Of a stretch of 64,000 nt of DNA, positions 1-64,000 are shown one piece after another. The notes beneath the pieces were generated by a model. That model was given only the letters and a program-made list of their open reading frames with translations. It was not told the DNA's origin and ran no database searches. The DNA is from Candidatus Pyrohabitans jungbluthii (GTDB lineage Archaea; Hydrothermarchaeota; Hydrothermarchaeia; Hydrothermarchaeales; BMS3B): contig MTMD02000015.1 in the NCBI GenBank assembly GCA_002010065.2, positions 1 through 64,000 on the forward strand. Direction: 5' to 3'. A program made the position numbers and the translations under genes. Position 1 is the stretch's first letter; every line of letters begins with the position of its first letter.

Positions 1-1
1 T

Positions 2-1345
2 TTAGAGGATTTTGTAGTACCTCTGAAGCTCCCAAGGATGCACCTGCACGCGGTACTCGTCCCACTCCTCGCGCTTGAGCTTCAGTAGATTCTCGTACAC
101 ATGGTCGCCGAGGGCGCGGCGCATAAGCTCAGAGTTCTCAAACTCTACTATAGCCTCGCCTAAGTTTGCGGGGAGGCTCTCAATGCCCAGCTCCTTTCTG
201 CGCCTCTCGCTCATGTGGAAGATGTCCTCTTCAATTGGGTCTGGAATCTCCAGCTGCTCCTCTATGCCAGCCAGACCAGCGGCGAGCATGGCTGAGAAAG
301 CGAGATACGGGTTGCACGCGGGGTCGGGGGCACGGTACTCTATTCGTGTTGCCTTCTCCTTGCCGGGCTTGTAAAGGGGCACGCGTATCATTGCGGAGCG
401 ATTGCGGCGTGCCCAGCTCACATACACAGGAGCCTCGTAACCCGGAACAAGGCGCTTGTAGGAGTTCACCCACTGAGCGAGCACCAGTGTAATTTGCCGG
501 GCATACTTCAGGCAGCCGGCAATGTACTGCTTTGCAACCTTTGACAGGTACCAGCCATCCGGGTCGTTGGCGTCGAAGAAGGCATTCTGCCCATCTAGGG
601 TAAAGAGGCTCTGGTGTGTGTGCATACCCGAGCCATTCTCACCGAAGAGCGGCTTTGGCATGAACGTGGCATACAGACCATTCTGCCTGGCTATTGCTTT
701 AACCGCCATCTTGTATGCCAGGGCATAATCAGCCATACGGAGCGCATCGGCATAGCGCAGATCTATTTCATGCTGGCTCGGCGCCACCTCGTGGTGGGAG
801 TACTCTACGGGTATGCCCATAGCCTCAAGGGCGAAGATTATCTGCCTGCGAACATCCTCAGCTTCGTCCAGTGGTAGAAGGTCGAAGTAGCCGCCCAGGT
901 CAGTGGTCTCTGGGCACTCCATGGATTTGAAGAGGAAGAACTCCAGCTCAGGACCAACGTTCATTACAAACCCCTTCTTCTTCGCCTCTTCGAGGTTGCG
1001 CTTAAGCACATAGCGCGGGTCACCCTCGAAGGGCTTGCCGTCAGGGGTAAGTATGTCGCAGACTATGCGGGCAACACGCTTCTCCTGGGGGCGCCACGGA
1101 AGAATCGCAAAGGTATCTGGGTCAGGCATTGCCACCATGTCGCTCTCATGGATTGGGGTATAGCCGAGAATCGACGAACCGTCGAAGCCCATACCCTCTT
1201 CAAGGGCAGTCTCAAGCTCACGCGCAGGTATGGCGAAGCTCTTTAGTATTCCCAGAATGTCTGTAAATTGAAACTTAACGAAGGCCACGTCCTGCTCTTC
1301 AACCACCTGAAGAATCTTTGTTATTTTCTCGCTTCTCTCGCCCAT
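2..1345 (-). CDS. glnA: Glutamine synthetase, type I
   Basis: Makes glutamine from glutamate, ammonia and ATP in the cytoplasm; the entry point of nitrogen. The 447-residue length fits the GSI family. Visible family signatures are FDGSSI near the N-terminus, the GPELEFFLF strand, the EVAPSQHEIDLRYADAL metal/ATP region and the NGSGMHTHQSL ammonia-site segment. I take ATG at 1343-1345, behind a GGTGAT ribosome site; two in-frame GTG codons lie 9-12 bases further upstream. A TATA box and an unusual array of ATGAAA/TTTCAT repeats lie upstream, so it is probably regulated, plausibly by nitrogen status. The stop codon is inside the window. Confidence 0.97.
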   Translation of the reverse strand: MGERSEKITKILQVVEEQDVAFVKFQFTDILGILKSFAIPARELETALEEGMGFDGSSILGYTPIHESDMVAMPDPDTFAILPWRPQEKRVARIVCDILTPDGKPFEGDPRYVLKRNLEEAKKKGFVMNVGPELEFFLFKSMECPETTDLGGYFDLLPLDEAEDVRRQIIFALEAMGIPVEYSHHEVAPSQHEIDLRYADALRMADYALAYKMAVKAIARQNGLYATFMPKPLFGENGSGMHTHQSLFTLDGQNAFFDANDPDGWYLSKVAKQYIAGCLKYARQITLVLAQWVNSYKRLVPGYEAPVYVSWARRNRSAMIRVPLYKPGKEKATRIEYRAPDPACNPYLAFSAMLAAGLAGIEEQLEIPDPIEEDIFHMSERRRKELGIESLPANLGEAIVEFENSELMRRALGDHVYENLLKLKREEWDEYRVQVHPWELQRYYKIL

Positions 1346-1377
1346 GTATATCACCACAACTTTCTAAGATTGTTACA

Positions 1378-1440
1378 ATATATAAAAGCTTGTTTGAGAA
1401 CCTTTATGAAATTTTATGAAATTTTCATAATTTTTCATAA
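1378..1440 (-). promoter_or_regulatory. glnA promoter with clustered inverted/direct repeats
   Basis: On the minus strand a TATA-like TTTTATATATTG lies about 35-45 bases before glnA. Just upstream (1403-1440) are two TTATGAAA direct repeats followed by two TTTCATAA repeats, which form a central palindrome TTATGAAATTTTCATAA at 1414-1430. The position upstream of the TATA box suits an activator or a cooperative regulator. It is not the GGAA-N6-TTCC NrpR site of methanogens. The regulator is not known from this sequence. Confidence 0.55.
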
Positions 1441-1483
1441 CAGCAAAGCGCATCATCTCGTAAGGCAAAGGTAATGTTAGTCC

Positions 1484-1663
1484 CTATCCGCACAGCTTGC
1501 CCGCGATTGCCCAGTCTTCTTTCTCCACATCCTCAAAGATTATGTGCACATGCTCCGGCGCAGTGCCGGCGATGTCCACCATCGCTTTTGTAATCGCCTC
1601 CGCAAGCTTTGCCTTCTGCTCTTTGCTTCTGCCCTTCCACATGGTTATCCTAACTACCGGCAT
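1484..1663 (-). CDS. 4-oxalocrotonate tautomerase family protein
   Basis: A 59-residue protein of the 4-OT/YwhB/DmpI tautomerase superfamily. The chain begins M-P-V-V-R-I, so Pro becomes residue 1 after Met removal and would be the catalytic base; the family length is about 60. The start is fixed by GAGGTGAG three bases before ATG at 1661-1663; longer readings upstream run into non-coding sequence. It sits between glnA and the TFB gene, all on the minus strand. The physiological substrate cannot be deduced; archaeal members are often of unknown function. Confidence 0.85.
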   Translation of the reverse strand: MPVVRITMWKGRSKEQKAKLAEAITKAMVDIAGTAPEHVHIIFEDVEKEDWAIAGKLCG

Positions 1664-1775
1664 ACTCTCACCTCTTTTTAGTATAATCTTGGTTATGAAA
1701 AAATGTTGCGTTATGTTTAGAGTTGGACTTTCTGGAAAGCCAGAAGGAGCTATACCCGCATTTACAGCTGCAGAG

Positions 1776-2708
1776 CTACATCGTAATCTCAATCTCGAGC
1801 TTCTCCGCAATCTCCTTGTAGCGGTTGCGTATGGTAACCTCAGTAACGCCCGCTACCTCGCTTATCTCCTGCTGCGTTCTGCGCTCGCCCACCAGCACAG
1901 AGGCAATGTAAATCGCAGCCGCGCTAACGCCAGTGGGGCCACGCCCAGAGGTTAGCTGCAGATTCATGGCTTTGTTCAGTATATCCATCGCCTTCATCTG
2001 CACCTCCCGGGATAAGCCAAGAGAAGAACAGAAGCGTGGGATATAGTCCAGAGGCGTTGTTGGCGAGAGGTTTATACCCAGCTCGCGCAGAATGAAGCGG
2101 TAGATGCGCCCTATCTCCTTGCGATCCATCATGCTTGCTTCAGCTATCTCGTCCAACGTGCGAGGCACAGAGCAGCGGCGGCACGCGATGTAGATGCACG
2201 CCGCAACCACACCCTCGATGCTGCGCCCGCGAATCAAGCCCTTATCCACAGCCTTGCGGTACACCACCGCCGCAGATTCGCGCACATTCTTGGGCAGGTC
2301 GAGCTTCGACGCTATCTTATTTAACTCGGTTAGCGCTATGGTGAGGTTGCGCTCTTTGGCGTTGCTCACGCGGATGCGCTGCTGCCACTTGCGCATGCGG
2401 TAAAGCTGGGCGCGCTGCTGAGAGGGTATATCACGCCCTGAAGAATCCTTGTTGCGCCAGTCTATCGTCGTGGACAAACCCATGTCGTGTATGAGGTATG
2501 TCATCGGCGCACCTGTGCGGGAGCGCTTCTCAGCCTGCTCGTTGTCAAAGGCGCGCCACTCAGGGCCTTCGTCCATCAGGTCCTCGTCCACGACAAGACC
2601 ACACTGGTTGCAGATAACCTCTGCCCTCTCATAGTCGTGGTACAAATCAGTGCTTCCACACTCCGGGCACTTCACAACATACTCGCCTGTGCCTATCTTA
2701 TTCACCAC
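1776..2708 (-). CDS. tfb: Transcription initiation factor TFB
   Basis: Archaeal TFIIB homologue that recruits RNA polymerase to TBP-bound promoters and reads the BRE. The 310 residues show an N-terminal zinc ribbon (C14, C17, C33, C36), a B-reader/linker region with DEGPEWRAF, then two cyclin-like repeats (about 115-205 and 210-305). The second repeat ends in a helix-turn-helix ([20 protein letters not shown]) that contacts the BRE. The start appears to be GTG at 2706-2708, with a second GTG directly after it. It is convergent with nothing and has about 110 bases before the tautomerase gene. Confidence 0.97.
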
Positions 2709-2886
2709 CCTTGAGTGTTCTCAGCTCTCTGCAAAAAAAGCCTGATATAGCCAACGAATCTAACATGTAATCTAAATTCCTGAAATTCCCGAGGTAAATA
2801 AATATAGATTTATGTTGTTAAGAAGCGCTGAGATGTCAACCTCCCGCTGGAGTATTGCAAATGCCACACCAGACGTTACCAAAAAA

Positions 2887-2912
2887 GATATATATCATGA
2901 AAAATCATGAAC
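2887..2912 (+). promoter_or_regulatory. cdhC operon promoter with direct-repeat operator
   Basis: A TATA element GATATATATC (2888-2897) lies about 40 bases before the cdhC start. Immediately over and after it is the direct repeat ATCATGA-AAA-ATCATGA (2894-2910), with a 10-base period, one helical turn. A repeat placed between TATA box and start site is a usual place for a repressor in archaea. The identity of the regulator is unknown. Confidence 0.5.
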
Positions 2913-2934
2913 TTTATTCGAGAGGTGCAAGGTG

Positions 2935-4332
2935 ATGGATGAAGAAATCCCCGTTGATGTTGGCTTAATCTATGAGGGTGAGAGGATAAGAAAGTCAAAC
3001 ATGTACGTGGACCTGGCTGGACCTAAAAGCAAGGGTGCGGAGCTTCTCATAGTTGCGCCTCCCGAAGAGGTTGAGGACGGCAAGGTTGAGGTTGTCGGAC
3101 CCGACATCGATGCGATGGAGGAGGGCGGACGCTATCCTCTCGGCATATTCATCAAGGTCGCTGGGGAGAAGCTGGAAGAGGACCTAGAGGGCGTGTTTGA
3201 GCGCAGGATTCACGACTTCTCCAACTACGTTCAGGGGTTCATGCATCTCAACTCCCGAGACATAATATGGTGCAGGGTTAGCAAGGACTCAGCCAAGAAG
3301 GGGCTAAAGCTCTACCACGTTGGCAAGGCGCTTATAAAGCTCTACAAGAGCGAGTTCGATGTTATAGAGAAGATGCAGGTCACCTTTTACACCGATGAGA
3401 AAGCTGTGGATGAGCACATCGCCAGGGCGAGAGAAGTATACGAGAAGCGCGATGCAAAGGCGGCGGCGCTTAAGGATGAGGAGGTGGACGTGTTCTACGG
3501 CTGCCTGCTCTGCCAGAGCTTCGCGCCGACGCACGTGTGTGCGATTACCCCAAGTCGAACCTCAGGCTGCGGAGCAATTTCCTGGTTTGAAGGCAGAGCG
3601 GCGGTGAAGGTCGACCCCAACGGTCCAATCTTTGAGATTCCAAAGGGCGAGGTTCTTGACCCGATAAAGGGGGAGTACTCCGGCATAAACGAGGTTATAC
3701 GGGAGAAGAGCAATGGGGCAATAGAGCGAGTTTACCTCCACAGCATCTTCGACTACCCCCACACCTCCTGCGGGTGCTTTGAGGCTATCGCCTTCTACAT
3801 ACCCGAGGTGGATGGCATAGGCATTGTGCATCGCGATTTCCAGGGCGTTACTCCCTTCGGCATACCCTTCTCCACCATGGCAGGGCAGGTGGGCGGCGGT
3901 GTACAGAGCCAGGGCTTCTTGGGCATAGGCATAGCCTACCTGCGCTCCCCTAAGTTTCTCCAGGCTGACGGAGGCTGGCAGCGCATAGTGTGGATGCCCT
4001 CCCAGCTCAAGGAGCGCGTGCGCGACGCCATTCCCGAGGAGATGTACGATAAAATTGCCACAGAGCTTGAGGCTTCTGACCTCGAGTCGCTCAAGGAGTT
4101 CCTGAAGCAGAAGCAGCACCCCGTGCTGGAGCGCCTTGCTGAGGAGGAGGCTGAAGAAGAGGCAGCAGAAGAGGAGACGCGCGAGCAGGAGGCGCAGCCC
4201 GTAGCAACGCTGCCAGAACTCACGCTGCCAGCGCAGGGCATGCCTGTGGCGGGCTCTCCCTCTGAGTTCACAATCACCTTTAAGAATGCCAAGATATACG
4301 CAGAAAAGGTAATAATAAGGAGAAAGGGATGA
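2935..4332 (+). CDS. cdhC: CODH/acetyl-CoA synthase complex, beta subunit (acetyl-CoA synthase)
   Basis: Forms or cleaves acetyl-CoA from a methyl group on the corrinoid protein, CO and CoA at the nickel A-cluster. The 465-residue chain has all six expected cysteines: C190, C193, C202, C212 and the C279-G-C281 pair. Their spacing (3, 9, 10, 67, 2) equals, as I recall it, that of the bacterial enzyme (506, 509, 518, 528, 595, 597). As in other archaeal forms, the N-terminal CODH-contact domain of bacterial AcsB is absent. The C-terminal 70 residues are Glu-rich then Pro-rich. GAGGTG seven bases before ATG 2935 favours this start over GTG 2932. The stop overlaps the next gene by ATGA. Confidence 0.97.
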   Translation: MDEEIPVDVGLIYEGERIRKSNMYVDLAGPKSKGAELLIVAPPEEVEDGKVEVVGPDIDAMEEGGRYPLGIFIKVAGEKLEEDLEGVFERRIHDFSNYVQGFMHLNSRDIIWCRVSKDSAKKGLKLYHVGKALIKLYKSEFDVIEKMQVTFYTDEKAVDEHIARAREVYEKRDAKAAALKDEEVDVFYGCLLCQSFAPTHVCAITPSRTSGCGAISWFEGRAAVKVDPNGPIFEIPKGEVLDPIKGEYSGINEVIREKSNGAIERVYLHSIFDYPHTSCGCFEAIAFYIPEVDGIGIVHRDFQGVTPFGIPFSTMAGQVGGGVQSQGFLGIGIAYLRSPKFLQADGGWQRIVWMPSQLKERVRDAIPEEMYDKIATELEASDLESLKEFLKQKQHPVLERLAEEEAEEEAAEEETREQEAQPVATLPELTLPAQGMPVAGSPSEFTITFKNAKIYAEKVIIRRKG

Positions 4333-5078
4333 TAATCGCTGTCTCTGGCAAGGGCGGCACCGGCAAGACGGTGATAGCAAGCCTGCTGGTGCGCTGTCTC
4401 GCTGAACACAACGCCTACGATATCTTAGCCATAGATAGTGACCCCGACTCAAACCTTCCTGAAGCTCTCGGCGTAGATGTGGAGCGCACCATAGGCGACA
4501 TACGCGAGGAGCTTCTTGAGAAGCGCGATAGCCTCCCGCCTGGGGTGAGCTGGCGCTCGCAGCTGGAATACGAGGCGATGCGCGCTATTGTAGAAACCAG
4601 AGCCTTCGACCTGCTCAGCATGGGACGCCCAGAAGGGCCAGGATGCTACTGCGCCGCTAATCATGTGCTGCGTGAGATAATCGACACCTTCGCCAAGAAC
4701 TACGACTATGTGGTGATAGACACGGAAGCAGGGCTGGAGCACCTCTCGCGGCGAACCACGCAGAACGTGGACGTGATGCTCGTGGTCACTGACACCTCAA
4801 AGCGAGGGATAACCACCGCCGCAAGGATTAAAGAGCTTGCAGAGGAACTGAAAATAAAGTTCAAGCACATATACGTGGTTATAAACCGCGCAACTGAGGA
4901 AACCAAGCAGAAGCTCGAAGAGTACGCCCGTGAGATAGGTTTAAAGGTTATAGGAGTCGTGCCCGAGGACGAGAACGTCAGGCACTATGATCACGAAGGG
5001 AAGCCACTTGTAGAGCTTCCTCCTGACACTCCCGCACTAAAGGCAGTGCGCGAGATAGCAGAAAAGATCGTGAGGTAG
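4329..5078 (+). CDS. CooC/AcsF-type nickel-insertion ATPase
   Basis: MinD-like P-loop ATPase expected to help nickel insertion or maturation of CODH/ACS. The Walker A motif GKGGTGKT is at residues 7-14, and the C106-Y-C108 pair matches the CxC nickel/zinc-binding motif that bridges CooC dimers. The length of 249 is usual for the family. It overlaps the cdhC stop by ATGA and is followed by cdhD after four bases, so it is translated with the acetyl-CoA synthase genes. Whether it serves CdhC or the absent CdhA cannot be told from the window. Confidence 0.92.
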   Translation: MIIAVSGKGGTGKTVIASLLVRCLAEHNAYDILAIDSDPDSNLPEALGVDVERTIGDIREELLEKRDSLPPGVSWRSQLEYEAMRAIVETRAFDLLSMGRPEGPGCYCAANHVLREIIDTFAKNYDYVVIDTEAGLEHLSRRTTQNVDVMLVVTDTSKRGITTAARIKELAEELKIKFKHIYVVINRATEETKQKLEEYAREIGLKVIGVVPEDENVRHYDHEGKPLVELPPDTPALKAVREIAEKIVR

Positions 5079-5082
5079 GAGC

Positions 5083-6273
5083 ATGAAACTCAACCTTGAG
5101 GACATAATAAAAAGCCTGGTGGACGTGGAGAGCATAGAGCTGGAGAATGTGGAGCTGGATGTGGAGGAGCTTGTGATACAGGCAAAGCAGGCGATGCTGA
5201 TGCCAATTCTTCAGCAGCTTCAGCCGCAGGCGGCAGCTACGCTGGAGGCAAAGCCGGAGCAGAAGCTGGAGGCGCTACCTGAGATAACCTTTGAGAAGCC
5301 CGTAAAGGAGTACCGCGGGCAGGTGGAGGAAATAACCCTTGGAGCAACCCGCAGCGAGGGCGGTAGCAGGAGCAAGGTGATAAAAATAGGCGGGCAGCGC
5401 ACCCTCTACCACTTTGAAGGAGGGTGGGTTAATAAGCCCGTGGTGAGTTTTGATGTCTTCGACATTCCCCAGCCCCAGTTCCCCAAGGCTCTGCGCGAGG
5501 CGTGGGGCGACTTCTGGGATTCGCCCGCTGAATGGGCACGCGAGGCTGTGAAGCGTGGTGCAGACCTAGTTACCATTCACTTGGTCTCTACTGACCCGAA
5601 GGTTAAGGACACGCCCATCAGCGAGGCTGCAAAAACCGTGGAGGAGGTGCTTCAGGCAGTAGATGTGCCCATAGTAATAGGCGGCTCTGGCAACCCGGAG
5701 AAGGACCCGGCGCTCTTTGAGAAGGTGGCGGCGGTTGCTGAGAACGAGCGCTGCCTGCTTGCGAGCGCAAACTTGGACCTCGACCACAAGCGCATCGTGG
5801 ATGCGGCGGTTAAGTACAACCACAATGTGCTGAGCTGGGTCTCTCTGGACATAAACGATCAGAAGACACTGAACAAGCTCCTGCTGGAAGAGGGCTTGCC
5901 ACGCGAACGACTTGTGCAAGACCCCACAACGGCGGCGCTGGGCTATGGTTTGGAGTACACCTACACCATGATAGAGCGCATAAAGATCAACGCCCTCAAG
6001 GGCGAGAAGGAACTGGCTTTTCCTGTAAGCTGCGGCGTGACCAACGCATGGGCGGCGCGCGAGGCGTGGATGAACGTCGCGGAGTGGGGTCCCCGCGAGT
6101 ACCGTGGGCCCCTCTGGGAGACTGTCAATGCTCTAGCTGTTATGATCGCAGGAGCTGACATAATGATGATGCTCCACCCCAGTGCGGTGCAGGCGATTAA
6201 GGCGATAATCGACTCCATCTTCGGCGACTACCAAGGAGTGGAGATAAAGTATGAGAATTGGCTGAAGGTCTAG
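5083..6273 (+). CDS. cdhD: CODH/ACS complex, delta subunit (corrinoid protein small subunit)
   Basis: Partner of CdhE in the corrinoid iron-sulfur protein that passes the methyl group between tetrahydromethanopterin and CdhC. The 396 residues have an N-terminal region of about 90 residues found in archaeal CdhD, then a TIM-barrel domain (TLYHFEGGW ... VIGGSGNPEKDP ... NHNVLSWVSLD). The length is near that of archaeal homologues. It lies four bases after the ATPase gene, inside the cdh operon. Confidence 0.96.
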   Translation: MKLNLEDIIKSLVDVESIELENVELDVEELVIQAKQAMLMPILQQLQPQAAATLEAKPEQKLEALPEITFEKPVKEYRGQVEEITLGATRSEGGSRSKVIKIGGQRTLYHFEGGWVNKPVVSFDVFDIPQPQFPKALREAWGDFWDSPAEWAREAVKRGADLVTIHLVSTDPKVKDTPISEAAKTVEEVLQAVDVPIVIGGSGNPEKDPALFEKVAAVAENERCLLASANLDLDHKRIVDAAVKYNHNVLSWVSLDINDQKTLNKLLLEEGLPRERLVQDPTTAALGYGLEYTYTMIERIKINALKGEKELAFPVSCGVTNAWAAREAWMNVAEWGPREYRGPLWETVNALAVMIAGADIMMMLHPSAVQAIKAIIDSIFGDYQGVEIKYENWLKV

Positions 6274-6275
6274 GC

Positions 6276-6746
6276 ATGACAAAGGTATCGCCGCTAGAGG
6301 TTCACAAGCTCCTGCCACGCACCAACTGCAAGAAGTGCGGCAACGCGAGCTGCATGGCTTTCGCGGTAAAGCTGGTGAGTGGCAAGGCTTACTTGGATGA
6401 GTGCCCGACAATAAACGAGGCGCGCTACTTGCGCCAGAAGCTCGCGCTCAAGGAGCTTATCAGCAAGGTGCTCGCTGCGACGCCAACAAAGTTCGTGATT
6501 CACGAGGAGCGGTGCACAGGCTGCGGCAACTGCGTCGACGCCTGCCCAGCGAACGTTGCCGTTAGCTTAGAGGTGAGCGGTGGCAAGGGCAGCGCCAGCA
6601 AAGACGTGGTGCTCAAAATAGAAGACGGCGTGGTGAAGGTGGTGAACGTCAAGGCGTGCCGGCGCTTTGAAGAGGATGCCAGCGAGTCGCGACCATGCAG
6701 CGTGTGCGTGGACTCATGCCCCTACAAGGCGATTGAGTTTATGTGA
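6276..6746 (+). CDS. CdhE-N-terminus-like [4Fe-4S] domain fused to a ferredoxin
   Basis: A 156-residue iron-sulfur protein. Residues 1-45 copy the N-terminal FeS domain of CdhE (CKKCGNASC plus a further Cys, preceded by KVSPLEVHKLLP), while the rest is ferredoxin-like: CTGCGNCVDACP near residue 90 and CSVCVDSCP near the end, with a long insert between the two motifs. It starts two bases after the cdhD stop and precedes cdhE, so it is surely co-expressed with the corrinoid protein. A role in electron supply, such as reductive reactivation of Co(II) corrinoid, is an inference from context. I know no experimentally defined counterpart. Confidence 0.85.
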   Translation: MTKVSPLEVHKLLPRTNCKKCGNASCMAFAVKLVSGKAYLDECPTINEARYLRQKLALKELISKVLAATPTKFVIHEERCTGCGNCVDACPANVAVSLEVSGGKGSASKDVVLKIEDGVVKVVNVKACRRFEEDASESRPCSVCVDSCPYKAIEFM

Positions 6747-6768
6747 CAATGTTGAGAGGCGATGGGAA

Positions 6769-8175
6769 ATGGCTAAGGTATCACCCCTTGAGATATACAA
6801 GCACTTACCCGGACTGAACTGCAAGGAGTGTGGTGAAGACTCCTGTATGGCTTTTGCGAGTGCGCTCATAGAGCGCAAGAAGAAGTACGAGGACTGCGCA
6901 CCCCTTGTGAGGGAAGAAAAATACAAAAAGAAGCTGGATAAGCTTGTGGAGCTGGTGACGCCTCCCGTTAAGGAGGTGGTTATTGGCACTGGAGAGCGCG
7001 CCTGCGTCATAGGCGGCGAGGAGGTAATGTACCGCCACGAGCTTACCTTCTTCAATCCCACGGCGCTTTTCATAGACGTGAGCGACGACTTGCCAGCTGA
7101 CGAACTCGCTGAAAGAGTGGCGAAAATAAACAAGTTTGCTATAGAGCGCGTGGGGCAAAAGCTTCGCCTTGATGGTATAGCGGTGAGAGCAAAGAGCGGC
7201 GACCCCGCGAGGTTCGGCGAGGCAGTGGTCACCGCGGTAGAGAATTCGGACCTCCCATTAATGCTGTGCTCCTTTGATCCAGAGCATCTGGAGGTTGGTC
7301 TGGAAATAGCGATAGAGCGGAGACCCCTTATCTACGCGGCGACGAAGGAGAACGTAGACGCCGTGGCCGAGCTTGCTGTGAAACACAACGCACCTGTAGT
7401 AGCTTCCTCGCCTGGCGATATTCAGGGGCTGCTTGAGCTCGTGGCAAAGCTGCGCAGCAAGGGTGTGGAGGATATTGTTCTCGACGTGGGCACCTATCCG
7501 CTGGGCGCGAAGTTCGGCTCGAGCCTTGAGAATATGGTGATGCTGCGCAGGCTGGCGATTGAGAAGGGCGAGAAGCTGGCGGGCTACCCTATAATGGGCG
7601 TGCCCCTCGTCGCTTGGTTAAATGGCGACGAGCCTGCTAAAGCCGCGATGCAGGAGTGCATCATAGCGAGCACCCAGCTTCTGCGCTACGCAGACCTTCT
7701 GGTACTCCACTCCATGGACATGTTCTCCCTGCTTCCGCTGCTCACCCTGAGGCAGAACATATACACCGACCCGAGGGTGCCAATTCAGGTGGATGCGAAG
7801 CTCTATGAGATTGGCAAGCCCGACGAGAACTCGCCTGTGCTCCTGACCACGAACTTTGCCCTTACCTACTACACCGTCGCATCTGACATAGAGGCAGGGA
7901 AGGTGGACTGCTACCTGCTGGTGGTCAACACCGAAGGCTTGGCCGTTGAGCCCGCGATGGCAGGTGCAAAGCTCACGGGCAGCCTCGTGAAGGAGGCAAT
8001 CGAGGAGAGCGGCGTCGAGAACAAGGTGAAGCACCGCAAGCTGATAATCCCTGGCATGGCAGCGCGCATAAGCGGCGAGATTGAAGACCTCACTGGCTGG
8101 GAGGTCATCGTCGGCCCAATAGATTCCTCGCGCATACCTGCGTTTATAGAACAGAAGTGGAAGTCTGAGGCTTAG
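6769..8175 (+). CDS. cdhE: CODH/ACS complex, gamma subunit (corrinoid protein large subunit)
   Basis: Large subunit of the corrinoid iron-sulfur protein; carries a [4Fe-4S] cluster and the cobamide that shuttles methyl groups. The N-terminus (MAKVSPLEIYKHLPGLNC) begins the four-Cys cluster domain (CKECGEDSC...C), followed by a TIM barrel and a C-terminal corrinoid-binding Rossmann domain (about residues 310-468). At 468 residues it matches the family. I chose ATG 6769 because the homology to CdhE begins there; the frame is open further upstream but overlaps the preceding gene. Last gene of the operon. Confidence 0.97.
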   Translation: MAKVSPLEIYKHLPGLNCKECGEDSCMAFASALIERKKKYEDCAPLVREEKYKKKLDKLVELVTPPVKEVVIGTGERACVIGGEEVMYRHELTFFNPTALFIDVSDDLPADELAERVAKINKFAIERVGQKLRLDGIAVRAKSGDPARFGEAVVTAVENSDLPLMLCSFDPEHLEVGLEIAIERRPLIYAATKENVDAVAELAVKHNAPVVASSPGDIQGLLELVAKLRSKGVEDIVLDVGTYPLGAKFGSSLENMVMLRRLAIEKGEKLAGYPIMGVPLVAWLNGDEPAKAAMQECIIASTQLLRYADLLVLHSMDMFSLLPLLTLRQNIYTDPRVPIQVDAKLYEIGKPDENSPVLLTTNFALTYYTVASDIEAGKVDCYLLVVNTEGLAVEPAMAGAKLTGSLVKEAIEESGVENKVKHRKLIIPGMAARISGEIEDLTGWEVIVGPIDSSRIPAFIEQKWKSEA

Positions 8176-8207
8176 GTTTTTAATATTCTCCACCCAATCT
8201 ATTTTTT

Positions 8208-8729
8208 ATGAGCCTCAAGAACAGGGTAAGCGTGGTAAGGGGTGACATAACACAGGTCGAGGCAGATGCCATAGTGAACCCATCCAACAGCTACGGCGTA
8301 ATGGGCGGAGGCGTGGCACTGGCGATTAAGCTCAGGGGTGGCGAGGAGATAGAACGCGAGGCAATGGCGAAGGCTCCAATCAACGTTGGCAGCGCCGCAG
8401 TAACGACTGCGGGAAGGCTTAAAGCAAAGGCGGTGATTCACGCCAGCACAATGCAAAAGCCAGCGCAGAGGGTGGGCGTAAACGAGGTTCGCCTGGCAAC
8501 AAGAGCAGCGTTGCAAGCAGCCTCGCAACATGGCTTCAGGAGCGTTGCCTTCCCGGGTATGGGCACAGGCGTTGGCGGCGTACCCAAGGATGAGGCGGCA
8601 AGGGCAATGCTCCAGGAGATTCTGGCGCACCTTGCAAGGGATGCGCTGCCGGAAAGGGTTATTCTGGTCGCCTTCGATGAAGGGCTTTTCTCTGCCTTCC
8701 AGGAGGCGTTGCGTGAGGCGGAAGAATAG
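8208..8729 (+). CDS. Macro domain protein (ADP-ribose binding/hydrolase)
   Basis: A 173-residue stand-alone macro domain. The DAIVNPSNSYGVMGGGVALAI segment and the PGMGTGVGGVP loop are the ADP-ribose-binding signatures. Members de-ADP-ribosylate proteins or nucleic acids or hydrolyse O-acetyl-ADP-ribose; which applies here is unknown. A TTTTTAATATT element about 25-30 bases before the ATG suggests a leaderless transcript separate from the cdh operon. Confidence 0.93.
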   Translation: MSLKNRVSVVRGDITQVEADAIVNPSNSYGVMGGGVALAIKLRGGEEIEREAMAKAPINVGSAAVTTAGRLKAKAVIHASTMQKPAQRVGVNEVRLATRAALQAASQHGFRSVAFPGMGTGVGGVPKDEAARAMLQEILAHLARDALPERVILVAFDEGLFSAFQEALREAEE

Positions 8730-8782
8730 ACGCTGGTTTCTGTATATATCGCCTGATGTGCTTACCCAGTTTTATTCGAGGC

Positions 8783-9268
8783 TTACTCCCTGAAATCCAC
8801 TCCACCTTTGCACACTCCGCCCACGTTGAGGGGATACTCCTGGCACACCTCGGGTTTTGTCTCATGGATGGCGCATGCATAAGCGCCGTCGATTTTAGTA
8901 AGAAAGACACACCGCCCGCTCTCGTCGCCCATCTCAAGAGTCCCGTCGGTGATTAAAGCTCCACCGTTTTCCTCCATCTTAAGGTAGCGGAGCACCTCCT
9001 CTCTGCCCTCGCGAATCCAGCGCTCCACATCGCTTGGCGAAGCCTGAATTTTGCTTCCCAGGGTAAGGCAGCACCTGCCACAGCGCCTGCACTTCTCCGG
9101 GCTTGCGACTTTTTTACCAAGCCTGAAGAATCTGCCGGCAATGACCAAGCCGGCGACCTCAACCTCGCCCAGATCAGCGTTTCCCTCGCTCTCATCCCCC
9201 TGAGGCGGGGGCAGGATGTACTTTAGAGTCCTACCTCCGTAGGAGTAGAGGATTGCATCCTCTTCCAT
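8783..9268 (-). CDS. YkgJ-family cysteine cluster protein
   Basis: A 161-residue protein with the YkgJ/CxxCxxCC signature (CRRCGRCC near residue 80) and later cysteines in CVFL, ACAIH and VCQEYPL, the usual eight-Cys pattern thought to hold zinc or an iron-sulfur cluster. The first 70 residues are an extra N-terminal part without recognisable motifs. The family has no firm function; some members act with flagellin or lipid methylation. It is divergent from the methyltransferase gene at 9329. Confidence 0.8.
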   Translation of the reverse strand: MEEDAILYSYGGRTLKYILPPPQGDESEGNADLGEVEVAGLVIAGRFFRLGKKVASPEKCRRCGRCCLTLGSKIQASPSDVERWIREGREEVLRYLKMEENGGALITDGTLEMGDESGRCVFLTKIDGAYACAIHETKPEVCQEYPLNVGGVCKGGVDFRE

Positions 9269-9328
9269 GCTGCGCCACCTTCCAAAAGCCCAGAAATTAT
9301 TTTAGCCTCATAGCCTAAGTATTTTTTG

Positions 9329-9814
9329 ATGGCGACCTGCGATTACGTGCCCACAAGCGAAGCCAGGGCGAGAGAGATGCTCAGCTTGGCAGGTGTGAAG
9401 GAGGGTGAAGTGGTCTACGACCTTGGGTGTGGCACTGGGGAGATACTCATAGTCGCCGCAGAGGAGTTTGGTGCGCGCTGCTTTGGAATAGAGGTGAATT
9501 CCCACCTGGTGGAGTGGGCGAGGGAAGAAATAGAGAGTCGAGGACTGCAGGACAGGATAACTATTTTCCACGGCAACATATTTGAGCCTCGCTTCTGGAA
9601 GCACCAGGGCGGAGATGAGAGCATCGCCGTCGCCAATGCTGACGTGGTTACCTACTACCTCACGCTGTGGGTGCAGGAAGAGTTGAAGCCTCTCATTGAG
9701 AGGGAGCTCAGGCATGGAGCTAGAGTTGTCTCGCGGGAATTCAAGGTCATGGGCTGGAAGCCGGTGAAGGTTAGGAATGGCATCTACCTCTTTGAGAAGG
9801 GAAGGAGTTTCTGA
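9329..9814 (+). CDS. Protein-lysine N-methyltransferase, aKMT family
   Basis: A 161-residue class I SAM-dependent methyltransferase. Motif I is VYDLGCGTGEILI, followed by GIEVNSHLVEWA, the HGNIFE segment, ADVVTYYLT and the C-terminal ARVVSREFKVMGWKP, the layout of the small Dot1-like archaeal aKMT enzymes that methylate lysines on chromatin and other proteins. ATG 9329 is preferred to the TTG three bases earlier; the AATTATTTTA element about 30 bases before it suggests leaderless expression. The substrate specificity is inferred from family resemblance. Confidence 0.82.
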   Translation: MATCDYVPTSEARAREMLSLAGVKEGEVVYDLGCGTGEILIVAAEEFGARCFGIEVNSHLVEWAREEIESRGLQDRITIFHGNIFEPRFWKHQGGDESIAVANADVVTYYLTLWVQEELKPLIERELRHGARVVSREFKVMGWKPVKVRNGIYLFEKGRSF

Positions 9815-9865
9815 TAGGAATAAATTTTTAAAACTGCCGGGCGTTAAATATACCAGGCGATATTT

Positions 9866-11161
9866 ATGAAGTACTCCAAGCCTCGAGGCACGAGGGATTT
9901 TCTTCCCGGAGAGATGGCGGCCAGGCGTTACGTGGAGCAGATGATACGCCGCGTATTTATAAGGTTTGGCTACAAGGAGATAGCCACTCCCACCTTTGAG
10001 CACCTTGAGCTGATTACGGCGAAGTCGGGCGAGGATATCGTGGCGCACCTCTACCACTTTAAGGACAAGGGTGGGCGCGACCTTGCGCTTAGGCCAGAGT
10101 TAACTGCACCGGTGATGCGCCTGTATGTGAATGAGCTTCAAAACTCGCCCAAGCCTCTGCGATTGTACTACTTTGGAAACTGCTTCCGCTATGAGCGTCC
10201 CCAAGCGGGGCGGTACCGTGAGTTCTTCCAAGCAGGCGTGGAGCTTATTGGCTCCTCCTCGCCAGAGGCGCAGGCTGAGGTTATTGCCCTCGTCAATGCG
10301 GTGCTTGAGGAACTCGGGATAAGAGAATACGAGCTTCACATAGGCAACATCGGCATACTCAGGAAAATCCTGGCTGAGAATGGCATTGGCGAAGAGGTCC
10401 AGGCGCACATAATGGGGGTTATAGATAAGGGTGACGAGGCACAGCTTGAGGAAGAGCTTAACAGGCTTGAACTTCCGGAAGAGGAGAAGGAGGTTATCCT
10501 TGGTGTGCTTGAGCTGAAAGGCAGGCGCGGGGAGGTGGTTGAGCGTGCTGAGGCGCTGCTCGCTGGAAGAGAGTCTGTGCTAAAGGAGCTTCGCAGCTTC
10601 GAAGAAATCCTCGACGCCCTTGAGAGCTTCGGGGTTAAAAATTACCACCTCAACCTGGGCATAGCTCGAGGGCTGGACTACTACACCGGCATGGTCTTCG
10701 AGGTCTACGCCTATAAACTGGGTGCCGAGAAGCAGATATGTGGGGGCGGAAGCTACTCCTTGGCGGAGGTCTTTGGGGGCAAACCCGTAGCTACGAGCGG
10801 CTTTGCCTTTGGCTTTGACCGTTTGCTACTTGCACTTGAGAAGGAAGGAGTAAAGCTCCCAGATACGGAGAGAACGCTGTTCATGGTCATACCTATGGGT
10901 AGGGAGCTTGTGCCCTATGCGATAGAAGTTGCCTCTTTAGTAAGACGCAGCTATGTGTGCGAGCTTGAGGTTATGCGCAGGAAGGTAAAAAAAGCCCTAG
11001 CTTATGCTGATGCTAAGGGCATACCATACGTTATTCTCGTAGGAGAGGAGATTAAAGAAGGCAAGGTGCTCCTTAAAGACATGCGCGCAAAGGAGCAGCG
11101 TGAGGTTAATGTGGAGGAGCTTGAAAGTGTGCTCGCTGCTATAGCAAAAGGTAACCCTTAG
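9866..11161 (+). CDS. hisS: Histidyl-tRNA synthetase
   Basis: Class II synthetase charging tRNA-His. The 431 residues show motif 1 around KYSKPRGTRDFLPGE onward, motif 2 FRYERPQAGRYREFFQ, the histidine motif LDYYTGMVFE, motif 3 GFAFGFDRL and a C-terminal anticodon-binding domain. Upstream are AT-rich TATA-like elements (AAATTTTTAAAA and TTAAATATACC), the second about 20 bases before the ATG. The gene is convergent with threonine dehydratase, sharing 23 bases of 3' end. Confidence 0.97.
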   Translation: MKYSKPRGTRDFLPGEMAARRYVEQMIRRVFIRFGYKEIATPTFEHLELITAKSGEDIVAHLYHFKDKGGRDLALRPELTAPVMRLYVNELQNSPKPLRLYYFGNCFRYERPQAGRYREFFQAGVELIGSSSPEAQAEVIALVNAVLEELGIREYELHIGNIGILRKILAENGIGEEVQAHIMGVIDKGDEAQLEEELNRLELPEEEKEVILGVLELKGRRGEVVERAEALLAGRESVLKELRSFEEILDALESFGVKNYHLNLGIARGLDYYTGMVFEVYAYKLGAEKQICGGGSYSLAEVFGGKPVATSGFAFGFDRLLLALEKEGVKLPDTERTLFMVIPMGRELVPYAIEVASLVRRSYVCELEVMRRKVKKALAYADAKGIPYVILVGEEIKEGKVLLKDMRAKEQREVNVEELESVLAAIAKGNP

Positions 11162-12344
11162 CGATCAGCGCCTCTTTTATCTCCTCGGCATGTTCAAAGC
11201 CGTAGGTTTCAACCACAACGTCGACTCTGACTTCGCCCAGAGGTATGCCTTTCTGCAGGCGGTCGTGGACTACAGAGATTACATTTGCTCTTTTTTCGGC
11301 GATTGTCTCAAGCATCGCCTTGAGCTCCCCGGGGAGGTCTTTAACCACCACGCTTAGGTGAAGGTACCTCCCCCGCTTTACCAGACCTTTCTCTATTACG
11401 CGGGAAATCAGGTTTAAATCCACGTTTCCCCCGCTTATGAGCACCGCGGTGGTCTTTCCTTTGCAGGGGACCTTGCCTGAGAGGCAGGCTGCCAGCGACG
11501 CAGCTCCAGCACCTTCAGCAACAAGCTTGGCGCGTTCAAGGAGGAGAAGCATCGCTTCGGCGATTTCCTCTTCGGTGACGGTAACCACATCATCCACGTA
11601 GCGCTGAATCAGCTGGAAGGTGAGCCTGCCTGGGCTTTTAATTGCTATTCCATCGGCGATGGTTGTGGAAAGCTTCACCGATGTGGGCTTTCCCATTGCT
11701 AAACTTGCCTTCATCGCCGCTACAGCTTCCGCCTGCACGCCGATTACTTTTACCTCTTCTTTAATACTCTTCGCAGCTATTGCTATGCCCGAAATCAAGC
11801 CGCCTCCGCCTACAGGTACAACAATCTGCTCCACCTCAGGCAGGTCTTCGAGGATTTCCAGTGCAATTGTGCCCTGACCCGCGATAATGTGAGGGTCGTC
11901 GAAGGCATGGATTAGGCAAAGCCCTTCTTCTTTAGCAAGCTTCTTCGCCTCTTTGAGGGCGTCTGAGAAGGTTTTTCCCTTAAGAATGACCCTCGCCCCA
12001 TACCCACGTGTAGCCAGAATTTTGGATATGCTGGTGTTTTCTGGCATAACAATGGTGCAGCGCGCGCGAAATAGAGAAGCAGCATAAGCCACGCCCTGAG
12101 CGTGGTTTCCGGTGGAGGCGGCGATAACCCCTCGCTTCAGCTGGGCTTGGTTCAAGGAGGCGATTTTATTGATAGCACCCCTCGACTTGAAAGAACCTGT
12201 CTTCTGGAGATTCTCTGCCTTGAGGTAAATCTCGCCCCCCGCAAGCATGGAGAAGGTCTGAGAGCGCTCAAGCGGGGTGCGGTGCACCTTGCTTTTAATA
12301 ACCTCAGCGGCACGCTTTATATCCTCAAGGGTCACCTCCCTCAT
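11139..12344 (-). CDS. ilvA: Threonine dehydratase (biosynthetic/catabolic) with ACT domain
   Basis: PLP enzyme deaminating threonine to 2-oxobutanoate, normally the first step to isoleucine. The PLP lysine is K53 in KTGSFKSRGA; the glycine-rich PLP phosphate loop is VPVGGGGLISG. Residues about 325-401 form an ACT domain, suggesting allosteric control by an amino acid. The 401-residue length fits archaeal enzymes. Start ATG at 12342-12344 follows GAGGTGA (minus strand: AGGGAGGTGACC region lies just inside; the ATG is chosen by homology). Divergent from truA with 45 bases between. Confidence 0.93.
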   Translation of the reverse strand: MREVTLEDIKRAAEVIKSKVHRTPLERSQTFSMLAGGEIYLKAENLQKTGSFKSRGAINKIASLNQAQLKRGVIAASTGNHAQGVAYAASLFRARCTIVMPENTSISKILATRGYGARVILKGKTFSDALKEAKKLAKEEGLCLIHAFDDPHIIAGQGTIALEILEDLPEVEQIVVPVGGGGLISGIAIAAKSIKEEVKVIGVQAEAVAAMKASLAMGKPTSVKLSTTIADGIAIKSPGRLTFQLIQRYVDDVVTVTEEEIAEAMLLLLERAKLVAEGAGAASLAACLSGKVPCKGKTTAVLISGGNVDLNLISRVIEKGLVKRGRYLHLSVVVKDLPGELKAMLETIAEKRANVISVVHDRLQKGIPLGEVRVDVVVETYGFEHAEEIKEALIAKGYLLL

Positions 12345-12389
12345 AGGATTTATTATCAGCCTGCGATAAATAAACTTAGTGATAAGATT

Positions 12390-13172
12390 ATGAGGTTTGC
12401 AGCGAAGGTATATTACGAGGGCACAGCTTTCTATGGCTCGCAGCGCCAACCAGCGAAACGCACAGTTGAGGGCGAGCTTCTCCGCGCTTTGAGCATCTTT
12501 GGCGAGGTGAGGAACTTCAAGAGCGCAGGAAGAACTGACCGCGGGGTTAGTGCGCTGGGCAACGTCTTTGCCTTTGATATGGATAGAAAGCTCGAGCCAA
12601 GGGCGATAAATGCACAGCTGAGCAGGGATATAAGGGTACTCGCAATAAGGGAGGTACCCGAAAGCTTTCATCCGCGCTACGACGCGCTCCACAGAACCTA
12701 CAAGTACTTTCTGTACGACGAGGGCTTTGACCTTGAGGCAATAAAGAAGGCGTGCAGTATTCTTGAGGGTGAGCACAGTTTCCACAACTTCACCCGCGCC
12801 AGGGAGAAAAACTACACGCGGAGGCTTCTCAGGGTTACCGCTGACAGAAAAGGCGAGGTTATTGTGCTAACCTTTAAGGGGGAGAGCTTTCTCTGGGAGA
12901 TGGTGCGCAGGCTGACGAGCGCGATAGCAATGGTGGGGAAGGGTGAGCTCAGCCTTGAGACACTTGAAGAGGCTTTACACCCTGAAGTGGAGCGGAAATT
13001 TTCAGCGGCGCCGCCTGAGTTTCTGGTGCTGTGGGAGGTTGCCTACAAGTTTGAGTTTGAGCATGAAGGCTACACCGTGAGGCAGCTTGTGGCGCAGCTC
13101 AGGGAAAAGTTCTCGTCGCTATACGCGCAGGCTGCGCTTGCAAAGGCTATGCACGAGGAGCTTAAATGCTGA
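12390..13172 (+). CDS. truA: tRNA pseudouridine synthase A
   Basis: Converts uridines 38-40 of the tRNA anticodon arm to pseudouridine. The catalytic Asp is D50 in SAGRTDRGVSALGNV. The 260 residues match archaeal TruA. ATG 12390 opens with the canonical MRFAAKVYYEGTAFYG strand; longer in-frame readings overlap the divergent dehydratase gene. The short 45-base divergent spacer with AAATAAAC implies a leaderless start. It overlaps the radical SAM gene tail-to-tail by 11 bases. Confidence 0.95.
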   Translation: MRFAAKVYYEGTAFYGSQRQPAKRTVEGELLRALSIFGEVRNFKSAGRTDRGVSALGNVFAFDMDRKLEPRAINAQLSRDIRVLAIREVPESFHPRYDALHRTYKYFLYDEGFDLEAIKKACSILEGEHSFHNFTRAREKNYTRRLLRVTADRKGEVIVLTFKGESFLWEMVRRLTSAIAMVGKGELSLETLEEALHPEVERKFSAAPPEFLVLWEVAYKFEFEHEGYTVRQLVAQLREKFSSLYAQAALAKAMHEELKC

Positions 13173-14427
13173 ACTTCTCCCTCAGCGCTGACCTGCGAAG
13201 GACATGCCAGGTGTCACCGCGAAGAATTACCCTGAAGGCATGCTCTATGACCTTCTTGTAAAAATCGCAGTAGTAGCTCTTGTTATACATGCTGCCGTCG
13301 GTGGAGTATATCTCCGCAGGACAGGGGGCACCGCAGATGTTTTTGAAGAGGCAGACATTGCACTCTTCTATCTCCTCAACTGCGCGGCTCACCACCTTTC
13401 TGAAACTCTCTGAATTTGAGATGTCCTCAATAGTATTGTTGAATATGTTCCCGCCTGCGAACTCCTGCATGCCTATGAACTCACCGCAGGGGTAACACTC
13501 CCCATTTGCGGTAACTGAAAAGAACCTCCTGCCGCCACCACAGGGTGAGATGTCGCACATGAGCACTCTTGCGCTCGGTGCGATGATGCCAAGCAGAAGG
13601 TTGGCGAAGTCGCCGATGACTATTCTTCTCCCCTGCTTTGTCAGCTCAATTGCGGTGTCTACGGCTTTAATAAAATATTCAGCCATCTCCCGTGGCTCTG
13701 GTCGTAAAGCAAGGGAACCTTTTTGAGTGCCTCTAACAGGATTCATCAGGCACAGTGAAACCTCCCTATCATTCAGGAACCTGACCATGTCGGCAAGCTG
13801 CTTCTGATTGTGCTTTGTTATTGTGGTGACCACATTCAAGCCTCTGTAGCCAGAGAACCACTCCAGTGCCTTGACAATCTTCCTGTAGTGCCCCTGTCCG
13901 CGCAGTGAATCGTTCGTCTTTTCATCCGGCGAATCCAGAGAGATGCCTATGTTCACCCTCTTTTCCTTTATAAACTCGGCATCTTCCTCGGTTAGTAGCA
14001 GACCATTCGTCTGAATACCGAAGTGAAGCTTGCCGTAATAATCCTCAATCACCCTGAAGATATTCTCCTTGTTCATCAGAGGCTCGCTTCCGTGAAACAC
14101 TATGGAGCCCTTCATCCCTTTCTCATCAAAAAATTCAATTGCCTTCTCAACGACGGTGCAGAGCTCAGCGTAGCTCATGTTTTTTCCGCGTGACTTTATA
14201 TTCTGGGGCAGGTAGCAGTATGGGCACGAGGCGTTGCATCTGTCGGTGGGATTTACATAGAGCAGAATTATATCTGTGCTGAACCTCAGAGCCTTCATCT
14301 CCCCAATCAGTTCCTCCCTCACGCTGGAGTACAGCTCTTCCAGCTTTTTCTGCTCCCCAATACCCCAGAAATTCGTCTCCGGATCAACCTTAAACTCTGT
14401 TTCGCCAATAGTGAGAGTCTGGAGCAT
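13162..14427 (-). CDS. Radical SAM/SPASM peptide-modifying enzyme
   Basis: A 421-residue radical SAM maturase. The AdoMet cluster motif is C64-x3-C68-x2-C71 (DRCNASCPYC), the barrel spans about 55-270, and the C-terminal SPASM region is cysteine-rich (CDISPCGG, GECYPCGEF, CNVCLFKNICGAPC, YYCDFY), enough for two auxiliary [4Fe-4S] clusters. Such enzymes crosslink or otherwise modify ribosomal peptides, and a 36-residue peptide gene sits 24 bases upstream on the same strand. A GGGTGG site before ATG 14425-14427 decides the start; GTG at 14434-14436 is the alternative. From memory it resembles enzyme/peptide pairs named CbpB/CbpA, which I could not check. Confidence 0.9.
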   Translation of the reverse strand: MLQTLTIGETEFKVDPETNFWGIGEQKKLEELYSSVREELIGEMKALRFSTDIILLYVNPTDRCNASCPYCYLPQNIKSRGKNMSYAELCTVVEKAIEFFDEKGMKGSIVFHGSEPLMNKENIFRVIEDYYGKLHFGIQTNGLLLTEEDAEFIKEKRVNIGISLDSPDEKTNDSLRGQGHYRKIVKALEWFSGYRGLNVVTTITKHNQKQLADMVRFLNDREVSLCLMNPVRGTQKGSLALRPEPREMAEYFIKAVDTAIELTKQGRRIVIGDFANLLLGIIAPSARVLMCDISPCGGGRRFFSVTANGECYPCGEFIGMQEFAGGNIFNNTIEDISNSESFRKVVSRAVEEIEECNVCLFKNICGAPCPAEIYSTDGSMYNKSYYCDFYKKVIEHAFRVILRGDTWHVLRRSALREKFSI

Positions 14428-14450
14428 CTTTACCACCCTAAAAAAGGAAA

Positions 14451-14561
14451 TTAGAAGGGCGAGTCCTCACTCTGCATCACATAGTGGGTGAGTCCTGCCC
14501 CCTTGTATTTACACTCCATCCTGTAGCTCATTTCTACTTTATGCGCATTTTTGTCTTCCAT
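14451..14561 (-). CDS. Candidate RiPP precursor peptide, 36 residues
   Basis: An unannotated-size ORF of 36 residues ending in TAA at 14451-14453. It has a strong ribosome site, GAGGTGG, five bases before the ATG, and is followed after 24 bases by the radical SAM/SPASM gene. The peptide has one cysteine (C17) within the core ECKYKGAGLTHYV (residues 16-28), a charged N-terminal half that could be a leader, and an acidic tail ending SPF. This layout (leader, small core with Cys, Gly, Thr, His, Tyr; maturase next door) is that of a ribosomally made, post-translationally modified peptide. The modification and role are unknown. Confidence 0.8.
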   Translation of the reverse strand: MEDKNAHKVEMSYRMECKYKGAGLTHYVMQSEDSPF

Positions 14562-14645
14562 ATCTGCCACCTCTCTGTATAATTTACACTATTTTTTATA
14601 AAATAAGGCATATTTAAGCTTTTTCTCAAATAATATTGATTAGAA

Positions 14646-14663
14646 AATCAAGTTTGCTTGATT
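14646..14663. repeat. Perfect inverted repeat upstream of the peptide gene
   Basis: AATCAAG-TTTG-CTTGATT, a perfect seven-base inverted repeat, lies about 85 bases upstream of the peptide start in an AT-rich stretch and just beyond the end of the EamA-like gene. TATA-like elements (TTTTATAAAAAATAG, about 14585-14605) lie between it and the peptide gene. It may be an operator for the peptide/radical SAM pair; it lacks a following T-run on the plus or minus strand convincing enough to call it a terminator. Confidence 0.4.
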
Positions 14664-14685
14664 AGCAGAAAAAACTGTTACAAAC

Positions 14686-15105
14686 CTACCTTGTGAGCAG
14701 GTAGCCTGCCACTATCGCCAGAGCGATGCCAGCGGCGTTAACCGCCTTTATTTTCTCTCCCAGAACGAGCACCGCAAGTATAGCGCTGACCGCCGGGTAA
14801 AGTGCAGTCAGGGGTATGACTATGCTTCCCGGGTACCTTTCTAGGGCGAGCATGAACAGCAGGGAGGCGGTCACACCTACCATTGTTCCCAGCGTTAGCA
14901 TCGCCGCCGGCTGTGAGACTGGAAAGCTTATCCCCCTGTAATAAAGATAAGCGAGAATAGCAAGATTGGTAAGCATGTAGACCACGTTGGTCACGAAAAG
15001 GGCGCGAAATAAACCGAGTTTATCAACACCGTATTTGTAGAGAAAGCCCCACAGGCCCCAGAGAATAACTATAATAGTCCCCAGCACTGAAATCTCGAGT
15101 TTCAT
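14686..15105 (-). CDS. EamA/DMT-type half transporter
   Basis: A 139-residue membrane protein with one EamA domain: four to five hydrophobic helices and the conserved end LYPAVSAILAVLVLGEKI ... AGIALAIVAGYLL. Full DMT transporters have two such domains, so this half-size form should work as a dimer, like the small multidrug and YddG-like ancestors. Substrate unknown. It precedes the peptide/radical SAM pair on the same strand with 124 bases between; a link as exporter of the peptide is possible but not shown. Confidence 0.8.
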   Translation of the reverse strand: MKLEISVLGTIIVILWGLWGFLYKYGVDKLGLFRALFVTNVVYMLTNLAILAYLYYRGISFPVSQPAAMLTLGTMVGVTASLLFMLALERYPGSIVIPLTALYPAVSAILAVLVLGEKIKAVNAAGIALAIVAGYLLTR

Positions 15106-15152
15106 GGCTCAGAAGGCGGGGTTAACGTTTTAAGATTATATAGGAACTAAGC

Positions 15153-15182
15153 GTCACACCGGAAGCTTCGCTTCCGGGTAAC
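15153..15182. repeat. GTYAC-bounded palindrome, intergenic copy
   Basis: A hairpin GTCACACCGGAAGC-TT-GCTTCCGGGTAAC-type inverted repeat before livH. Its ends (GTCAC / GTAAC) and CCGG inner stem resemble the palindromes at 26536-26564 and 38068-38094. It is nested in a larger inverted repeat, TATAGGAAC (about 15139) against GTTCCTAT (about 15194), and a second loose copy, GTTCCC-N-GGGTAAC, follows at about 15203-15220. No coding potential is seen in the 175-base spacer. Confidence 0.5.
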
Positions 15183-15280
15183 CACCAGCGGGTTCCTATC
15201 GTTCCCGAACGAAGTGGGTAACGAAGCCCCTCTATAGGAAAATTTTTAAGCTCTGCCTCTTATTCAGATGACGTGATACC

Positions 15281-16159
15281 ATGCTAGACGCTGGCATAGC
15301 GATGCAGGTGCTGTTCTGGGGTATATACGCTGGATGCATCTACATGCTATTAGCCACAGGCTTAACGCTAATTTTCGGCGTGATGAAGGTTGTCAACTTC
15401 GCCCACGGCGAGTTTCTGATGCTGGGCTCCTATATCACCTTCTGGATAGTCGCCCTCTTCGGGATTAACCCCTACGTCGCAATTATACCTTCAATGCTCC
15501 TGCTTGGGATGCTGGGCATAGCCGTTGAGCGCCTCGCTTTTCGTCCAATCCTGGGCACAGGCAAGCTAAACGAGATCTTCGTCAGCCTTGGCTTAATTTA
15601 CATCCTGCAGAACGGCGTGGCATTTCTATGGGGCGACGACTTCAGGAGCATGCACAGCCCTTACGCAGCGAAAACCATACCCCTGGGCAGCATAAACCTG
15701 CCACTTGACTATGTGATTCTTGTATTCTTCACTGCCGTAATCCTTCTGGCACTTCACCTGTTTCTAAAAAAGACGAGCTTGGGCAGGGCGATGCGGGCGA
15801 CGAGTCAGAATAGAAAGGCGGCGATGCTCATGGGTGTTAACGTGGAGCGCATAGATATGCTCAGCTTTGGTCTGGGTGTGGCTCTCGCAGCAGCCGCAGG
15901 TTCGCTCTGGGCTATAAGCGGTCAGCTCTTCAACCCTTACTCAGGCTCCCTCCCGGCGATCAAGGCTTTTGCGATAATCATCCTGGGCGGGCTTGGAAGC
16001 ATTCCCGGTGCCATTGTGGGCGGGCTCATCTATGGCATAGCAGAGAACGCAGGTGGCTACCTGTTCGGCAACTACTGGAAGGATGCGATCTCCTTCCTGA
16101 TACTCATTGCAGTGCTAATAGTCAAGCCTCATGGCATATTCGGGGAGGGAGAGGAATGA
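15281..16159 (+). CDS. livH: Branched-chain amino acid ABC transporter permease LivH
   Basis: A 292-residue integral membrane permease with eight or so hydrophobic helices. The MKVVNFAHGEFLMLG segment near residue 40 and the IKAFAIIILGGLGSIPGA motif near the C-terminus are LivH signatures. It moves branched-chain or similar amino acids (or, in this family, urea or aromatic acids). It overlaps livM by ATGA. The binding protein and the two ATPases are not in the window. Confidence 0.95.
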   Translation: MLDAGIAMQVLFWGIYAGCIYMLLATGLTLIFGVMKVVNFAHGEFLMLGSYITFWIVALFGINPYVAIIPSMLLLGMLGIAVERLAFRPILGTGKLNEIFVSLGLIYILQNGVAFLWGDDFRSMHSPYAAKTIPLGSINLPLDYVILVFFTAVILLALHLFLKKTSLGRAMRATSQNRKAAMLMGVNVERIDMLSFGLGVALAAAAGSLWAISGQLFNPYSGSLPAIKAFAIIILGGLGSIPGAIVGGLIYGIAENAGGYLFGNYWKDAISFLILIAVLIVKPHGIFGEGEE

Positions 16160-17082
16160 GACAGAGGCATCTATTATGGCTCGCGGCGCTTGCAATTGCT
16201 CTGCTCCTGCCCTTAGTCGTGGGCGAAAGCCCCTACCTTATGAAGGTTCTCATAATAATGATAATCTTCATAATCTACACCCACGCGTGGAATCTGCTGG
16301 CATACTCAGGGCAGGCTTCTCTCGGGCATGCAGCCTTCTTCGGCATCGGCGGGTATGCCTCGGCGCTGCTGGCTGCGAAGCTTGGGACATCGCCGTTTCT
16401 TACAATCTTCATAGGCGCTATCTTCGCTGCCATCGCTGGCGTTTTCGTTGGCATAATATGTGTACGTCTGCGGGAGTGGTTCCTGGCAATGGTAACCTTT
16501 GGTTTCTCAATAATAATAGGCACGATTTTCTTAAACCAGTTCACTTCGCTTTTTGGCGGTGTCGATGGCATGCCCGCGAAACGCTTCTTCAGCGCCACCC
16601 TGGAGCACCGCTACCTCTATGAGTACTACTTCATGCTCCTCCTTGCGATAGCCACCACTCTTCTCATCTACTTCATAATGCGCTCCAGGCTCGGTGTCGC
16701 CTTTGCGGCAATAAGGGAGAACGAGATGGAGGCGAAGATTCTGGGGGTTAACACCACCAAGTACAAGCTCATAGCTTTTCTGATAAGCACATACCTCGCT
16801 GGCCTAGCTGGTGCGCTTCAGACCCATAGCTTTGCATACATTACGCCGGAGATTTATAGTGTGCACAACTCCTTCTGGCCGGTGATTTATGCAATAGCTG
16901 GCGGGTTAGCAACGCTGGAGGGACCGATAATAGGTACTGTGGCTATAACGTTGATCTGGGAGGGGCTCAAGAACCTGGGCCTGCACTTCGAGCGCTTTGT
17001 GATTATAGGCTTGCTTCTGGTGGTGATGGTAATATTCAAACCTCGTGGTTTGGCAAGCGTCTTCGACAGGTGGCGGCGGTAG
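16156..17082 (+). CDS. livM: Branched-chain amino acid ABC transporter permease LivM
   Basis: The second permease of the Liv-type importer, 308 residues, about nine hydrophobic segments. Signatures are LLAYSGQASLGHAAFFGIGGY, RSRLGVAFAAIRENEMEAKILGVN and AGGLATLEGPIIG. It starts inside the livH stop and should form a heterodimer with LivH. The pair is followed by a convergent mtnP gene, so no ATPase or binding protein follows. Confidence 0.95.
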   Translation: MRQRHLLWLAALAIALLLPLVVGESPYLMKVLIIMIIFIIYTHAWNLLAYSGQASLGHAAFFGIGGYASALLAAKLGTSPFLTIFIGAIFAAIAGVFVGIICVRLREWFLAMVTFGFSIIIGTIFLNQFTSLFGGVDGMPAKRFFSATLEHRYLYEYYFMLLLAIATTLLIYFIMRSRLGVAFAAIRENEMEAKILGVNTTKYKLIAFLISTYLAGLAGALQTHSFAYITPEIYSVHNSFWPVIYAIAGGLATLEGPIIGTVAITLIWEGLKNLGLHFERFVIIGLLLVVMVIFKPRGLASVFDRWRR

Positions 17083-17105
17083 GCGATTAAAAAAAGCTTT
17101 TTACG

Positions 17106-17885
17106 TTACACCCTGGCCTCGTCGAGGGCATGGGCGCAGCCGCATCGGCGCTCCTCGGGTATGAGCTTCACCGCTTCGAGTATTAGCTTTTTAAGCTTCT
17201 CCTCGTTCTGCTTCACCACTTCAATTACCTCAGTGGCGGTGAGTTTCTCCTGCTTAATGCCTGCAGCGTAGTTTGTGACGGTGCACACGCTGGCATAGCA
17301 TATCTCCATCTCCCTCGCGAGCACCGCCTCGGGTAAGCCGGTCATTCCCACGACGTCGCAGCCAAGCATAGAGAGCATGTGGATCTCTGCAGGCGTCTCG
17401 AAGCGTGGTCCTTCTGTCGCAGCATATACGGCGCGCTCTCCTACTTTGCCAACTGTAGTCCTCGCAGCCTTTATTAGAGCAGAGCGTATCTCAGGGCAGT
17501 AGGGCTGAGTCATATCCACGTGCACAGCTTCGGTGTCGTAGAAGGTGGCGCTGCGGGAGCGGGTGAAGTCTATGAAGTCATGGGGCACAACGACGTCGCC
17601 AGGAGCAAAGCTCTGATTTATCCCACCCACCGAGTTGGTGGCGATTATCCTGCTAACACCCAGCTGCTTAAGCGCGTAGATGTTGGCGCGGTAGTTAACC
17701 CTGTGCGGCGGAAGCTCGTGCTTTATCCCGTGGCGGGGCATAAAAACAACGCTCCTGCCAGCGAGTTCGCCTATAAACGCGGGTGAAGCCTCGCCGTAGG
17801 GTGTTTCTATGACTTTCCTCTCCCGCTCCCTAAAAACCTTGGGGTCGTATATTCCTGTGCCGCCTATAATAGCTATGCGCTGCAT
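17106..17885 (-). CDS. mtnP: S-methyl-5'-thioadenosine (or thioinosine) phosphorylase
   Basis: A 259-residue PNP-family phosphorylase that salvages methylthioadenosine by phosphorolysis. The phosphate loop GGTGIYD at residues 8-14 opens the chain; FMPRHG and the ATEGPRFETPAEI and DVVGMTGLPEAVLAREM segments follow, as in MTAP. Some archaeal relatives act on methylthioinosine or on guanosine/inosine instead, and the sequence alone does not decide that. Convergent with livM, 23 bases apart. Confidence 0.93.
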   Translation of the reverse strand: MQRIAIIGGTGIYDPKVFRERERKVIETPYGEASPAFIGELAGRSVVFMPRHGIKHELPPHRVNYRANIYALKQLGVSRIIATNSVGGINQSFAPGDVVVPHDFIDFTRSRSATFYDTEAVHVDMTQPYCPEIRSALIKAARTTVGKVGERAVYAATEGPRFETPAEIHMLSMLGCDVVGMTGLPEAVLAREMEICYASVCTVTNYAAGIKQEKLTATEVIEVVKQNEEKLKKLILEAVKLIPEERRCGCAHALDEARV

Positions 17886-17911
17886 AGGCTATGCTCTTCC
17901 CTAGGGTTATA

Positions 17912-18967
17912 TTAAGCCTTCGCCGCTTTCTTCTTTCTACCGCGTATTCCAAGAAAAGCCACCATTGTAAGCACCAGGCCAAGCGTAAGCGAGAGCGCGA
18001 ACATCTCATTAGCTATCTTCCCGCGCATGTAAAGCGCCACTGAGTCAAGAATAAGGCGGAGGGCTATGACGAATACCATGAGCACCATGTATCTGCTCAC
18101 GTTCTCCCCCTCAAGCAGGGCGTCGATGCTCTTTCCCACGAGGGCGATGAGGGCAGCGAACATGAAGAAGTCTATAGAAGCGACGATAAAGTCAGGTACC
18201 CCCTCCGCGAAGCTCACATAGCCATGTGCTTCAGCCGCGCGCCAGCCTATAAAGGCGCCCAATGTAGCGAGAATTGCAGCAACCAGGTATGTAAAGAAGG
18301 ACAGCTTACCAGCTATGAAGGAAGTCTTGAACTCCTGAAAGCTGCGCGAAATTATTCCCTCGAGGTCAAAGCCCTTGATTATAAGGAACACGCCCAGCAC
18401 GCCGCCGATGAGGCGCCAGCTGTGCGGGCCGAGAAGCATGTACAGCACCAGTGCTATGCCTGGCAACCCTATTATTATCCGGGAAAGCTTCGGGTCGTTG
18501 GCTATGCTCTTCATGAAGTCTAGAATCATGTAATAGGTGCTCTCGAGCTGCTCGCTCTGCTTCACAATCACCCTGCTGAGGGATATAACCCTTGCGCGGG
18601 ATTCGACTATGGGTAAGATGTGCTCATCCTCAGCACCGTCTGTAACCAGGACAACGCCATCTGGTTTAAACTCAGCGAGGATCTCATCCAGCTGTCTTGC
18701 AATTGCCTCATCGCTCACCACGCCTACGTTCTCATCGCCGACAAGCGTGGCTACTCTAACCTCTCGCCCCTGCTCGCGGTAGAAGTCGTATAGCCTCACC
18801 GCCTCGAATATTGTGTTGGTGTCGCTCTCCGTGGGGTCAGCTAACCCCAGCTTTACAGCCACGCGCAAGTTCTCTTCTCTACCTAGGATAGGCCCCTTCT
18901 CCCCTATCTTCCGGGTGATATCTGCATCGCGGTCGACGCAGATTACGTATATTCGCCTTATTTCCAT
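17912..18967 (-). CDS. DUF373 family membrane protein
   Basis: A 351-residue archaeal protein of unknown function. Residues 1-150 form a soluble domain (CVDRDADITRKIGEKGPI, ATLVGDENVGVVSDEAI, VVLVTDGAEDEHILPI) and the rest has about six hydrophobic helices. The family is near-universal in Euryarchaeota. It lies eight bases after the coiled-coil gene, so both are likely one transcript. Confidence 0.88.
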   Translation of the reverse strand: MEIRRIYVICVDRDADITRKIGEKGPILGREENLRVAVKLGLADPTESDTNTIFEAVRLYDFYREQGREVRVATLVGDENVGVVSDEAIARQLDEILAEFKPDGVVLVTDGAEDEHILPIVESRARVISLSRVIVKQSEQLESTYYMILDFMKSIANDPKLSRIIIGLPGIALVLYMLLGPHSWRLIGGVLGVFLIIKGFDLEGIISRSFQEFKTSFIAGKLSFFTYLVAAILATLGAFIGWRAAEAHGYVSFAEGVPDFIVASIDFFMFAALIALVGKSIDALLEGENVSRYMVLMVFVIALRLILDSVALYMRGKIANEMFALSLTLGLVLTMVAFLGIRGRKKKAAKA

Positions 18968-18974
18968 AATCCTA

Positions 18975-19814
18975 TTACACGAGGTTGAATCTCCTCAGCA
19001 GATATATATCCTCAAGATCGAGCTTCTCACCGCGCTTGAAGCGCTCGTATATCGCCTTCGCCTCCTCGCGCAGCTCCTTCTCGCTCTTCTCGCGGTGTAG
19101 CAGCTCAATACCCGTTTCCAGCTCTACAATCTCCTTCTCCAGCTCCTTGAGCTGGGGTACCTTCTCGTCCAGCTCAGCGTTGAGCTTGTCAAGCTCCTGA
19201 GTGAGCGCGAGCTTCTCCTTGTTAATCTCATCTATCTTCTGCTCCAGTTCCTTTATCTTCTCCACAGCCGTCACGAAGGCTTCGTGGTACTTCTGCGACT
19301 CATCGCTGAGCTTTATAATCTTTTCATGAATCTTCTTTGACACCTTGCGCTTCTTCTCCAGTCTCTTTGAAATCTCGATAAGTTCAGCGTAATTCGCAAG
19401 CTCCTTCTCAATCTCGGCGATGCGCTTTACCAGCTCATCCTCCTTCTTAATCTCCAGCACGCTTGTCTGAAGCTTCCATTCTAGGCGGTTCTTCTCCCTC
19501 TGCAGGCGTTTGAAATCACCCTTAGGGGCACGCTCCTTCGCTTTCTTGTACTCTTCCAGAATCTTCTTTACTTCCGCGTTGGCTTCCTCGCGCTGTGCCT
19601 TGAGCTTCTTTATCTCCGCATTTAACTTGTCCCGCTTCTCTCTAGCCTTGTTAGCCTCGGTGTTCTTCTTCTTTATCGCCTCAATGATATCCCGCTTGCG
19701 CTTGTTCAGCTCGCGCAGGCGCTTGCGCTTCGCAGATACCTCATGCTTCATCCGCCTTATCTCTGCCTCAAGTTCATCGCGCTTCGCTGTGAGCTCTTCC
19801 AACTTCGCTTCCAT
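18975..19814 (-). CDS. Archaeal coiled-coil protein (COG1340-like)
   Basis: A 279-residue protein that is almost wholly coiled coil (heptads from residue 1 to about 245), ending in a compact non-coil tail KRGEKLDLEDIYLLRRFNLV typical of the COG1340 group. No enzymatic motif. The tail and strong conservation suggest an adaptor, possibly ribosome- or SMC-linked, but this is inference. Co-directional with the DUF373 gene downstream. Confidence 0.8.
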   Translation of the reverse strand: MEAKLEELTAKRDELEAEIRRMKHEVSAKRKRLRELNKRKRDIIEAIKKKNTEANKAREKRDKLNAEIKKLKAQREEANAEVKKILEEYKKAKERAPKGDFKRLQREKNRLEWKLQTSVLEIKKEDELVKRIAEIEKELANYAELIEISKRLEKKRKVSKKIHEKIIKLSDESQKYHEAFVTAVEKIKELEQKIDEINKEKLALTQELDKLNAELDEKVPQLKELEKEIVELETGIELLHREKSEKELREEAKAIYERFKRGEKLDLEDIYLLRRFNLV

Positions 19815-19856
19815 ATCAGACTCTCCACTAGGTAATTGGCGATATAAAGGGTAAAC

Positions 19857-19949
19857 TTAACCTTTGTAAAGACGATACATCTTTACGGGCGAGAAGGCGA
19901 GCAATACGCCCGCAGCCACGAGTGCTGTACACCCTTCTCTTATATCCAT
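19857..19949 (-). CDS. Possible 30-residue membrane peptide
   Basis: A short ORF between glyA and the coiled-coil gene: MDIREGCTALVAAGVLLAFS then a basic tail PVKMYRLYKG. It would make a single membrane-spanning helix with a positive cytoplasmic end. The ATG lies 22 bases after the glyA stop, so it could be read from the glyA transcript, but the ribosome site is weak (GTGA). It is plausible but unproven. Confidence 0.4.
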   Translation of the reverse strand: MDIREGCTALVAAGVLLAFSPVKMYRLYKG

Positions 19950-19970
19950 GTTTTTCACGTCGTAAGCTTT

Positions 19971-21251
19971 CTAAAAGAATTGAATATACTCGTAAGCTTT
20001 CCTCTTATCGTCGAAGCTGTAGTGCACTTGGTTAAATTCTCTCCTCAATTCTGCAACGTCCTTTTTAACTTTTTCGGTGCTCTCGCCTTTGATAGCAACC
20101 CTTGCGATGAGCTCGGCTATGGTGCGCATCTCACTCTCCTTCATCCCTAAGCGAGTAACCTCCTGCGTGCCTATGCGAATTCCGCTGGGGTTGGCACTCC
20201 TGTTTATATCGTCCCAGGGCAGAAGGTTCTTGTTGAGGATGATGTTCGCCTTCTCTAAAGCTTCGGCAACATGAGTGCCACCGCCCTGCTTTGCTACGTC
20301 AACGAGCACCTGATGTGACTCTGTGAAGCCCTTATGCTCGCATAGCACATCGAAGCCCTCTTCGCTCAGAGCCTGAGCAAGAGCCTTAGAATTTTTGACC
20401 ACCTGCTTGGCATAAGCTTCGCCGAACTCCAGCATTTCTGCAAGGGCTACGGCGAAGCCAGCCATGTGGTGAAGGTGGTGGTTGGAAACCAAGCCCGGGA
20501 ACACTGCACGGGTGAGCTTCTTACCATACTCCTCCTTTGCGAGAATCACACCACCCTGCGGACCTGGAAACGTCTTGTGCCTCGACGCTGAGATCACATC
20601 GGCGCCCTCTTTAAGGGGCTGCTGAAACTGCTTGCCCGCGATTAAACCGAGCACATGTGCACCGTCATACATCACTGTAGCCCCAACCTCCTTCGCAACT
20701 TCGCTGAGCTCGCGCACAGGGTGGGGGAAGAGGAAGATGCTCGCGCCGAAGAGTACAAGCTTTGGCTCAACCTCTCGAATCTTCTTCGCAGCCTTATCAA
20801 CGTCGATATTCATCTCCTGCTCGTCGAAGGGAAAGCTCTTAACCTTCAATCCGCGCACACCCGCGGCGCTCAGCTCCGCATGCGAGATATGCCCCCCGTG
20901 GGGTACCTGAAGCGCCATCATCGTATCTCCAGCATTCGCCAGCGCAAAGAAGCACGCTAGGTTGGCGACTGTACCCGAGGTGGGCTGCACGTTGACGTAA
21001 GGTGCTTCGAAAAGCTTCTGGGCAAGCTCAATAGCTAAGAACTCCACCTCATCTATGTATTTACAACCCTGGTAGAAGCGCTTTCCAGCTTCGCCTTCGG
21101 CGTAGCGATGCGAAAAGTCGCTGGCGCACACCTCGCGCACCAGAAGCGAGGTGATGTTCTCACTCGCTATCAATGGAAGACTCTCGCTAAACCAGCGATG
21201 ATGCTCCTTGAGGATGTCCCTTACCCGAAACGCATGCTCGCGATTTCCCAT
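19971..21251 (-). CDS. glyA: Serine hydroxymethyltransferase
   Basis: PLP enzyme that interconverts serine and glycine with a C1 unit on a pterin, tetrahydromethanopterin in most organisms with this gene set. The 426 residues begin with the SHMT N-terminus (...[12 protein letters not shown]...), hold [13 protein letters not shown] and the PLP-lysine motif [14 protein letters not shown], and are slightly shorter than the bacterial 415-430 range allows. ATG 21249-21251 fits homology; a GGTGG site lies nine bases before. TATA AAATATATAATG lies about 35 bases upstream. Confidence 0.96.
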
Positions 21252-21371
21252 TGGGATACCACCACTAAGCCTAACTACCGCCTCATTATATATTTGTGTA
21301 ACGATTGAAAGGAGGATTGTGCTCGAGTATATGCTCAGGGATGTTTTAAATATTTTCTTCACCGCCGCATT

Positions 21372-22142
21372 TCAAAAAATTATCTGCGCTCCTTGAGTGG
21401 CGTAACTCTTGGGCATCTCCCCCACATTCCAGTCCTCACCCGCTGGGTAACTGCCAGTGGTCTCGCAATAGTAGTACCTCTTCCCACCAACCTCAAAGAA
21501 GACAGCGCCCTTGAAGGGGGATTCTGAGAGGCTAACCGCAGCCCCTACGTGGTCTAGGAACACCACAACCACTGCATCAATACCGGCTGCACGTAGCAGC
21601 GAGACCAGGAGAAGCGCACGGTCTTCGCAGTCCCCTGAGCCCTCGGCAAGGGTTTCGAGGGGGTACTTGGTGTTGAAAGCTGTAATGTCAGGTTCAAACT
21701 TCAGCTGCTGAACTATGTCTAGAGCAGCTTCTGCAAACTCTCTATCGCTGTGATAGTGCTTTCTGAGCATCAGCGCAAGCTCTGCTACCTCGCCCTCTTC
21801 AGGGGTGATGTAGGCTGAGAGGTTGCTGTGCCTAGGAGCAAGCACCTTGTAGTACAGGTACCTGCGGGTGCTTATCCTGCTGTAGAATCCAGAGCCTCTG
21901 CCTGGAAGCTCAAAGTACCTTACTATGACTCCTTCTCTCTCCGCAATCTCACCGAGCGAGGCATTGGTGCTTTCTAAGCATGACAGCTCATATCCCTCCT
22001 CGTAACCCTGCCTCAGCCCAGCGAGGTATCCATCGTAGTAGCCCTCTGCGTATCCTTCAAAGTAATTCTCTTCTCCTAAGCGGGTACCTGCATAGAGGGT
22101 GACAGCAAGAAAAAGTAGGATTAAAAATATCCACGACTTCAT
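21372..22142 (-). CDS. Membrane-anchored transglutaminase-like protein
   Basis: A 256-residue protein with an N-terminal signal anchor (residues 3-20), a Tyr/Gly-rich repeat region (EGYAEGYYDGYLAGLRQGYE) and a transglutaminase-like domain. The catalytic triad candidates are the Cys in GSGDCEDRALLLVSLL and the His in FLDHVGAAV. In archaea such domains are seen in secreted or surface proteases and cross-linkers. It is the last gene of the redox cluster, 48 bases after the cytochrome gene. Confidence 0.8.
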   Translation of the reverse strand: MKSWIFLILLFLAVTLYAGTRLGEENYFEGYAEGYYDGYLAGLRQGYEEGYELSCLESTNASLGEIAEREGVIVRYFELPGRGSGFYSRISTRRYLYYKVLAPRHSNLSAYITPEEGEVAELALMLRKHYHSDREFAEAALDIVQQLKFEPDITAFNTKYPLETLAEGSGDCEDRALLLVSLLRAAGIDAVVVVFLDHVGAAVSLSESPFKGAVFFEVGGKRYYYCETTGSYPAGEDWNVGEMPKSYATQGAQIIF

Positions 22143-22190
22143 AATAAAAAGGTAAAAATAGCACAATAAAAAAATAAAATAGTTGGAAGC

Positions 22191-23741
22191 TTAGAGCTTC
22201 CTTCTTCTCATCGCTGCATAGCCAGCTAGTGGTAGCAGTGCAATAGCGGCAATCGTTGTAGGACCGCACACGCCTTTTGCCTCAGGCGTCGGGGTTGCTA
22301 CCTCCGGCGTCACCTCTGGCTTCTTCTCTGGCACTACCTCCTCAGCTTTGGGCACTTCTGCAGCAGGAGCCTTGACAACTGCCGCTTCGAGCTGCTTGAT
22401 CCTGCGCTGCATCTTGATCCATTCTTCCATCATGTTGAGCTTGTCCAGCAGGGCATCGACTGCACCGTTCCAGTGGGTCCAGTCGGGTGCCATCATGCTG
22501 GCGCCCATCCTCCACCGCCTGCCGTCGTGGTGCCAGATGTAGTAGTACATTACCTCTGGAATCTCGTCGATGGGGTTGGACTTGTCTATCAAGCCCTCCT
22601 CATACGCGGTGTCGAGCAGCTTCTTGGTGTAGTCATAGACCCTGTTGTAGTCCTCTATTATCTTGTCGAAGCTCTCGAAATAGCCGTCCACCCATGCCGG
22701 AGAGTGGCAGCCTCTGCACACCTTCTTCATGCGCTTTCTGTTCTCCTTTGCCAGTGCCTCGTCAGGCACACGCTCCTTGACTATGTCATTAACCTGGCTT
22801 GGAGGCTTCCACTGTGGCACAGACTTCTTTGGCTGAAGCTCCCAGTAGAGTCTCGACCCCACGTCATGGGTGGCTGGCACGCCGTTGAAGCCGCTCATGT
22901 GGCATACCGCACAGGTGGGCGCTCTTGTGTTCTCCGGCGTCAGCTCCTCTTCCTCAAGGAAGCTGTGGTCTTCCATGGAGAAGAAGATGTTGCCGTGCTT
23001 GCTCTCCTCGTAAATCTCCATCTGCGGATGGTCAGGGCCAAGGTGACACTGACCGCAGGTCTCGGGCTTTCGCGCTTCTGCCTTGCTAAAGCTGTGCCTA
23101 GTGTGGCATGCAGAGCAGGAACCAAGGCTGCCGTCCGGGTTAACCCTGCCCACACCCACGTTAGGCCAGCCGTCCAGAATCTCGCCGTCTTTGGCTATTA
23201 CGTAGCTGCCGTGGCACTCTATGCAGCCAAGCACCTGGTTCTCGTGGTTGTAGCTCTCCAAGTCAAGTATGCCCGCGCGCTTCAGTGCACCGCTGTCGGG
23301 ATAGAGCGGTGTCACCTTCCTGCGTATGAAGTCCCTGGGGTTATTCGCCAAGGCTGTCTCCAGCTTCAGCGGGTCCTTGCCCTGCTTCTTCATCTCCAGA
23401 TACCAGGGCTTGAGTGGACCTATGAATGCCGTCCAAGCGTGCTTGCTGTCCATGAACTGCTTCACCTGCTCTTCGTGGCATTTCTCGCAGTACTTCGGCG
23501 AAACCACTGGTGTTATCTGGTAGCCGTTGTGGTCCCTTACGCTGGGATCCTTGGCTGGGTCACCCTCGTGGCAGTCAAGGCAGGTGACGCCATTCTTCGC
23601 CATGTCTGACTTCTGGTAGTCAGCAACTATACCGGGGGTTACTGACTTGTGGCAGGAGATACATGCCTCTGTGGCGTTTGCAGCACCTGCCAGTACCAGC
23701 ACCCCCAAAAAGACAGAAACCAACAATATTTCATTTTTCAT
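22191..23741 (-). CDS. Octaheme c-type cytochrome, HAO-like, with CGP-type C-terminal anchor
   Basis: A 516-residue exported cytochrome. A signal peptide covers residues 1-23. Eight CxxCH heme sites start at C27, C54, C85, C173, C209, C229, C277 and C342. The spacing and the helical region after heme 8 (about 350-450) recall the hydroxylamine-oxidoreductase/octaheme family, though no substrate can be assigned. A Pro/Glu-rich linker (455-488) leads to VCGPTTIAAIALLPL and a final RRRK, a CGP-CTERM-like sorting tail that would tether it outside the cell. Its own TATA box lies upstream. It follows the PDO-like gene and precedes the transglutaminase-like gene. Confidence 0.9.
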   Translation of the reverse strand: MKNEILLVSVFLGVLVLAGAANATEACISCHKSVTPGIVADYQKSDMAKNGVTCLDCHEGDPAKDPSVRDHNGYQITPVVSPKYCEKCHEEQVKQFMDSKHAWTAFIGPLKPWYLEMKKQGKDPLKLETALANNPRDFIRRKVTPLYPDSGALKRAGILDLESYNHENQVLGCIECHGSYVIAKDGEILDGWPNVGVGRVNPDGSLGSCSACHTRHSFSKAEARKPETCGQCHLGPDHPQMEIYEESKHGNIFFSMEDHSFLEEEELTPENTRAPTCAVCHMSGFNGVPATHDVGSRLYWELQPKKSVPQWKPPSQVNDIVKERVPDEALAKENRKRMKKVCRGCHSPAWVDGYFESFDKIIEDYNRVYDYTKKLLDTAYEEGLIDKSNPIDEIPEVMYYYIWHHDGRRWRMGASMMAPDWTHWNGAVDALLDKLNMMEEWIKMQRRIKQLEAAVVKAPAAEVPKAEEVVPEKKPEVTPEVATPTPEAKGVCGPTTIAAIALLPLAGYAAMRRRKL

Positions 23742-23773
23742 GCCCATCACCGGTCTAATTTTTACTAAATGCA

Positions 23774-23788
23774 ATTTATATATTTTTT
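23774..23788 (-). promoter_or_regulatory. TATA box of the octaheme cytochrome gene
   Basis: AAATATATAAATTG on the minus strand, about 35-45 bases before the cytochrome ATG at 23741, in a 120-base AT-rich spacer after the thioredoxin-fold gene. It would give a short leader containing the GGTGAT ribosome site, so the cytochrome can be made independently of the sensor/regulator genes upstream. Confidence 0.6.
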
Positions 23789-23861
23789 TAAAAAATAAAA
23801 TTCACAATTTATAAACAAAAGTTAATAAAACGCCTCTACCTTCTATTGATATAATATAAAA

Positions 23862-24443
23862 CTAAGCATGCTCGCTGGAATAGTATTGGTGCTCCTCAAT
23901 ATGCTCCATCGCCTTCTGGATAAGCTCCATGTATTTCCTTTCTGTGGTTTGAATCTCTATGAACACCACATCGTTAATCACAATCTTGGGTACTGAGCTT
24001 ACCTCGTAGGCATCTGCAAGCTCGCTGAACTCTGTGGCATCGTATATGTGAAGCGAGATTTTATCGCTTGCCTTCGCAAGCTTTGCAGCTGCGACCACTG
24101 CCTTCGGGCAGTACCGGCAAGTGGGTGTAGTGAAAATCTTTATCTCCACCTCACGCTCTATCGCCGGCAACTCCTCAGCACCCTCGTAGGCAGAGCCTAC
24201 TATTTTCACAATCTCTGCAAAAGCCTCAGCTTCCTTATGTTTTGGAACCCCATGATAATAGATGTTCTCAATGCGCAGCGCTGGCGCTGGCGTTATCTCT
24301 GCGTCCTCCTCAATTTTTATAAGGGGTGAAGCGCTTCTAAGCTTCTCAAGAAAGCTTTCCATCTCCGGGGCGTCTGCACTGTTCACCCCTATCCCAATCT
24401 CCCTCTTAATAGATTTAATCTCAGAAAAGGCTCTTCCGTTCAT
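23862..24443 (-). CDS. Thioredoxin/glutaredoxin-fold protein (PDO-like)
   Basis: A 193-residue cytoplasmic protein with two thioredoxin-like halves. Only the second half has a redox pair, C109-R-Y-C112 in FTTPTCRYCPKA, followed by the cis-Pro loop VSSVPKIVIND. This matches archaeal protein disulfide oxidoreductases except that the first half has no CxxC. It overlaps the response-regulator gene by ATGA, an unusual pairing that ties thiol redox chemistry to the two-component system. Confidence 0.85.
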   Translation of the reverse strand: MNGRAFSEIKSIKREIGIGVNSADAPEMESFLEKLRSASPLIKIEEDAEITPAPALRIENIYYHGVPKHKEAEAFAEIVKIVGSAYEGAEELPAIEREVEIKIFTTPTCRYCPKAVVAAAKLAKASDKISLHIYDATEFSELADAYEVSSVPKIVINDVVFIEIQTTERKYMELIQKAMEHIEEHQYYSSEHA

Positions 24444-25084
24444 GACCCCTTTCCAAGCACTTCTAAGGTCTCCCTGCCCATGGTGCTGAGGAAGTACTTT
24501 CTCTCCTGATCCTGGTCTATTAAGCCCGCCTGCTTCAGAATCTTGAGATGAAAGCTCAGCTTGGCGGGGTCATCTATGCCAAGGTGATCGCGGATATCTC
24601 TGAATCTCACCTTCCCGCGGGAGTAGAGGTACTCCAGAGCTTGGCGTCTGATTGGATTTGAAAGTGCCTTGATAACCTCATCGGAAATCTTGCCTGTTAG
24701 CGCGCTGCTGCGCTTCTCAAACTTCGCCTCCTCAAGCACTCGCCGAATGGTGTTTTGAACCTCGTTTATCTTGAATGGTTTCTCTATGTAGTCACTTGCC
24801 CCCTTCTTAATTGCCTCCACAGCGCTGTCTATGGTTGCAAAGGCTGTGATTATTATCACCTTGATATCCGGCTTTGTTCTCTTTACCTCTGTGAGCAGCT
24901 CCATTCCGCTCATCTTTGGCATTACCAAGTCTGTTAGCAGCACATCGAAGTCCTCATTTTTTATCTTCTCCAGAGCCTTCTCCCCGTTTTCAACACTCTC
25001 AACCTCATAGCCCTCCTCTTTCAGCATCTCCTCAAGCCCAGACCTCAAACCTTCGTCGTCTTCTGCTATCAATATCCTCGCCAT
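24440..25084 (-). CDS. Response regulator with ArsR-like winged-helix output
   Basis: A 214-residue regulator. The receiver domain (1-120) has the acidic pocket E8-D9-D10, the phospho-acceptor D52 (LLTDLVMP) and the KPF lysine. The output domain (about 140-214) is an ArsR-type winged helix (ALSNPIRRQALEYL ... KLSFHLKILKQAGLI). Archaeal response regulators often lack DNA-binding domains, so this one is notable as a direct transcription factor. ATG 25082-25084 follows GGGTGA; the gene begins one base after the kinase stop. Confidence 0.93.
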   Translation of the reverse strand: MARILIAEDDEGLRSGLEEMLKEEGYEVESVENGEKALEKIKNEDFDVLLTDLVMPKMSGMELLTEVKRTKPDIKVIIITAFATIDSAVEAIKKGASDYIEKPFKINEVQNTIRRVLEEAKFEKRSSALTGKISDEVIKALSNPIRRQALEYLYSRGKVRFRDIRDHLGIDDPAKLSFHLKILKQAGLIDQDQERKYFLSTMGRETLEVLGKGS

Positions 25085-25085
25085 T

Positions 25086-26528
25086 TCAATCACCCAATGG
25101 AAGTATTACCCTGAAGGTGCTCCCCACGCCAACCTCACTCTCCACCTCTATTCTCCCGCCGTGGCGTTCAACTATGCCATAACTCACGCTGAGCCCCAAG
25201 CCTGTGCCCTTGCCCACACCCTTCGTGGAGAAGAAGGGGTCAAAGATCTTGCTGAGGTTCTCCTCCGGAATACCCTCACCGGTGTCGGTGATGCTTATCT
25301 CCACCTCACTATCTCTCCGCCGGGTGTCTATTATAAGGGTACCTCCTTCAGGCATGGCTTCAATCGCATTGTTAATTATATTCACCAGGACCTGTTGTAT
25401 CTGTGCGGGGTCTGCCTTTACTTCAGGCAAAGCTTTATCCAGATTTTTTATTACATTTATGTTATTTATAGATATCTGAGGTTGGAGTATCTCCAGGGTC
25501 TTGGTAACTACATCATTTAGGTTCACTTTTCTGAATTTGGGCTCCATCTGACGTGAAAACTCCAGAAGGCTCTTAACTATCCTAGCAGCCTGAGTTGCCT
25601 GCTCTTCAATAATCTTCAGCTTCTTCCTCGCCTCCTTGTTCTTGGTCTTCTGGGCCAGCATCTGTGCATACAGCGAAATGTTGCCTAGCGGATTGTTAAT
25701 CTCATGGGCAACACCTGCGGCAAGCTTGCCCACGGTGGCAAGCTTCTCGCTCCTGATAATCTGCTTTTCCTTGTTGCGCAGGTCGCGCACCATTTGATTA
25801 AAGCTCGCAGCAAGGTCGCCTATCTCGTCATTGCGTTTTATCTCTATTGCGACGTTGTAGTCACCCTTCCCCACCCTGCTCAGCGCCTCCTTGAGGATAT
25901 TTATGGGCATAATAATCGTGCCTTTAAGTATAAAATAAAGGAGAACAAGAATGCTCCATAGCAGTATCACCGCTGAAAATGCAAGGGTCCTTCTTGTTTC
26001 GTAAAGGTTGTGCATCGCTTCATCCATGGGTATTGTTACCACAATGGCGCCGTGCACATCTCCACGCTTGTAACCTTGGTCAATATGGCAGCGTAGGCAG
26101 GGCTCCTCCATAATGATCGGCCCAGCATACTCGAAGTACTTCCTTCCATTTACTTCATAAATGCGGTAAACATCGCCGGGTTCGCGATAGAAGGTGTCTA
26201 TAGCTCTGCTCTGGAATTCATTCTCAGGCAGGTTCTCTGTCCCTATTGGCTTTTTGGAAACCATCTTCCACTTATAGGAGAACTTGCGGTTGGATAGCAC
26301 GGAAAGCACTGGCTCAATGCGCTCTTTGTTCTGCGCATTCCACAGCCTTACGAGGATAACCTGGTCTGCGATGCTCTTCGCCTGCTCTTTGAGCAGCGTC
26401 TCCATGTGCCTCTCGTTGAGCACGTATATCCATGAGAATAAACCAAAGATGAGCATTATCATTACAAAGCCCACGAGGAGCATTACTTTGGTGCCCACGC
26501 TCAGTCTTCTAATAGCCCTCACCCCCAT
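25086..26528 (-). CDS. Sensor histidine kinase with extracellular c-type heme site
   Basis: A 480-residue membrane kinase. Helix 1 is about residues 15-36, helix 2 about 182-203, with an extracellular sensor of about 145 residues between. The sensor ends in EEPCLRCH (C144-H148), a covalent heme site as in DUF3365/Tll0287-like sensors. Then come a HAMP domain (204-256), the phospho-acceptor H275 in AGVAHEINNPLG, and an ATPase domain with NIINNAIEA, DTGEGIP and GTGLGL boxes. It overlaps the LVIVD gene by 20 bases and leads straight into the response regulator. It should sense heme redox state or a heme ligand. Confidence 0.94.
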   Translation of the reverse strand: MGVRAIRRLSVGTKVMLLVGFVMIMLIFGLFSWIYVLNERHMETLLKEQAKSIADQVILVRLWNAQNKERIEPVLSVLSNRKFSYKWKMVSKKPIGTENLPENEFQSRAIDTFYREPGDVYRIYEVNGRKYFEYAGPIIMEEPCLRCHIDQGYKRGDVHGAIVVTIPMDEAMHNLYETRRTLAFSAVILLWSILVLLYFILKGTIIMPINILKEALSRVGKGDYNVAIEIKRNDEIGDLAASFNQMVRDLRNKEKQIIRSEKLATVGKLAAGVAHEINNPLGNISLYAQMLAQKTKNKEARKKLKIIEEQATQAARIVKSLLEFSRQMEPKFRKVNLNDVVTKTLEILQPQISINNINVIKNLDKALPEVKADPAQIQQVLVNIINNAIEAMPEGGTLIIDTRRRDSEVEISITDTGEGIPEENLSKIFDPFFSTKGVGKGTGLGLSVSYGIVERHGGRIEVESEVGVGSTFRVILPLGD

Positions 26529-27534
26529 GTGTGAAGTTACCCGTCTCGCGATGCGATAGGGTGACGAAGTGGGACACGAGCAATGGCGAAGTGGGGTCTG
26601 AGATGTCCAGCACGAGTAAGCCGTTATCGAAGTCCGCCAGGTAGAGGTAACTCCCGTCTATGAAAAAGCCAAAAGCGTTGCCAGGGGTGTCATAATGGGA
26701 CAGCAACCTTGGTTTCGCCGGCGAGGTTATGTCAAACACGTATAGCCCATGGCTGCCAGTGGTAACAAAGGCGATGGTTCCCAAAAGCTTTACCTTTATG
26801 GCATACCCCATGGTGTTGATGTTGCTGATCTTTTCAGGCTTTGCTGGCTGTGAGACGTTTATCACGTCAACGCCTGCATCGCTATCCGCAAGCACCGCTA
26901 TGCCATTTTTAACAGCAACAGAGTAGGCCACGCCTCTGCTCTTGTAGGTTGCTACCAAGCTGAGATTTTTCCTGTCAACTATCTGCAAGCCCCCGGTGAA
27001 ATCTGCGAGGTAGACATAGTTCTCGCCCACGAAAAGGTCGCGCACGTGCTCATAGCCAGGAGGGTCAAATTTGCCTATAAGGGTAATGTTCTCTATGCTG
27101 GAGATGTTGAGCACAAGCAAACCATTCACGTCATTGAAGTTCGCTATGTACGCCTCCTCGCCTTTAACCACAATCTGCTTTAAATTACCCCTGTATCTGA
27201 ATCTGGCAATAAGCTTGGGCGCCTCCGGGTTTGAGACATCTATAACCTTCAGTCCGTCAAGACCATCGCACACAAAGGCGTAGCCATCTTTTACAAATAT
27301 GCCTTCCGCCTGCCCAGAGGTTCTTATGCTCCCCACAAGGCGGGGATTCTCAAAGTCTGAGAAGTCAATAATGCTCAGTCCCCAGTTTGAGGTGACATAG
27401 GCGTAGGGGTAGTCAACAAAAACATCTAGGAAGCCTGTGGACTGCTCCAGAGTCTCCCCTGGAGAGGTGGTCTCTTCCACACTTCCTGTACAGCCTGCGA
27501 ATAGGATTATAAGCAACAGCACATGCTTGCGCAT
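26509..27534 (-). CDS. LVIVD-repeat beta-propeller lipoprotein
   Basis: A 341-residue exported protein with a lipoprotein-like signal (LLLIILFAGC, Cys 15) and about six repeats of the LVIVD type (for example GLKVIDVSNPEAPKL, GVDVINVSQPAKPEKI, GLLVLDISDPTSPLL). These form a beta-propeller facing the outside. It heads the sensor kinase cluster and overlaps the kinase start; a role as ligand-binding or electron-transfer partner is inference. Its last 18 or so residues are encoded by a palindrome (26536-26564) unlike the rest of the repeats. Confidence 0.88.
   Translation of the reverse strand: MRKHVLLLIILFAGCTGSVEETTSPGETLEQSTGFLDVFVDYPYAYVTSNWGLSIIDFSDFENPRLVGSIRTSGQAEGIFVKDGYAFVCDGLDGLKVIDVSNPEAPKLIARFRYRGNLKQIVVKGEEAYIANFNDVNGLLVLNISSIENITLIGKFDPPGYEHVRDLFVGENYVYLADFTGGLQIVDRKNLSLVATYKSRGVAYSVAVKNGIAVLADSDAGVDVINVSQPAKPEKISNINTMGYAIKVKLLGTIAFVTTGSHGLYVFDITSPAKPRLLSHYDTPGNAFGFFIDGSYLYLADFDNGLLVLDISDPTSPLLVSHFVTLSHRETGNFTHGGEGY
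26536..26564. repeat. GTTACCC...GGGTGAC palindrome at the LVIVD/kinase junction
   Basis: A 29-base element with ends GTTACCC and GGGTGAC and an inner TCGC-GAT-GCGA stem. It lies in the 3' end of the LVIVD gene, just before the kinase start on the minus strand. The ends are the same as those of the palindrome inside the CsaA-like gene (38068-38094), including the flanking GTGAA before and a GA-rich stretch after. It looks like a second copy of a small dispersed element. Confidence 0.5.
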
Positions 27535-27613
27535 TTTCTATGCCTTCACCATTTTGAATTAATAATTCTACCGTCAATTAAAGTTTTCTTTGTTAGAGCA
27601 GAGGATGATAATA

Positions 27614-28366
27614 ATGAACACCAAGCTGGCTGAGCTTAAGACCCTGCTTAGGGAGAAGGACAGGATAGTGCTGGGTTTTTCAGGCGGACTTAACAGTATA
27701 TTTCTCGCCCACTTGTTGAAGGAGATGGGCAAGGATTTTGTAGCTGTAACAGTTGACCACGGCTTGCTACCGAGCGTGGCTGAGATAGCTGAAGTTGCTC
27801 GCGCTCTGGGAATAAGACACGAGGTTGTGAAGATAGATCTGCTCAGTGATAGATGCTTCATCGAGAACAGCTCAGAGAGGTGCTACTTCTGCAAGAAGGC
27901 AATGATCGACGCGCTTAAGCGCTTTGCAGAGGCTCAGGGTTACACCTACGTGATGGACGCCAGTGATGAGAGCGACATGCAGACCTACCGCTCGGCTGTG
28001 GTAGCGCTGTATGAGGAGGGTGTGGTAACACCGTTAATAGATGCAGGGCTAAACAGGGAGGAGATAGCTGAATATGCAAAGCAGGAAGGACTCCCCCTGC
28101 CTGCGCCTGAGAGCTGCCTTGCCACCAGGATTCCCTATGAGGTGTGGATAAGAGGGGAGGTTGTAGAGAGGGTGCGGGGTTTTGAGAAGGATGTTCGCGG
28201 GCTCGGCTTTGCCGCAGTTAGAGCCAGAGTTCACGATTCCCTGCTCAGGATTCAGTTCCTCGAAGATGAGCTGGAGCTCGCCCTGAAGAAGAAGGGGGAG
28301 ATACTCAAAGCTGCGAAGAAGCACGGGTTTGCGTACGCTACCATCGATGTGGAGGGTTTGGGATAA
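27614..28366 (+). CDS. larE: LarE-like sacrificial sulfur transferase
   Basis: A 250-residue PP-loop protein of the LarE group, which adenylates a pyridinium carboxylate and donates sulfur to build the nickel-pincer cofactor. The PP-loop is GFSGGLNS; C168 in PAPESCLATRIPY is at the place of the sacrificial Cys; C90-x2-C93 (RCYFCKK) is the other conserved pair. In archaea the family is also tied to other thiolations. LarB and LarC are not nearby. ATG 27614 follows GAGGATGAT; divergent from the LVIVD gene. Confidence 0.87.
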   Translation: MNTKLAELKTLLREKDRIVLGFSGGLNSIFLAHLLKEMGKDFVAVTVDHGLLPSVAEIAEVARALGIRHEVVKIDLLSDRCFIENSSERCYFCKKAMIDALKRFAEAQGYTYVMDASDESDMQTYRSAVVALYEEGVVTPLIDAGLNREEIAEYAKQEGLPLPAPESCLATRIPYEVWIRGEVVERVRGFEKDVRGLGFAAVRARVHDSLLRIQFLEDELELALKKKGEILKAAKKHGFAYATIDVEGLG

Positions 28367-28367
28367 A

Positions 28368-30098
28368 CTACCCCAATCCCAGCTCTCTAAGCTTCTCCCG
28401 GGTAGGCACGCCCTCGCTGCTCCACCCACGCAGAGAGTAGTACTCTTCTAAAATTCCAAGCTCTGCCACCATGCCCTGGGAGGGTCCGCTGGGGATGGGC
28501 TGTGTTAGAAGCTTTCTAGGCAAGGTGTCGTCCTGCTTCGAAAATCCCTCCCGCAGGTTGAACATCCTTTCAAGGTTGAAAATCCTCTCCCCTGCGAGGA
28601 GGAGCTCTTCGCGGGTAAACTCTATTCCCGTGGCAAAGCTGAGAAGCTCAGCGTAGTCCTGCGCGGCTAACGCTCGGGCTGTAAACTTGCACAGGATAAG
28701 CGAGTCCAGCGCAGCATGAAAGTCCTGCATTTCCTTAACCAGCTTAGCCTTGCCCTCACTCTTGCGCCGGTCGACGCTCTGGGTGAGTATCTCCTCTATA
28801 TAAACAGGTGCGCGCAGGTGACAAGCGCCGCGGTTGGAGGTGGCATACGCGAGAGCTACACCCTTCGCGCCACGCGGATCATAACCGGGAAGCTCAAGGC
28901 TCTTGATGCTGATGGAATACTCAGGCAGGGCTCTTGCGCTCCCCTCAGCCAGGGCTTTGCCCTCGCCTCTGCGATGCGCGATGTCCTCAAGCAAAGCTAA
29001 AATCTTCTCGCCATCCCCCCAAGCAGCGTCGCCGTAACGCGAACATTTCTCGAGGTAGGCTGCTATTGTAGCGCCCGCTGAGATGGTGTCCATGCCCTGG
29101 TTGTTGCAAAGCTCGTTGAACTTAACCACCCACGAAAGCTCTGCAACGCCCACATTTGAGCCAAGGGCATAGAGGGTCTCATATTCGAGGCTAGTGGTGC
29201 TAACTCCGCCTACCTCAACCACCTTCCCGCACCTGATAGCGCAGGAGTAGCAGCCATAGGAGGAGGTTATGTACCTGGCGATGCTCTCGGCAGATATGCT
29301 GTCGGCACCCTCAAAAACGCCCTCGCTGAAGTTTCGCGTCGGGAGGAGACCTATGTAGTTTACCTTGGCGAGAACGTTGGGTGTGCCGTAGAGCTTCAGA
29401 GTCTTTCCTGTCGTAGGATGCGAAGCAAGCTTCCTGTAGCACTCCCTTGCCTTTCGCTTAAACTCCCGTGGATGAGCAAGCTCTATGCTCTTACTCCCCT
29501 TCACCGCAATAGCTTTGAGGTTCTTGGAGCCCATCACAGCACCCAGGCCGCCTCTGCCAAAGGCACGGTGCCCATCGTGGATTATCGCCGCAAAGCGCAC
29601 CAGGTTCTCGCCAGCCACACCTATCGCTGCAACACGTGAGCGCTCCCACCCTCGCCTGCGCTTAATCCTCTGCTCTGTCTCCCTAGTGCCCAAGCCCCAT
29701 AGTTGGGAGGCACTCTCAAACTCCACGCCATCCTCTGAAATTCTGAGACAGACCCTGTCCTCCGCCCTACCTCTTATCGCAACCGCCATATAGCCGGCTT
29801 TTCTAAGCTCGTAGCCAAGGTAGCCACCGCAGTGGGACTCGAAGATTGTGCCTGTGAGTGGTGATTTTGAAGAGGCGCACACCCTGCCTGAGGAGGGCGC
29901 AACAGTGCCTGTGAGCGGCCCGGCAGCGAAGATTAGGATGTTCTCAGGCGAAAAGGGGTCAACTCCTTCGCGGAGATGTTCATATAGCAGTTTAGCCGCA
30001 AAGCCCTTGCCCCCAATAAATCTCCTCACCACCTCCTCCTTAATTTCCTCCTCCCAGAAGCGTTCCTCGCCAAGGTCAATCCAGAGCATTCGTAGCAT
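28368..30098 (-). CDS. Aldehyde ferredoxin oxidoreductase family (tungsten enzyme)
   Basis: A 576-residue AOR-family enzyme, oxidising aldehydes with ferredoxin via a bis-tungstopterin. The N-terminal FIGGKGFAAKLLYEH and GPLTGTVAPSSGR pterin segments are clear, and the [4Fe-4S] ligands are C283, C286, C290 and C470. It is shorter than the 605-residue Pyrococcus AOR but within the range of uncharacterised archaeal members. ATG 30098 is set by GAGGTG six bases before. It follows the SpoIIM-like gene, overlapping region of six bases aside, in the mfnB operon. Confidence 0.93.
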   Translation of the reverse strand: MLRMLWIDLGEERFWEEEIKEEVVRRFIGGKGFAAKLLYEHLREGVDPFSPENILIFAAGPLTGTVAPSSGRVCASSKSPLTGTIFESHCGGYLGYELRKAGYMAVAIRGRAEDRVCLRISEDGVEFESASQLWGLGTRETEQRIKRRRGWERSRVAAIGVAGENLVRFAAIIHDGHRAFGRGGLGAVMGSKNLKAIAVKGSKSIELAHPREFKRKARECYRKLASHPTTGKTLKLYGTPNVLAKVNYIGLLPTRNFSEGVFEGADSISAESIARYITSSYGCYSCAIRCGKVVEVGGVSTTSLEYETLYALGSNVGVAELSWVVKFNELCNNQGMDTISAGATIAAYLEKCSRYGDAAWGDGEKILALLEDIAHRRGEGKALAEGSARALPEYSISIKSLELPGYDPRGAKGVALAYATSNRGACHLRAPVYIEEILTQSVDRRKSEGKAKLVKEMQDFHAALDSLILCKFTARALAAQDYAELLSFATGIEFTREELLLAGERIFNLERMFNLREGFSKQDDTLPRKLLTQPIPSGPSQGMVAELGILEEYYSLRGWSSEGVPTREKLRELGLG

Positions 30099-30103
30099 TA
30101 TGC

Positions 30104-30694
30104 TCACCTCAGCAGCAGATATATTCCTGCTATCTCCCACACCGCCCCTAAGAGCAAAAGCAGCGCCACTATGAGGTAACCTCTTACCACCCTCGCAAGC
30201 GCACGCCTCACCTCTCCTCTTCGAGCGATCTCAATCCCCAGCGCTGTGCCCAGGGCAGAGGAGACGCTGTAAGCCCCAAACTCTAAAAAGATGGTGCCTG
30301 CAATCAGAACAAGGTGCTGCGCCGAGGCTATGTGGTCATAAAAGGCAAGCCCTACAAAAAAGGCGCGGAATGCGCTTATGAGCGCCGGGAGAAATAGCAC
30401 AACCCCGGTTAGCGTGGTGCTTAAAAAGGCACCAAAGCTCAGATTATATGCGAAGGTTATGCTCATCGCCCTCAAAAGACTACCCTCATGAACACTCGCG
30501 GCAACCGCTTCTAGGGGTATGAAACCCCTTAGCGACATAAGGAACTCCTCCCTCAGGGAAAGAGCCCAAGGAAAACTCAGGGCAACGACTGCGTAGCCAG
30601 CGATGAGAAAAAAGACATGCACAGAAGCCATTGCAAGGACAAGGCCTTTAATCTCCTTGACTGCTCTTATAGAGTCGTTTACCCTCGCTATCAT
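30104..30694 (-). CDS. SpoIIM/DUF95-family membrane protein
   Basis: A 196-residue integral membrane protein with about five hydrophobic helices and the FAYNLSFGAFLSTTLTGV and FGAYSVSSALGTALG motifs of the stage II sporulation M family. In archaea, which do not sporulate, its function is unknown; a membrane remodelling or transport role is speculation. It overlaps the mfnB stop by ATGA and precedes the AOR gene by five bases. Confidence 0.85.
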   Translation of the reverse strand: MIARVNDSIRAVKEIKGLVLAMASVHVFFLIAGYAVVALSFPWALSLREEFLMSLRGFIPLEAVAASVHEGSLLRAMSITFAYNLSFGAFLSTTLTGVVLFLPALISAFRAFFVGLAFYDHIASAQHLVLIAGTIFLEFGAYSVSSALGTALGIEIARRGEVRRALARVVRGYLIVALLLLLGAVWEIAGIYLLLR

Positions 30695-31395
30695 AGCTCC
30701 ACCAAATTCTTGAGGAATTTCACTCTCTCTGCGACTATCCTGCCTCTATTTCTGTCTCCATTGGTGCACGCTGCGCCTCTAACCCCTGCGATATCTGCGC
30801 CCGTTTTTTTTATCTTCGGCATATCTTCAGCGCTTAAGCTGCCTGCGAGGGCGCATATTAGCCCTTGAGAGTGAGCTTCCTCCACAAAGTGCGTAAGCTC
30901 TTCAAGGTTTAGGTATGAGAGCAATCCCCCGCTGCCCTTCTTGGCTGTGTCTATCATAACCCCCTCCGCACCTGCCTGGGAGGCAACCTCAACCAGCGCA
31001 AAGGGCGAGATTGCGCCTATTTTCACGTAATCCGCATACCCCGCAAGGATAACCTTTGCGTCGAAGCTCTCGACAGCCTTAACAAGCGAGGTGGCAAGCT
31101 CAAGGGCATGTTCAGCGTTCCTTATTTTATAAAACCCTGCCTTCAGGTAATTCACACCAAGGGAAGCCAACCCATACGCCGCCAAGCTCGCGGTGCCGGG
31201 CTTGAAGTCCAAGTCCCCCAGTGTGGCGCTGGTCTCGACCCCCTGAGGGACAACCTGCAGCACCTCGCGGATAACCCAAGGGAAGCTCGCACCCAGGGAG
31301 CCCTCAGCCGGGTTTTTAACATCTATTATATCTGCTCCGCCCTTAACCGCCTCCTCTGCTTCAGCGGCATCCATAGGGCTAACCAAGAGTTTCAT
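30691..31395 (-). CDS. mfnB: (5-formylfuran-3-yl)methyl phosphate synthase
   Basis: First step of methanofuran furan-ring formation, joining two glyceraldehyde-3-phosphates. The 234-residue TIM barrel begins MKLLVSPMDAAEAEEAVKGG with DVKNPAEGSLGASFPW, then KVILAGYADY, VMIDTAKKGSGGL and ALAGSL, as in MfnB. Its presence implies the organism makes methanofuran. It is the first gene of a three-gene run (mfnB, SpoIIM-like, AOR). Confidence 0.94.
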   Translation of the reverse strand: MKLLVSPMDAAEAEEAVKGGADIIDVKNPAEGSLGASFPWVIREVLQVVPQGVETSATLGDLDFKPGTASLAAYGLASLGVNYLKAGFYKIRNAEHALELATSLVKAVESFDAKVILAGYADYVKIGAISPFALVEVASQAGAEGVMIDTAKKGSGGLLSYLNLEELTHFVEEAHSQGLICALAGSLSAEDMPKIKKTGADIAGVRGAACTNGDRNRGRIVAERVKFLKNLVEL

Positions 31396-31470
31396 TGCCC
31401 ACTAACTTCTCCTGAGTAAATAAAAAATTACCGGCGCAGGTTTAAATTCCAGCTTTACATAAATCTCCTT

Positions 31471-33942
31471 ATGCGATGCCCGGGCTGCGGTGAGGATATT
31501 CTTGTGATGCACTGGGGCGAAGACTATGGCATAGTCTGCCTGAGGTGCAGAATTCGAGCTAGAGTGGCTGGAAAGGATGAAGGCGAGGCATACAGGAATT
31601 TTCTTGAAGCCTACAAGCGGGGCGAGGCTGGATTTCCGGTGCAGGTTAAGCGTGAGCTCGCCCGCGAGGGGATTTCCCCCGATGGGCTACCGCAGCCCCT
31701 TCAGCGTATATTGAGAATGAAGGGGGTGAGGCTCGCGAGGTACAAGCTGTTCAGCGAGGTTGAATTTGCCCAGGGCAGCGAGGTTGAGGAACTGAACATA
31801 AACCCCTCGCTAAAGGCTTACCTCAAGGCAAGGGGGATAAGAAGGCTGTACCGCTTCCAAGAGGAGGCGCTTGAAAAAATCCTTGCTGGAAAAAATGTGG
31901 TTATATGCGCGCCCACCGCAAGCGGCAAGACAGAAGCCTTCGCTCTACCTGTGGTTCACAGCATAATGCGACTCGGCGGAGGCACAACCAGGGCGCTTTT
32001 CATCTACCCCACCAAGGCTCTTGCCAGAGACCAGCTCTCAAAATTTAAGGAGATTGAAGCCGCGACAGGCGTGCGCTTCGCTGTGCTGGACGGCGACACC
32101 CCTCGCGAGGAGAGGGAGAAGATTTACGCCTCTCCGCCAGAGGTGTTGATAACCAACCCCGACATGCTTCACCTTCACCTCATGCTCCCCTGGAGCGAGT
32201 TTCGCGGTCTTCTTCACGGGGTGTGCTACGTGGTGCTGGATGAAATCCACGAGTACACCGGTGCCTTCGGAGCGAGTATCCACTTTATCCTGCGAAGGCT
32301 CCGAAGGTTTGCTAACTTCCAGCTAATAGCTGCAACCGCGACCCTCGCCAACCCTGAAGAGTTTGCCTCCCAGCTCTTCGGGTGTAGCGCTGAGCCTGTC
32401 GCAGAAGAGGGGCGGAAGGGGAGGCTGCACTTTGCCATGCTCTACCCTGAAGAGGGTAGCGAGACCTCGCTGATAGTGGCGATAATGCGGGAGCTTTACC
32501 AGGAAGGTCTCAAAAACCTTGTTTTTGCAAACACCCACAAAAATGCAGAGGTAATACTTAAAGTAGCTAGAAAGCAAAAGCTCAGGGCAGAGATTCACCG
32601 CGCTGGTTTAACTAAAAAGCATCGCGAGGCTGTGGAGCGTGCCTTTAAGAGCGGAGAGCTTCGCTGCATGGTTGCGACGCCAACCCTTGAGCTGGGCATA
32701 GATATCGGCGACTTAGACGCCGTCGTTACGATGCTCACCAGCTTTACCCGCGTGCTTCAGCGCATAGGTAGAGCCGGACGAAAGGGACAGGAGAGCCTAG
32801 CTTTGATGGTGCTCAGAAACAACGACCCGATAAGCTCCTACTATCTGGAGCATCCCGATGACTACTTTGGCGACGTGGCTCCGGGCTACGTGGAGCCGGG
32901 CAATGAGGTTGTGGCGAGGCATCACATTCTTGCAGCCGCGCTGGACATGCCCCTTCGCAGAGGAGAGTTCGCAGAGTTTGCGGGGCTAATTGAGAAGCTT
33001 GTGAAGGAGGGGCTGCTTGTTGAGAGGAGAGGGAGGCTATACCCGGACTACAGGCGAGTGCGAAAGGTTCTGGCTAATTATAATCTCCGTGGCGTTGGCG
33101 AGGAGGTGGTTATCCGCGAGGGCAAGCGGAGAATAGGCACTAGGAGCATGCCAATGGCGGCGCGGGAGCTCTTTCCGGGGGCGATTTACCTCCATGGGGG
33201 CGTGGCTTATGTGAGCAGAAGCTTTTATTTCTCCTCTGGCAGAGGCGAAGCTGTGGTTGAACGCTTCCACGGGGAGGAGAACATAAAGACCGAAGCCCTG
33301 CGCTTCTCTGTGCCTGAGATTGTAGAGACCATCGCGAGGCGTCGCGCTCTGGGTGCAGAGCTTGTATACGCGAAGCTGCGCATTACCGAGGTGGTGCACG
33401 GCTACGTGGTCAGGGATATATACACAAACAAGAAGCTGGAGGAGGCTTCGCTTGCAGAGCCCATAGAGTATACCTTCACCACCTACGGCGTAGCCTTCCG
33501 TGCGCCTGAGCCAGAGCCTTTGCCAGAGCCCCAAAGCGGTGCTTTTAGCCATGAGGAGATACTCTCCGGAACCTTCCACGCGCTGGAGCATGTGCTTATA
33601 GAGGGGAACAATATGCTCCTTGGCGGCGGCGCAGGCGAGCTTGGAGGCATTGCCATGGGCACCTCGGGGGTGATCTTCATCTACGACGGGTCGCCGGGTG
33701 GCAATGGGCTTGCAAAGCTCCTGTACGACCGTTTTGAGACTGGAGTTAAACGCGCGAGGGAGATTCTCAGGATTTGCAACTGCAAGCGCGACGACGGTTG
33801 TCCGCGATGCACCTACTCCTACCAGTGCGGAAACAACAACCGCCCCCTATTTAAGGCAGGCGCCCTCGCGTGTGCAGAAACACTGCTGCGAGGAAAGGCA
33901 AGAGCAATAGGAGACTATGAGGGTGAGAAGCCATACGTGTAG
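31471..33942 (+). CDS. DEAD/DEAH helicase with DUF1998 (MrfA/Hrq1-like)
   Basis: An 823-residue superfamily 2 helicase. An N-terminal zinc ribbon (CPGCGED...CLRCR) leads to the motor: motif I APTASGKTEA, motif II DEIH, motif III ATATLAN, motif VI QRIGRAGRKG. The C-terminal DUF1998 zinc site is CNCKRDDGCPRC...QCGNNN. Bacterial MrfA and yeast Hrq1 of this group act in repair of crosslinked or alkylated DNA. No MrfB nuclease lies next to it. ATG 31471 lies about 25 bases after a TTTAAATTCC element. Confidence 0.92.
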   Translation: MRCPGCGEDILVMHWGEDYGIVCLRCRIRARVAGKDEGEAYRNFLEAYKRGEAGFPVQVKRELAREGISPDGLPQPLQRILRMKGVRLARYKLFSEVEFAQGSEVEELNINPSLKAYLKARGIRRLYRFQEEALEKILAGKNVVICAPTASGKTEAFALPVVHSIMRLGGGTTRALFIYPTKALARDQLSKFKEIEAATGVRFAVLDGDTPREEREKIYASPPEVLITNPDMLHLHLMLPWSEFRGLLHGVCYVVLDEIHEYTGAFGASIHFILRRLRRFANFQLIAATATLANPEEFASQLFGCSAEPVAEEGRKGRLHFAMLYPEEGSETSLIVAIMRELYQEGLKNLVFANTHKNAEVILKVARKQKLRAEIHRAGLTKKHREAVERAFKSGELRCMVATPTLELGIDIGDLDAVVTMLTSFTRVLQRIGRAGRKGQESLALMVLRNNDPISSYYLEHPDDYFGDVAPGYVEPGNEVVARHHILAAALDMPLRRGEFAEFAGLIEKLVKEGLLVERRGRLYPDYRRVRKVLANYNLRGVGEEVVIREGKRRIGTRSMPMAARELFPGAIYLHGGVAYVSRSFYFSSGRGEAVVERFHGEENIKTEALRFSVPEIVETIARRRALGAELVYAKLRITEVVHGYVVRDIYTNKKLEEASLAEPIEYTFTTYGVAFRAPEPEPLPEPQSGAFSHEEILSGTFHALEHVLIEGNNMLLGGGAGELGGIAMGTSGVIFIYDGSPGGNGLAKLLYDRFETGVKRAREILRICNCKRDDGCPRCTYSYQCGNNNRPLFKAGALACAETLLRGKARAIGDYEGEKPYV

Positions 33943-33979
33943 CGCAAGATTTTTTATATATAATCTACAGGATATTGGC

Positions 33980-34171
33980 ATGGACGAGATTGTGCTCAGG
34001 CTGGATAAGAAGGCGATGCGCAAGCTCTATGCTGTCGCCCTCTTCTTTGGTGTTGTTATGGGACTTTTTTTAATACCAGACAGCACAATAGAGCTTGCAG
34101 GTATTGTCCTGCTCATCCTCCTGAGCATGTCCCTAGGTGTGATGCTCGAGAGGATAAGGGTGGAGAGTTAG
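33980..34171 (+). CDS. Small two-helix membrane protein
   Basis: A 63-residue protein with a basic N-terminal segment (LDKKAMRKLYA) and two hydrophobic helices (about 17-33 and 37-54). ATG 33980 lies about 25 bases after TTTTTATATATAATC, a good TATA box, so it is probably leaderless. I recognise no family. It precedes purC by 13 bases and may be read through with it. Confidence 0.7.
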   Translation: MDEIVLRLDKKAMRKLYAVALFFGVVMGLFLIPDSTIELAGIVLLILLSMSLGVMLERIRVES

Positions 34172-34184
34172 TGAAGGTGATAAA

Positions 34185-34880
34185 ATGAAGCTTATCTACG
34201 CTGGCAAGGCTAAAAGCTTGTATGAGCTGGACGAAGAGCGCGTGCTCATGGAGTTCCGCGACGACTTAACCGCAGGAGACGGTGCGAAGAAGGCGACAAA
34301 GGCTGGAAAGGGAGCGCTTAACGCAGAGATATCTGCTAAGTTCATGGAGCTTCTCAGGGGAAAGGGAATACCCACGCATTACCTCGCCTTTGAGGCGCCA
34401 AACAAGCACGTAGTGAAGCGCGTTAAGATAGTGCCCCTCGAGGTTATTGTGCGCAACATAGCCACAGGTAGCTTGGTGAGGCGCTACCCCTTTAAAGAGG
34501 GCACCGAGCTATCGCCACCCATTGTGGAGTTCTGCCTAAAGAGCGATGAATACCATGACCCCATGGTGAACGAAGACATAGCCCTCGCTTTGAGCGTCGT
34601 CTCTTCAAGGGAGGAGCTCGCGAAGATGCGCGAAATTGCGCTGAAGGTGAACGAAGTCCTGAGCGAGTTCCTGCGGGAGAAGGGGATTATACTCGTAGAC
34701 TTCAAGCTGGAGTTTGGCTATGACAGCGAAGGCAATCTCATTGTTGCGGACGAAATCTCTCCCGACACCTGCCGCTTTTGGGACGCGGAGACAAGGGAGA
34801 TTATGGATAAAGACCGCTTCCGGCGCGATCTTGGGGATGTACTGAAGTACTACGAGGAGGTAAAAAGGAGAATCTCATAA
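34185..34880 (+). CDS. purC: Phosphoribosylaminoimidazole-succinocarboxamide synthase
   Basis: SAICAR synthetase of purine synthesis. The 231 residues match the short archaeal/bacterial form: YAGKAKSLYE start, LEVIVRNIATGSLVRRY, and DEISPDTCRFWDAET near the C-terminus. ATG 34185 has GAAGGTGAT just before it. The gene ends about 30 bases before the end of the convergent RNA candidate at 34909. Confidence 0.96.
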   Translation: MKLIYAGKAKSLYELDEERVLMEFRDDLTAGDGAKKATKAGKGALNAEISAKFMELLRGKGIPTHYLAFEAPNKHVVKRVKIVPLEVIVRNIATGSLVRRYPFKEGTELSPPIVEFCLKSDEYHDPMVNEDIALALSVVSSREELAKMREIALKVNEVLSEFLREKGIILVDFKLEFGYDSEGNLIVADEISPDTCRFWDAETREIMDKDRFRRDLGDVLKYYEEVKRRIS

Positions 34881-34908
34881 AACTGATGAAAAACTACAAG
34901 AAGAGTAT

Positions 34909-35127
34909 AAAAACCGGATTTGAGGTCAAGCGGTTAAACCTTAAGGCACGCCTCAAAGGCTTACCCTTTTTAGGGGGCAAACCTCTTTAGCATTGCCTAT
35001 CAGGTACACAGCCCGGCGAACAGGTAGCTGTCCCGCACCTTCACTCCCAACCCGGGTTTCCCCGAATGAGAGTGTCGGGCAAAGACGAGCGCCCTGCCGA
35101 ACTGCCCGCTTGATTTCCTCTCCGGTG
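34909..35127 (-). ncRNA. Candidate structured non-coding RNA, about 215 nt
   Basis: No coding ORF explains this stretch. On the minus strand a CGAAAACTATTTAT promoter (35150-35164) points to a start at about 35127. The two ends pair: CCGCTTGA (35106-35113) with TCAAGCGG (34926-34933) and outer CCGG with CCGG. Internal helices include CGGG-GAAA-CCCG (a GNRA tetraloop) inside ACTCTC/GGGAGT, ACAGC/GCTGT enclosed by AGGT/ACCT, and GGTTTGCCC/GGGTAAGCC. The transcript would end after CCGG in a run of five U. I could not match it to RNase P, SRP, 5S or known riboswitches; an 80-residue ORF over it looks spurious. Confidence 0.65.
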
Positions 35128-35149
35128 GAATAAATATTGTATTAGTCGC

Positions 35150-35164
35150 ATAAATAGTTTTCGG
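35150..35164 (-). promoter_or_regulatory. Promoter of the structured RNA candidate
   Basis: Minus-strand CGAAAACTATTTAT: a CGAAA BRE-like element followed by a TATA box, like the CGAAAGG-TATA pairs before the S-layer gene. Its centre is about 26 bases before the outer helix of the RNA, the expected distance to the start site. The 250 bases beyond it (35165-35378) contain nothing I can assign. Confidence 0.5.
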
Positions 35165-35378
35165 TTGATATTTATTACTCCTAGGAATCTGAAAGTGGGG
35201 TACGTAGATTATTTCGCCTAACTGAAGAGAGCATATGCCCAAGCTTCCTGACAGAAAGACAGGATGGGTAATCAGACATGTAACCTAGCCTTGGATCCAA
35301 ATGTGCAAGAGCTATAGAATCTCCTCAGAGTTTGAAGGGTTTCTCATCCCTCGAATGGTCAATCGCTCTGTTTTTATA

Positions 35379-35661
35379 TTACTGCTCTGGCTTTATCAGA
35401 AGAAACTGCTTTCCCTCTTCCTCTTTTACCTTTTTAAAAAAATCGCAACCCATGCAGGTTAGTTGCTTCTCAGCAAAAGTCCCCTCCCATCGCAGAATGT
35501 ACCACTAACTGCCCAGCAAATCCTACCCCCGTTTTTTCCCCATTCAATCCATCATAAGAGGTATCAACTGCCGCAGGGCACACGCCGAATTCAGTTACCT
35601 TTGTCCCTCCTGGATGCCTACCACAATTCTTGAATTCCCAACAATTTTGCCGGTGTATCAT
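35379..35661 (-). pseudogene. Two-CW-domain protein gene broken by two frameshifts
   Basis: The intact frame starts at ATG 35659-35661 (NCWEFKNCGRHPGG ... EFGVCPAAVD ... LNGEK). After a run of six A the second CW motif continues one frame over as GGRICWAVSGTFCDG, and after a GGGAGGGG stretch the C-terminus continues in the third frame as GTFAEKQLTCMGCDFFKKV to EEEGKQFLLIKPEQ and stop. One added A and one added G would restore a normal two-CW protein of about 93 residues. Both losses are in homopolymers, so sequencing error is possible. Family function is unknown; it often sits near signalling or redox genes. Confidence 0.8.
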
Positions 35662-35787
35662 TTTATTACCCTCTCTCTTTCTCGTGAATTTACCTTTAAT
35701 ACACTATATACGCGTAGATAGATAAACATTATTTTTCATAGCCTGAAACTTAATCGAAGTGCTGGCAAACTACTGCCTACGGTGACT

Positions 35788-37788
35788 CTACCTTACCCTG
35801 CTCCCCTCCTTAACATCCCTATCCAGAGTTATTGCCCTTGCTTTGCCATCTCCAACGCTGCGTAGCAGCAGCACCTCGCTTTTCTCACCAGCCACCTCGA
35901 AGGGTTCAATGTTCGTAAGTACCGCCACCAGCCTGCCTTCTAGCTTCTCCGCGTCGCTGAGCTGCGACACCGCTTGCTTTGTGGCATCGCCCAAGCTGAG
36001 GGTGAGCTTCCAGTATCCATTACCAAGCTTCTCCACTGCCTTCACGCGAGCCACGCGGAAGTCGAAACTGGAGAAGAAGTCGTAGGTTATTTCCTGCTTT
36101 GACTTGAAAATCTCCTCAAATTGGGTAACCTCCGATGTTATACTGCGCAGCCTCTCTATAGCCTCATCGTCGAGCTTCGGAAACAGCGGCTTTGGCTTAG
36201 CAATTTTCGTCCCGGGTTTAATCTTTTCAGTACCAACGTCGCTCAGCATGCCCAGCTCTGTGCCGAGGAGGCGGGCCACCTCCTGGGCGCTCTGGGGCAA
36301 AAACGGGCTCATCAGTATAGCCAAGTCGTAGCACAGGTTGGCGCATACATAAAGCGCAGCCTTCGCGCGCTCTGGCTCAGCCTTAACCTTCTTCCAGGGC
36401 TCCTGCGCCTGGAAGAAGGCGTTGCCGATATCTGAGAGTTCAAGCACCTTGCGTAGACCATCTCTAAGCTTTACATCCCACATGAGCGAGCGGTACTCTT
36501 CAGCGATTCTCCTGCTCTCTTTCAACGTTCGCCTGTCTTCGTCGCTCAGCTCAGCCTCGGGCACAGCTCCAGAGAAGTAGCGGTGGATGAAGCTCAGTGT
36601 GCGATAGAAGAAGTTTCCAAGGTTAGCAACAAGCTCGTTGTTCACTCTCTCCTTAAACTCCCTCCACTTCCACTCGGTATCGCTGGTCTCTGGAATAATG
36701 TAGGTTAGATAGAAGCGCCACACGTCGCTGCTGAGCTGTGCTTTAGGCAGGTTCTCGCAGAATATCCCCCATCCTCGCGATTTGGAAATCTTGTCACCCT
36801 CGTAGTTGAGATACTGCAGTCCAGCCACGCGGTAGGGTAGGTCATATTCTCCGTTTGCGAGCAACATGCCCGGCCAGAAGATGGTGTGGAAGGGTATGTT
36901 GTCCTTGCCTATAAAGTGGAATATCTTCGCCTCGCCCTTCCAGAAGGGTTTCCAGGCATCGGCATCGCCCTTAAGCCTTGCCCATTCCTTGGTGGAGGAA
37001 ATGTAGCCTATGGGCGCGTCGAACCACACGTAGAAAACCTTGTCCTCGTAGCCCTTTAGGGGGACCTTTACTCCCCACTCCAAGTCGCGGGTAATGCATC
37101 TCGGCTTTAACCCTTCTTTAATCCAGCCCATGGCCATGTTGTAAACCTGCTGGCTCCACACTCCGCGCCTGCTCTCTATCCACTCCTTAAGCTTCGGCTC
37201 AAGCTTGTCTAGGTTGAGAAACAGGTGCCGCGTTTCTTTAAAGACCGGCGTGTTTCCGCACAGAACGCACCTTGGCTCAATAAGCTCGTCCGGATTTAAT
37301 AGCGTCGAACAGCGCTCGCACTGATCGCCCCTCGCAGAGTCATAGCCGCAGCTCGGGCAGGTGCCTTCGACGTAACGGTCCGGGAGAAATCGCTTATCGT
37401 GCTCGCAGTAGGGTAAGAGGAGCACGCCCTCGGTTATGTAGCCGTTCTCGTATATCTTCAGAAAAAACTCCTTCGTGGTCTTATGATGAATCTCCCTCGA
37501 AGTGCGTGAAAAGTTGTCGTAGCTTATGTCCAGCCAGTCGTATATCTCCTTATGTACCTCGTAGTACTTGTCTGTAAGCTCTTTGGGAGAAACCCCCAGC
37601 TTTCGTGCAGCAACCTCTATGGGTGTGCCATGCTCATCGCTCCCGCCTATAAACACCGTCTCATAGCCCGCGAGGCGGCAAAAGCGGGCGAATATATCCG
37701 CTGGTAGATGCGAACCAGCGATGTTGCCTATGTGGGGTACGTTGTTCACATAGGGCAAGGCGCAGGTAATCAGTACCTTCTCCGCTAT
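35788..37788 (-). CDS. metG: Methionyl-tRNA synthetase
   Basis: Class I synthetase charging tRNA-Met, 666 residues. It has the HIGH-type PHIGN signature, two zinc knuckles (CEHD...CPSCGYD, CERC...CVLCGN), KMSKS-type KISKSRG, and a C-terminal tRNA-binding domain (FRVARVKAVEKL to the end). Conserved N-terminal KVLITCALPYVNN is coded upstream of the first ordinary start (TTG 37756-37758); the only start well placed after GGAGGT (seven bases) is ATA at 37786-37788, giving MAEKVLITCALPY. So either AUA initiation or a one-base change from ATG. Confidence 0.93.
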   Translation of the reverse strand: MAEKVLITCALPYVNNVPHIGNIAGSHLPADIFARFCRLAGYETVFIGGSDEHGTPIEVAARKLGVSPKELTDKYYEVHKEIYDWLDISYDNFSRTSREIHHKTTKEFFLKIYENGYITEGVLLLPYCEHDKRFLPDRYVEGTCPSCGYDSARGDQCERCSTLLNPDELIEPRCVLCGNTPVFKETRHLFLNLDKLEPKLKEWIESRRGVWSQQVYNMAMGWIKEGLKPRCITRDLEWGVKVPLKGYEDKVFYVWFDAPIGYISSTKEWARLKGDADAWKPFWKGEAKIFHFIGKDNIPFHTIFWPGMLLANGEYDLPYRVAGLQYLNYEGDKISKSRGWGIFCENLPKAQLSSDVWRFYLTYIIPETSDTEWKWREFKERVNNELVANLGNFFYRTLSFIHRYFSGAVPEAELSDEDRRTLKESRRIAEEYRSLMWDVKLRDGLRKVLELSDIGNAFFQAQEPWKKVKAEPERAKAALYVCANLCYDLAILMSPFLPQSAQEVARLLGTELGMLSDVGTEKIKPGTKIAKPKPLFPKLDDEAIERLRSITSEVTQFEEIFKSKQEITYDFFSSFDFRVARVKAVEKLGNGYWKLTLSLGDATKQAVSQLSDAEKLEGRLVAVLTNIEPFEVAGEKSEVLLLRSVGDGKARAITLDRDVKEGSRVR

Positions 37789-37801
37789 GACAAAACCTCC
37801 T

Positions 37802-37896
37802 ATAACTGCGGTTTGTGAGAAGGAACCCGCAGGTGGTTCCTATCTCCGGACACGTCTTCTTCCACAGGGGGGTAGAGGGGGGACGGAGTCCCCCTC
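37802..37896. repeat. Hairpin-rich spacer between metG and the CsaA-like gene
   Basis: A non-coding stretch with GGAACC-N7-GGTTCC (37822-37840) and a strong GC hairpin GAGGGGGGAC-GGA-GTCCCCCTC (37875-37896). The motif CTGCGGTTTG at about 37806 recurs at about 46174 in another hairpin-rich spacer. It may be a terminator for neither gene, since they diverge; it may instead belong to a family of palindromic spacers. Confidence 0.45.
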
Positions 37897-37941
37897 TCTC
37901 GGCAAGAATATTTATAGGGTTAACAATATAAGATTTCTTGC

Positions 37942-38295
37942 ATGGGAGGCAAGAATGTTACTCTGGAGGATTTTGAGAAGCTTGACCTTCGCGTGGGCGT
38001 GGTAAAGGCAGCGGAGGAGATTAAGGGTTCTGAGAAGCTTCTGAAGCTCCTCGTGGATATAGGTGAAGTTACCCGGGGCACCGCTCCGGGTGACGGAGAG
38101 CGCCAGCTGGTCGCTGGCATAAAGAAGTGGTATTCGCCCGAGCAGCTGGTGGGGAAGCGCATAGTGGTGCTGGCAAATTTGAAGCCAGCCAAGCTCTTCG
38201 GCGTGCTGAGCCAGGGCATGCTGCTCGCAGCGCAGGATGAGCAGGGCGTGGCTCTGCTCATCGCCGAGGGGGAGCCCGGGGAAAGGGTGCGCTGA
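37942..38295 (+). CDS. CsaA/MetRS-beta-like tRNA-binding protein
   Basis: A 117-residue stand-alone OB-fold tRNA-binding domain (KLDLRVGVVKAAEE ... RQLVAGIKKWYSPEQLVGKRIVVLANLKPAKLFGVLSQGMLLAA), like the C-terminus of MetRS and the Trbp111/CsaA proteins. Residues 43-51 (VTRGTAPGD) are an extra nine-residue insert coded by a palindrome; without it the sequence reads VDIGE-GERQLVAGI as in relatives. TATA TATTTATA lies about 28 bases before the ATG, so it is leaderless. Overlapping proximity to nrdJ (stop one base before its ATG) suggests joint transcription; it is divergent from metG. Confidence 0.9.
   Translation: MGGKNVTLEDFEKLDLRVGVVKAAEEIKGSEKLLKLLVDIGEVTRGTAPGDGERQLVAGIKKWYSPEQLVGKRIVVLANLKPAKLFGVLSQGMLLAAQDEQGVALLIAEGEPGERVR
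38068..38094 (+). repeat. In-frame 27-bp palindrome inside the CsaA-like gene
   Basis: GTTACCCGG-N9-CCGGGTGAC: nine-base arms, nearly perfect, exactly nine codons, at the place where the family normally has a short turn between two strands. The same ends are seen at 26536-26564 and, more loosely, 15153-15182. It resembles, in principle, the palindromic elements of Rickettsia that insert in frame in genes, although unrelated in sequence. Confidence 0.6.
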
Positions 38296-38296
38296 G

Positions 38297-40387
38297 ATGC
38301 GCGTAAAGAAGATTCGCAAGCGCGATGGCCGCGTTGAGGATTTCAACCCTGAGAAGATACGGAACGCTATTTTAAAAGCCTTTATCGCCACCGGAGAAGG
38401 CAACGGTAGCGTTGCCGGCGAAGTGGCGAGAGAGGTTGTCGCCCGCGTGGAGGAGCGTTTTGCGGGGCGCATTCCCGGCGTGGAGGATGTTCAGGACATA
38501 GTGGAAGAGACGCTTATCAAGCGGGGCTACGCCAAGGTGGCGAAGGCGTACATCCTATACAGAAAGCAGCGGGAGGAGATTCGCGCAGCCAAGAGTTTCA
38601 TCGGTGTGCGTGATGATTTAAAGCTGAGTGTTAATGCCACGCAGGTGCTGCAGAAGCGCTACCTGCTCAAGAACGATAAGGGCGAGGTTATAGAGACTCC
38701 AGCTCAGATGTTTCGCAGGGTGGCGAAGGCGATAGCAAAGCCTGAGAAGCGCTATGGCGGCGATGTTAAGCGTGCCGAGGAGCGCTTCTACTCGGCGATG
38801 GTTCGCCTGGATTTTCTTCCAAACTCGCCCACGCTGATGAACGCCGGAACGAAGCTGGGGCAGCTCAGCGCGTGTTTCGTCCTGCCCGTGGAGGATAGTC
38901 TTGAGAGCATCTTCGACGCTTTAAAGCACATGGCGCTGGTGCAGCAGAGCGGAGGTGGCACTGGCTTTAGCTTCTCAAAGCTCCGCCCTAAGGGCGACAT
39001 AGTGCGCTCCACAAAGGGCGTCGCTTCTGGGCCGGTGTCCTTCATACGCATCTTCGACGTCACGACGGACGTCATAAAGCAGGGGGGCAAACGCAGAGGA
39101 GCAAACATGGGCATTCTCAGAGTGGATCACCCGGATATAATAGAGTTCATTACAGTCAAGCAGCAGGAGGGTGTACTTGAGAACTTTAACATAAGCGTTG
39201 GCATTACCGACGCTTTCATGGAGGCTGTGCGTAAAGATGAGGAGTATCCGCTGGTGAACCCCCGGAATAAAGAGGTTGTCCGCCACATGCGTGCTCGCGA
39301 TGTGTTCGACATGATTGTAACCGCTGCCTGGCGCACAGGCGATCCCGGCTTGGTTTTCTTAGATGAGGTGAACCGCCACAATCCCACGCCGGCGCTTGGT
39401 GATATAGAGAGCACAAACCCTTGTGGGGAGGTACCTCTCCTGCCTTACGAGTCCTGCAATCTTGGCTCAATTAACCTCTCCCACTTTGTTTCTCGTGGAG
39501 AAGTGGACTGGGAGCGCCTGCGCAAGGCGGTTCGCCTGGGCGTGCACTTCCTGGACAATGTTATAGACGCCAACCGCTACCCCCTGCGCGCGATTGAGCG
39601 CATGACGAAGGGGAATCGGAAAATCGGCTTGGGGGTAATGGGCTTCGCTGAGATGCTCATAAAGCTGGGGATGCGCTACGATACCAAAGAGGCGGTGAGC
39701 TTTGCTGAGAAGCTGATGAGCTTCATTCAGCACGAGGCGAAGCAAAAATCTCGGGAGTTAGCGGAAGAGCGGGGCTCCTTCCCCAACATAGACAAGAGCA
39801 TCTACGCTGGCGAAGCCATGCGCAACGCCACTGTAACAACGATTGCTCCCACGGGAACAATAAGCATAATAGCCGGCACCAGCTCCGGGATAGAGCCGCT
39901 CTTCGCAATATCCTTCATCCGCAACGTTATGGAGGGCACAAAGCTGCTGGAGGTCAATCCCCTCTTCGAGCGCATCGCTCGCGAGAGAGGCTTCTATTCC
40001 ACGGCGCTCATGATGAAAATTGCAAAGACCGGCTCAATTCAGGATATGAAGGAGGTGCCCCGCGATGTTCGCGAACTCTTCGTCACAGCTATGGATATAG
40101 CACCGGAGTGGCATGTGCGCATGCAGGCGGCGTTCCAACGCCACGTGGACAACGCCGTATCTAAGACCATAAACCTGCCTCACGATGCCAGCTTGGAGGA
40201 CGTGCGCCGTGCCTTCTGGTTGGCGTACGAGCTGAAGTGCAAGGGCATAACCGTCTACCGCTATGGAAGCAAGCGGGAGCAGGTGCTCTACATAGGCTCA
40301 ATCCTGAAGAAGGAGACGGGCGAGGAGCACATAAGCGCAGACGCGGAGTATTCGGGGGGCTGTCCCACGAGGGAATGCATAGTGTGA
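38297..40387 (+). CDS. nrdJ: Ribonucleotide reductase, class II (adenosylcobalamin-dependent)
   Basis: Makes deoxyribonucleotides using an adenosylcobalamin-derived thiyl radical. The 696 residues start with an ATP-cone (KKIRKRDGRVEDFNPEKIRNAI). The active-site cysteines are in SACFVLPVED, NPCGEVPLLPYESCN and the C-terminal redox tail CPTRECIV, with PTGTISIIAGTSSGIEP in the barrel. ATG 38297 is chosen because the ATP-cone begins there; longer readings overlap the CsaA-like gene out of frame. A corrinoid adenosyltransferase gene follows after five bases, supplying its cofactor. Confidence 0.96.
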   Translation: MRVKKIRKRDGRVEDFNPEKIRNAILKAFIATGEGNGSVAGEVAREVVARVEERFAGRIPGVEDVQDIVEETLIKRGYAKVAKAYILYRKQREEIRAAKSFIGVRDDLKLSVNATQVLQKRYLLKNDKGEVIETPAQMFRRVAKAIAKPEKRYGGDVKRAEERFYSAMVRLDFLPNSPTLMNAGTKLGQLSACFVLPVEDSLESIFDALKHMALVQQSGGGTGFSFSKLRPKGDIVRSTKGVASGPVSFIRIFDVTTDVIKQGGKRRGANMGILRVDHPDIIEFITVKQQEGVLENFNISVGITDAFMEAVRKDEEYPLVNPRNKEVVRHMRARDVFDMIVTAAWRTGDPGLVFLDEVNRHNPTPALGDIESTNPCGEVPLLPYESCNLGSINLSHFVSRGEVDWERLRKAVRLGVHFLDNVIDANRYPLRAIERMTKGNRKIGLGVMGFAEMLIKLGMRYDTKEAVSFAEKLMSFIQHEAKQKSRELAEERGSFPNIDKSIYAGEAMRNATVTTIAPTGTISIIAGTSSGIEPLFAISFIRNVMEGTKLLEVNPLFERIARERGFYSTALMMKIAKTGSIQDMKEVPRDVRELFVTAMDIAPEWHVRMQAAFQRHVDNAVSKTINLPHDASLEDVRRAFWLAYELKCKGITVYRYGSKREQVLYIGSILKKETGEEHISADAEYSGGCPTRECIV

Positions 40388-40392
40388 TTCCC

Positions 40393-40914
40393 ATGCGCCG
40401 TGGCTTGGTCTACCTGTACACCGGCGAGGGGGAGGGAAAGACCACCAACGCAATAGGCTTGGCGGTTCGCGCTGTGGGGCAGGGCTTCAAGGCTATAGTG
40501 GTGCAGTTCCTCAAGGGAAACCCCGATATCGGCGAGTACAAGGTGCAGAAAAAGCTTGCTCCGCTCTACGAGGTCCACCAGTTCGGGAGCAGGCACTACA
40601 TCGACCTTCTCCACCCTCGTGCCGAGGATAAGGAGCACGCCAGGCGGGCGCTGGAATTTGCGAAGCGCGCAATGGAGCAGAAGCCACGTATCTTGGTGTT
40701 GGATGAGGTCAACCTCGCCGTCGCCTTTGGGCTTGTACCAAAGGAAGAAGTTCTTGAACTCATGGAGCGCGTGCCGCCAGAAACTGTACTGGTGCTTACA
40801 GGTAGGCGCGCACCCAAGGAATTCATAGAGCGCGCAGACCTGGTTACTGAGATGAGGCTGGTCAAACACCCCTACCAGCGGGGAGTTATCGGCAGGCGTG
40901 GCGTAGAGTACTAA
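40393..40914 (+). CDS. cobO: Cob(I)alamin adenosyltransferase, CobA/CobO type
   Basis: P-loop enzyme that adenosylates corrinoids to make the cofactor used by NrdJ and other enzymes. The 173 residues show GLVYLYTGEGEGKTTNAIGLA (P-loop with GEGKTT), the VVQFLKG strand and the ILVLDEVNLAVAFGL Walker-B segment, ending GRRAPKEFIERADLVTEM. I choose ATG 40393; ATG 40375, inside nrdJ, would add six residues. It is convergent with the coiled-coil gene, ending in a four-base overlap. Confidence 0.92.
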   Translation: MRRGLVYLYTGEGEGKTTNAIGLAVRAVGQGFKAIVVQFLKGNPDIGEYKVQKKLAPLYEVHQFGSRHYIDLLHPRAEDKEHARRALEFAKRAMEQKPRILVLDEVNLAVAFGLVPKEEVLELMERVPPETVLVLTGRRAPKEFIERADLVTEMRLVKHPYQRGVIGRRGVEY

Positions 40915-41540
40915 AGCAGCTTCTCGTACTTCTCCACCTTCTTCATCAGGTCTTCTCTTTCCAGCTCAAGTTTGCCTATCCTCTCCTTTAGCATGAAAAT
41001 TTCCTTTTCCTGCTCCTCCAGCTTTTTATCCTTCTTCTCCAGCTCCTTCTCCTTCTCCGCCAGATACCTCGTTAGAGTTTTCACCTCCGCCTCAAGCTCC
41101 GCGCTTTTACGCACAGCTTCGCGCAGCTCCCGCTCCTTTTCAAGCAGCAGCACCTTCTTCTCCTCTATATCTTCGCGATACCCCTCCACCTTTGCCTTAA
41201 AAGCAGCCCTCTCATTGGTAAGCTCAAGAATAATCTGCTCCTTCTCTTCCAGCTCCTTCTTAAGCCCTTCAAGCTCACTTTCCAGCTTCTCAAGCTGATT
41301 GTTCTTCTCTTTGAGCATTACCTTCAGCGCTTTTATCTCGCTCTCTGCCTTTTCGTAAAGCTCCTTAAGCTCGTCCCTCTCCTTCCTGTACTCCTCCAGC
41401 TGTGTTCTCTCCCCCTCCAGCTCCTGAAGCAGCTGCTCCTTCTCCTTTAGCTGCTTCAGCAGCGACTCTTCATGCTGCTTCAGCTTATTTATTTTGTCCT
41501 CGTAAAACTCTTTTTCCGTCGCATGCATAATGTTACGCAT
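40911..41540 (-). CDS. Coiled-coil protein
   Basis: A 209-residue protein that is predicted coiled coil almost from end to end (Glu/Lys/Leu heptads from residue 10 to 205), with no globular domain, signal or membrane helix. It resembles no specific family I can name. The ATG is ten bases after the 3' end of tRNA-Phe on the same strand, and there is no room for a separate promoter, so it must be read from the tRNA transcript or from a promoter inside the tRNA gene region. ATG 41526-41528 is an alternative start. Confidence 0.7.
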   Translation of the reverse strand: MRNIMHATEKEFYEDKINKLKQHEESLLKQLKEKEQLLQELEGERTQLEEYRKERDELKELYEKAESEIKALKVMLKEKNNQLEKLESELEGLKKELEEKEQIILELTNERAAFKAKVEGYREDIEEKKVLLLEKERELREAVRKSAELEAEVKTLTRYLAEKEKELEKKDKKLEEQEKEIFMLKERIGKLELEREDLMKKVEKYEKLL

Positions 41541-41550
41541 CCTTTAAAAG

Positions 41551-41624
41551 TGGAGTGGGGGAGATTTGAACTCCCGACCACTCGATCTTCAGTCGAGCGC
41601 TCTCCCAGGCTGAGCTACCACTCC
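41551..41624 (-). tRNA. tRNA-Phe (GAA)
   Basis: A complete cloverleaf on the minus strand: acceptor GGAGTGG/CCACTCC, TA at 8-9, D arm GCTC/GAGC, anticodon stem CTCGA/TCGAG with loop CTGAAGA (anticodon GAA), T arm GGGAG-TTCAAAT-CTCCC and discriminator A. CCA is not encoded and there is no intron. A TATA box (ATATTTAAG) lies about 35 bases upstream. Confidence 0.97.
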
Positions 41625-41773
41625 TAAGTATTATCATAATCTGAGCACGAACTTAAATATTTTACTCCGCTCTGTATTTTTAACATCATAAATCAGGTAT
41701 AACCCACAACGCCAGTTAAATACCCCGCAAGTTATTTATAGCTTCCGGCATAAAATCTGTTGGAGGGTGTGAT

Positions 41774-42985
41774 ATGAGAGGTAGATTAATCTTATTAACG
41801 TTCTGGATGCTTTTTATTCCCTTCACTTTCGCAGATAATGTTGATTTCTACATAATGAAGGTCTCTCCCGAAGAGGTTGCCCCAGGCGAAACCACAACGC
41901 TGAACATAACAATTGCCAACTTGGGCATAGATTATGCCGCATATGTGCATGCAATTCTCGACCCAGACTCGGTATCACCCCTCTCGGTGCTCGGGGCTAA
42001 GAAGATCTACGTAACAAAGTACGCGGCGGAGGGACAGCCAACCAAGTACTTCGGAGTTATACTCCAGAATGAAAGATTCACAGTGAGATACCGAGTACAC
42101 GTGGATAAAGACACGGCATTTGGCACTTATACTGTACCTCTCAAGCTGGTCTGGCGGGATGCGTACAATAACGTGCAGAGCGAGAACCTCGAGTTCGGGC
42201 TGAAGGTGGCTGGCGATCCCGAGATTGTTATTGCGGGGGTTAATAAGACCCCTGCGAGGATATATCCCGATACCGAGTTTACACTGGTGCTTGCTTTTGA
42301 GAATATAGGCACGGCAAAGGCGGAGAATGTTAAGGTGGAGCTTTCTCTGCCTCCTGGGATAACCGGCGAGAGGGTTGCATTTCTGGGCACCCTTGAAAGG
42401 GGCAGGCAAGCGGCTGCAACCTTCTCTTTGAAGGCTGAAAAGGAGGCTGAGGCGGGAGCCAAAAAGATAGGAGTAAAGTTGAGCTATACCACTGAGGAGA
42501 ACGCACAGGAACAACTCGATAAAGAGGTGGAGATCTTCATCTACGAGAAGGAACCCGCCAACTTAGAGGTTGCAGGCTTGGACACTTCTCCGGCGAAGCT
42601 CACGCCGGGTGCTGCATTTACCCTCTCCATCCAGCTTGAGAACATAGGCAAGCAGGATGCGAAGGCTGTTAAGGTTGAGCTTGCATTGCCTGAAACTTTC
42701 TCTGGCGGGCAGACCTCCTACTTGGGCACGATAAAGCAGGACGACACCTCTACTGCGATCTTTGACCTAGAGGTTTCACCCCTCGCCGAGCCGGAGAGCT
42801 ACCGCCTGCCGGTAAAGATTTACTATCTCGACGAAAAGGGTGAGCTTCACGAAGAGGAGAAGGAGATCGCAATAATCATAACCAGCCCCGAAAAGCGTCT
42901 GCCACTGGGATTGCTCGGTGGAGTTGGAATACTGCTAATTATTGCCCTCGCCTGGTGGCGCAGGCGGAGAAACGCCCAGCTCTAG
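41774..42985 (+). CDS. CARDB-type surface protein (COG1361-like), membrane-anchored
   Basis: A 403-residue exported protein with a signal peptide (1-20), three immunoglobulin-like CARDB/NEW3 domains (about 25-150, 155-265, 268-375; each with NIGTAKAENVKVELSLP-like strands) and a C-terminal membrane helix (378-394) followed by RRRR. It sits ahead of the MacB-type ABC genes, ten bases before the ATPase, so it is probably the extracellular partner of that exporter. A TATA TTATTTATAG lies about 35 bases before the ATG and GGAGGGTG sets the start. Confidence 0.88.
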   Translation: MRGRLILLTFWMLFIPFTFADNVDFYIMKVSPEEVAPGETTTLNITIANLGIDYAAYVHAILDPDSVSPLSVLGAKKIYVTKYAAEGQPTKYFGVILQNERFTVRYRVHVDKDTAFGTYTVPLKLVWRDAYNNVQSENLEFGLKVAGDPEIVIAGVNKTPARIYPDTEFTLVLAFENIGTAKAENVKVELSLPPGITGERVAFLGTLERGRQAAATFSLKAEKEAEAGAKKIGVKLSYTTEENAQEQLDKEVEIFIYEKEPANLEVAGLDTSPAKLTPGAAFTLSIQLENIGKQDAKAVKVELALPETFSGGQTSYLGTIKQDDTSTAIFDLEVSPLAEPESYRLPVKIYYLDEKGELHEEEKEIAIIITSPEKRLPLGLLGGVGILLIIALAWWRRRRNAQL

Positions 42986-42995
42986 GGGGCGTGAA

Positions 42996-43682
42996 ATGGT
43001 AATTAAGCTTGAGAATGTGGTTAAGATATACCGCCTGGGCAAGGTTGAGGTACCCGCGCTGAGGGGGATAAACCTGGAGATACCCCGTGGGGAATACGCC
43101 TCCCTCATGGGGCCTTCCGGCTCTGGAAAGAGCACCCTGATGAACCTGATAGGCGCCTTAGACAGGCCGACCAGCGGGAAGGTTTACATCGATGGCACAG
43201 ACATAGCAAGGTTGAACGACGACCAGCTGGCGCTGCTCAGAAGGAAAAAGATAGGCTTCGTCTTCCAGCAGTTCAACCTCATAAACAAGCTCACAGCGCT
43301 GGAGAATGTGGCTCTGCCAATGTGGTTCTCAGGCATCAGCAGGAGCAGGAGGATGCGCCGGGCGAAGGAGCTGCTTGAGCTTGTGGGGCTTGGAGGGAGG
43401 CTGCACCATAAGCCATCGGAACTAAGCGGGGGAGAAAGGCAGCGTGTAGCCATCGCCCGAGCTTTGGCCAACGACCCGGAGATAATCCTTGCAGACGAGC
43501 CTACAGGCAACCTAGACACAGTCTCAGGCCTGGCGGTTATTGAGCTTCTGGAAGAGCTGAACAAGCTTGGGAAAACTCTTGTGGTGGTGACCCATGACGT
43601 GGAGTTTGGGAAGCGTGCGAGGATGAGGGTGAAGCTCAGAGACGGGATGATTCAGGATATAGAAGGGATTAACCATGCTTGA
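42996..43682 (+). CDS. ABC transporter ATPase, MacB/LolD type
   Basis: A 228-residue ATP-binding subunit: Walker A GPSGSGKST, Q-loop FVFQQFNL, signature ELSGGERQRVAIARAL, Walker B ILADEPTG, and switch His in VVVTHD. The LolD/MacB subfamily powers mechanotransmission rather than transport through the membrane. ATG 42996 follows GGGGGCGTG; it overlaps the first permease gene by eight bases. Confidence 0.95.
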   Translation: MVIKLENVVKIYRLGKVEVPALRGINLEIPRGEYASLMGPSGSGKSTLMNLIGALDRPTSGKVYIDGTDIARLNDDQLALLRRKKIGFVFQQFNLINKLTALENVALPMWFSGISRSRRMRRAKELLELVGLGGRLHHKPSELSGGERQRVAIARALANDPEIILADEPTGNLDTVSGLAVIELLEELNKLGKTLVVVTHDVEFGKRARMRVKLRDGMIQDIEGINHA

Positions 43683-44862
43683 TTACCTTAGCTTCTCAGT
43701 CAAAAATCTCAGTCACCACAAGGTGAGAAGCTTTCTCACACTGCTTGGGGTTATTATTGGAATAATGGCAGTTGTGTCTATGATTTCCATAGGCTCAGGG
43801 ATGAAGGCATCGCTTAAGGAGCAGCTGGAGCAGCTGGGTAGCGATAAGATTTTTATCATTCCCAGGTTAGCCTATGGTACGGCCGCGACCACGCTAACCG
43901 ACGAGGATGCCGACGCGATAGAGCGCGTCGCAGGCGTAGCTTTCGTCTCACCCCTCTACAGCGTCGCAGGCGATGTTGGCTTTCGCAATGAACGCAAGAT
44001 TGTCAAGATATACGGGATTGACCCTGAGAAGGCAGAGGCCACCTTTGGCGGTGGGGCAAGTGGCTACCGCCTGCTAAAGGGGAGGTGGCTTCAGCGGGGG
44101 GACAGGTACAAAGTGGTTATAGGCTATGGCGTCGCCAGCGATGTTTTTTCCAGAGATGTGAATGTGGGCAATACCCTAAAGATTCACGGCGTGAACTTTG
44201 ACGTGGTGGGCGTATTCAAGAAGACTGGCGACCGCGAGAAGGACTATACCATCTACACCAACCTAGACACCATCCGGGAAATCTTCGGCGCCGGAGATAA
44301 GGTTACAATGATAATAGCGAGGATAGATAAGGGTGCAGATATAGACCAGGTGAGGCTGAGGGTAGAGAGGCGCCTGGAGAAAAGGAAGGGTTCAAAGGAG
44401 AACTTCTTTGTTATGACGCAGAAGGAGATTATTGAGCGCGTTGGCGAGGCATACCGCGTTGTGCAGGTGGTGTTTGGCGGCTTGGCTGCGGTTTCGCTTA
44501 TCGTCGGGGCAATAGGCATAGCGAATACCATGATTATGAATGTTACGGAGCGCACCCGGGAAATCGGCATACTCAAGGCTACAGGGGCGAGCAATGCCCA
44601 AGTTATGAAGATTTTTCTGACGGACGCGGCGATTCTGGGCTTGGTTGGCGGGGGTATAGGTGTAGCTCTGGGGTACCTCATTTCACTGGCGATTAACACA
44701 GCGGCGGCACGCTATCTTGGTGAAGGAGTGCTAACCACTTCGGTCTCATTTGAGCTTGTGCTTTTCGCGCTAACCTTCTCCCTTGTTATAGGCGTGGCCG
44801 CGGGTTTATATCCCGCTTACCGTGCGCTTAGGCTTAATCCGGTGGAGGCGCTCCGGGCATGA
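43675..44862 (+). CDS. MacB-type ABC permease, first copy
   Basis: A 395-residue membrane protein with a helix near the N-terminus (21-43), a large extracellular MacB_PCD domain (about 45-250) and three C-terminal FtsX helices (275-390; GLAAVSLIVGAIGIANTMIMNVTERTREIGILKATGAS). It pairs with the second permease to form a heterodimer around the ATPase. It overlaps the next gene by ATGA. Confidence 0.94.
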   Translation: MLDYLSFSVKNLSHHKVRSFLTLLGVIIGIMAVVSMISIGSGMKASLKEQLEQLGSDKIFIIPRLAYGTAATTLTDEDADAIERVAGVAFVSPLYSVAGDVGFRNERKIVKIYGIDPEKAEATFGGGASGYRLLKGRWLQRGDRYKVVIGYGVASDVFSRDVNVGNTLKIHGVNFDVVGVFKKTGDREKDYTIYTNLDTIREIFGAGDKVTMIIARIDKGADIDQVRLRVERRLEKRKGSKENFFVMTQKEIIERVGEAYRVVQVVFGGLAAVSLIVGAIGIANTMIMNVTERTREIGILKATGASNAQVMKIFLTDAAILGLVGGGIGVALGYLISLAINTAAARYLGEGVLTTSVSFELVLFALTFSLVIGVAAGLYPAYRALRLNPVEALRA

Positions 44863-46046
44863 TTGAGGAGCTGAGCTATGCGATTAAGAACATGCAATCT
44901 GCTAAGCTGCGAACCTTTCTAACGGTGCTGGGCATAGTTATAGGCATCGCCATAATCGTGGCAATGGTCTCCATCGGCGAGGGGATGCGCGCCAGCATAA
45001 CTGAGCAACTCGACGCGCTGGGTGGAGATAAGATAATGATAACTCCGCCACAGGCTTTTGCAGCTAGAGGTGCGCCCATGGAGTTCAAACCCTTCGACCA
45101 GGCAGATTTGCGTGCAGTTAAAAGCCTGCCCAATGTGAAGGACGTGCTCCCCATCTTCTACCGCCCGGGCACAATTGAGTACAGGGGGGAGAAGAAGGAG
45201 ATATATGTTATGGGGGTGGAGAGGAAGGGCGCAGACTACTTCAGGCAATTTTACAGCATCCGAGAGGGCAGATATTCTAACGACAACGAGCTGAAAAGTG
45301 TTAACCTGGGCTACCGCGTGGCTGAGAAGTTTTTTGACAAAAAGATACACGTTGGAGAGAGTGTGAAGATAAATCAGCGCCGCTTTGAGGTTGTGGGCAT
45401 CTTTGAGGAAATTGGCAACGCAGAGGACGATTCCAGCGTATACATGCCCCTAAAGGCTGCGCAGGATCTCTACGACGCTGGCGGTGAGATAACAATGCTG
45501 TGGGTTATCGCAGAGAATGAGAATGTGGTGAAAACCCTTGCAAAGAAGATAGAGCGCACGCTTGAGAAGCGGCGCGGGGGTAAGGACTTCGAGGTTTTTA
45601 CTACAGAGCAGCTTGCGGAGCAGATCGCCACGGTGATAACAATAATAACCTTCGTGCTCGGCGGAATAGCGAGCATCTCAATAATCGTGGGTGGAGTTAT
45701 AATAATGAACACCATGCTTACGTCGGTGCTCGAGCGCACCCGTGAAATAGGGGTGATGAAGGCAATTGGTGCCACCGATGGGATGGTTCTAAGGATTTTC
45801 CTTGTGGAGTCAGCGCTTATCGGCGCGCTCGGGGGCAGCATCGGCTTAGCCCTGGGGGCAGTTATTTCCAAGGCTATTGAGTTTGTGGGGCAGGCATACA
45901 TAGGCTCGAGCTTCATAACAGTCATCAACCGGGAGCTTGTGCTTGGCGCGCTCGGGTTTTCCCTTCTAGTGGGAGTGCTCTCTGGCGTTTACCCTGCGTA
46001 CAAGGCGGCTAAGCTCGACCCGATAGAGGCGCTGAGATACGAGTAG
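44859..46046 (+). CDS. MacB-type ABC permease, second copy
   Basis: A paralogue of the preceding permease with the same 395-residue length and layout (N-terminal helix, MacB_PCD, FtsX helices; GVIIMNTMLTSVLERTREIGVMKAIGATDG). Sequence identity is moderate, so the duplication is old. With the CARDB protein and ATPase it makes a four-gene operon likely to export or act on surface proteins, lipids or peptides. Confidence 0.94.
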   Translation: MIEELSYAIKNMQSAKLRTFLTVLGIVIGIAIIVAMVSIGEGMRASITEQLDALGGDKIMITPPQAFAARGAPMEFKPFDQADLRAVKSLPNVKDVLPIFYRPGTIEYRGEKKEIYVMGVERKGADYFRQFYSIREGRYSNDNELKSVNLGYRVAEKFFDKKIHVGESVKINQRRFEVVGIFEEIGNAEDDSSVYMPLKAAQDLYDAGGEITMLWVIAENENVVKTLAKKIERTLEKRRGGKDFEVFTTEQLAEQIATVITIITFVLGGIASISIIVGGVIIMNTMLTSVLERTREIGVMKAIGATDGMVLRIFLVESALIGALGGSIGLALGAVISKAIEFVGQAYIGSSFITVINRELVLGALGFSLLVGVLSGVYPAYKAAKLDPIEALRYE

Positions 46047-46049
46047 CCA

Positions 46050-46182
46050 GGGGAGGGGAATACCCCCCACTCCTTTGGTATACCTCTCCCCCGACGGGGA
46101 TATGAAGGAGAATACGATGGAAACATGGGGGTATTGAAGCGAAGCGGAAATACCGCAATATGACGATCAAACCGTCTGCGGT
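46050..46182. repeat. Hairpin-dense spacer before the prenyltransferase gene
   Basis: A 180-base non-coding spacer with at least three inverted repeats: GGGGAGGGGAATACC (46050-46064) against GGTATACCTCTCCCC (46077-46091), GCGG-AAATA-CCGC (about 46143-46155), and the perfect AAACCG-TCTG-CGGTTT (46167-46182). Shares TGCGGTTTG with the spacer at about 37806. The first may end the ABC operon; the rest look like stacked palindromic elements. Confidence 0.5.
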
Positions 46183-46227
46183 TTGCGCAGAGCAAAATTC
46201 TTAAGCGAGGAGAGCGATGCCTAAGCC

Positions 46228-47079
46228 ATGCTCCGAAAGCTCAGGATTATCCTGGAGATGATAAAGATAGAGCACACTCTCTTTGCCATGCCCTTCCTGT
46301 ACTCCGGTGCTATCTTGGCTGCGCAGGGTTTGCCTGACGCTTGGACGCTCTTCTGGATAACTTTGGGCTTGTTCTCAGCGCGCACGGCTGCAATGTGCTT
46401 GAACCGCTTAATAGATCGCGAGATAGACGCAAAGAATCCCAGGACGGCGGACAGAGCTTTACCTCAGGGATTGGTCTCACCGCGGGAGGTCTGGGCTATC
46501 GTGGCTATTTCTCTAGCTCTGCTCCTCCTCGCGGCGGCGATGCTCAACCCGCTATGTGTCAAGCTTTACCCCCTCGCCGTTGCCATAATCTGGGGTTATC
46601 CGTATATGAAGCGCTTCACCTGGCTAAGCCACCTTGTTCTCGGCTCGGCGCTTGCGATTGCTCCCTTCGGAGCATGGGTGGCAGTGCGCGCAAGCATAGA
46701 CCTTCCTGCGCTTCTTCTCGCGGCGGCGGTAATCTTCTGGGTGGCTGGTTTCGACATAATCTATGCCACGCAGGATGTGGAATTTGACCGTCGCGAAGGG
46801 CTCTTCTCAATTCCAGCGCGGTTCGGCATAGCAAATGCGCTAAAAATCTCCACGCTTTTCCACGGGGCTACACTTTTATTCTTGCTCCTTCTCTACTTCT
46901 TCTCCCCCCTCGGTAGGATTTACCTTTTCGGGTTTGTGATAATGTCCGCGCTTCTCGCCTACGAGCATGCGATAGTAAAACCAGAGAATCTGAAAAAGGT
47001 GGGTGTCGCCTTCTTCAATATAAATGTGCTCTTTAGCATTTGCCTCTTTACTTTCATAACCCTCGACGTTTTCATATAG
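46228..47079 (+). CDS. UbiA-family prenyltransferase (MqnP/UbiA-like)
   Basis: A 283-residue membrane prenyltransferase with about eight helices. The two Asp-rich motifs are NRLIDREIDAKNPRTADRALP and DIIYATQDVEFDRREGLFSIP. This close resemblance to bacterial UbiA and MqnP suggests quinone ring prenylation (menaquinone by the futalosine route) rather than lipid-ether or heme O synthesis. The gene is preceded by a hairpin-rich spacer. Confidence 0.87.
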   Translation: MLRKLRIILEMIKIEHTLFAMPFLYSGAILAAQGLPDAWTLFWITLGLFSARTAAMCLNRLIDREIDAKNPRTADRALPQGLVSPREVWAIVAISLALLLLAAAMLNPLCVKLYPLAVAIIWGYPYMKRFTWLSHLVLGSALAIAPFGAWVAVRASIDLPALLLAAAVIFWVAGFDIIYATQDVEFDRREGLFSIPARFGIANALKISTLFHGATLLFLLLLYFFSPLGRIYLFGFVIMSALLAYEHAIVKPENLKKVGVAFFNINVLFSICLFTFITLDVFI

Positions 47080-47104
47080 ACGTTACCCTCGCCCCACTTA
47101 TAAA

Positions 47105-49072
47105 ATGAAAGTTCTGGGCGTTGACATCCTAGCTGGGTCGCCTCACGCGAAGGTTCAGCCTCGCTATTCTGCGGTGCTCCTGGAGGATGGGAGGATAACC
47201 CTGCGGGAGGAACTAACCCGGGGAAAGCTTCTCAAGCTTATTCGGGAGGTTAAGCCGGACCGCCTCGCAGTGGACAACATCTTTGAACTCTTTCCAAAAA
47301 AGAAGCTCAAACCCTTCTTCTACTCACTGCCCCAGGAAACGCAGGTAGTGCAGGTTACCGGCTCTCCCGGCGAAGCGAAGGCGCTGCACATTGTGGCGAA
47401 GAACCACGGGGTGAAGCTTCGCAGGGACGCCGGTTCAATGGAGGAGGCAGAGGCTTGTGCTTTGCTGGCGTACATGAACATCGGCTGCGTTGTTGAGCTC
47501 TTCGAGAACAAGACCCGCATTGTGGTGAGCAGGGCAAGGAGCCTAACCAGAGGAGGGCAGAGCAAGGACCGCTACCGCAGAAAGGTGCACAACAACATCG
47601 CCATGAGCATCAAGGAGATAAAGGCGAAACTTAAGGAGCTTAAAGTTAGCTATAGCCTGGAAACAGTGCGCGCCGACAGCGGCTATTCGAGGGGCGAGTT
47701 TATTGTGCATGCGCCCCGTTCTGAGCTTAAAGGTATAAAAAGCGCCCGCGGGAGCGATGTTCAGATTAAAGTAACCCCTGTGGAAAAAGAGAGGTTCACC
47801 TTCACACCACTGGGGGCTGAGAAGGCTACTGTAATCTTCGGCGTTGACCCCGGCACAACGACTGCGATAGCCGCGATTAGCTTGGAGGGTAAGCTCCTCG
47901 AGGTTGTGAGCGCTCGCGATTTCTCGTTACATGAATCACTCCTGCTCGCTTCGAAATATAAAGCCGTAGCCATCGTAGCCAGCGATGTCTCGCCGGCACC
48001 GCGCTTTGTGGAAAAGGTGGCGTCAAAACTCAATGCCACGCTTTTCACCCCCTCCCAGTCCCTTGCAGTTGAGGAGAAGATTAGGTTAGTGGAGGAGAAG
48101 TTTGGTAAGGAGGCGTACCGCAATCCCCACGAGCGTGACGCCATCGCGGCTGCGCTGAAGGCGTACAACGCTGTGAAAAGCAAGCTTGAAAACATAGACC
48201 GGCGCCTGCAGAGCGTCAACGCATGGCACCTGCGCGACGAGGTCAGGTTAGCGGTGCTTCGCGGGGAAAGCCTGGACAGTGTGCTCAGAAGGCTGCTTAG
48301 GGTTGAGGAGCCTGAAGAGGAGGAAGAAGAGGAGAAGCTGGAGAGCATACCCAACGAGTACAGGGGGATAATTAAGAGGCTGAGAAACGACCTCAAGCTA
48401 CTGAGAGAGGAACTTGAGGAAAGGCAGCGGGTGATTGAGCGGAAGGAGCGCGCTATAGCCACGCTAAAGCGCAGGCTGCGCGAGGCACTGGCGAAAGAGC
48501 GCAGAGAGGTGCTCAGGGAGGAAGAGATACGCCGCAGAGAGCGTGCAATTGCTGAACTCAGAAAGAAGCTGGACGAGGCGATGAGGGAAAACGCCATGCT
48601 CAGGCGCAGGCTTGAGAAGCTGAAGCAGGAGATGGAGCTAAAAGCTCAGGCAGATTTAGAGGTGGTGAAGGTTATACAGAAATTTACACGGGAAGAGGTA
48701 CTCGCGGCGAAGGAAAAGCTCCGCCTCAGCGAAGGGGATGTGGTTTACATCGCCGATACGAGCGGCGCTGGCAAGAGCGCCGCGGAAGAGCTTGCCCTGC
48801 TCAAGCCGCGAGCAATAATCGCAGACATGCAAAGAGCCTCTCACCTCGCGAGAGAGGCCCTTGAAAGCGTGGTAATACTCGAGCCAGAGGAGATAAACCT
48901 CAAGCGCGTTGCTGACTTCGCGGTTGTTGAGAAGCATGCGCTAGAGGAGTTAATACAGAAGAAGAAGGCAAAGCTTGAGGTGGAGCAGGCGGCGAAGCGT
49001 CAGGCGTGGCTGGAGAAGCTCATCGCGGACTATCGTGCCGAGAGGGAGCTGCTCCTGAAGAAGAGGAATTAG
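47105..49072 (+). CDS. DUF460 RNase H-like protein
   Basis: A 655-residue archaeal protein (COG2433 group). An N-terminal part (1-90, KVLGVDILAGSP) and a RuvC/RNase H-like domain (about 235-370, IFGVDPGTTTAIAAISLEGKLL) are followed by a coiled coil (about 415-520) and a C-terminal domain (525-655). The first D of VDPGTTT is the expected metal ligand. A role in nucleic-acid metabolism is predicted but untested. ATG 47105 follows CACTTATAAA, nearly leaderless. Confidence 0.88.
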   Translation: MKVLGVDILAGSPHAKVQPRYSAVLLEDGRITLREELTRGKLLKLIREVKPDRLAVDNIFELFPKKKLKPFFYSLPQETQVVQVTGSPGEAKALHIVAKNHGVKLRRDAGSMEEAEACALLAYMNIGCVVELFENKTRIVVSRARSLTRGGQSKDRYRRKVHNNIAMSIKEIKAKLKELKVSYSLETVRADSGYSRGEFIVHAPRSELKGIKSARGSDVQIKVTPVEKERFTFTPLGAEKATVIFGVDPGTTTAIAAISLEGKLLEVVSARDFSLHESLLLASKYKAVAIVASDVSPAPRFVEKVASKLNATLFTPSQSLAVEEKIRLVEEKFGKEAYRNPHERDAIAAALKAYNAVKSKLENIDRRLQSVNAWHLRDEVRLAVLRGESLDSVLRRLLRVEEPEEEEEEEKLESIPNEYRGIIKRLRNDLKLLREELEERQRVIERKERAIATLKRRLREALAKERREVLREEEIRRRERAIAELRKKLDEAMRENAMLRRRLEKLKQEMELKAQADLEVVKVIQKFTREEVLAAKEKLRLSEGDVVYIADTSGAGKSAAEELALLKPRAIIADMQRASHLAREALESVVILEPEEINLKRVADFAVVEKHALEELIQKKKAKLEVEQAAKRQAWLEKLIADYRAERELLLKKRN

Positions 49073-49115
49073 AAAGTTTTAATACCTCAGCGGCGAAGGT
49101 TTAGCAGGTGGTACA

Positions 49116-50291
49116 ATGCTTTCGGACAGAATTAATAGGGTTAAGCCCTCTGCAACTCTTGAAATAACGGCCAAGGCAAAGGCGTTACGCGCGCAGGGAA
49201 GGGAGATTATAAACTTCGGCGCGGGCGAACCTGATTTTGACACGCCGGAGCACATCAAGGAAGCGCTCCGTAAAGCCCTGGATGAGGGTTTCATCTACTA
49301 TACGCCAGCCGCAGGCATACCCGAGCTTCGCGAAGCTGTGGCAGAGAAACTGGAGAGGGAGAATAAAATAAGCTATGATCCCGAGGGGGAGGTGGTCATC
49401 ACACCTGGAGCGAAGATGGCGCTTTATGCTGCAATAATGGCGCTGGTGAACCCAGGGGATGAGGTGGTGATTCCCTCGCCCTGGTGGGTATCCTACGTGC
49501 CCATGGTGCAGCTCGCAGACGGCAAACCTGTGTTTGTTCCCACCTATGAAGAAGACGAGTTCCGCCTTCTCAGCGATGCAGTGGCTGAGAAGGTTACCCG
49601 AAAGACCAAGCTCCTCATTCTTAATTCGCCAAACAACCCCACGGGGGCGGTGCTGAGCAGAGAGGATTTGAAGGGCATCGCCGAAGTGTGCGAGGACCAT
49701 GATATCTTCATCATCTCCGACGAGATATACGAGTACATAATTTACGACGACGCTGAGCATGTAAGCATCGCCAGCTTGGGCAACATGAAGGAGCGCGTGG
49801 TTACTGTGAATGGGCTTTCAAAGGCGTATTCAATGACGGGCTGGAGAGTTGGCTATGCCGCAGGCCCCAGAGAAGTGATAAAGGCGATGACACGTTTGCA
49901 GGCGCACAGCGTGAGCAACGTCACAAGCTTTGTGCAGAAGGCGGCGGTAGCGGCGCTGCGCGGTCCCAGCGATGAGGTTGAGCGCATGGTTAAAGCGTTT
50001 GATGAGCGGCGACGCTACATAGTTAGTGAGCTGAGAAGCATCCCCGGCGTTAGCTGCGTAATGCCACGGGGAGCCTTCTACGCCTTCGCCAACTTCTCAG
50101 CTTATGAGAAGGACTCCTTCAAGCTGGCAAACTACCTTCTGGAGGAGGCTGGCGTTGCCGTGGTGCCGGGAGCGGCGTTTGGGGAAGAGGGCGAAGGCTA
50201 CATAAGGCTGAGCTATGCCACCAGCATGGAAAACATCAAGGCTGGGATGGAGAGGATAAGAGAAGCTATGGAGAGGTACCCCCGAGCTTAA
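49116..50291 (+). CDS. Aspartate aminotransferase family (class I/II)
   Basis: A 391-residue PLP aminotransferase of the AspC-like subgroup Igamma. The PLP lysine is in NGLSKAYSMTGWRVGYAAG; NSPNNPTGAVLSRE and FGAGEPDFDTP are clear. Substrate (aspartate, tyrosine or aromatic) cannot be fixed by sequence alone. ATG 49116 follows a GCAGGTGG site. Four bases of its end overlap the convergent TlyA-like gene. Confidence 0.94.
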   Translation: MLSDRINRVKPSATLEITAKAKALRAQGREIINFGAGEPDFDTPEHIKEALRKALDEGFIYYTPAAGIPELREAVAEKLERENKISYDPEGEVVITPGAKMALYAAIMALVNPGDEVVIPSPWWVSYVPMVQLADGKPVFVPTYEEDEFRLLSDAVAEKVTRKTKLLILNSPNNPTGAVLSREDLKGIAEVCEDHDIFIISDEIYEYIIYDDAEHVSIASLGNMKERVVTVNGLSKAYSMTGWRVGYAAGPREVIKAMTRLQAHSVSNVTSFVQKAAVAALRGPSDEVERMVKAFDERRRYIVSELRSIPGVSCVMPRGAFYAFANFSAYEKDSFKLANYLLEEAGVAVVPGAAFGEEGEGYIRLSYATSMENIKAGMERIREAMERYPRA

Positions 50292-50926
50292 ATTTTAACC
50301 AGCAGGTAATACCTCTCCTGCTTCTCCTCAGCATCCTTAACCTTGAGTATTTTTAAACCCTCGCCAGCGAAGTCCGGCTCTTCCTGGGCTAAGCCCGTCT
50401 TCGCAACGAAGAGCACCTTCCCGTGCCTCTTCAGCTTGGGCAGGAAGCGTTTTAGCGCTTTAAAGGAAGCCTCCGCCTCAAGGGTCAGGTCGTGGAGGAT
50501 AAGGTCTGCTTCCGGTAGCTGGGAAACGTCGAAAATGAAGGCATCGGCTATAAAAACCCTCACATTGTCCCTCTCAGCCTCAATATCACGCAGCTCCTTC
50601 TCAAACTCGCCGCTCACCTCAATGCCGTATACCTCTGAGGCGTACTCGCTTGCATAAAGCAGAAAACCCCCGGCGCTGCTCCCTATGTCTAAGACAACCC
50701 CCGCCCCCTTAACAAAACCCCACTCCTTATCAAGCTCCGCAAGCTTCCAGTAGCCTCGTGGTTTCTCTTCAGCGAGCACCTCTATGCTTGCGTCTGGGTT
50801 CACATCCTTCGCGGGCTTTGTTATGCGCTCCCCAGCCACGAGAACAAAGCCACGCCTTATTGCTTCCTTTGCCTTCTCTCGTGTAGAAAAGTACCCCCTC
50901 GCCACAAGGAGTTTATCCAGACGCAT
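50288..50926 (-). CDS. TlyA-like rRNA methyltransferase (S4 + FtsJ)
   Basis: A 212-residue protein with an S4 RNA-binding domain (1-60, MRLDKLLVARGYFSTREKAKEAI) fused to an FtsJ/RrmJ-like methyltransferase (VVLDIGSSAGGFLLYA at about 76). It probably 2'-O-methylates rRNA; a hemolysin label used for TlyA is historical. Convergent with the aminotransferase and co-directional with the alanine dehydrogenase-like gene one base upstream. Confidence 0.9.
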   Translation of the reverse strand: MRLDKLLVARGYFSTREKAKEAIRRGFVLVAGERITKPAKDVNPDASIEVLAEEKPRGYWKLAELDKEWGFVKGAGVVLDIGSSAGGFLLYASEYASEVYGIEVSGEFEKELRDIEAERDNVRVFIADAFIFDVSQLPEADLILHDLTLEAEASFKALKRFLPKLKRHGKVLFVAKTGLAQEEPDFAGEGLKILKVKDAEEKQERYYLLVKI

Positions 50927-50927
50927 A

Positions 50928-53782
<2,855 letters not shown>

Positions 53783-53783
53783 A

Positions 53784-54185
53784 ATGCGCGTGATTGGTTT
53801 CCTCAAGTTTTACCTGATTCTCATCACCCTGCTCTTCCTAGGGATGAGCTTCTTCAACCTTAGCCTTGAGCAGAAGCTTCTGCTATTTCTCATAACCTCG
53901 CTGCTCTCCCCAACGCTCTTCAGGGAACTGCTCAACCTGCGGGGGATACGTAAGGGCGACATGGTGCTCGTTTCCTACTCGCACAAAAGCGAGTTTGGCA
54001 CACTGCTGCGGAAGGAGCTAGGTAAGGCGCTGACCTCTGGAAGGGTGGGGGAAGTGATTGAGGTGGAGCTTGCGGACAAGCTGGCAAAGGGAGAGGTTCG
54101 CAGCGTTGGCGGCTTTATTTTCCCTCCTGAGGTTAGCCTTCTCTACTATGAGGAGATACCCACAAAAAGGGGGGGATGGCTCTGA
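53784..54185 (+). CDS. Small membrane protein of unknown function
   Basis: A 133-residue protein: two hydrophobic helices (about 5-25, 29-50) then a soluble tail (about 60-133, DMVLVSYSHKSEFGTLLRKEL ...). I recognise no family. The ATG starts one base after traB and its end overlaps the protease gene by ten bases, so a functional tie to either is likely. Confidence 0.75.
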   Translation: MRVIGFLKFYLILITLLFLGMSFFNLSLEQKLLLFLITSLLSPTLFRELLNLRGIRKGDMVLVSYSHKSEFGTLLRKELGKALTSGRVGEVIEVELADKLAKGEVRSVGGFIFPPEVSLLYYEEIPTKRGGWL

Positions 54186-54730
54186 ATCTAGTGTTCACCA
54201 CGAGAGAGGTAAAGGAGCTGATAATCTCCGCCATCGTTATCGCCTTTGTGTTCGCCTACCACTTCGTGGGTGGAATCCCCAGTTTAAGTCTGGTGGGGGT
54301 CTCTCTCATAGCGGTGAGCACAGGCTTTGTTTTCCATGAGCTTGCCCACAAGGTTACGGCGCAGCGCTTTGGATGCTGGGCAGAGTATCGCATGTGGGAG
54401 CTCGGCTTAATAGGCGCCTTTTTCCTAGTCGTCGTGACTGGATGGCTCTTCATAGCACCTGGTGCGGTTTACATAATGCCTGGTTACTTCGGCATCTCCC
54501 GACGCGAGGACGGCATAATCTCAGCCTCTGGCGCAACTGCCAACATAGCCCTCGCCATACTATTCCTGCTCATAGGCTTCAACTTCGGCGCTGCGATTAA
54601 CGCCTGGCTTGCGCTCTTCAACATGATACCCTTCCCACCTTTGGACGGCTCCAAGGTTATACGCTGGAACTTCGCTGTTTGGGGTGCGCTCGTGGCTGTT
54701 GCCCTACTGCTCCTCAGCATCTCCTATTAA
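54176..54730 (+). CDS. Site-2-type zinc metalloprotease (M50 family)
   Basis: A 184-residue integral membrane protease. The zinc site is H54-E55-x2-H58 (FHELAHK), with the third ligand Asp in MIPFPPLDGSK near residue 150. About five hydrophobic helices; a compact member without PDZ or CBS domain. It would cleave membrane helices. It overlaps the small membrane protein gene ahead of it. Confidence 0.9.
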   Translation: MALNLVFTTREVKELIISAIVIAFVFAYHFVGGIPSLSLVGVSLIAVSTGFVFHELAHKVTAQRFGCWAEYRMWELGLIGAFFLVVVTGWLFIAPGAVYIMPGYFGISRREDGIISASGATANIALAILFLLIGFNFGAAINAWLALFNMIPFPPLDGSKVIRWNFAVWGALVAVALLLLSISY

Positions 54731-54731
54731 A

Positions 54732-55415
54732 CTACTCCTCCCCCAGGTTAGCCTCATACACCAGGCGGCGCATCTCCTGTATCTCTTCGTTAGTGGGTAT
54801 CTCCTCGGGGCATACCTCTCTGCACGTGCCACAGGTGGTGCACAGGTAGAGACCCTCCTCCACCGCTATAGCCAGGCGATCTAGGTTATCCCGGGGGTCG
54901 TGCACAAAGCGCGCTATAATCCTGAAGAGCATTGGCCCAGCAAACTCCTTGCTGTGAGTATGCGAAGGACATGAGCTCATGCAGGAGCTGCACTCTATGC
55001 AGCTCTTGAGCTTATCCAGCCTTTTAAGGTCCTTCGCAAGGAGCCTCTCTATCCTCGCCTCTCTCTTTTTGCCTCTGTGCAGGTATGGGCGGAGAGACCT
55101 TATCCTCGGGTAGCTCTTCTGTGTGGCTACGACAAGATCCTTTATCACAGGGAAGTTCCTCAACGGCTCAAGGAGCATGCCCTCTTCTACGTCAGTTCTA
55201 CACGCGAGCACGGGTTTACGGTTCGCAAGCACCGCGCAGGAACCGCATTGTCCAGCCCTGCAGGAGCTTCTGTAAGCGATGTTTGCACCATAACGCTCGT
55301 TGATCTGCTGCAGGGCGTCGATTATCTTCATGTGGGGATGATGCTCTACCACATAACTCTCATACCGCGGCTCATCCTCGGTTTGTGGATTATATCTAAA
55401 AACTGTGATCTTCAT
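54732..55415 (-). CDS. Fumarate reductase/succinate dehydrogenase-like iron-sulfur subunit
   Basis: A 227-residue electron-transfer subunit. A [2Fe-2S] site is formed by C52, C57, C60 and C72; the C-terminal domain has C139-x2-C142-x2-C145-x3-C149 and C192-x2-C195-x2-C198-x3-C202, both complete four-Cys ferredoxin motifs. Classical SdhB/FrdB carries C-x5-C for a [3Fe-4S] cluster there, so this one is closer to HdrC/TfrB-like subunits. No HdrB-type CCG domain follows. ATG 55415 is set by GAGGG. Follows the flavoprotein gene by nine bases. Confidence 0.9.
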   Translation of the reverse strand: MKITVFRYNPQTEDEPRYESYVVEHHPHMKIIDALQQINERYGANIAYRSSCRAGQCGSCAVLANRKPVLACRTDVEEGMLLEPLRNFPVIKDLVVATQKSYPRIRSLRPYLHRGKKREARIERLLAKDLKRLDKLKSCIECSSCMSSCPSHTHSKEFAGPMLFRIIARFVHDPRDNLDRLAIAVEEGLYLCTTCGTCREVCPEEIPTNEEIQEMRRLVYEANLGEE

Positions 55416-55424
55416 TCTCAACCC

Positions 55425-57116
55425 TCACGGAGGAAGCTTGGTTATCACAGGCTCAACCGTCTTAACAAGCATTCCCTCGGCTGCTTTAGCTACGACGATG
55501 TTCTTAACCCAGCGCGGGTCCTCCTCGGGATAGTCGCTGCGGAAGTGCGCCCCTCTGCTTTCGGTGCGCAGGAGTGCACTCCTCGCTATCATCTCCGCAA
55601 CGAGAAGCATGTTGTCCAGCTCAACCGCAGCAAGCAGCTGAAGGTTGTATCGGAGCCCGCTTTCTACGGTTACTTCGCCGAGCTTGCTCCTTAGCATAGC
55701 GATAGCGCGGAGAGCCTCCTCAAGGCTCTGCCTGCTTCGCATTATTCCAACCTTCTCCCACATCACCCGCTGAAGCTGGCTTCTGACCTCGTAGGGTAAC
55801 AAGCCCTCGCCAGCCTCGAAGCGGAATATTCGCTCATGCTCATCCTCCAGCGCCTTATAATCCACCTTCGTATACCCATGCCTTTTAGCCTCTTTCGCAG
55901 CATTTTCGCCAGCGATTGCTCCGAAAACCTGCGTCTCAGCTAAAGAGTTGCCACCCAGGCGGTTTGCACCATGCACACCACCATTCACCTCGCCGCAGGC
56001 GAAGAGGTTGGGTATGGTCGTCCCTCTGCAGTCCTCGCTGGTGCGCACACCCCCCATGAAGTGGTGGGCGCTTGGAGAAACTTCCATGGGTTCGCGACGT
56101 ATGTCCACGCCAACGTCGAGAAACTGCTTGAGCATTGTGCCCAGCTTCTGCTCTATCACCTCATCTGGAACATGCGTAAGGTCGAGATAAACACCACCAT
56201 GCTCTGTTCCCCTGCCCTCAGTTATCTCCCTGAATATCGCTCGCGTAACAACGTCCCGAGTTGATAACTCCATTCTCTCAGGATCATACTTCGCCATGAA
56301 CCGCTCTCCCAGGCTATTATAGAGCTTTCCTCCTTCCCCGCGCACCGCTTCGGTTACGAGGAGCCCGCTTGCTGAGGGCGGGTAAACCATGCCCGTGGGA
56401 TGAAACTGCACCATCTCCATATCTATTAGCTCAGCACCAGCGTTGTACGCCAAGGCATAGCCGTCGCCGGTTTTTTGATATGGGTTTGTGGTTATTGAGT
56501 AAAGCCTGCCCGCGCCGCCAGTGGCGAGCACCACAGCTTTAGCCTTGAAGAGTAGAAAGCGCCCATGTATCAGGTCTAAGCCTGTTGCGCCCGTGATCAT
56601 GCCATCATTGATTAAAAGGCGCGTGATTGCTACCTCTTCCAGCACTTCAACGCCTACGCGGTATGCCTCCTCCTTCAGGGCATTCATCATCTCATGCCCT
56701 GTTCTATCCCCGCGGTGCACCGTCCTGCGAAAGCGTTGCCCGCCAAAGTAGCGCTGGTCCAGCTTATCCGGCTCAATCCTATCGAAGGTTGCACCAAAGC
56801 TCTCCAGCTCCAGCACGCGCTTGGGAGCATCTCTGACAAGAATCTCCACCAGTTTCTGGTTGTTCAGGAAGCGACCGCCTATCACAGTGTCCTCGAAGTG
56901 ATGCTGTTCGTTGTCTTCAGGATCGACAAAACCAAAGGCAGCATTGTACCCGCCCTCTGCCATAACTGTACAGCCGCTCCTTCCAAACAAGCCCTTGACC
57001 ACCAGGAGCACTTCAACATTATGGCGTCTTGCCTCTATCGCAGCCCTTGCACCTGCTCCACCGCCACCTATAACCAGGACATCGCACTGATAAACGTCAT
57101 CAACCAGCTCCACCAT
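55425..57116 (-). CDS. Fumarate reductase/succinate dehydrogenase-like flavoprotein subunit
   Basis: A 563-residue FAD protein. The dinucleotide fold is VLVIGGGGAGARAAIEA; substrate and active-site segments are VQFHPTGM, EAVRGEGG and HHFMGGVRT. The His that normally binds FAD covalently (SHTVAAQGG in SdhA) is replaced: here SGCTVMAEGG, so FAD is likely noncovalent, as in soluble methanogen thiol:fumarate reductases. It is the first gene of a two-gene unit with no membrane anchor gene near. Confidence 0.93.
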   Translation of the reverse strand: MVELVDDVYQCDVLVIGGGGAGARAAIEARRHNVEVLLVVKGLFGRSGCTVMAEGGYNAAFGFVDPEDNEQHHFEDTVIGGRFLNNQKLVEILVRDAPKRVLELESFGATFDRIEPDKLDQRYFGGQRFRRTVHRGDRTGHEMMNALKEEAYRVGVEVLEEVAITRLLINDGMITGATGLDLIHGRFLLFKAKAVVLATGGAGRLYSITTNPYQKTGDGYALAYNAGAELIDMEMVQFHPTGMVYPPSASGLLVTEAVRGEGGKLYNSLGERFMAKYDPERMELSTRDVVTRAIFREITEGRGTEHGGVYLDLTHVPDEVIEQKLGTMLKQFLDVGVDIRREPMEVSPSAHHFMGGVRTSEDCRGTTIPNLFACGEVNGGVHGANRLGGNSLAETQVFGAIAGENAAKEAKRHGYTKVDYKALEDEHERIFRFEAGEGLLPYEVRSQLQRVMWEKVGIMRSRQSLEEALRAIAMLRSKLGEVTVESGLRYNLQLLAAVELDNMLLVAEMIARSALLRTESRGAHFRSDYPEEDPRWVKNIVVAKAAEGMLVKTVEPVITKLPP

Positions 57117-57200
57117 GGCAATGCCTCGTCCCTTAAGCTGAGGTTACCGAAGGGAAAAATTCCAAAAAATTTTCCAAGGTTATGCTCTTCCCAGCTTCTC

Positions 57201-57275
57201 GGGCCCGTAACTCAGTCTGGCTAGAGTGGCTGGCTCTTAACCAGTTAGTCGCGGGTTCAAATCCCGTCGGGCCCG
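57201..57275 (+). tRNA. tRNA-Lys (CTT)
   Basis: Full cloverleaf: acceptor GGGCCCG/CGGGCCC, D arm ACTC/GAGT, anticodon stem GCTGG/CCAGT with loop CTCTTAA (anticodon CTT), T arm GCGGG-TTCAAAT-CCCGT, discriminator G. No encoded CCA, no intron. It is divergent from the flavoprotein gene and convergent with the FG-GAP gene, 13 bases apart. Confidence 0.97.
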
Positions 57276-57288
57276 TCTATCCCCGCTT

Positions 57289-58833
57289 TTATATCAATTC
57301 CTTCCTGTACTGCCTATGTGCTTGTTTTGTTTCTTCTCTCGTGTTGCCCGCAAGCACTATAATGTTCTGACCAGGCGCCCAGATGTCTCTGAATGTGAAC
57401 ATTTCAACTGCGCCAGGCTTTTCTAGCGCCTCCTTCTGCTCTTTGCTGAGCAGTTCCCCAACGACTTCCCCCACACCATCAGGAGCTTTATGCCCGCCTA
57501 GGATGACGATGTTCTTCTCTGATTTGTACGAGTCAAAGTTCTCTGGCAGAACGTGGACAACTTCATAACCCGCGTTGCGCAGGTATTCGAAGAAGTCAGT
57601 GGCAAGAGCGTAGTCGATGAGGTTGGCGAGGATTACCATTTTACCGCTGACCTGAGATTTGAGGTGAGAAACTATCAATAGCTGGTTATCCGGATTAACA
57701 ACGAGCAAGTCATCCAGCGCGCCGTCGCCGTCGTAATCGAACGGCGTCAAAGCCCTTGCGCCTGTTTTGTTGTAGGGAGAGATTTTTTTGTCATCTTCCC
57801 GATAATAGCCCACTTGGACCCCATCTCTAATCGCATAAATTTTGTTATCGCTTCCTGCAGCAAAGCTCTCCGTTTTTCCATCGCGATTGAAATCGATGGC
57901 AACAACATCTTTGAGTCTTCCTTTATAATAACTCTGTCTCTCTCCAGATGGAGATAATTTATAAAGAAGGGAAGAAAGAATAAAAACACCTCTATCATTA
58001 TCAAGTTGAAGTATTTTTATTTTCATCCCCTCTTCATAATCAATCTCATTCTCCCAGATTTTGTCACTCTTGTTAAAAGCAAAAACATGTCCTCTAAAGT
58101 CCACTACAATTATCTCAGAAGTATACCCATCACCATTCAGGTCAACAACTTTCACCTTCAGTATTCTATTTTTGAAAAACTCCTTACCAAATCTTTTTAT
58201 CTGCGTGCCTTGAGGGGAGATTAAAGAGACGGAGTACCCCTCAGCTAAAACTATTCCCTCCTTAACACCGTCTTGGTTAAGGTCTATTGCTGCAATCTTA
58301 TCCCCTCTCTCTGAAATATCTCTCTCCCAAAGTTTCGTTCCACTATTATCAAACGCAAGTATTTTATTCCACAGCCCAACTACAATATCGTCTTCGTTTC
58401 CATCCCTATTTAAATCAGCAATAGCAATTGAGAAGACAGAGCTGGGGAGACTTTGATTTTCCCAAAGAAGCTCACCTTTTGAATCAAAAGCTGAAAGATA
58501 TTTACTTCCAATCACTATCTTAGAAGGCGCTCCTAGAAGTTTTATTGAAGCTAATGCATAAGAACTACTCACAGGCACTTTAAAACTCTTATAAACTTCT
58601 GAGCTTCCAAAGTTTATTATCCTTACCCTTCCTGTTGCCGAATCAAGCACAACGACAGCGTCATCCTCTCCGTCACCATCTCTATCGATATATGAAAAGT
58701 GGACATCTCCCGTTATTGTTACGTATGAAACCTGAATGTAGTCCTTTGCAAATTCCTCAGTAAGTTCTTCAGAGTATACAGAAGGCAAAAACCCAGCTAG
58801 CATCACAAGTATAAATAATCCACCCCATCTCAT
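57289..58833 (-). CDS. Secreted FG-GAP/VCBS-repeat protein with S-layer-type C-terminal domain
   Basis: A 514-residue exported protein: signal peptide (1-21), then about seven FG-GAP-type repeats with DxDxDG-like calcium loops (DRDGDGEDD, DLNRDGNEDD, DLNQDGVKEG, DLNGDGYTSE, DFNRDGKTES, DYDGDGALDD), then a 90-residue C-terminal domain. That domain (NIVILGGHKAPDGVGE ... WAPGQNIIVLAGNTREETKQA) matches the end of the S-layer protein next door. It is a likely S-layer-associated protein. No TM helix; anchoring may be through that domain. Confidence 0.85.
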   Translation of the reverse strand: MRWGGLFILVMLAGFLPSVYSEELTEEFAKDYIQVSYVTITGDVHFSYIDRDGDGEDDAVVVLDSATGRVRIINFGSSEVYKSFKVPVSSSYALASIKLLGAPSKIVIGSKYLSAFDSKGELLWENQSLPSSVFSIAIADLNRDGNEDDIVVGLWNKILAFDNSGTKLWERDISERGDKIAAIDLNQDGVKEGIVLAEGYSVSLISPQGTQIKRFGKEFFKNRILKVKVVDLNGDGYTSEIIVVDFRGHVFAFNKSDKIWENEIDYEEGMKIKILQLDNDRGVFILSSLLYKLSPSGERQSYYKGRLKDVVAIDFNRDGKTESFAAGSDNKIYAIRDGVQVGYYREDDKKISPYNKTGARALTPFDYDGDGALDDLLVVNPDNQLLIVSHLKSQVSGKMVILANLIDYALATDFFEYLRNAGYEVVHVLPENFDSYKSEKNIVILGGHKAPDGVGEVVGELLSKEQKEALEKPGAVEMFTFRDIWAPGQNIIVLAGNTREETKQAHRQYRKELI

Positions 58834-59035
58834 GCTTGTATATTGGGAATTTATGGGTATATAATACTATCGCATACCTTATGCCATAATATATCCAGAT
58901 TCACTTTTAAAATATCTCTTTCAAAGACGTTTATCTCATTTATCTTAAAAAGAGATACATCTGAAAAAGTATACAGAAATTCAAAAACCACAATAAAATC
59001 TAAAAAACAAAAGAAAAAATAGAGGCTAGAGCCTC

Positions 59036-61426
59036 TTACAGCGCAGCTGCAAGCGCCTCGGCAGCAGCGCGGGTTTCTGTCCTGGTCTTACCAGCGACGA
59101 TTATTGCATACTTGCCGCTGGCAAAGGCATCGGCAATTACCTCTATGTCGCCATCGCTGGTTTCCCAGTTAACTGTGCTCTTCCCTGCTTCCACGAGGCT
59201 TGCGGTAAGCTTGTTCGCCACTGGTCCGCCGATAAGGACAAGGTTCATGTCCTTGTTAGCGGTGTCCTCGTCGACTATCTCGAGCTCTGGAGCCTTCTCT
59301 TCGCCACCGACTGCTGTAACAGTTATCGTCTCCGTGAGGAATTCCTTGTAGGGTTTCTTACCGGACCTCAGCTTTGAACCGCTGCTAACAGTGGTCTCCT
59401 CTGAGGTTCTAATCTTAAGCAGGTTGTTGTCATCATCGTACTCAACGGTATAAAGGGTATCCGGAACCTCAACAATCTCCTCGTCTTCCACTGTGAGGGT
59501 GGAGCTCCTGAACTCGAAGATAACATTGCTCGTGCTGGTTATGTCGCTGGGAGCCTTCACCTTCGCATAGCCAAGGACACCCTCGTCACCATCCTCAAAG
59601 GTAACAGTAGCGTCAGGGTCTACATAGCCGATGGTTATCGCTGAGTTGTCATCCACCGCACGAGCAACAAGGAAATCGCCGGAGAATATGTCCTTAACCT
59701 TATCGTCCTTGTCCGCGGTCACCCAGTCGCCTACAGCTTTACCAGTGAAGTTGTAGTAGTACAGCGAGCCATCTATCCATATACCAGCCAAGTTCGTGGT
59801 GCTGTTGTAGCTGTAGAAAGCAACCTCCTTGCCCTCAATTGTAATCTTGTTGGAAAGATCACTGGACTTGGGTATGGTCTTCTTGGAGATTATACCCATC
59901 TTTATTGTGTCCGCATCAGTGTCAATCTTGCTAACAAAGTACTGCTTGTCCCTGATCTTGGCTGTGCTACCATCCACGTACTTTAATACCTCTTTCTCAG
60001 TGGCTTTGAGGCGGTATGCAAAGGTAACATCTACCGACTTGCCGCCTTCCTCATAGTACATGAAGTCGTACAACAGGTAATCATCGTCATACTCTGGCGA
60101 GCCATCACCGTCTTCGTCAAAGTACAGCTTCACCGAATTGGTCGAAGAATTGCCAGACGCATAATCAGTTATTGTCTGATCTGCTCCAGGATCATCTGCA
60201 CTATCGCTGTCCAAGTCCTTGCTACCCCACTCTATCCTGAGGTCTTCGCCGACTGCTGTAACGGTTATTGTCTCTTTGAGGAATTCCTTGTAGGGTTTCT
60301 TACCGGACCTCAGCTTTGAACCGCTGCTAACAGTGGTCTCCTCTGAGGTTCTAATCTTAAGCAGGTTGTTGTCATCATCGTACTCAACGGTATAAAGGGT
60401 ATCCGGAACCTCAACAATCTCCTCGTCTTCCACTGTGAGGGTGGAGCTCCTGAACTCGAAGATAACATTGCTCGTGCTGGTTATGTCGCTGGGAGCCTTC
60501 ACCTTCGCATAGCCAAGGACACCCTCGTCACCATCCTCAAAGGTAACAGTAGCGTCAGGGTCTACATAGCCGATGGTTATCGCTGAGTTGTCATCCACCG
60601 CACGAGCAACAAGGAAATCGCCGGAGAATATGTCCTTAACCTTATCGTCCTTGTCCGCGGTCACCCAGTCGCCTACAGCTTTACCAGTGAAGTTGTAGTA
60701 GTACAGCGAGCCATCTATCCATATACCAGCCAAGTTCGTGGTGCTGTTGTAGCTGTAGAAAGCAACCTCCTTGCCCTCAATTGTAATCTTGTTGGAAAGA
60801 TCACTGGACTTGGGTATGGTCTTCTTGGAGATTATACCCATCTTTATTGTGTCCGCATCAGTGTCAATCTTGCTAACAAAGTACTGCTTGTCCCTGATCT
60901 TGGCTGTGCTACCATCCACGTACTTTAATACCTCTTTCTCAGTGGCTTTGAGGCGGTATGCAAAGGTAACATCTACCGACTTGCCGCCTTCCTCATAGTA
61001 CACTATGTTATACAGCTTGTAGTCATCGTCATACTCCGGTGAACCATCGCCATCTGCATCAAACCAGAGTGTCACGGAAGCATTGCCAGCCGTATAATCA
61101 CTAACACTTACATCCGCATTGTCATTGGTGGAATTTCCATCGCTGTTCAGATCCGGAGATGCCCACTCAATCTTTATATCGCCACCGACTCCGCTCACCT
61201 TCAGCTTCTCCGCCACAGCATCCTTAATTACCTCAGCGCTGGCAGTGTCAGCGTCCTTGCCAGGCGCGTCTTTGCCCACCACAAGCTGTGCCTTTGCCTC
61301 ACCGTTCTTTGCCAGCATGTCAGGCGAAAAATCGCTGGGCACACTTACCGCACTGGCTAAACCTACGGTTGCCCCAATAAACAGAGCACCCGTCGCAATC
61401 GCTCCTATTTTCTTCAAACTTACCAT
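59036..61426 (-). CDS. S-layer protein
   Basis: A 796-residue major surface protein. The start MVSLKKIGAIATGALFIGAT and signal to about residue 26 (LASA) match the archaeal S-layer family seen in Methanococcales, Thermococcales and others. Two tandem repeats of 314 residues (about 110-420 and 424-735) are acidic and carry DADGDGSPEYDDDY-like loops; the C-terminal domain (IGGPVANKLTASLVEAGKS ... AIIVAGKTRTETRAAAEAL) recurs in the FG-GAP protein. GGAGGT before the ATG and two TATA/BRE promoters upstream indicate strong expression. Confidence 0.93.
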   Translation of the reverse strand: MVSLKKIGAIATGALFIGATVGLASAVSVPSDFSPDMLAKNGEAKAQLVVGKDAPGKDADTASAEVIKDAVAEKLKVSGVGGDIKIEWASPDLNSDGNSTNDNADVSVSDYTAGNASVTLWFDADGDGSPEYDDDYKLYNIVYYEEGGKSVDVTFAYRLKATEKEVLKYVDGSTAKIRDKQYFVSKIDTDADTIKMGIISKKTIPKSSDLSNKITIEGKEVAFYSYNSTTNLAGIWIDGSLYYYNFTGKAVGDWVTADKDDKVKDIFSGDFLVARAVDDNSAITIGYVDPDATVTFEDGDEGVLGYAKVKAPSDITSTSNVIFEFRSSTLTVEDEEIVEVPDTLYTVEYDDDNNLLKIRTSEETTVSSGSKLRSGKKPYKEFLKETITVTAVGEDLRIEWGSKDLDSDSADDPGADQTITDYASGNSSTNSVKLYFDEDGDGSPEYDDDYLLYDFMYYEEGGKSVDVTFAYRLKATEKEVLKYVDGSTAKIRDKQYFVSKIDTDADTIKMGIISKKTIPKSSDLSNKITIEGKEVAFYSYNSTTNLAGIWIDGSLYYYNFTGKAVGDWVTADKDDKVKDIFSGDFLVARAVDDNSAITIGYVDPDATVTFEDGDEGVLGYAKVKAPSDITSTSNVIFEFRSSTLTVEDEEIVEVPDTLYTVEYDDDNNLLKIRTSEETTVSSGSKLRSGKKPYKEFLTETITVTAVGGEEKAPELEIVDEDTANKDMNLVLIGGPVANKLTASLVEAGKSTVNWETSDGDIEVIADAFASGKYAIIVAGKTRTETRAAAEALAAAL
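59335..60060 (-). repeat. S-layer internal repeat, copy 2 (identical 726 bp)
   Basis: Identical, as far as I can compare by eye, to 60277-61002 at an offset of 942 bases, while the flanks of each 942-base unit differ at many positions. It codes for about residues 456-697. Confidence 0.9.
60277..61002 (-). repeat. S-layer internal repeat, copy 1 (identical 726 bp)
   Basis: Matches copy 2 (59335-60060) without a difference seen; codes for about residues 142-383. The boundary is sharp on both sides (first mismatches at 60276 and 61003 relative to the other copy). Confidence 0.9.
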
Positions 61427-61479
61427 ACTTATCCTACCTCCTTTCAGGGGTACCTCCTCTTCGTATATCTAACCCAAAC

Positions 61480-61500
61480 CCCGGTATTTATACCTTTCGC
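61480..61500 (-). promoter_or_regulatory. S-layer promoter, proximal
   Basis: Minus strand GCGAAAGGTATAAATACCGG: BRE-like CGAAA followed by TATA TATAAATA, about 55-75 bases before the start codon, leaving a leader with two GGAGGT-like sites. It is a near copy of the element at 61541-61560. Confidence 0.65.
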
Positions 61501-61540
61501 ATATTTCCCGGGGTAGTTAACAGGGTGAGTTCATAGGAAG

Positions 61541-61560
61541 GCGGTATATAAACCTTTCGA
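61541..61560 (-). promoter_or_regulatory. S-layer promoter, distal
   Basis: Minus strand TCGAAAGGTTTATATACCGC, 60 bases beyond the proximal copy and sharing CGAAAGGT-TATA-ATACCG. It contains a consensus archaeal TTTATATA box. The pair may be a duplicated promoter giving a strong or switchable output. Confidence 0.65.
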
Positions 61561-61687
61561 AGCGCGCCGGGGTTGCACTAAATCCGCCTCTTATCTCCTT
61601 TTGAGTAGGTTGGACACCTCAGGCTTGGCATATATATAGGTGAGGATAGCTAATAGCTATAATCCATTAGATATATGGAGGCAACAT

Positions 61688-62182
61688 ATGGAAAGCACCA
61701 CTCAGGTCCTCACAGGCGCACCCCCGGAGCTGGTTGTTATTGTAATCGCCGCATTACCCGTATCTGAGCTTCGAGGAGCTATACCCATGGCTCTGAAGAT
61801 ATACGGGATGAGCCCTTGGAAGAGTTACATACTCGCGGTGTTTGGAAACCTCTTACCCGTGCCGGTGTTGCTTTTATTCCTCGGCAGGGTTGAAAGCTAC
61901 CTGAGGAGCAGGTTTTCAATTTTTGATAGCTTTTTCTCCTGGCTTTTTTCAAGGACGAGAAGGAGAACCAAGGATAAGGTGGAAAAGTACGGCGCCCTGG
62001 GTTTGGTGCCCTTCGTAGCATTGCCACTGCCGGTGACGGGAGCGTGGACCGGCGTAGCCGCAGCCTACGTGTTTGGAATAAGGTTCCGCTACGCCTTCCC
62101 TGCGATAGCGCTGGGCGTGATAATAGCTGGGGTTATTGTCACCCTTGCATCCCTGGGCGCGCTAAGCATCATCGGGATGTGA
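61688..62182 (+). CDS. Small multidrug-export family membrane protein (COG2426)
   Basis: A 164-residue membrane protein of the Sm_multidrug_ex family: VIAALPVSELRGAIPMAL, FVALPLPVTGAWTGVAAAYVFG and a C-terminal helix; about four helices. Despite the family name, no transport has been shown for archaeal members. ATG 61688 follows GGAGG; an upstream ATATATATAGG TATA lies about 55 bases ahead. The end overlaps the radical SAM gene by 21 bases. Confidence 0.85.
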   Translation: MESTTQVLTGAPPELVVIVIAALPVSELRGAIPMALKIYGMSPWKSYILAVFGNLLPVPVLLLFLGRVESYLRSRFSIFDSFFSWLFSRTRRRTKDKVEKYGALGLVPFVALPLPVTGAWTGVAAAYVFGIRFRYAFPAIALGVIIAGVIVTLASLGALSIIGM

Positions 62183-63034
62183 GCTCCGCAAGAGATGCGT
62201 ACCGTCGCAGCTCCGCGCTGTGTTCAACCTAAAACCTTCACGACAGGTGGCGAAGGTTATCCCGTGCTTATCGCATGCGTCGCGCACGCGTTGCATGAGC
62301 TTAAAGCGCACTTCTCTGGGTAGGTAGTATGAGTTCTGAATCCTCTCCCCCTTCTCAAAGTAAAGCTCTTTTAGATTCACCGCAGATTCGGGGAAAGCTT
62401 TGCTAAAGCGGCGCCAGGAGTCGGGGCGAGGTTTAAAGGTAGAGGAGGTTACATGGGCTACGCCTATGTCGGCAAGCTCTTTAACCAAGGCGCTTAAATC
62501 ATCGTTTATCCCGGGGATAATCGGGTCGATTCTGCACGCCACTGGTATGCCGCGTTCCGCCAAGCTTTGCAGGGTGCGCAGCCTGCGCTCAGGCGGAGGT
62601 GCGAAGGGCTCAAGCCTCGCTGCGATGCCCTCATCGAGGGTGGTTATGGTCATAGCCACGGCTGCGCGCATCTCCGCAAGCAGGTCAGCATCTCTCACCA
62701 CTAGGTCCCCCTTTGTAATTATCTCCACCCCGAAATTAAAATCCTTCAAAAGCTTCAGGCAAGCTCTGGTTTGCCTGTAATCTCTCTCCAGTGGCTGGTA
62801 GGGGTCTGAGCTGTTGGAGATAGTAACAGGTATGCGCGGGTCGAGTTTCGCTATGTCGCGCTTAACCTGCTTCAACAGGTTCTTCTTCAACCTCGCCTCA
62901 AAGCCGCGTGGGATGTAGCTGGTGATGTAGCAGTACACGCAGCTATGCGAGCACCCCGTATATGGGTTCAGCGAGTACTTTCGCGGGCAGGTGCACAGCT
63001 TCGAACGCCAGGGGTCAAATAGGGAGATTGCCAT
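62162..63034 (-). CDS. Radical SAM protein, spore-photoproduct-lyase-like (SplB-related)
   Basis: A 290-residue radical SAM protein of the COG1533 group, with CSHSCVYCY (C-x3-C-x2-C) near residue 30, an ISNSSDPYQPLE segment and RIDPIIPGIND. It is shorter than true SplB and lacks the terminal catalytic Cys of spore photoproduct lyase as far as I can see; substrate unknown. Follows the KH gene, one base apart, and is on the ribosome-maturation side of the window. Confidence 0.85.
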   Translation of the reverse strand: MAISLFDPWRSKLCTCPRKYSLNPYTGCSHSCVYCYITSYIPRGFEARLKKNLLKQVKRDIAKLDPRIPVTISNSSDPYQPLERDYRQTRACLKLLKDFNFGVEIITKGDLVVRDADLLAEMRAAVAMTITTLDEGIAARLEPFAPPPERRLRTLQSLAERGIPVACRIDPIIPGINDDLSALVKELADIGVAHVTSSTFKPRPDSWRRFSKAFPESAVNLKELYFEKGERIQNSYYLPREVRFKLMQRVRDACDKHGITFATCREGFRLNTARSCDGTHLLRSSHPDDA

Positions 63035-63035
63035 G

Positions 63036-63596
63036 CTACGGGAAGGGCTTCTTCCAGAGCGACATCAATCTCTTCTCTTTGAGCTCTCTAGCCTTGCGGT
63101 CAAGGAAGCGGTAGACTGCGCTGTGGGGCTTGCCCTGCACCAGCATGAGCACAGCCTCGCGGGCAACCTGCACCTCCTCAATAGGGCCAATAATTGCAAC
63201 GCTCTTGCCGTAGACGCTGACGTTTGTGCCTGTGGTTTCCTCTATGTAGCGCCGCGTTTTGCCTTTCGTGCCTATTATGCGCGCCTTCTGGCGGATAATC
63301 GCCTTGGGGGTGCGCAGATACTCGCTCAGGTCGATAAGCTCCAGCATGTAATCCTCATGGGTGAGCTTCATTGCCTTCTCTGGGCTCATACCACGAGCTA
63401 TCGCTCGTACAATATCGCGGGCTGTCCACGTAGCTAGTGGCTCGCCCCCGGCGTTCTCTATGGTAACCATGCCCTCCTTATCCACTGTGATCTTAACCTT
63501 CAGCTCGGCTTCAATCCTGCGCTTTACCTCACCTCCCTTACCGATAAGCACACCTATTCTTTCCTTAGGAATCCTCAGGTACTCCACCTTCACCAC
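63036..63596 (-). CDS. KH-domain ribosome maturation protein (Pno1/Krr1-like)
   Basis: A 186-residue protein with two KH domains: IPKERIGVLIGKGGEVKRRIE (about 8-30) and KARIIGTKGKTRRYIEETTG (about 103-125). It is the archaeal form of Pno1/Dim2, which acts in 40S/30S maturation. A GTG start is used. It overlaps rio1 by 32 bases, a common archaeal order. Confidence 0.93.
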   Translation of the reverse strand: MVKVEYLRIPKERIGVLIGKGGEVKRRIEAELKVKITVDKEGMVTIENAGGEPLATWTARDIVRAIARGMSPEKAMKLTHEDYMLELIDLSEYLRTPKAIIRQKARIIGTKGKTRRYIEETTGTNVSVYGKSVAIIGPIEEVQVAREAVLMLVQGKPHSAVYRFLDRKARELKEKRLMSLWKKPFP

Positions 63597-64000
63597 CGCA
63601 TGAAGTTATGTAATTATAAACCTCATCATAATCTACAGGAAAATACCTTCTGAAATACCTCACCAGATTAGCGATGTCGCGGTGCAGAAATTCTGATGCA
63701 TAGGGGTGCTCCCTCACCACACCCGAGGAGAGGTCTATTATCACCGGAAGGTCATCCTTAACTAAGATGTTATACTCGCTAAGATCAGCGTGCACAAGGT
63801 TTGCGCGGCAGTAGAGCTTTTTAACATTGGCTAGAAGGTCTCTGAAGAACTCCTCTGGCTGAGAAAGCCCCACATTCTTGAGCATTGGTGACGGCGTGGA
63901 ATCACTGCCTATAAACTCCATGATGATGACGTTGTTCTTAAAGGCAACTGGCTTAGGCACGCGCACACCGTTGAGATAAGCCCGCTCCAGGTTTTTAAAC
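63565..64000 (-). CDS. Rio1-type serine kinase, N-terminus beyond the window
   Basis: The C-terminal part of a RIO-family atypical kinase. In-window sequence holds the hinge (NNVIIMEFIG), the catalytic loop VHADLSEYNIL and the metal loop Asp (VIIDLSSGVVREHPYA), then HRDIANLVRYF. The frame stays open to base 64000 (NLERAYLNGVRVPKPVA), so the start lies outside. It works with the KH protein in small-subunit maturation. Confidence 0.92.
   Translation of the reverse strand, partial: FKNLERAYLNGVRVPKPVAFKNNVIIMEFIGSDSTPSPMLKNVGLSQPEEFFRDLLANVKKLYCRANLVHADLSEYNILVKDDLPVIIDLSSGVVREHPYASEFLHRDIANLVRYFRRYFPVDYDEVYNYITSCGGEGGVPEDS

Follow-up and report, generated by a model that had tools for sequence, protein, structure and literature searches.

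The results presented here indicate that the cbpA and cbpB genes found in the window (the whole stretch of 64,000 nucleotides analysed from Candidatus Pyrohabitans jungbluthii, contig MTMD02000015.1) encode a predicted RiPP system, in which CbpB modifies CbpA within C-x(4-9)-G-L-[ST]-H-[YF] to yield a peptide that contributes to cobamide (B12) production in anaerobic archaea and bacteria; a probability of roughly 0.8 is assigned to this reading. It is based on the pairing of the two genes, the conserved core of the peptide, the riboswitch of the bacterial loci, the placement of the pair in cobamide gene clusters and the occurrence of CobQ in nearly all carriers, while the lack of a riboswitch at archaeal loci and of a cobamide gene beside cbpAB of the window counts against it. 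A ribosomal precursor and a dedicated modifying enzyme, the two elements by which a RiPP is recognised, are both encoded by the pair. According to the proposed mechanism, bacteria would express CbpA and CbpB when cobamide is low, CbpB would modify the C...GL[ST]H[YF] stretch, perhaps by forming a thioether from C17, and the modified CbpA would help cobamide production. We suggest, at somewhat less than even odds, that the pair gives rise to a cobalt ligand or cobalt chaperone derived from the peptide, or to a peptide cofactor no less new, which archaea and bacteria would both use in anaerobic B12 synthesis. Such a product would be the first RiPP to act within cobamide production, and the range of RiPPs would be widened beyond antibiotics and redox cofactors to the biosynthesis of a further cofactor. 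The cobamide link, absent from the initial annotation of this DNA, is the first handle on the function of CbpA and CbpB.

The cbpA gene comprises 36 codons of the minus strand, from the ATG at 14561-14559 to the TAA at 14453-14451, and its product is MEDKNAHKVEMSYRMECKYKGAGLTHYVMQSEDSPF; after an intergenic gap of 23 nt it is followed by cbpB, which starts with the ATG at 14427 and ends at 13162 (Table 1). The initial annotation had pointed to a 36-residue gene with a GAGGTGG site ahead of a SPASM gene, and both the coordinates and the site were borne out in the sequence; the closeness of the enzyme gene was correct as well, but not the distance of 24 bases. The 3' end of cbpB shares 11 bases with a convergent TruA-like gene (12102-13172; TruA called by eye), and the neighbours of the pair in the window (TruA, an EamA half-transporter and LivHM) gave no lead on function. 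No cobamide synthesis gene adjoins cbpAB in the window, and CobT and CobQ are located on other contigs of the genome. At 5083-8175, about 5 kb from cbpAB, genes resembling subunits of the CODH/ACS corrinoid protein, which are cobamide users, were recognised by eye. Just past the window (G000:C15:65599-67528) lie two adjoining distant radical SAM relatives, one of them with an in-frame TAG.

Table 1. Features of the cbpAB locus in the window and selected features of homologous or related loci.
Feature	Location	Strand	Basis or remark
cbpA, 36-residue precursor peptide	14451..14561	minus	TIGR04164 (E 2.5e-6); alignment of 37 homologues; co-occurrence
cbpB, 421-residue radical SAM/SPASM peptide maturase	13162..14427	minus	TIGR04163, Pfam, AlphaFold
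Ribosome-binding site of cbpA, GAGGTGG	14567..14573	minus	5-nt spacer before ATG; from sequence
Own ribosome-binding site of cbpB, GGGTGG	14433..14438	minus	from sequence
Possible archaeal TATA box of the cbpAB unit, CTTAAATA	14611..14618	minus	sequence only, inferred by eye
Gene order of a bacterial cob/cbi locus	L115		BtuB-like, CobD-CobQ, CobO, CbiA, CbiC, CbpAB, CbiX, CbiM, unassigned gene, ThiC-family protein, CbiQ
Ribbon-helix-helix protein gene (~300 residues)	L024:20-922	minus	
Ribbon-helix-helix protein gene (~300 residues)	L028:8906-9823	minus	
Ribbon-helix-helix protein gene (~300 residues)	L037:8841-9791	minus	
Ribbon-helix-helix protein gene, further copy	L225:5199-6122		
Ribbon-helix-helix protein gene, further copy	L219:6301-7158		
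Ribbon-helix-helix protein gene, further copy	L227:6068-7147		

The enzyme reached 521.8 bits over residues 3-408 with the NCBIfam model TIGR04163 ('peptide-modifying radical SAM enzyme CbpB'; cut-off 375), whereas the models of other maturase families scored far under their own cut-offs, and Pfam recognised the Radical_SAM and SPASM domains. The CxxxCxYC motif is formed by C64, C68 and C71 and the SPASM region contains C296, C314, C356, C359, C365, C369 and C387, all of which are invariant among 41 relatives. NCBIfam, Pfam and the gene order thus agree with the original description of the locus as a short peptide with a radical SAM/SPASM maturase. The solved structures nearest to the AlphaFold model (pLDDT 94.4) were CteB in the first place (5why/5wgg) and also anSME, TigE, ChlB, SkfB and SuiB, in agreement with the sequence search, which returned CteB and anSME. 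Judging by the model, the nearest folds are those of peptide or protein modifiers, which suggests the kind of enzyme and not which bond is formed. CteB is the thioether-forming SPASM maturase of SCIFF, whose maturation links Cys to Thr; CbpB, however, falls outside the SCIFF maturases, as the TIGR03974 score was 120.8 against a cut-off of 425 and SCIFF has six cysteines where CbpA has one. Moreover, just about 50 residues stand ahead of the radical SAM domain of CbpB, so no complete RRE domain is evident.

CbpA (TIGR04164, 'modified peptide precursor CbpA') was the only NCBIfam family that matched the peptide of the window, with an E-value of 2.5e-6 and 26.8 bits over residues 12-28 of 36, which is under the curated cut-off of 35 bits; the CbpA label is therefore a putative one, resting on motif and position and not on the curated score. 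The label CbpA/CbpB, which the initial annotation had put forward as a possibility, applies well above the cut-off to the enzyme and below it to the peptide; enzyme family, peptide motif and adjacency of the genes are shared with the named pair. The conserved motif of the family is R-x-x-C-(x4-9)-G-L-[ST]-H-[YF]. Among 37 aligned CbpA sequences from archaea and bacteria, C17, G23, L24 and H26 were invariant, R14 was present in at least 90%, position 25 was S or T and position 27 was Y or F; outside the alignment, one locus (L085) carries A at position 25. The initial annotation had singled out Cys17 as the likely core, and this residue is indeed invariant, but T25, H26 and Y27 are about equally conserved, with T25 replaced by S and Y27 by F. 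No constraint is visible on the tail following the motif, SPF being a frequent ending of archaeal peptides and lysines of bacterial ones. In L216 (G1087) CbpA terminates right after GGLTHFV, and the lack of the tail seen elsewhere suggests that it is dispensable. Codon comparison of cbpA from the window revealed 5 silent and 1 replacement change relative to L029, and 12 silent and 2 replacement changes relative to L021. Silent changes prevailed in most close cbpA pairs, the pairs L101/L102 and L103/L101 being uninformative because a length change put them out of register. The CbpA motif is evidently under purifying selection. The arrangement of a tiny ORF and an enzyme gene exceeds chance, since nearly all relatives have the same peptide ahead of the homologous enzyme and the codon changes are mostly silent.

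A Cys thioether of the sactipeptide or ranthipeptide type is plausible in CbpA, considering the single invariant Cys and the CteB-like fold of the predicted enzyme. The most likely modification would be a thioether from C17 to T25 or to the neighbouring H26 or Y27, leaving a ring that bears His. A His-Tyr link of the dynobactin type was not adopted, as H26 directly precedes Y27 in CbpA, whereas the linked residues of dynobactin are two apart.

CbpB was found in 11 of 101 genomes of relatives, and the peptide stood directly before it wherever upstream sequence exists; a scan of named genomes gave 60 CbpB loci, almost all of them preceded by the peptide. The archaeal carriers are Hydrothermarchaeota, Archaeoglobales, Methanoliparia, ANME-1, Methanomassiliicoccus and a Bathyarchaeota bin, and the bacterial ones are Desulfomonile, Syntrophaceae, Chloroflexi, Verrucomicrobia, Planctomycetota, Armatimonadetes and Omnitrophota. 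The pair is not limited to archaea or to methanogens, the groups named in the initial annotation, since it also occurs in Archaeoglobi, Hydrothermarchaeota and several bacterial phyla. When 80 genomes were searched with a CbpA profile, matches appeared in 34 of the 35 genomes with CbpB and in 1 of the 45 without it (Fisher P about 3e-20), the presence and absence calls being made on incomplete MAGs and the weak match in G1087 (E 0.02) being counted as true because of its correct position. The check proposed with the initial annotation, namely whether homologues of the peptide always sit before this enzyme, thus gave a positive answer. In the lone genome with CbpA and no CbpB, the peptide lies about 220 bases from the end of a 3.3-kb contig. 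In L033 and L049 the peptide before the enzyme is split between frames, probably by assembly errors, and in L051 and L046 inspection revealed it before cbpB. The most distant matches (L075-L077 and L080, 27-30% identity) were rejected as CbpB, being other radical SAM proteins without CbpA. As judged from these genomes, CbpA and CbpB are an ancient pair that nearly always occurs together, and the locus of the window is a further member of the named family. Complete chromosomes carrying cbpAB belong to what we take to be cultured Archaeoglobi, including A. fulgidus, which makes the hypothesis testable in the laboratory. In the literature searched, mostly that outside subscription journals, no paper on CbpA/CbpB function was found, and nothing linking a cobalamin riboswitch with a RiPP.

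The functional context comes primarily from the bacterial loci. Of the 47 testable bacterial loci, 41 (28 of 30 from one phylum and 13 further ones) have the cobalamin riboswitch (Rfam RF00174) upstream of cbpA and in the same orientation, and the distance from the end of the aptamer to cbpA amounts to 78-301 nt (median 117; 40 distances, L069 left out). Three of the remaining six (L115, L072 and L200) lie inside long cob/cbi operons headed by RF00174; no RF00174 was detected in L061 and L201, nor within the 20 kb scanned around the cbi cluster of L052. Apart from these operons and the further loci with named neighbours described below, the bacterial pair is accompanied by its riboswitch and nothing else. 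Together, the riboswitch and the operons provide the first functional context found for the CbpA/CbpB family. As the bacterial CbpB sequences form a single clade in the CbpB tree, the linkage may represent one old event that was kept and spread, and not 41 independent ones. RF00174 was absent from the 16 archaeal-type loci scanned, including L011, the window's own. The short ORF might also be a translated leader (attenuator) for cbpB and not a substrate, as its length and its position directly upstream of the enzyme gene would allow. Such a function is extremely improbable, given that C, H and Y/F are conserved across domains despite variable spacing and free tails, that silent changes outnumber replacements, that CbpB is close in fold to peptide modifiers and that regulation in bacteria is already supplied by the riboswitch. 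Most cobalamin riboswitches govern cobalt transport and cobalamin metabolism (PMC7689651), and a role of cbpAB in production or supply is therefore the natural reading. Judging by the name, the curators of TIGR04163 and TIGR04164 may already have noted the cobalamin link.

CobQ, taken here to mark the de novo synthesis of cobamides, is encoded in 96 of 103 CbpB-positive genomes tested. In one bacterial phylum, from which both classes were sampled, CobQ was present in 26 of 27 genomes with CbpB and in 15 of 30 without it (Fisher P 8e-5), a contrast that may partly reflect ancestry. No such contrast was visible among the archaeal relatives of the window, where CobQ is common with or without CbpB, which indicates that cbpAB is an accessory and not an essential core step of cobamide synthesis. 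CobT was rejected as a discriminator, as most genomes have it with or without CbpB. Riboswitch control would also be explained if the CbpA product replaced B12 or supported a B12-independent pathway under cobamide scarcity, as cobalamin riboswitches also control B12-independent isozymes, and in L208 cbpB lies near two genes called cobalamin-independent methionine synthase by Pfam. This role is nevertheless improbable, because nearly all carriers make cobamides and because several lineages have the pair inside cob/cbi operons.

With its strongly conserved core, single SPASM enzyme and no immunity or export genes, cbpAB resembles PqqA/PqqE and MftA/MftC, and by this analogy it has the look of a cofactor-type RiPP; the families are different, however (77.5 bits with the mycofactocin maturase model, cut-off 265), and no core motif is shared. 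Many SPASM maturases produce antibiotics, quorum peptides or other peptides of competition and signalling (PMC5682303, PMC8326336), and a conventional RiPP of this kind has to be considered. For CbpA it is very improbable, since the core is nearly invariant from archaea to bacteria, the loci inspected showed no gene for an exporter, a protease or immunity in the company of cbpAB, and in bacteria the pair is controlled by a cobalamin riboswitch.

The genes beside cbpAB, many of which were identified by eye, bear on the step of cobamide production that the product would serve. In four bacterial loci the gene immediately after cbpB encodes either a CbiX-type chelatase, as in L115 (Table 1) and in the cob clusters of L072 and L200, or the cobalt transporter CbiM, as in the cbi cluster of L052. 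In L116 the pair is accompanied by CbiB, CobD-CobQ, SUMT, CbiH and CbiG, and HemL (L047) or HemA (L057) lies directly downstream of cbpB. The product may bind Co(II) and supply or steer cobalt toward sirohydrochlorin, a role that we consider less likely than not. It is favoured by the four loci just mentioned, by the invariant Cys and His and by the low discrimination between metals of class II chelatases, which appear to act on sirohydrochlorin without metal specificity (PMC7689651). How early-insertion B12 makers separate cobalt from nickel and iron on this shared precursor is an open issue, and a small, predictedly modified peptide that is under riboswitch control and, in some bacteria, encoded beside a chelatase or a cobalt transporter offers a testable candidate for a missing part. 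Against the cobalt role stand CbiK, the early-insertion chelatase of Salmonella, which takes cobalt without a metallochaperone (PMC10206600), the uncertainty over which metal the adjacent CbiX-type chelatases use, their best NCBIfam match being the nickel chelatase CfbA, below its cut-off, and the archaeal CobT. If the cobalt role is right, it would be of the same kind as that of the metallochaperone CobW, which brings cobalt to B12 synthesis (PMC10206600); CobW, however, is a GTPase of the late-insertion pathway, whereas CbpA is a short peptide beside genes of the early-insertion type in some bacteria.

CobT is encoded directly after cbpB in ANME-1 and in Methanoliparia, which fall on separate branches of the CbpB tree, and a TrpD-like transferase and an alcohol dehydrogenase follow further on in some loci. 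This archaeal neighbour speaks for a role at the nucleotide loop rather than one in cobalt handling. The CbpA product could thus act in the assembly of the lower ligand and nucleotide loop, by supplying or modifying the base that CobT attaches or as a cofactor there. A ribbon-helix-helix gene divergent to cbpAB, one copy of which has a weak AIR-synthase-like match, fits this proposal, as AIR is the precursor of benzimidazole lower ligands. We consider it rather unlikely, because the direct neighbours in bacteria are CbiX and CbiM and not CobT, and because the same cobT cassette occurs without cbpAB in an ANME-1-like genome. In the latter, which has no CbpB match, CobT, the TrpD-like gene and the alcohol dehydrogenase are retained (L227:2912-6156), so that cbpAB has the appearance of an insert that the operon can do without. 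The ribbon-helix-helix gene, divergent to cbpAB in both ANME-1 and Methanoliparia, adjoins CobQ/CbiA in L225 and CobT in L227, and in the A. fulgidus-like L219 it lies beside an apparent precorrin-2 dehydrogenase and a siroheme decarboxylase-like gene, both recognised by eye. Its product may be a regulator of cobamide or tetrapyrrole genes in archaea. In addition, the bacterial genomes of L123 and L127 share an iron-sulfur gene pair directly upstream of cbpB, which by eye is heterodisulfide reductase-like.
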